Source: Bryobacterales bacterium (GTDB lineage Bacteria > Acidobacteriota > Terriglobia > Bryobacterales > Bryobacteraceae). Taken from it: 18,088 bases of DNA. How positions within the stretch are numbered: position 1 is the first letter of the stretch; every line of letters begins with the position of its first letter. A program made the translations under genes and the position numbers. Under the pieces are notes generated by a model. That model was not told the origin of the DNA and did not search any database. It saw only the letters and a list, made by a program, of their open reading frames with translations. The stretch lies in NCBI GenBank assembly GCA_003487005.1, contig DNFG01000162.1, forward strand, positions 1-18,088, in the 5' to 3' direction. This document shows, piece by piece, positions 1 to 18,088 of the stretch.

Positions 1-22
1 CCTACAGACGCTCTTCCGATCT
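1..22 (+). other. Residual Illumina adapter at contig end
   Basis: The first 22 bases read CCTACA followed by GACGCTCTTCCGATCT. This equals the last 23 bases of the common Illumina read-1 adapter/primer (ending CCTACACGACGCTCTTCCGATCT), with one C missing after CCTACA. From base 23 the sequence reads as sensible HlyD-type protein in the frame of the first gene, so the biological sequence appears to resume there. This is very likely a library artefact and not genomic DNA. Confidence 0.93.
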
Positions 23-24
23 GC

Positions 25-1071
25 GATATTGTCGCTGAATTTGACCGTCAATACCAGGAGACACGGTTGGACGATTTCCGCGCTTCGGTGGAGCAGAGCC
101 AGATGTCTCTGCGGATCACGGACTCCGAGTTGGAGGTGACGCGGAAGGCGCGGGCCTTGAACATTGAACAGGCGAAGGCGGCGGTGGAGAAGGCCAAGCT
201 GGATATCAAAACGACGCCGGTGTTGAGCCAGATCCAGGCGGAGATGCTGAAGCTGCAACTGGAGGAGGCGGAGGCGCGGCTGCAGCAGTTGCTGGGCGAA
301 GTGAAGTTTCAGCAGATCAGCGAGCAGGCGCAGCGGCGGAACACGGAGTTGAGCATGGCGTCCTCGCGCAAGGAACTGGAGATGGCCGAGCGGAACCTTG
401 GGCGGATGAGTCTGGCGGCGCCGATGGACGGGATGGTGGTGATGCAGCAGACGTTCCGGAGCGGCGAGATGGTGCAGATCAAGGAAGGCGACCAATTGAT
501 GTCGGGGCAGATGTTCATGCAGATTGTGGACCCCACATCGATGATGGTTTCGGCCTCGGTGAATCAGACGGATGTTGAGCTGATTCGTGTAGGCGCTCAG
601 GCGCGGCTGCATTTCGATGCCTATCCGGGGATGGAGCTACCGGGGAGGGTGGTGTCTATCGGGGCGATGACGAAGACCGGCGGGCAACGGGCCGATTTTG
701 TGAAGGAGATTCCGGTGTTCATCAAGGTGGAGGGGTTGGACCCGAGAGTGATTCCGGATTTGAGCGTGAGCGCGGATGTGGTGGTGGAAGAGGCGAGGGA
801 GCAGATCGTGGTGCCCCTGGAGAGCGTGCACAGGGACGGCGGGGCGGACGGGGCGCCGTATGTGTTCGTGCGGACGTCGACGGGATTCGAGAGGCGGGCG
901 GTGGAATTGGGCATGACGAGCAACGTGAAGGCGGCCGTCAAGTCCGGATTGAAGGAAGGCGAGACGGTGGCGACGGAGCGTCCGCCGGAGAAGAAGAGCA
1001 GCGGGAAGGATCCAAGAGCGAGCTTGCCGCGGGAAATGACGACAGGAGTGAAGCATGTCGAAGGATGTTAA
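25..1071 (+). CDS. HlyD/MacA-family periplasmic adaptor (first of three), 5'-truncated
   Basis: This is a periplasmic adaptor (membrane fusion) protein linking an inner-membrane transporter to an outer-membrane channel. The frame is open to the window edge. The first native codons read DIVAEFDRQ, typical of the end of the first lipoyl half in this family, so the membrane anchor and N-terminal strand are lost off the left edge. A TTG at 67 is an internal codon and not a credible start. About 348 residues remain. A long charged alpha-hairpin, rich in Glu, Gln, Lys and Ala, covers roughly residues 20-120. The second lipoyl half follows (LAAPMDGMVV), then the beta-barrel and membrane-proximal regions (VPLESV, GLKEGETV). 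The gene overlaps the next adaptor by 17 nt, so the two are probably translationally coupled. The exported substrate cannot be read from the sequence. Confidence 0.88.
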   Translation, partial: DIVAEFDRQYQETRLDDFRASVEQSQMSLRITDSELEVTRKARALNIEQAKAAVEKAKLDIKTTPVLSQIQAEMLKLQLEEAEARLQQLLGEVKFQQISEQAQRRNTELSMASSRKELEMAERNLGRMSLAAPMDGMVVMQQTFRSGEMVQIKEGDQLMSGQMFMQIVDPTSMMVSASVNQTDVELIRVGAQARLHFDAYPGMELPGRVVSIGAMTKTGGQRADFVKEIPVFIKVEGLDPRVIPDLSVSADVVVEEAREQIVVPLESVHRDGGADGAPYVFVRTSTGFERRAVELGMTSNVKAAVKSGLKEGETVATERPPEKKSSGKDPRASLPREMTTGVKHVEGC

Positions 1072-2353
1072 GTCGGGACGACTGGGTCAATCGAATGGCC
1101 GCGGCAAGGTGATTGGCTGGATTGTGGGATTGCTGGTGTTGGCGGGCGGAAGCTACGCAGCCTATCACTACAACACGAACAAGCCGATCGAGGTGCCGGT
1201 GGCGAGTGTGCGGCGCGGCGAGTTTGTCGTGTCAGTCAAGTCGCGCGGTGAGATCAAGAGCGTGCGTTCGACGATTCTCAGCGCGCCGCAGGTGCCGAAT
1301 CCGCGCATCGTGACGCTGGCGGAGTCGGGCAAGCCGGTGAGACGGGGTGAAGTGGTGGTGGAGTTCGACTCGGCGCAGTTGGAACAGTACTATCTGGACC
1401 GGCAGACGCAGGTCCGGACGGTGGACAGCGAGATCGTGCAGCAGAGGGCGACGCACCGGATCACGAACGAGCAGGATGCGATGAGTCTGATGACGTCGCA
1501 GTATGACGTGCAGCGTTCCGAGCTTGAAGCGAGCAAGGCGGAGATCCTGTCGGAGATTGAAGGCGCCAAGACGCGGATCGACGTCGGCATTTCGCAGGGT
1601 GCACTGCAGCAGGTAAAGACGACGATCAAGGCGCACGGGGTGTCCCAGGATGCGGATATTGACCGGTTGCAGATGCGCAAGGACAAGACCGTGCGCGACA
1701 TGGAGCGGATCAAGGGTTACTTGTCGAAGATGGTGATCCGGGCGCCCGTGGATGGGATTGTCAACATCATGCCGAATTTCCGGGCACAGGGCAGCTGGGG
1801 TTCGACGCCGCCGGCCTTCAAGGAAGGCGACAACGCGTGGACCGGCGCGGCGATCGCGGAGATTCCGGACCTGTCGGAGATGCGGATCGAGTTGAAGCTG
1901 GAGGAAGTGGATCGCGGGAAGGTGAAGTTGGGTCAGGAGATCCGGGTCCGGGTGGATGCGATTCCCGACCGGGAGTTCAAGGCGAAGCTGGACTGGATCA
2001 GCCCAATCGCAAGTTTGCAGTTCCGTGGTTTCGGCGCATCAAGCGAGAAGACCTTTCCGGCGCGGGCGACGCTGACGCAAGTGGATGACCGGCTGCGGCC
2101 CGGGATGAGCGCATCGGCGGAAGTGCTGATTGAGACGGCGGCGAACAGCCTGTTGATCCCGGCGAAGGCGAGTTTCATGGAAGGAGGCAAGCCGGCAGTG
2201 TGGGTGCAGCGCGGGCAGGGCTTCCAGGTACGGCTGATCGAGGTGGGTCAGCGGAATGACAACGACATCGTGGTGACGGGCGGATTGCAGGAAGGCGACC
2301 GCATCGCACTCGAGAATCCGGCGGAAGTCGCCAAGCGGGCCAAGAAGTTCTAG
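1055..2353 (+). CDS. HlyD/MacA-family periplasmic adaptor (second of three)
   Basis: This is a 432-residue periplasmic adaptor. A single N-terminal membrane segment (about residues 20-38, GWIVGLLVLAGGSYAAY) follows a short basic cytoplasmic tail. No lipobox cysteine is visible, so it is anchored by the helix. The first lipoyl half (VSVKSRGEIKSVRS) ends in GEVVVEFDSAQLE. A helical hairpin covers about 110-225. The second lipoyl half (IRAPVDGIVNIM) lies near 228-240. Beta-barrel strands and LRPGMSASAEVLIE lie near 340-370, and the C-terminal part carries GLQEGDRIALENP. The ATG at 1055 is preceded by AGGAG at about 8 nt and overlaps the upstream gene by 17 nt. It sits in the five-gene export operon. 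Family assignment is firm; substrate is unknown. Confidence 0.92.
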   Translation: MSKDVKSGRLGQSNGRGKVIGWIVGLLVLAGGSYAAYHYNTNKPIEVPVASVRRGEFVVSVKSRGEIKSVRSTILSAPQVPNPRIVTLAESGKPVRRGEVVVEFDSAQLEQYYLDRQTQVRTVDSEIVQQRATHRITNEQDAMSLMTSQYDVQRSELEASKAEILSEIEGAKTRIDVGISQGALQQVKTTIKAHGVSQDADIDRLQMRKDKTVRDMERIKGYLSKMVIRAPVDGIVNIMPNFRAQGSWGSTPPAFKEGDNAWTGAAIAEIPDLSEMRIELKLEEVDRGKVKLGQEIRVRVDAIPDREFKAKLDWISPIASLQFRGFGASSEKTFPARATLTQVDDRLRPGMSASAEVLIETAANSLLIPAKASFMEGGKPAVWVQRGQGFQVRLIEVGQRNDNDIVVTGGLQEGDRIALENPAEVAKRAKKF

Positions 2354-2372
2354 CTGGAAGACGGAATAGACC

Positions 2373-4349
2373 ATGAAGAAGCTGATAGTCAGACTGATGA
2401 TCGTGGCCGTGGTGGCTGCGGCGGGTTATGGTGCGTGGCGCCTTTTCCAGGGCCTGCCGGGCCGGCAGCAGCAAACGCCGACGACGAAAGCGCGCCAGGG
2501 CGATGTGGTGGTCCGAAGCTACGCGCGGGGTGAGTTACGTGCGGTCCGGTCGGCCTCGCTGACCGCGCCCAATCTGTTTGGAACGGTGCAGGTGACGCGG
2601 CTGGCGCCTCTGGGGGCGTTTGCCCGTGAGAAGGACCTGATTGTCGAGTTTGACGATTCGGAAGTGCTGGCGCGGCTGGAGCAGAAGCAGCTGGAACTGG
2701 AGCAGGTGGACGAGCAGATCAAGAAGGCGCAGGCCGATCTGAACATTCGCAACAACCAGGATCAGGTGGAGCTGTTGCGGGCGCGGTATTCAGTGCGCCG
2801 GGCCGAGCTGGAAGTGAAGCGCAACGAGCTTCTGTCGGCGATCGATCAGCAGAAGAACACACTGAACCTGGAAGAGGCGCGGCGGCGGCTGAAACAGCTG
2901 GAGAGCGACGTGAAGTCGAGGCAGGAACAGGCGCAGGCTGAACTGGCGGTTCTGCGGGAGCGGCGGAACCGGAATGTCCTGGACATCCGGCGCGAACAGA
3001 CGAGACTGGCGCAGGTGAAGCTGTTGTCGCCAATCAGCGGGCTGGTGGCGATCAAGCAGAACCGGTCCGGATTCTCGGGCATGTTCGGGTCGGCGGTACC
3101 GGACATCCGGGAAGGCGATCAGGTGCAGCCGGGCATTCCGGTGGCAGAGGTGTTGGATCTCTCGGAACTGGAAGTGGTGGCGCGTGTCGGGGAGCTGGAC
3201 CGGGCGAATCTGACCGAGGGTCAGGATGTATTGATCCGGCTGGATGCGATTGCGGACAAGGTGTTCAACGGGAAGATCAAGTCGATGAGCGGGACGGCGA
3301 GTGCGAACGTGTTCTCGGCCGATCCTGGCAAGAAGTTTGACGTGGTGTTTTCGATCGATATGAAGCAGTTGTTGACGACGTTGGGCGCGACGCCGGAGCA
3401 GGTGGCGCGTATTCTGGCGACTGCGGAAGCGAACCGGAAGAAGCCGGCGGCAGCGACGGGTCCCGCGATGTTTGGCGGAATGCCAGCCGGTGCGATGGGG
3501 ATGGCGATGGGCGGCGGTAATGGTGGAGGGGCAAGGACCTTCATGATGGGCGGCGGCGGACCGGGTGCGGCCGGGGGCGGCATGCCGCAAATGTCGGCTG
3601 AGCAGCAGACGCAGATGAGGGAAGCGTTCCAGAAAGCGCTTGGCGGCAGGAATATGCAGGATCTGTCACAGGAGGAGCGGCAGAAGATTTTCGCGCAACT
3701 GCGAGCCACGGCAGGGGGTGGCGCGGCCACGAAGGGTGGCGCGACGAAGGGTGGCGCGACGAAGGGTGGAGAAGCGACCAAAGCCGCGGCAACCAAGGGT
3801 CCGGCGGCTGGAGCGGAAGGTGCGCAGGCGGAAGGCGGCGAGCGCGGGCCACGCGGACAGCGCGGGCAGCGCGGCGAGCGCGGACAGAGGGGCGGCGGAG
3901 GAGATCAGCCGCTGGAACTGACGCAGATGCGCGTGAGCAACACACAGGGCTATTCCCAGGAAGATATGGCAAGCGCGAAGCTGCCGACGCCTCCGGCCGC
4001 GGAGTCGGACCTGGAAGTGCTGTTGCGCCCCGGGTTGCTGGCCGATGTCGAGATCATTGTCGAAAAGGTGCCGGATGCCATCTTCGTGCCAAATCAGGCC
4101 GTGTTCGAGAAGGAAGGCAAGCCGGTGGTGTTCGTCAAGACGCAGAAGGGATTCGAACAGCGCGTGATCAAGATAGCGAAGCGGAGTGAGACGGTGACGG
4201 TGATCGGAGAAGGGGTTCAGGCCGGCGATGTGATCGCGATGGCAGACCCGACGGCCTCGCCGAGCGACCGGAAGAAGGCCGGGGAGCCGAAATCCTCCGG
4301 CGGGCCGATGGGCGCGATGCCTGGCGGCGCCTCGAAGGGAGGACAGTGA
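2373..4349 (+). CDS. HlyD/MacA-family periplasmic adaptor (third of three) with a large low-complexity insert
   Basis: This is a 658-residue adaptor, about 225 residues longer than the neighbour. An N-terminal membrane helix (about 5-25) precedes the first lipoyl half (ARGELRAVRSASLTAPN). A long coiled-coil hairpin covers about 95-215, and the second lipoyl half (SPISGLVAIKQ) lies near 218-230. The beta-barrel begins as expected (DVVFSID, about 323-330) but resumes only at LLRPGLLADVEI (about 550-561). Between them lie some 215 residues: a Gly/Met-rich part, a helical patch (SAEQQTQMREAFQKAL to LSQEERQKIFAQLRA), a TKGGA tandem repeat, and a collagen-like Gly-X-Arg run. The frame is intact throughout, so this is an insertion and not a frameshift. 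It starts 19 nt after the previous stop and ends 3 nt before the permease gene. Confidence 0.9.
   Translation: MKKLIVRLMIVAVVAAAGYGAWRLFQGLPGRQQQTPTTKARQGDVVVRSYARGELRAVRSASLTAPNLFGTVQVTRLAPLGAFAREKDLIVEFDDSEVLARLEQKQLELEQVDEQIKKAQADLNIRNNQDQVELLRARYSVRRAELEVKRNELLSAIDQQKNTLNLEEARRRLKQLESDVKSRQEQAQAELAVLRERRNRNVLDIRREQTRLAQVKLLSPISGLVAIKQNRSGFSGMFGSAVPDIREGDQVQPGIPVAEVLDLSELEVVARVGELDRANLTEGQDVLIRLDAIADKVFNGKIKSMSGTASANVFSADPGKKFDVVFSIDMKQLLTTLGATPEQVARILATAEANRKKPAAATGPAMFGGMPAGAMGMAMGGGNGGGARTFMMGGGGPGAAGGGMPQMSAEQQTQMREAFQKALGGRNMQDLSQEERQKIFAQLRATAGGGAATKGGATKGGATKGGEATKAAATKGPAAGAEGAQAEGGERGPRGQRGQRGERGQRGGGGDQPLELTQMRVSNTQGYSQEDMASAKLPTPPAAESDLEVLLRPGLLADVEIIVEKVPDAIFVPNQAVFEKEGKPVVFVKTQKGFEQRVIKIAKRSETVTVIGEGVQAGDVIAMADPTASPSDRKKAGEPKSSGGPMGAMPGGASKGGQ
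3729..3770 (+). repeat. 15-bp tandem repeat encoding TKGGA
   Basis: The unit ACGAAGGGTGGCGCG occurs twice in full, with a third copy ending in GGTGGA. It encodes T-K-G-G-A repeats from residue 453 of the third adaptor. Near-identical units at DNA level suggest recent slippage expansion. Confidence 0.9.
3837..3897 (+). repeat. Collagen-like Gly-X-Arg run inside the third adaptor
   Basis: Residues about 489-508 read as consecutive Gly-X-Arg triplets (GER, GPR, GQR, GQR, GER, GQR) followed by glycines. This is a collagen-like, strongly positive repeat within the adaptor's insert. Whether it forms a triple helix is not known; six triplets is short. Confidence 0.75.
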
Positions 4350-4352
4350 GCC

Positions 4353-5612
4353 GTGAGTCACCTGTTGCAGTCGTATATTCCCGAGATTTACATGGGCCTG
4401 TCGAGTCTGCTGGTGCACAAGTTGCGCACCATGCTGACGATGATGGGGATGATTTTCGGAGTGGGTGCCGTGGTGGCCATGTTGGCGATCACGGCGGGCG
4501 TCGAGAAGGAGATGCTCAGCTATATCGACATGCTGGGCGTGAACAACATCATCATTGAAGCCAAGGAGGCGGTGGACCGGAACGAATTGCAGGCGAGGCG
4601 GGCGATCTCGCCGGGGCTGACGTTCCGGGATTTCCGGGCGATCAAGGAGAACACCCAGGGAATTGAACTGGCGACGCCGCGCAAGCGGTTCAAGCCGGCG
4701 AAGGTGATCCCGAAGACGGCGGCGGAACCGCCGGTGCTGATCGGAGTGGAGCCGGCCTACGAGCAGATTCAGAGCATCCGGGTCGTGGAGGGACGGTTCT
4801 TCACGGCGGAGGAGGACGCGCAGTCGGCGCCGGTGTGCGTGCTGGGCGAGTCGGCGAAGGTGAATCTGTTGGGGTATGAGCCGGCCGTGGGCAAGTACGT
4901 GAAGCTGAACGAAGTCTGGCTGCAGGTGATTGGAGTGATGGCGCAGCAGGCAGGGGCGGACACGGACGTGGAAGGCGTGGAGATCCTGAGCCGGAACAAT
5001 CTGGTGGTTGCGCCGCTGAACACCGTCATGCGGCGGTTTGAAGATGGAAACAGCTACCTGAAGGACGAGATCGACGGGATTTACATGCGCGTGGTGCCGG
5101 GGACGGATTCAATCGAAGTGGCCGGGGTGGTGACGGCGATTCTGACGGCGACGCACAAGGATGCGGGCGACTTCACGGTGACGGTGCCGGCGGGACTGCT
5201 GGAGCAGAAGAAGCGGACTTCGGACATCTTCAAGGTGGTGATGATCTGTATTGCTGGCATTTCACTGCTGGTGGGTGGCATCGGTATTATGAACATCATG
5301 CTGGCGACGGTGCTGGAGCGGACGCGGGAGATCGGCATCCGCCGCGCGATTGGAGCGCGGCAGAAGGATATCATCCGGCAGTTCCTCACCGAGGCGGTGA
5401 TGATTTCGATCATCGGCGGGCTGATCGGGATTCTGTTCGGGTTCACGCTGTCGCGGGTGATTGCCGCGGCGGCGGGGTGGTCCACGGTGGTGACGTTCGC
5501 CTCGATTGCCGTGGCGTTCGGGGTTTCGGTGGGCATCGGTCTGTTGTTCGGGATTTACCCGGCGGTGCAGGCGGCAAAGCTGGATCCGATTGAAGCCATC
5601 CGGTATGAGTAG
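4353..5612 (+). CDS. MacB/FtsX-type ABC transporter permease (no ATPase domain)
   Basis: This is a 419-residue inner-membrane permease of the MacB type, which couples ATP hydrolysis in the cytoplasm to periplasmic movements that drive tripartite export. It has a transmembrane helix near 22-48, a large periplasmic domain (about 50-285), and three helices near 293-316, 347-370 and 378-402. The family signature MLATVLERTREIGIRRAIGA lies between the second and third helices, and the C-terminus reads AAKLDPIEAIRYE. No Walker A, signature or Walker B motif is present. It is therefore the permease half only, and the ATPase must be encoded elsewhere, perhaps upstream of the left edge. The chosen start is GTG 4353, with GGGAGG about 10 nt upstream; ATG 4392 is an alternative that would shorten the N-terminus by 13 residues. 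Confidence 0.93.
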   Translation: MSHLLQSYIPEIYMGLSSLLVHKLRTMLTMMGMIFGVGAVVAMLAITAGVEKEMLSYIDMLGVNNIIIEAKEAVDRNELQARRAISPGLTFRDFRAIKENTQGIELATPRKRFKPAKVIPKTAAEPPVLIGVEPAYEQIQSIRVVEGRFFTAEEDAQSAPVCVLGESAKVNLLGYEPAVGKYVKLNEVWLQVIGVMAQQAGADTDVEGVEILSRNNLVVAPLNTVMRRFEDGNSYLKDEIDGIYMRVVPGTDSIEVAGVVTAILTATHKDAGDFTVTVPAGLLEQKKRTSDIFKVVMICIAGISLLVGGIGIMNIMLATVLERTREIGIRRAIGARQKDIIRQFLTEAVMISIIGGLIGILFGFTLSRVIAAAAGWSTVVTFASIAVAFGVSVGIGLLFGIYPAVQAAKLDPIEAIRYE

Positions 5613-5650
5613 AGAGATCATTTTCCTTTGAGACGAGTTCAGGATTGACC

Positions 5651-7327
5651 ATGCGACTAATAGCAGTTTTTCTGTGTCTGACTATGATTGCGCCTGCGCA
5701 GATGCGCAGCAATCTGGTAAGTCCTTCGCACAGTGACTTTTCGGCTCCCTGGTTTGGAACGGGGAACTATTGGAAGAAGAATTTCGGAGCACTCGACACG
5801 CGGGTGGTGCTGGAGCCGCCGGTCCGGCTGGCGGAGTATGTAGTGGACGGGAAGTTGACGCTCTCGCTGAAGGCGTATCTGGATCTGGTGCTGGCGAACA
5901 ATACCAACATCGGGATTCAGAAGCTGACGCTGGAGATTCCGAAGAACGGGATTCAGCGGGCACTGGGGGTGTTTGACCCGACATTCACGGCGAACTTCTC
6001 GGCGACGCGGTCGGAGACACCTGCGACGAACGAACTTGAGGGTGCGAACATTGTCAGCACGCTGAACCAACCATTCACGGCGCGCGTGCAGCAGTTGCTG
6101 CCGACGAGCACGACGGTGTTCGGGCAGTGGAGCGGGAGCCGTCAGTCGAGCAACAACCAGTTTCTGTTGTTCAACCCGGGCTGGAACAACACGCTGCAAA
6201 TGGGCTTCACGCAGCCGCTTCTTCGCGGCCGGGGGATGAATATCACGCGGCTGCCGATCACGATTGCGAAGCGGCAGGTGCGCGTGCAGGAGTTCACCTT
6301 CCGTGATCAGGTGCAGAACCTGATCGTGCAGGCGGAGAACGCGTATTGGGATCTGGTGAGTGCGCGGGAGCGGCTGCGGGTCCAGGAGCAGGCGCTGTCA
6401 TTGGCGGAAGAATCGCTGAAGCGGGCGCGGCGGGAGCTGGAATTGGGCGCGACGCCGGAACTGGAGATCTATCAGCCCGAACAGCAGGCGGCCACTGCGC
6501 GGATTGGCGTGGTGCAAGTGCAGTATCAGATCAAGCAGTTCGAGGACAGCCTGCGGCGGCAGATTGGGGCGGATCTCGATCCGGCGTTCCAGAGTATTCC
6601 AATCGTGCTGACTGAAGATGTCAGCCAGGCTCCGGATGACCGGCAGTACAACCCGAACGAGATGGTGGACTTGGCCAAGCAGAACCGGCCGGATCTGATG
6701 AGCCTGCGGACCAGTCTGGAAGTGAACGATTTGCAAATCGAGAGCGCGATGAACCAGTTGAAGCCACAACTGAACTTTCAGGGAACCTACTCGACAACGG
6801 GACGTGGTGGCACGGCGCGGCTTCGACCGGGACAGCCGGGGTATCCGGCGGGTTCGACGGGCGTTGTCATTATTCCTGGCGGACTCGGCGATGCTTTTAA
6901 TCAGTGGTTCAATTTCAATACCTTCGCATTCAGTCTCAACCTGCAGCTTCCCCTGCGGGACCGGGCGGCATCGGCCGGGTTGGCGGACGCGGTGGTCAAC
7001 AAGCGGTTGAACGCAATGCGCGAGCGGAATATCGAGCAGCAGCTCCGGCAGGAAGTACTGAACGCGATTACGCAGGTGGAGTCGAGCCGCGAGGGCGTCA
7101 AGCTGGCACGGATTGCGCTGGAATTCGCCGAAAAGCGCGTCGAAGCCGACCAGAAACGCTACGACCTGGGTGTGATCCAGATCTTCTTCCTGCTGTCGGC
7201 GCAGACGGATCTGACGCAGGCGCAGTCGAACCTGGTGAACCAGACGGTGCAGTACAAGCGGAACCTGTTGGTGCTGCAGCAGCGGCTGGGCACTTTGCTG
7301 GAAGACAAGGGCCTGGTGCTGCAGTAA
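5651..7327 (+). CDS. TolC-family outer-membrane efflux protein
   Basis: This is a 558-residue outer-membrane channel subunit expected to trimerise and dock onto the adaptors encoded upstream. An N-terminal signal peptide (about 1-18, MRLIAVFLCLTMIAPAQ) precedes two OEP repeats. The first covers about 70-320, including LSLKAYLDLVLANN, the strand segment FTQPLLRGRGMN and helices with AENAYWDLVSARERLRVQEQ. The second covers about 335-550, including RPDLMSLRTSLEV, a strand region FAFSLNLQLPLRDRA, and a helix ending in QYKRNLLVLQQRLGTLLE. ATG 5651 is chosen over the in-frame TTG 5645 because AGGA sits directly upstream and the signal peptide starts cleanly. The gap to the permease gene is 38 nt. 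It is the last gene of the operon, followed by a hairpin terminator. Confidence 0.93.
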   Translation: MRLIAVFLCLTMIAPAQMRSNLVSPSHSDFSAPWFGTGNYWKKNFGALDTRVVLEPPVRLAEYVVDGKLTLSLKAYLDLVLANNTNIGIQKLTLEIPKNGIQRALGVFDPTFTANFSATRSETPATNELEGANIVSTLNQPFTARVQQLLPTSTTVFGQWSGSRQSSNNQFLLFNPGWNNTLQMGFTQPLLRGRGMNITRLPITIAKRQVRVQEFTFRDQVQNLIVQAENAYWDLVSARERLRVQEQALSLAEESLKRARRELELGATPELEIYQPEQQAATARIGVVQVQYQIKQFEDSLRRQIGADLDPAFQSIPIVLTEDVSQAPDDRQYNPNEMVDLAKQNRPDLMSLRTSLEVNDLQIESAMNQLKPQLNFQGTYSTTGRGGTARLRPGQPGYPAGSTGVVIIPGGLGDAFNQWFNFNTFAFSLNLQLPLRDRAASAGLADAVVNKRLNAMRERNIEQQLRQEVLNAITQVESSREGVKLARIALEFAEKRVEADQKRYDLGVIQIFFLLSAQTDLTQAQSNLVNQTVQYKRNLLVLQQRLGTLLEDKGLVLQ

Positions 7328-7354
7328 GCACCGGTCCGGAAGACGCTACCCTAG

Positions 7355-7388
7355 AAGGGCGCGCCGCCTTTGCGCGGTGCGCCCTTTT
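7355..7388 (+). terminator. Rho-independent terminator of the export operon
   Basis: The left arm AAGGGCGCGCCG (7355-7366) pairs with the right arm CGGTGCGCCCTT (7375-7386) over 12 bp, counting one G-U pair. The 8-nt loop is CCTTTGCG. The right arm runs into TTTTC. It starts 27 nt after the tolC-like stop and ends 11 nt before the mutL start codon, leaving no room for a mutL promoter in between. Confidence 0.78.
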
Positions 7389-7399
7389 CATTTCGCATC

Positions 7400-9280
7400 A
7401 TGGGCCGGATTCACGTTCTCTCGGACAATGTCGCCAACAAGATCGCCGCGGGCGAGGTGGTGGAGCGGCCCGCTTCGGTCGTCAAGGAGTTGCTGGAGAA
7501 CTCTCTGGACGCCGGCGCGACGGACGTGCGTGTGGAGATCGAGGGCGGCGGGCGCCGGTTGATCCGGATCGCGGACAATGGCTGCGGAATGATGCGCGAC
7601 GACGCGATGCTGGCGTTTGAGAGGCACGCGACGTCGAAATTGTCGAATGTGGATGAGTTGGAGGCGATCGCGACGCTGGGCTTCCGGGGGGAGGCGCTGC
7701 CTTCGATCGCATCTGTTTCCCGGCTGGTTCTGGAGACGCGCGACCGCCATGAACAGGCGGGCACGCGGATCGAGATCGCGGGGGGGCGGCTGATGACCGT
7801 GGACGAAACCGCGTTTCCGGGCGGGACGACGATCACGGTTCGCGACCTGTTCTACAACGTGCCGGCCCGGAAGAAGTTCCTCCGTTCCGAACAGACCGAA
7901 CTTGCACACATCGCTTCGCTGGTCACCCATTACAGCCTCGCCAACCCGGACAAGAGCTTTTCGTTGACGCACGGCGAGCGGGATCTGCTGCGCGTGGCGC
8001 CAGTGGCGACGCAGCGCGAGCGGGTGTTTCAGGTGTTCGGCGACACGGCGCTGGAGGAGTTGATCGAGGTGGACACGCAGGTGAAGATCCTGCCGCTGCC
8101 CGACGGGGAGCGAGCGTTCACCGTTCACGGCTTCATTTCCCGGCCGCAGGTGCAAAAGTCGAACCGGAATTCGATCTATCTGTTCGTGAACCGGCGGGTG
8201 ATCCGGGACCGGTTGCTGTTGCACGCGATCTCGGCGGCTTATCACAACCTGATGCCGTCGGCCTGCTATCCGTTCGCGCTGCTGTTCGTGGATTGCGATC
8301 CGGGCGAGGTGGACGTCAACGTGCATCCTTCGAAGACGGAGGTCCGGTTCCGGCACGCGAGTTTCGTCCATGATTTCGTTCGCGACACGCTGCGGGAGAC
8401 TTTGATCAGCAAGCGACCGGCGCCGGCGGGGGCGATTCCGCTGCATTCGCCGTCGCAGCCGGCGGTGGGGTTGCCGTACTCGGAGTTCACCCAGTCGCTG
8501 GATGTGCCGCCCGCCGATGTGCCGCGCAGCGTGCTGCCGCCGCCGGACTTCCGGCTGCAGCCCACGGCAGCGCCGGCGCCGCGATTCGATTTCAGTGATG
8601 TGCCGCCGCCGCAGTCGCAGCCCTTGCGGCTGAGGGTGCCCGACACGCACACCGGATTTCCGGCGGATCTGGCGGTCGATCTGCCACCATCCATGGCGGA
8701 ATTGCCGGAATTGCGGCTGTTGGGCCAGATCCACGACAGTTTCATTCTGGCGGCGGGCCGAGAGGGGCTGTGGATCATCGATCAGCACGTGGCGCACGAA
8801 CGGATTCTGTTTGAGAAGGTGCTGAAGGCGCAGGCGCGCGGGGCGGTGGAGCAGCAGCGGTTGCTGATGCCCATCGTGCTGTCATTGACGCCCGCGCAGC
8901 AGGCGGAGTATGAGCGCATCGCCGCGGACCTGGCAATGGCGGGGTTCGAGACGGAGCCCTTCGGCCGGGGGACGATCGCCATCAAGGCTGCGCCGGCGGC
9001 ATTGCCGACGGCCGCGCTCGAGCGGGTGGTTTACGAGATCATCGAAATGGCGGAGAGCGAGTTGCGGAGCGTGTCGGTGGACGATCTGCGGCGGGGCATC
9101 GCGGCCTCGGTGGCGTGCCGGGCGGCGATCAAGATCAACATGCCGCTGGACATGGCGAAGATGGAGTGGCTACTGCGCGAACTGGCGGCGACCGACTATC
9201 CGATGGCCTGCCCACACGGGCGTCCGGTCGTTTTAAGATACGCTTTGCGTGACATTTTGCGCGGTTTTCACCGCATTTAA
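7400..9280 (+). CDS. mutL: DNA mismatch repair protein MutL
   Basis: MutL couples mismatch recognition by MutS to strand removal. The 626-residue protein has the GHKL ATPase domain at the N-terminus: KELLENSLDAG near 30-40, DNGCGM at 59-64, GFRGEAL at 94-100. A Pro-rich linker (about 335-435) leads to the C-terminal dimerisation/endonuclease domain. The metal-binding motif DQHA-x2-E-x4-E appears as DQHVAHERILFE (461-472), with Val in place of Ala; ACR (572-574) and CPHGRP (604-609) are also present. This is the nicking type of MutL found in bacteria lacking MutH. ATG 7400 is chosen because the family starts just before IHVLSDNVANKIAAGEVVERP; an in-frame TTG at 7370 lies in the terminator loop. 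No Shine-Dalgarno sequence is evident. No mutS is in the window. Confidence 0.96.
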   Translation: MGRIHVLSDNVANKIAAGEVVERPASVVKELLENSLDAGATDVRVEIEGGGRRLIRIADNGCGMMRDDAMLAFERHATSKLSNVDELEAIATLGFRGEALPSIASVSRLVLETRDRHEQAGTRIEIAGGRLMTVDETAFPGGTTITVRDLFYNVPARKKFLRSEQTELAHIASLVTHYSLANPDKSFSLTHGERDLLRVAPVATQRERVFQVFGDTALEELIEVDTQVKILPLPDGERAFTVHGFISRPQVQKSNRNSIYLFVNRRVIRDRLLLHAISAAYHNLMPSACYPFALLFVDCDPGEVDVNVHPSKTEVRFRHASFVHDFVRDTLRETLISKRPAPAGAIPLHSPSQPAVGLPYSEFTQSLDVPPADVPRSVLPPPDFRLQPTAAPAPRFDFSDVPPPQSQPLRLRVPDTHTGFPADLAVDLPPSMAELPELRLLGQIHDSFILAAGREGLWIIDQHVAHERILFEKVLKAQARGAVEQQRLLMPIVLSLTPAQQAEYERIAADLAMAGFETEPFGRGTIAIKAAPAALPTAALERVVYEIIEMAESELRSVSVDDLRRGIAASVACRAAIKINMPLDMAKMEWLLRELAATDYPMACPHGRPVVLRYALRDILRGFHRI

Positions 9281-9294
9281 GCAGGGAAGTGGCG

Positions 9295-10167
9295 ATGATT
9301 CGCATCTGGCTTTCACGCGAGGGTCCACCGATCCGGGAGCAGCTCAGCGCTCAGTTGCTGCTGGGGATTCTGAGCGGGCAACTGGCCGGCGGCGCCCGCT
9401 TGCCGAGCGTGCGCGAGTTTGCGCGGCGGCTGAAGATCCACCGGAACACGGTGAGCGCGGTTTATCAGGATCTGGAGGAGCGTGGCTGGCTGGAAATGCG
9501 TGCCGGGAGCGGCGTGTTCGTGGCCTCGGGACGGGCGGAGCGGTTGGGTGGGGTGGACTCGTTTGTCCGGCTGTGGGTGGAACAGGCGCGGCTGCAGGGC
9601 TATGGTCCGGAGGAACTGCGTGCGGCGCTGGACCGGATCACGGACAGCCGGGATCTTCATGAGCGCGTGGTGGTGGACCCGGACCCCGAATTGGCGCGCA
9701 TCATCGCGGCTGAGTTGGAGGAGGCGATCGGGGAAGCGGTGCCTTTTTCGGGTCTCGATGAGCGCCCGCGCGCGGCGCTGCTGCTGGTGAGCGAAGGGAA
9801 TGCGGGGGCGGTGGCGGCACGGTGGCCCGATGCCCGGCTGAAGCGGTTTCACTTGAAGTCGGTCCCGGAATTGGTGGCGGGCATCCAGCGGCCACCGTTT
9901 CCGGTACTGATCGGGCTGGTGTCGCGATCGCCATCGATTCTGCAATGGGCGCGGACGCTGCTGTCGGCTTTGGGTTTCCCGCCGGACCAGGTGTTGCTGC
10001 GAAATCCGGAGGAGGCGGACTGGCACGAGGGGTTGCGCGCGTGCGCCATCGTGGCGGCGGACGTCGTGGCGGCGAGGGCGTTTCCTGCGGATGGCCCCCG
10101 GCCGCGGGTGTTCCGGGTGGTGGCGCAAGATTCGCTCGAAGCTCTGCGCGGCGTTGTGCCAGATTGA
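9295..10167 (+). CDS. GntR-family transcriptional regulator with unrecognised C-terminal domain
   Basis: This is a 290-residue DNA-binding regulator. Residues about 1-75 form the GntR winged helix-turn-helix: PIREQLSAQLLLGILSG, then LPSVREFARRLKIHRNTVSAVYQDLEERGWLEMRAGSGVFV. The remaining 215 residues are not a MocR-type aminotransferase (too short, no pyridoxal lysine motif seen) and exceed the small YtrA type. They show alternating strands and helices (RAALLLVSEGNAGAVAARWP, FPVLIGLVSRSPSILQWARTLL, RVFRVVAQDSLEALR) like a Rossmann-type ligand domain, but I do not recognise the family. The start is ATG 9295 with AGGGA about 8 nt upstream; GTG 9289 is possible. It follows mutL by 14 nt, probably on the same transcript. 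Its stop codon lies inside a palindrome that recurs 514 bp downstream, so it may bind that site. Confidence 0.85.
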   Translation: MIRIWLSREGPPIREQLSAQLLLGILSGQLAGGARLPSVREFARRLKIHRNTVSAVYQDLEERGWLEMRAGSGVFVASGRAERLGGVDSFVRLWVEQARLQGYGPEELRAALDRITDSRDLHERVVVDPDPELARIIAAELEEAIGEAVPFSGLDERPRAALLLVSEGNAGAVAARWPDARLKRFHLKSVPELVAGIQRPPFPVLIGLVSRSPSILQWARTLLSALGFPPDQVLLRNPEEADWHEGLRACAIVAADVVAARAFPADGPRPRVFRVVAQDSLEALRGVVPD

Positions 10168-10179
10168 GAACTGGCACAA
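10154..10179. promoter_or_regulatory. Palindromic element, copy 1 (possible operator)
   Basis: Perfect 9-bp arms TTGTGCCAG and CTGGCACAA flank an 8-bp centre (ATTGAGAA). The GntR gene stop (10165-10167) lies in the centre. The midpoint is about 54 nt upstream of the next ATG (10221), the same distance as in copy 2. No U-tract follows, so it is a poor terminator. Confidence 0.75.
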
Positions 10180-10208
10180 GCGCGGGTCTGCGCCCGTCAT
10201 TTCTGCCC

Positions 10209-10214
10209 TACGCT
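10209..10214 (+). promoter_or_regulatory. TACGCT -10-like box, 6 nt before ATG
   Basis: TACGCT ends 6 nt before ATG 10221, with no Shine-Dalgarno sequence between. The block CCTACGCT..GG.CATGAGAATGATCA is shared with the next palindrome-preceded gene. The spacing fits a -10 box giving a leaderless mRNA. No convincing -35 box is seen. Confidence 0.45.
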
Positions 10215-10220
10215 TCGGTC

Positions 10221-10652
10221 ATGAGAATGATCAAGTGTGTCCCTGCTTACCCGTTCCGCCGCATTCTGCGCGCCCTGATTGCGTTGGTCTGCGTCGCAAC
10301 CCTACTGCCGGCGGGTGACGCGCCACCGCCCTTGGCCGGATACATCAAGAACCTGCCGAAGGGCCGCCGCATCGAGGTGCGGATGACGTCCGGGGTGGTG
10401 CTGGTCGGCCGGGTGGGCACGGTCCGGAGCGACTCCTTCGTTCTCGGGCCCGATCACAAGGCAGGCACCGCGCAGGAGATCGAGTACAAGGACGTGCGCG
10501 ATGTGAAGATCCGATCGACTGGTACCGAGAAGTGGATCATTGGGATCACGATCTTCCTGGCGCTCGCCGGATGGAGTGCCCTGTTCGGCGATCCCCGCTC
10601 CAGTAAACCGCCAGAGCCGGGCCAACCGCGCGGAGTCGCACGAATCCCATGA
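10221..10652 (+). CDS. Small membrane/exported protein with Sm-like barrel core
   Basis: This is a 143-residue protein that I cannot name. A basic N-terminus and a hydrophobic stretch (about 15-31, ILRALIALVCVATLLPAG) look like a signal peptide or anchor. Residues about 48-98 match the pattern of an Sm-like/SH3-like small barrel: RRIEVRMTSGVVLVGRVGTV, DSFVLG, then EIEYKDVRDVKI. A hydrophobic helix follows (about 105-122) and a Pro-rich tail. It resembles the three genes downstream in plan (export signal, barrel, membrane segment) but is much more diverged. The open frame continues upstream over the GntR gene; the start at ATG 10221 is supported by the signal-like sequence and by the same MRMI start in the next gene. 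A second ATG at 10230 is not excluded. Function unknown. Confidence 0.72.
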   Translation: MRMIKCVPAYPFRRILRALIALVCVATLLPAGDAPPPLAGYIKNLPKGRRIEVRMTSGVVLVGRVGTVRSDSFVLGPDHKAGTAQEIEYKDVRDVKIRSTGTEKWIIGITIFLALAGWSALFGDPRSSKPPEPGQPRGVARIP

Positions 10653-10666
10653 CCATGAGCGGCCGG

Positions 10667-10694
10667 CTTGTGCCAGATCGAAAACTGGCACAAG
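10667..10694. promoter_or_regulatory. Palindromic element, copy 2 (possible operator)
   Basis: Perfect 10-bp arms CTTGTGCCAG and CTGGCACAAG flank an 8-bp centre (ATCGAAAA). It matches copy 1 at 24 of the 26 shared positions; the differences are only in the centre. It lies 14 nt after the preceding stop and is centred about 54 nt before ATG 10735. Confidence 0.78.
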
Positions 10695-10722
10695 AAGCCG
10701 CCCGGGGCGTCTGGATTCGGCC

Positions 10723-10728
10723 TACGCT
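10723..10728 (+). promoter_or_regulatory. TACGCT -10-like box, 6 nt before ATG (second copy)
   Basis: TACGCT is again exactly 6 nt before ATG 10735, without a Shine-Dalgarno sequence. It is the same arrangement as at 10209-10221, including the distance to the palindrome. It is probably the promoter of the three-gene paralogue array. Confidence 0.45.
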
Positions 10729-10734
10729 GTGGCC

Positions 10735-11445
10735 ATGAGAATGATCACCCTACTTCTGGCAGCCGTCCCACTCCTCCTCCACGCCGCGCCGCCCATGCCG
10801 GTCGAGTGGGAGATGACCCCCGCCGCCTTTGGGGGCCGGAAAGCGATTGTGAAACTCGATACCGGCGCGCGGATCGAGGGGAACTGGTTGGGCGTGACGC
10901 CCACCACGTTCACGATCGATGTGGAGCGGTCCAGGGGGAAGAACCAGCCGCGGAGGGGCGTGCACACGTTGGACCGGAGCGCGATTGTTGAACTGCGCTT
11001 GCAGGAGAAGCGGATCCGGGGACGGGTCTGGGGGACTGTCTTTGGATTCGTGGCAGGCAGCTCCGCGCTCAGCGTTGTTCATGGCCGTTCCTGGGAACAG
11101 GGCCGTTCCCTGGAAAAGAAGGCCGGCCCGGCCCTGGGGGTGTTCTACGGCGTACTCGTGGCTTCCTACATGGCCGGCAGAGCTTTCGACAAGGCCACGC
11201 GGGTGGTGCTGATCAAGAGGGAAAGCCCGCAAAGCGGCGGGCTGAGGGATCTGGAAGGGACCGGACTGAGCATTCCTCCAGAGGCAATTGGCCTGGAGGA
11301 GGCAAAGGAGAACATGAGCCATGAAACGACTGACACTGGTGTTGTTGGCTCCGGTGCTGCTGTACGCCGCGCCACCATTGCCGATCGAGTGGGAGATGAC
11401 GACCGCGGCATTCGGCGGCCGGAAGGCGATTGTGAAACTCGATAG
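10735..11445 (+). CDS. Exported Sm-like-core membrane protein, paralogue A (C-terminally extended)
   Basis: This is a 236-residue protein of unrecognised function and the first of three tandem paralogues. A signal peptide (about 1-18, MRMITLLLAAVPLLLHAAPP) precedes a conserved core (about 22-98). The core resembles an Sm-like barrel: KAIVKLDTGARIEGNWLGV, TTFTIDVERSRGK, and HTLDRSAIVELRLQEKRIRG. Two Gly-rich hydrophobic segments follow (about 99-115 and 131-150), then RVVLIKRES. Over 77 core residues it matches paralogue B at about 62 positions by eye. After KRES it has no stop where paralogue C ends and runs on about 73 residues, the last 42 codons inside paralogue B in another frame (125-nt overlap). 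The tail has no resemblance to the siblings, so it looks like accidental read-through after loss of a stop. The palindrome and TACGCT box lie upstream. Confidence 0.75.
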   Translation: MRMITLLLAAVPLLLHAAPPMPVEWEMTPAAFGGRKAIVKLDTGARIEGNWLGVTPTTFTIDVERSRGKNQPRRGVHTLDRSAIVELRLQEKRIRGRVWGTVFGFVAGSSALSVVHGRSWEQGRSLEKKAGPALGVFYGVLVASYMAGRAFDKATRVVLIKRESPQSGGLRDLEGTGLSIPPEAIGLEEAKENMSHETTDTGVVGSGAAVRRATIADRVGDDDRGIRRPEGDCETR

Positions 11446-11991
11446 CGGCGCACGGATTGAGGGGGTTTGGTTGGATGTGACACCCACTACGTTCACGATC
11501 GACGTGGACCGGACGAAGGGGAAGAACGGGCCGCCGAAAGGCGTTCAGACACTTGAGCGCAGTTCGATCGTCGAATTGCGCCTGCAGGAGAGGCGGATAC
11601 GCGGACGCGTGATCGGGACACTCATTGGCTACTTCGGCGGAATGCCGCTTGCTTATCAGGCTCCGTCCGCCGCCGTCGGCTTGCCGGTGCTGATCGCGAT
11701 GTTGACCACTTCCCACCTCTTGGGGCGAGCCTCGGACAAGACCACCCGTGTGGTTTACATCAAGCCGGAGAGTCCACCAGACGTCCGACTGAAGGAAAGC
11801 AAGGCGACCGAATCGCAGTTTCCTCTGGAGACAATGGGGCCACAGGAGAACGAAGGGAAACAGTAATCGTGAGACATCTATTTCTGCTGTTTCTGGCGCC
11901 GGCGCTGCTGCCCGCCGCGCCACCGGCGCCGATCGAGTGGGAGGCGACCACGGCGATTCTGGGTGGCCACACAGCGATTGTGAAACTCGAT
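10843..11991 (+). repeat. Tandem gene duplication (three paralogous copies)
   Basis: An identical 18-bp block GCGATTGTGAAACTCGAT begins at 10843, 11426 and 11974, inside the barrel core of paralogues A, B and C. Flanking codons for GARIEG and VTPTTFT are also near-identical. The copies are spaced about 583 and 548 bp apart, one per gene, as expected from repeated tandem duplication. Confidence 0.85.
11321..11866 (+). CDS. Exported Sm-like-core membrane protein, paralogue B
   Basis: This is a 181-residue protein of unrecognised function. It has a signal peptide (about 1-17, MKRLTLVLLAPVLLYAAPP) and a conserved core (about 20-96) with AIVKLDSGARIEGVWLDV, TTFTIDVDRTKGK and QTLERSSIVELRLQERRIRG. 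A hydrophobic region (about 97-136, GTLIGYFGGM and VGLPVLIAMLTTSHLLG) follows, then TRVVYIKPESP and a charged 30-residue tail. Its ATG has AAGGAG 10 nt upstream, lying inside paralogue A, so translation is probably coupled. The core is close to paralogues A and C while the hydrophobic part is diverged. This suggests selection on the barrel and freedom in, or specialisation of, the membrane part. Confidence 0.78.
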   Translation: MKRLTLVLLAPVLLYAAPPLPIEWEMTTAAFGGRKAIVKLDSGARIEGVWLDVTPTTFTIDVDRTKGKNGPPKGVQTLERSSIVELRLQERRIRGRVIGTLIGYFGGMPLAYQAPSAAVGLPVLIAMLTTSHLLGRASDKTTRVVYIKPESPPDVRLKESKATESQFPLETMGPQENEGKQ

Positions 11992-12324
11992 AGCGGCGCG
12001 CGAATCGAAGGGGCCTGGCTGGGGGTGACACCCACCACTTTTACAATGGATGTGAAGCGGGCGAAGGGTAAGAACCGGCCGGCGAAGGGCGTGCAGACGA
12101 TTGGGCGCAGCGCAATCGTCGAATTGCGTGTGCGGAGGCATCGGATTCGCGGGAGGGGGTTTGGGGTACTCACCGCCCTCTTCCTGACGCCCAACCTGCT
12201 TCTCCGCACTTCGTCCGTTCCTGTGATTTGGACGGTGTGTATCGGCGTGGGAGTGGCTCCCATCATCGCAGGGGCAATATGGGACCACAGCTCGCAGGTG
12301 GTTCACATCAAGCCGGAAAGTTAA
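11869..12324 (+). CDS. Exported Sm-like-core membrane protein, paralogue C
   Basis: This is a 151-residue protein of unrecognised function and the shortest of the three paralogues. It has a signal peptide (about 1-17, MRHLFLLFLAPALLPAAPP) and a core (about 20-96) with AIVKLDSGARIEGAWLGV, TTFTMDVKRAKGK and QTIGRSAIVELRVRRHRIRG. Two hydrophobic segments (about 98-113 and 118-138) follow, and it ends at QVVHIKPES. By eye about 57 of 77 core residues match paralogue B. The start is GTG 11869, 2 nt after the previous stop, with GAAGGG about 10 nt upstream. Its TAA overlaps the stop of the convergent radical-SAM gene, so no terminator lies between them. Confidence 0.76.
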   Translation: MRHLFLLFLAPALLPAAPPAPIEWEATTAILGGHTAIVKLDSGARIEGAWLGVTPTTFTMDVKRAKGKNRPAKGVQTIGRSAIVELRVRRHRIRGRGFGVLTALFLTPNLLLRTSSVPVIWTVCIGVGVAPIIAGAIWDHSSQVVHIKPES

Positions 12325-13541
12325 TACGGGCTGATGCTGTGCGGCGTGAGGTCGGCGGCGTGGCCGAGGAGTTTCTTCACTTCCTCGCGCAACGGTCCGA
12401 CGGCTTTGGCGAAGATCATCTTGTAGGCTTGGCAGAAATAGTCCAGATCTTCGAATTTCCTGTTCTGGCCGTGGCGGGATTTCGGACAGCCGCCGTGGCA
12501 AATCGATTGATATTCGCAGACCTGACATTCCGGATGGGCCAGTGTTTTCTTCGCGGCGAAATTGTAGCGGCGGACACGGCGGGAGATTTCGCTCCAGCTA
12601 TCCAGGTTCACATTGCCCAGCTTCCACTCCTTTTCGACAAAGAAATCGCACGGGTAGATGTCGCCGTTGTATTCCACCACGACGTAGCTGTCACAGGTCT
12701 CGTGCATCGTGCAACTGCCGGGTTTTTGGCCCGCGAGCGCCTCGGCCAGGTTGTCGAAGAAGCGGACGCGCACCTTCCGGCGCTCGGGCCACCAGAGTTC
12801 GAAGACTTCGCACATGAAACGGCCATACTCGTCCGGCGTGATCGTGAAAGGCATCGGCGTCCCGTCGGGGTGAAATTCCGACAGGGGGATGAACTGCATG
12901 AAATCCAGGCCGAGGCCGCGAAAGAACTTGTAAATCTCTTTCGGCTTGTGAACGTTGGACTGGCTCAGCACGCAGAGAACATTGAAATCCACTTTTTCCT
13001 TCTGCATGGTTTCAATACCCTGCATCACCTTTTTCCAGGTGCCGTGGCCTGCGCGGTTGAAGCGGTAGAGGTCGTTCACTTCCTCGGGACCGTCGATCGA
13101 GATGCCGATCAGCCAGTTGTAGGCGCGGAAAAGCTGGCACCAGTCCTTGTCGAGCAGGACGCCGTTGGTCTGGAGGGCGTTCGAGACGTTCTGGCCGTCG
13201 CGGCCGAAGCGCTGCTGGAACTCAACAAGCTTGGTGAAGAAATCGAGGCCGGCGAGGGTCGGTTCACCGCCCTGAAAGGCAAAGGTGGCGTTCGGATAGG
13301 AGTAGAACAGGTAGGTGTCAACGAGGCGCTCGAGGGTGTCGAGGGTCATCCGGCGGGCGGGCAGATCCTTATACGGGTCGGCTTCGCGATCGAGATAGAA
13401 GCAGTATTCGCAATCGAGGTTGCAGACGGCCGAGGCGGGCTTGATCAGCAGCGACGTGATCTTCGGCGCGGGGCCCGAAACGAGGGCGGAGGGCGAGCCT
13501 GTGTCGCCACTCAGGATCGAGAAGGGGCTGCCGTTCGTCAT
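12321..13541 (-). CDS. Radical SAM/SPASM enzyme, anaerobic sulfatase-maturase type
   Basis: The family (anSME) converts an active-site Cys or Ser of sulfatases to formylglycine using S-adenosylmethionine and Fe-S clusters in the cytoplasm. The 406-residue protein has the radical-SAM cluster motif C-x3-C-x2-C as CNLDCEYCFYL (Cys 40, 44, 47). It then has FQGGEPTLAGLDFF, ALQTNGVLLD and GISIDGPEEVND. The C-terminal SPASM cysteines include CDSYVVVEYNGDIYPCDFFVEKEWKLGNV and CQVCEYQSICHGGCPKSRH. No sulfatase or small peptide substrate gene is visible nearby. The start at 13541 is chosen because it clears the divergent gene; GTACACTCCC upstream has no Shine-Dalgarno sequence but contains TACACT 8 nt before the ATG. 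ATG 13562 would overlap the divergent start. A peptide-modifying SPASM enzyme is a less likely alternative. Confidence 0.9.
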   Translation of the reverse strand: MTNGSPFSILSGDTGSPSALVSGPAPKITSLLIKPASAVCNLDCEYCFYLDREADPYKDLPARRMTLDTLERLVDTYLFYSYPNATFAFQGGEPTLAGLDFFTKLVEFQQRFGRDGQNVSNALQTNGVLLDKDWCQLFRAYNWLIGISIDGPEEVNDLYRFNRAGHGTWKKVMQGIETMQKEKVDFNVLCVLSQSNVHKPKEIYKFFRGLGLDFMQFIPLSEFHPDGTPMPFTITPDEYGRFMCEVFELWWPERRKVRVRFFDNLAEALAGQKPGSCTMHETCDSYVVVEYNGDIYPCDFFVEKEWKLGNVNLDSWSEISRRVRRYNFAAKKTLAHPECQVCEYQSICHGGCPKSRHGQNRKFEDLDYFCQAYKMIFAKAVGPLREEVKKLLGHAADLTPHSISPY

Positions 13542-13560
13542 ATGTTGGGAGTGTACCACC

Positions 13561-14304
13561 ATGAATCCAGCCAAGCCGGACGAAACTGTCCAGATGATCG
13601 TTGAACGGCTGACTGCGCTGTCGGACCCGGCGTTCGCCGCCGGCCAGCGGCGGTTCTTTCAGCACGAAGTGGAGACGGTCGGGGTCCGGTCGGCGGATCT
13701 GCACCGGTTGGCGAGGGAGTTGAGCGGGGAGATCAAGGGGTGGCCGCTGACTGCGAGAAACCGCCTGATGGAGTCGCTGTGGCGGGATGGGCGGATCGAG
13801 ACTGGCGCGCTGGTCTGCTACCTTTACCGGCGCTTCGCGCAGCAGTGCGGGGTTTGTGAATTCAAGCTCTTCGAGCGCTGGATCGACCGTCATGTGCGCA
13901 ATTGGGCGCATTGTGACGGGGTGGCGTCGTGGCTGTTGGCGGCTTCGATCGCCAATGAGCCGGAATTGCGGCTGCATCTGGTGTCTTGGACGGGATCGAA
14001 GAACCGCTGGAAGCGCCGGGCGGCGGCGGTGGCGCTGTTGCAGGAGGCGAAGGCCGGCCGGAATTTCGAGACGATCACCGAGGTGGCCACACGCTTGATT
14101 GCGGACCGGGACGACATGGTGGAGAAGGGACTCGGCTGGCTACTGAAGGAGGCGTACCCGAAGCAACCGGAGGCCACATTTGCGTTCCTGATGGAGCAGC
14201 GCGGGCGGGCGTCGCGGCTCATGCTGAGGATCGCGGCCGAGAAGATGCCGGCTGGGAGGAGACGGGAGTTGCTGGCGCGGAATCAGCCCCGGGCGCGCTC
14301 GTGA
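13561..14304 (+). CDS. AlkD-like DNA alkylation repair protein (HEAT-repeat DNA glycosylase)
   Basis: AlkD-type enzymes remove N3- and N7-alkylated purines from DNA using an all-helical HEAT-like scaffold. This 247-residue protein is of family length. It shows the family pattern RRFFQHEVETVGVRSADLHRLAREL (about 30-54), NWAHCDGVASWLL (114-126), SKNRWKRRAAAVALL (146-160) and MVEKGLGWLLKEAYPKQPE (186-204). Trp115, Asp119, an Arg near 152-153 and Trp193 sit where Bacillus AlkD has its lesion-contacting Trp109, Asp113, Arg148 and Trp187. The start ATG 13561 has GGGAG at 13547-13551. It diverges from the radical-SAM gene with only 19 bp between starts and overlaps the convergent thioesterase gene by 22 nt. 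Confidence 0.88.
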   Translation: MNPAKPDETVQMIVERLTALSDPAFAAGQRRFFQHEVETVGVRSADLHRLARELSGEIKGWPLTARNRLMESLWRDGRIETGALVCYLYRRFAQQCGVCEFKLFERWIDRHVRNWAHCDGVASWLLAASIANEPELRLHLVSWTGSKNRWKRRAAAVALLQEAKAGRNFETITEVATRLIADRDDMVEKGLGWLLKEAYPKQPEATFAFLMEQRGRASRLMLRIAAEKMPAGRRRELLARNQPRARS

Positions 14305-14780
14305 TCCTGGGCTTTACGTTTCAGATCGAGGCGCTGGGCGCGACGTTCGAGTGCCTGTTCGAACCGGCGGCGCTCGTCTGGGGATTCGGGGAGCACGGGA
14401 GGGACTTCGACGGGTTTACCGGTCTCGTCATCCAGGGCGACGAAGGTCAGGTACGACGAATTTGTGTGCTGGATTTCGCCGGTGCGAAGGTCTTCGACAA
14501 TCACCTTAACGCCAACCTCCATGGATGAACGGAAGACGCGGTTCACGCTCGACTTGAGAGTGACCAACTGGCCGATCCGAATGGGGTGCAGGAAGGTCAT
14601 CGAATCGACCGCGGCGGTGACGACCGAGCGGCGCGCGTGGCGCATGGCGGCGGTGGCGGCGGCGAGGTCGACGAGGTGCATGATACGCCCGCCGAGTAAG
14701 TAGCCGAGAGGATTGGCGTAAATGGGCAGGGCGAATTCGGCGATTTCGCTGAGGCTGTCACGAACGGGGCGTCCATCCAT
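14283..14780 (-). CDS. Acyl-CoA thioesterase, hotdog fold (YciA/BACH type)
   Basis: Enzymes of this family hydrolyse acyl-CoA thioesters in the cytoplasm. The 165-residue protein has one hotdog domain (about 8-120). The characteristic helix segment NPLGYLLGGRIMHLVDLAAATAAMRHAR (about 23-50) carries the Asp (VDLAA) used in catalysis by relatives. It is followed by VVTAAVDSMTFLHPIRIGQLVTLKSSVNRVFRSSMEVGVKV. A charged C-terminal tail (about 130-165) is Arg/Glu-rich. The start ATG 14780 has no Shine-Dalgarno sequence, but TACCCT lies 7 nt upstream. Its 3' end overlaps the convergent alkD-like gene by 22 nt. The divergent TPR gene begins only 36 bp away. The exact acyl substrate is not predictable. 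Confidence 0.9.
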   Translation of the reverse strand: MDGRPVRDSLSEIAEFALPIYANPLGYLLGGRIMHLVDLAAATAAMRHARRSVVTAAVDSMTFLHPIRIGQLVTLKSSVNRVFRSSMEVGVKVIVEDLRTGEIQHTNSSYLTFVALDDETGKPVEVPPVLPESPDERRRFEQALERRAQRLDLKRKAQDHERARG

Positions 14781-14787
14781 GAACGTG

Positions 14788-14793
14788 AGGGTA
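14788..14793 (-). promoter_or_regulatory. TACCCT -10-like box, 7 nt before the thioesterase ATG
   Basis: On the minus strand TACCCT is followed by 7 nt and then ATG 14780. It fits a leaderless start; no Shine-Dalgarno sequence is present. Confidence 0.35.
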
Positions 14794-14802
14794 GCATCCG
14801 GC

Positions 14803-14808
14803 TAGAAT
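14803..14808 (+). promoter_or_regulatory. TAGAAT -10-like box, 8 nt before the TPR-gene ATG
   Basis: TAGAAT matches the TATAAT consensus at 5 of 6 positions and lies 8 nt upstream of ATG 14817. The purine run AAAGGGA abuts the ATG too closely to be a normal Shine-Dalgarno sequence. The -35 region is weak. Confidence 0.42.
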
Positions 14809-14816
14809 CAAAGGGA

Positions 14817-15125
14817 ATGTCCCGACTCGAAGCAGTGAAGACGATGGTGGAGCAGGCGCCCGGCGATTCGCGGGTCCGGTTCATGCTCTGCATGGAATAC
14901 CTGGGCGCGGAGCGCTGGGAAGACGCGCTGGCGGAACTCGATGAACTCGTGAAACGCGACCCGGATTACGTGACCGCCTACTACCAGGGCGGCCGCGCTA
15001 ACGAGCAACTGGACCGCGAAGACGAGGCCCGGGCCTGGTATCAGCGCGGCGTGGAGACAGCGAAGCGGATTGGTGACGGCCACGCGCTGAGCGAGTTGCA
15101 GGCGGCACTGGACATTTTGGGCTAA
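14817..15125 (+). CDS. Small tetratricopeptide-repeat protein
   Basis: This is a 102-residue, probably cytoplasmic protein made almost entirely of TPR-like helical pairs. The units are roughly 3-34 (VKTMVEQAPGDSRVRFMLCMEYLGA), 35-68 (WEDALAELDELVKRDPDYVTAYYQGGRANEQL) and 69-101 (DREDEARAWYQRGVETAKRIGD). TPR proteins mediate protein-protein contacts; no enzymatic motif is seen and no partner can be named. No signal peptide is present. Its stop overlaps that of the convergent acetyltransferase gene by 4 nt. Confidence 0.85.
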   Translation: MSRLEAVKTMVEQAPGDSRVRFMLCMEYLGAERWEDALAELDELVKRDPDYVTAYYQGGRANEQLDREDEARAWYQRGVETAKRIGDGHALSELQAALDILG

Positions 15126-15718
15126 CGGCGCTCGAACTCGTGGAGCGCCTGACGGTACTCCTGCGCGAGCAGGCCGAAGACGCGCAGGTCGCTGTGACCA
15201 TCGACGAGGCGCTGGGCGTGACGGAGTGTTCCTTCCATGACGAAGCCGAGCCGGCGCGGAATGGCCTGGCTCGGTTCGTTGCCGGTTGCGCAGCGGATCT
15301 CGATGCGTTCCAGATCGAGAATTTCGAAAGCGATGCCGAGCAACGCCATGCTGGCCTGGGTGGCCAGACCCTGGCCGCGGGCGCCGGCGCGGAGCCAGTA
15401 GCCGATCTGCGCTGATCCGTTGTCGTGATCGATGGCGTGGAGGTCCACCACGCCCGCGAAATCGAGGTCGAGCCAGAGGCCGTAGACGAGGGCGGAGCCG
15501 TCGTTGCGCCGCTCCTGCGCTTCGAGGATGAAACGGATGGTGTCGGCCACGGTCTCGGTCTGATCGACCCACGGCAGCCATGTGCGGAGGTCTGAGCGCT
15601 CGCCCTGAACGGCATCGAAGACGATAGGGGCATCGCCAAGAGTCAGAGGGCGGAGGAACAGACCCCCATCGAGTTCGAGGGTTTCAGGGACCGGAGTGAC
15701 AACCGGATGGGCGACCAT
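15122..15718 (-). CDS. GNAT-family N-acetyltransferase (RimJ/RimL-like)
   Basis: This is a 198-residue acetyl-CoA-dependent acetyltransferase. It starts with a RimJ/RimL-like opening (LFLRPLTLGDAPIVFDAV, about 20-37). Next come VYGLWLDLDFAGVVDLHAID and GSAQIGYWLRAGARGQGLATQASMAL, in which RGQGLA is the acetyl-CoA pyrophosphate-binding loop (R/Q-x-x-G-x-G/A). It ends with LERIEIRCATGNEPSQAIPRRLGFVMEGTLR, the motif B region. Relatives acetylate ribosomal-protein N-termini, amino acids or antibiotics; the substrate here is unknown. It follows ssb on the same strand after 58 nt. The ATG has no Shine-Dalgarno sequence, but TACGTT lies exactly 6 nt upstream, so it may have its own promoter. Confidence 0.92.
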   Translation of the reverse strand: MVAHPVVTPVPETLELDGGLFLRPLTLGDAPIVFDAVQGERSDLRTWLPWVDQTETVADTIRFILEAQERRNDGSALVYGLWLDLDFAGVVDLHAIDHDNGSAQIGYWLRAGARGQGLATQASMALLGIAFEILDLERIEIRCATGNEPSQAIPRRLGFVMEGTLRHAQRLVDGHSDLRVFGLLAQEYRQALHEFERR

Positions 15719-15724
15719 GCGGCT

Positions 15725-15730
15725 AACGTA
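15725..15730 (-). promoter_or_regulatory. TACGTT -10-like box, 6 nt before the acetyltransferase ATG
   Basis: On the minus strand TACGTT is followed by AGCCGC and ATG 15718. This is the same 6-nt spacing as the two TACGCT boxes at 10209 and 10723. Confidence 0.35.
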
Positions 15731-15776
15731 TCACGTGCGGACGGCGGCGTCGCAATGCCCGCGCCAGATCAACCCA

Positions 15777-16268
15777 CTAGAACGGCACGTCGTCGTCGCC
15801 CATGGCCGGCGGGAAGTCCGGTTCGGGAGCCGAAGCCGGGCGGGCCTGCGGCTGTTGGGAGCGCGGCATCGAGACGGGACCGCGTGCGGGGGCTTCGCCC
15901 CAACTGCTGTCTCCCATGCCGGCGCCGCCTTCGCCCTTGCCGCCGAGCAGGATGATCTCGTCCACGACCACTTCGGTCGTGTAGCGTTTCTGGCCGTCCT
16001 TGTCTTCGTAGCTGCGGGTTTGCAGGCGGCCTTCAACGTAGACCTGCTTGCCTTTGGTCAGGAAGTTTGCCAGGTTTTCGGCCCGCCACAGGATGACGTT
16101 ATGCCAGTCCGTCTCTTCCTTCCAATCCCCGGTTTGGGAGTCTTTCAACCGGCGGTTGGTGGCGAGGGTGAACTTGGTCACCGCGATGCCGGAGGTGGTG
16201 AACCGGGTTTCGGCATCCTTGCCGAGATGCCCGAGGAGGATGACTTTATTGACGCTACGGCCTGCCAT
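15777..16268 (-). CDS. ssb: Single-stranded DNA-binding protein
   Basis: SSB coats single-stranded DNA during replication, repair and recombination and recruits partners through its C-terminal tip. The 163-residue protein has an N-terminal OB fold (about 1-115: SVNKVILLGHLGKDAETRFT, KEETDWHNVILWRAENLANFLTKGKQVYVEGRLQTRSYEDKDGQKRYTTEVVVDEIILLG). A Gly/Pro/Ala-rich flexible linker and the acidic interaction tip DDDVPF follow. ATG 16268 is chosen, with GGAG a few nt upstream and the family start (AGRSVNKVILLGHLG); a longer open frame upstream has no homology to SSB. It is transcribed toward the acetyltransferase gene. A single SSB of normal length, so likely the housekeeping copy. Confidence 0.96.
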   Translation of the reverse strand: MAGRSVNKVILLGHLGKDAETRFTTSGIAVTKFTLATNRRLKDSQTGDWKEETDWHNVILWRAENLANFLTKGKQVYVEGRLQTRSYEDKDGQKRYTTEVVVDEIILLGGKGEGGAGMGDSSWGEAPARGPVSMPRSQQPQARPASAPEPDFPPAMGDDDVPF

Positions 16269-16276
16269 ATCTCCGG

Positions 16277-16287
16277 AGCGTAGCATA
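16277..16287 (-). promoter_or_regulatory. Overlapping TATGCT/TACGCT -10-like boxes before ssb
   Basis: On the minus strand TATGCT and TACGCT overlap by one base. The second is 8 nt before ATG 16268, with GGAG in between. Either could act as a -10 box; no clear -35 box is seen. Confidence 0.3.
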
Positions 16288-16440
16288 CCCGGCGGCGCAC
16301 GGCGCGACGGGGACCGGTTGCATGCGGCGGCCGAATGACGCATGATTCGAGATAACAGGCTTCGGCGGGCGCCGGCGGCGCGGTGAAACGGTGCGGGCTC
16401 CCTCTCGGAATAGTCTGTTGCGGAAGGATATCAACTCAGC

Positions 16441-17697
16441 ATGCGGATTCCGGAAGGACAAGGTCTCCGGCGCCTGGCTCTCCTGGCGGCGGCACTGGGC
16501 CTCACCTCGGGAGTAGCGGGCGCGCAGAGCCTCCTGCGTTCCGCCAGCGGCGGTCCACCCACCATCGTCGGGTCCGATCTCGCCATCTTTGAAGCTGGCG
16601 ACCCACGTGAGGATCTGCCTTGTCGGCTCTCACCCGGCAAACCTGCTCTGGGTTTCGACTTGCGCTTTCATGCCGTCTACGACCTCATCATCCCGCTGCG
16701 AGAACTTGCAGGCGCCGAAAGCAGCCTGACCGTTCTGTTTCGGGTCACGCCTGTCGATCAGCCCAATTCTCCTGTTTACTTTTCCCAGCGCATTCGCGTC
16801 CCACTGATAGAGGAAGACGCCAAAGGTGACGCCTTCCTGCAGGGAGTGTTTGACGTGGGCGAAGGCAGATACAAAGTGGACTGGCTGATGCGCGATCGCA
16901 CGGAGCGGGTTTGTGCCCACTTCTGGCAGACCGAAGCGACACTTCCCAATCGCGACCGGGATCTTGCGGTTTCTCTGGCCCCGGGCGTGATTGCCGCCAC
17001 CGAGGTCGAGCAGTTCGCCGAGGAACCCCCGGTCCAGCGTGGCGGAGAGACGGAAGCCGTCAATGTGAAGGTGATGGTCAATTTCGCCCCACAGAATAAG
17101 AACGCAGCCGCTTTGCAGCCCTTCGACACCACCGCGCTGGTCACGATCCTGCGCCAGTTCCAGCGGGAACCGCGAATCCACCGCTTCTCCATCGTCGCGT
17201 TCAATCTCCAGGAGGAGCGGGTGCTTTTCCGCCAGGACGCCGCCGAGCACATCAACTTTCCCGCGATCGGCAAGGCGCTCGACACCATCCAACTCGGGCG
17301 CGTCGATTTCGCGAAGCTCCAGCAAAAGAACAGCGAAGCTGAGTTCCTCGGCAAACTGATTCAGGATGAGATGACCGGCGCCGATCCTCCGGATGCACTC
17401 GTCTTCGCCGGCCCCAAGGCTCTCGTGGACAGTGCGGTACCCGCGGAGTCGCTCAAGACGGTCGGCGTACCCGATTTTCCCGTTTTCTACATGAATTACA
17501 ACCTGTACCCGCAGGTCACCCCGTGGCGTGACGCGATCAGCCACGCCGTGCGGTATTTCAAGGGGCAGGAGTACACGATCAGCCGCCCGCGCGACCTCTG
17601 GCACGCGGTGACCGAGATCGTTTCAAAGATTGTAAAATCCAAGTCAGGGAGAGCCGGCCAGAATGCGGCCGTCATCCCGCCGGGGTCAGTTCAGTAG
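16441..17697 (+). CDS. Secreted protein with VWA-like domain, function unknown
   Basis: This is a 418-residue exported protein. A signal peptide (about 1-28, RRLALLAAALGLTSGVAGAQS) is followed by a beta-rich N-terminal part (about 35-165: FDLRFHAVYDLIIPLRELAG, VYFSQRIRVPL, GRYKVDWLMRDR). The C-terminal half (about 205-385) resembles a diverged von Willebrand A-type Rossmann domain: VKVMVNFAPQNKN, DTTALVTILRQFQREPRIHRFSIVAFNLQEERVLFRQD, LGRVDFAKLQQKNSEAEFLGKLIQDEM, PDALVFAGPK. The canonical metal-site DxSxS is not evident. Similar secreted proteins are, to my knowledge, frequent in Acidobacteriota, but their role is unknown. The start ATG 16441 has GGAAGGA about 12 nt upstream. The methyltransferase gene follows after 8 nt, so they are probably co-transcribed. 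Confidence 0.75.
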   Translation: MRIPEGQGLRRLALLAAALGLTSGVAGAQSLLRSASGGPPTIVGSDLAIFEAGDPREDLPCRLSPGKPALGFDLRFHAVYDLIIPLRELAGAESSLTVLFRVTPVDQPNSPVYFSQRIRVPLIEEDAKGDAFLQGVFDVGEGRYKVDWLMRDRTERVCAHFWQTEATLPNRDRDLAVSLAPGVIAATEVEQFAEEPPVQRGGETEAVNVKVMVNFAPQNKNAAALQPFDTTALVTILRQFQREPRIHRFSIVAFNLQEERVLFRQDAAEHINFPAIGKALDTIQLGRVDFAKLQQKNSEAEFLGKLIQDEMTGADPPDALVFAGPKALVDSAVPAESLKTVGVPDFPVFYMNYNLYPQVTPWRDAISHAVRYFKGQEYTISRPRDLWHAVTEIVSKIVKSKSGRAGQNAAVIPPGSVQ

Positions 17698-17705
17698 GTT
17701 CAGTC

Positions 17706-18088
17706 ATGTCCCAGCTACCTCTTCTGCCAATTCTTCCCGCCCTGCTTTGCGCGCTGGCGCTGCCGGGGCTGCAGGCGTTTCAGCCTCGGCCCACGCAGCC
17801 GCAGAAACTCGCTCCGTACGTCAGCTCACCTCAGCCGCTAGTCGCCAAAATGCTCGAACTTTCGGGGCTCAAGCAGGGTGAAACCGTATTCGACCTGGGT
17901 TCTGGCGATGGCCGGATCCTCATCGCAGCCGCTCGCGATTTTGGTGCCCGCGCCGTCGGCGTGGAGCTGAGTGGCGTGCTTGCCAGGCGGAGCAGAGAAC
18001 AGGCCGAACTCCTCGGTCTGGGCAACCGGATCGAGGTGATCGAAGGTGACTTGCTGACCGTTGATCTCAAAGATGCCGATGTCGTTTC
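17706..18088 (+). CDS. SAM-dependent methyltransferase with N-terminal signal peptide, 3'-truncated
   Basis: The first 127 residues of a class I methyltransferase are present, running off the right edge without a stop. The hydrophobic N-terminus (about 1-22, LPLLPILPALLCALALPGLQA) resembles a signal peptide. It is followed by PYVSSPQPLVAKMLELSGLKQGETV (about 38-62), the SAM-binding motif FDLGSGDGRILIAAA, an acidic residue ending strand 2 (AVGVELSG), and RIEVIEGDLL. This arrangement recalls the small Dot1-like or lysine-methyltransferase-like group that begins with a TPxxVVxxML segment. Substrate unknown. It probably shares a transcript with the upstream secreted protein. Confidence 0.85.
   Translation, partial: MSQLPLLPILPALLCALALPGLQAFQPRPTQPQKLAPYVSSPQPLVAKMLELSGLKQGETVFDLGSGDGRILIAAARDFGARAVGVELSGVLARRSREQAELLGLGNRIEVIEGDLLTVDLKDADVV

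Follow-up and report, generated by a model that had tools for sequence, protein, structure and literature searches.

Predicted operators of a GntR-type regulator at promoters without a -35 element in Terriglobia

The window, which is the whole stretch of 18,088 nucleotides analysed here, carries two copies of a palindrome next to a gene encoding a GntR-type regulator. The explanation that accounts best for all the data, and which we hold to be very probable, is that these palindromes are operators of the adjacent GntR protein, whose dimer would activate promoters that lack a -35 element and are often leaderless. The sequence evidence that the palindromes are operators of the protein encoded beside copy 1 is strong. 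The features involved are the following:

9295..10167, strand +: GntR-type regulator of 290 amino acids with a winged-helix head (PF00392), two helices and an extra alpha/beta domain
10154..10179, no strand assigned: predicted operator 1, TTGTGCCAG-ATTGAGAA-CTGGCACAA, of the form TTGTGCCAG-N8-CTGGCACAA
10209..10214, strand +: candidate -10 hexamer TACGCT, separated by 29 nt from operator 1 and by 6 nt from the ATG downstream
10221..10652, strand +: exported-protein gene 1, open frame of 143 amino acids, with a 92% identical copy in the same-genus genome G001
10668..10693 (10667-10694 with an extra outer pair), no strand assigned: predicted operator 2, TTGTGCCAG-ATCGAAAA-CTGGCACAA
10723..10728, strand +: candidate -10 hexamer TACGCT, separated by 29 nt from operator 2 and by 6 nt from the ATG downstream
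10735..11445, strand +: exported-protein gene 2, open frame of 236 amino acids, its end overlapping the next gene
11321..11866, strand +: tandem paralogue of gene 2, 181 amino acids, predicted Sm-like barrel plus two helices
11869..12324, strand +: second tandem paralogue of gene 2, open frame of 151 amino acids with a GTG start

Palindromes in the window and in its genome

The two palindromes described in the first-pass annotation were found as claimed, copies 1 and 2 being identical at 24 of 26 positions and varying in the centre alone, where two positions differ. Each copy ends 41 nt 5' of an ATG (10221 and 10735) and the centres of both are 54.5 nt 5' of these codons, in agreement with the equal distances described before. 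The block CCTACGCT..GG.CATGAGAATGATCA also recurs downstream of both copies (27 nt, 89%), as had been indicated, and the GntR frame, starting at the ATG in 9295, indeed terminates within copy 1 (stop codon at 10165-10167). However, the two downstream genes had been called related, and this was not sustained: no relationship between the products of the 10221 and 10735 genes was detectable by BLASTP (E 0.41). The weak alignment obtained spans the same stretch in both products.

The assembly containing the window (4.47 Mb in 527 contigs, 84% complete; the window is on contig C490) presented four sites with at most one mismatch, versus none for the reversed control, and five versus two when up to three mismatches were allowed. 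One additional match, asymmetric and on contig C511, was given by the pattern TGTGMCA-N10-TGKCACA with at most one mismatch. The two sites outside the window, on C191 and C347, are located 42 and 41 nt, respectively, 5' of exported-protein ATGs, and each of the four sites, distributed on three contigs, thus precedes by 41-42 nt the ATG of a gene for a small exported protein. The scan of the genome previously proposed therefore yielded four copies rather than hundreds, with one distance to the start codon. The exported proteins of C191 and C347 share 44% identity over 175 columns. The C347 protein showed no detectable relationship with window protein 1, and in a search of the other 60 genomes nothing matched it at E <= 0.001.

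Among 61 genomes searched, own genome included, the window form of the palindrome was present only in the latter and in G001, which has two such sites. Exact window-form palindromes were also seen in Undibacterium, a Lachnospiraceae, a Cellvibrionaceae and Idiomarina (L046-L049), a number of matches that fits chance. Two of these four unrelated matches have a TANNNT at offset 29, which with four sites is read as chance as well.

The regulator and its relatives in Terriglobia

The GntR head (PF00392) was recognised with 46.9 bits against a cut-off of 27, which places the regulator in the GntR family. The Pfam run was made from the upstream GTG at 9289, and the ATG at 9295 was chosen as start by alignment with relatives. 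This head was the sole Pfam domain above the cut-off, and neither an FCD/FadR-C nor a UTRA C-terminal domain, as in FadR and HutC, was matched up to E 0.1. The AlphaFold2 model (62 sequences; mean pLDDT 87.1, pTM 0.60) consists of the head, two YtrA-like helices and an alpha/beta domain from about residue 122 to 285. Solved relatives found by sequence search cover the head and partly the two helices, and the structural matches to the model mostly concern the same part. The extra C-terminal domain may be a sensor.

Near-full-length matches of the GntR protein were obtained in 6 of the 61 genomes, most other matches being restricted to the DNA-binding head. With a matrix built from the six sites of the genus, the best match in the G007 locus reached 19.3 bits (next 3.6) and that in the G026 locus 14.8 bits (next 10.3). 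Both are exactly 67 nt 5' of the ATG that follows the GntR gene, which is the window offset, and TACCGT or TATGCT is found 12 nt 5' of that ATG. In G058 the best match (19.4 bits) falls on the regulator's own start, and in G016 no matrix site was detected beside the GntR gene (best 8.2 bits). Matrix values did not exceed 6.5 bits at 24 control loci with GntR head matches only (L018-L041). Likewise, no convincing site was seen at eight loci having target homologues without the regulator (L057, L059-L064 and L067; at most 8.2 bits).

Across the class, a search of 399 Terriglobia genomes at E <= 1e-25 identified GntR relatives in 71, including a few partial matches. Twenty-nine loci were examined, namely the 28 outside the genus among the best 30 class-wide matches, plus L014. 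TGTGACA-N10-TGTCACA, with at most two mismatches in 14 positions, was found within 800 nt of the gene at 21 of these 29 loci, versus about 0.4 expected by arithmetic. In addition, L017, L073, L074 and L098 have a palindrome with three or four mismatches at the end of the GntR gene, and the site of L075 was found by the matrix alone (13.0 bits). No convincing palindrome was identified beside the GntR gene of L014, L079 and L095 by either the motif or the matrix scan. A related form of the palindrome therefore adjoins GntR genes in other genera and families of Terriglobia, which is the recurrence sought by the proposed scan of relatives. Most of these palindromes are at or shortly after the GntR stop codon and 5' of the next gene; G007, G314, G148 and G026 have a poor right half-site that overlaps that stop codon. 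In family f5 (L072, L078 and L081) the palindrome is not behind the gene but coincides with the GntR start or precedes it. Since the site lies on the GntR start in L072 and, in L081, ends 7 nt before a TAGATT, the sequence suggests that the f5 regulator is autoregulated.

The association was also evaluated at genome level with a strict form, YTGTGACA-N10-TGTCACAR with at most one mismatch. Of the 72 genomes with the regulator (the 71 above plus G016; reversed control 0), 30 contained it, versus 3 of 69 without a full-length match (control 1). The latter are a non-random draw of 20 Terriglobia genomes listed without any match and 49 from the 61-genome search. Fisher's test gave 7e-8 overall and 2e-4 within family f1 (7/17 vs 1/46), values whose significance is overstated by shared descent. 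Half of the 36 strict matches (18) are on contigs other than that of the GntR gene or lie over 800 nt away from it, so the link exceeds mere neighbourhood. The 42 regulator genomes without the strict form include the own genome, with its diverged form, and G007, with its weak right half-site. G120 has five strict matches, none of them near its GntR match (L124, L133-L135), and possibly possesses a larger regulon.

The version of the operator in the genus of the window, not contemplated in the first-pass annotation, differs jointly in both half-sites from the common form: GTGCCA/TGGCAC in the window versus GTGACA/TGTCAC elsewhere. Copy 1 of G001 has one half-site of each kind. Residue 50 of the regulator (window about 9442-9444), which lies between two invariant residues, His49 and Asn51, is Arg in all seven close sequences and in 8 of 55 others. 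This distribution, together with the joint difference of the half-sites, suggests a specificity shift in this genus, residue 50 being a possible specificity residue that accompanies GTGCCA half-sites.

Promoter geometry, proposed mechanism and alternatives

A set of 41 sites was aligned, comprising the 36 strict matches, the four own sites and the second G001 site, and both orientations were scanned without choosing. In 28 of them the palindrome is followed by a TANNNT beginning at an offset of exactly 29 nt, whereas the next best offset occurs in five and the mean over 120 offsets is 0.55. The same holds for 24 of 35 sites outside the genus, and by hand count the 28 include 11 of the 18 distant strict sites. 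A hand-oriented set, from which several matches were omitted and in which weaker GntR-adjacent sites were included, gave 32 of 43. The hexamer is missing at this offset in 13 of the 41 sites, and C191 and C347 have CAGACT and CAATCT instead. Nearly all the conservation resides in the palindrome, its centre and the TANNNT, and the usual -35 positions show none; nor was any two-hexamer sigma-70 promoter found in 10050-10850.

The distance from the start of the site to the start codon peaks at 67 and 68 nt, and values from 70 to 121 were also seen, for which a leader may be present. The ATG is often 6-7 nt after TANNNT, as in leaderless genes, and in the window both hexamers (10209 and 10723) start 12 nt 5' of the ATG. 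A TANNNT about 12 bp 5' of the start codon is reported as a mark of leaderless genes in Acidobacteria, with an average of 13.3% of the genes in three genomes (PMC3160421). Hexamer and distance are alike here; unlike in the leaderless promoters described in that source, TANNNT is associated with a single regulator and lies at a constant 29 nt from an upstream operator.

The DNA itself displays the sites, the association with the regulator gene and the constant geometry; binding, activation, start points, effector and target function are inferences. In the proposed mechanism, a GntR dimer with its YtrA-like head, two dimerisation helices and extra alpha/beta domain would read TGTG-N16-CACA. Placed at about -67 to -42 (centre about -54) of the target promoters, it would contact RNA polymerase and compensate for the missing -35 element. 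The TANNNT starting exactly 29 nt downstream of the operator would serve as -10, and at most targets with 67-68 nt spacing transcription would start at or near the ATG, producing a leaderless mRNA. The targets would be small exported membrane proteins, and the f5 regulator would control its own gene through the operator located at or 5' of its start. We infer activation from geometry, because about 42 nt separate the end of the site from the expected start, the 29-nt gap is invariant and the -35 is absent. The -10-like hexamer at this gap without a -35, not contemplated in the first-pass annotation, is what points to activation.

An alternative of limited though appreciable probability is that the GntR protein binds and represses, the fixed distance reflecting common descent of the promoters or a phasing-dependent repressor. 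A YtrA-like protein of Sulfolobus is described as a repressor of membrane-protein genes (PMC6746942). In line with repression, the sites of G058 and G066 coincide with the start of the regulator gene or immediately precede it, a position at which binding would block, and the two promoters of the window share a duplicated block. However, the 29-nt gap is kept before genes of different families in the 24 of 35 sites outside the genus, the -35 is unconserved, and the position of the site before the expected start is outside the core promoter.

It is considerably less probable that another dimeric regulator, for example of CRP type, binds the palindromes and that the GntR gene is either uninvolved or itself controlled by that regulator. 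CRP-type half-sites are TGTGA/TCACA with a spacing of N6, and the common half-site TGTGACA includes TGTGA; moreover, the strict match occurs in three of the 69 genomes without this GntR protein, whose binding is itself a prediction from sequence. Nevertheless, the strict form follows the GntR gene, within one family too, adjacency to GntR recurs across families, and TGTG-N16-CACA has the spacing described for a YtrA-like operator rather than N6. It is hardly credible that the palindromes are mobile REP-like elements, or that they form a terminator or processing hairpin where gntR ends. The arms are long and perfect and copy 1 overlaps a gene end, but gntR does not precede the copies on C191 and C347. 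A REP repeat was rejected with four copies in 4.47 Mb (of a genome 84% complete), all equidistant from the start codon, and an intrinsic terminator (stem-loop and T run) with no terminator-like site in 10050-10850. The earlier proposal of a dimeric-regulator operator with the GntR protein as candidate binder is thus supported by copy number, fixed distance, recurrence beside GntR relatives and a distribution among genomes that tracks the regulator.

Known regulators, target genes and neighbours

The YtrA subfamily of GntR proteins offers the closest comparison in several aspects. The regulator's head and two helices match YtrA-type structures (3neu, 4ham and 6sbs). YtrA motifs are described as long palindromes in which GT and AC stand well away from the centre (PMC4494728), as is also the case in the 41 aligned sites; the TGTG-N16-CACA of these sites has the N16 spacing of the operator GGTG-N16-CACC given for a YtrA-like protein (PMC6746942). 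The predicted targets are membrane proteins, as with YtrA-Sa of Sulfolobus and the YtrA-like protein of Xanthomonas citri. However, the C-terminal part of YtrA is described as two helices only, of about 50 residues (PMC4494728), whereas this regulator has an extra alpha/beta domain of about 165 residues in place of a reduced C-terminus. Because of this domain it is not a YtrA member by definition, yet it would work YtrA-like at the DNA. Also unlike YtrA systems, there are several operators per genome in places, the YtrA operon with ABC-transporter genes is not found in the window, and activation from a fixed position is predicted instead of repression over the start; most characterised YtrA-type proteins are repressors in the descriptions at hand. 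GabR and MocR proteins have the GntR head in common with this regulator, and GabR, according to PDB titles, is an autorepressor and transcriptional activator, the same pair of roles proposed here. In contrast to them, an aminotransferase-like C-terminal domain gave no Pfam match up to E 0.1 in this protein of only 290 residues, and the operators are inverted instead of direct repeats.

On balance, we lean slightly towards a class-wide system of Terriglobia for which no description was found. In it, a YtrA-headed GntR protein with an alpha/beta sensor domain would be an obligatory activator replacing the -35 at leaderless promoters, at a base-exact distance, and controlling exported membrane proteins, among them some predicted to contain an Sm-like barrel; half-sites and Arg50 would have changed together in the genus of the window. 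To our knowledge, few Acidobacteriota regulators have been studied, and here a regulator, its predicted operator, a promoter geometry and target genes were obtained from sequence in several Terriglobia families. If activation is true, the system would clearly exemplify a GntR protein acting as fixed-distance activator at leaderless promoters without a -35, and would offer a way to study exported proteins for which an Sm-like fold is predicted.

The targets are predicted to be small exported membrane proteins, one of which was modelled as an Sm-like barrel with two helices; solved members of this fold among the structures matched are mostly intracellular RNA-binding proteins. Exported-protein gene 1 gave no Pfam match. 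Three tandem paralogues (10735, 11321 and 11869) occupy 10735-12324, those at 11321 and 11869 being probably in the operon of gene 2. The frame of gene 2 overlaps the next gene, which is read in a different frame, by about 120 nt, and most of its close homologues have 184-188 amino acids. Directly behind the tandem genes, a radical SAM/SPASM protein is encoded on the minus strand (12321-13574). Finally, gntR lies between mutL and the exported-protein genes; as mutL (7370-9280) ends 14 nt 5' of the GntR ATG, both may be cotranscribed. A MacB-type permease gene is located further upstream, two genes from this neighbour of gntR.
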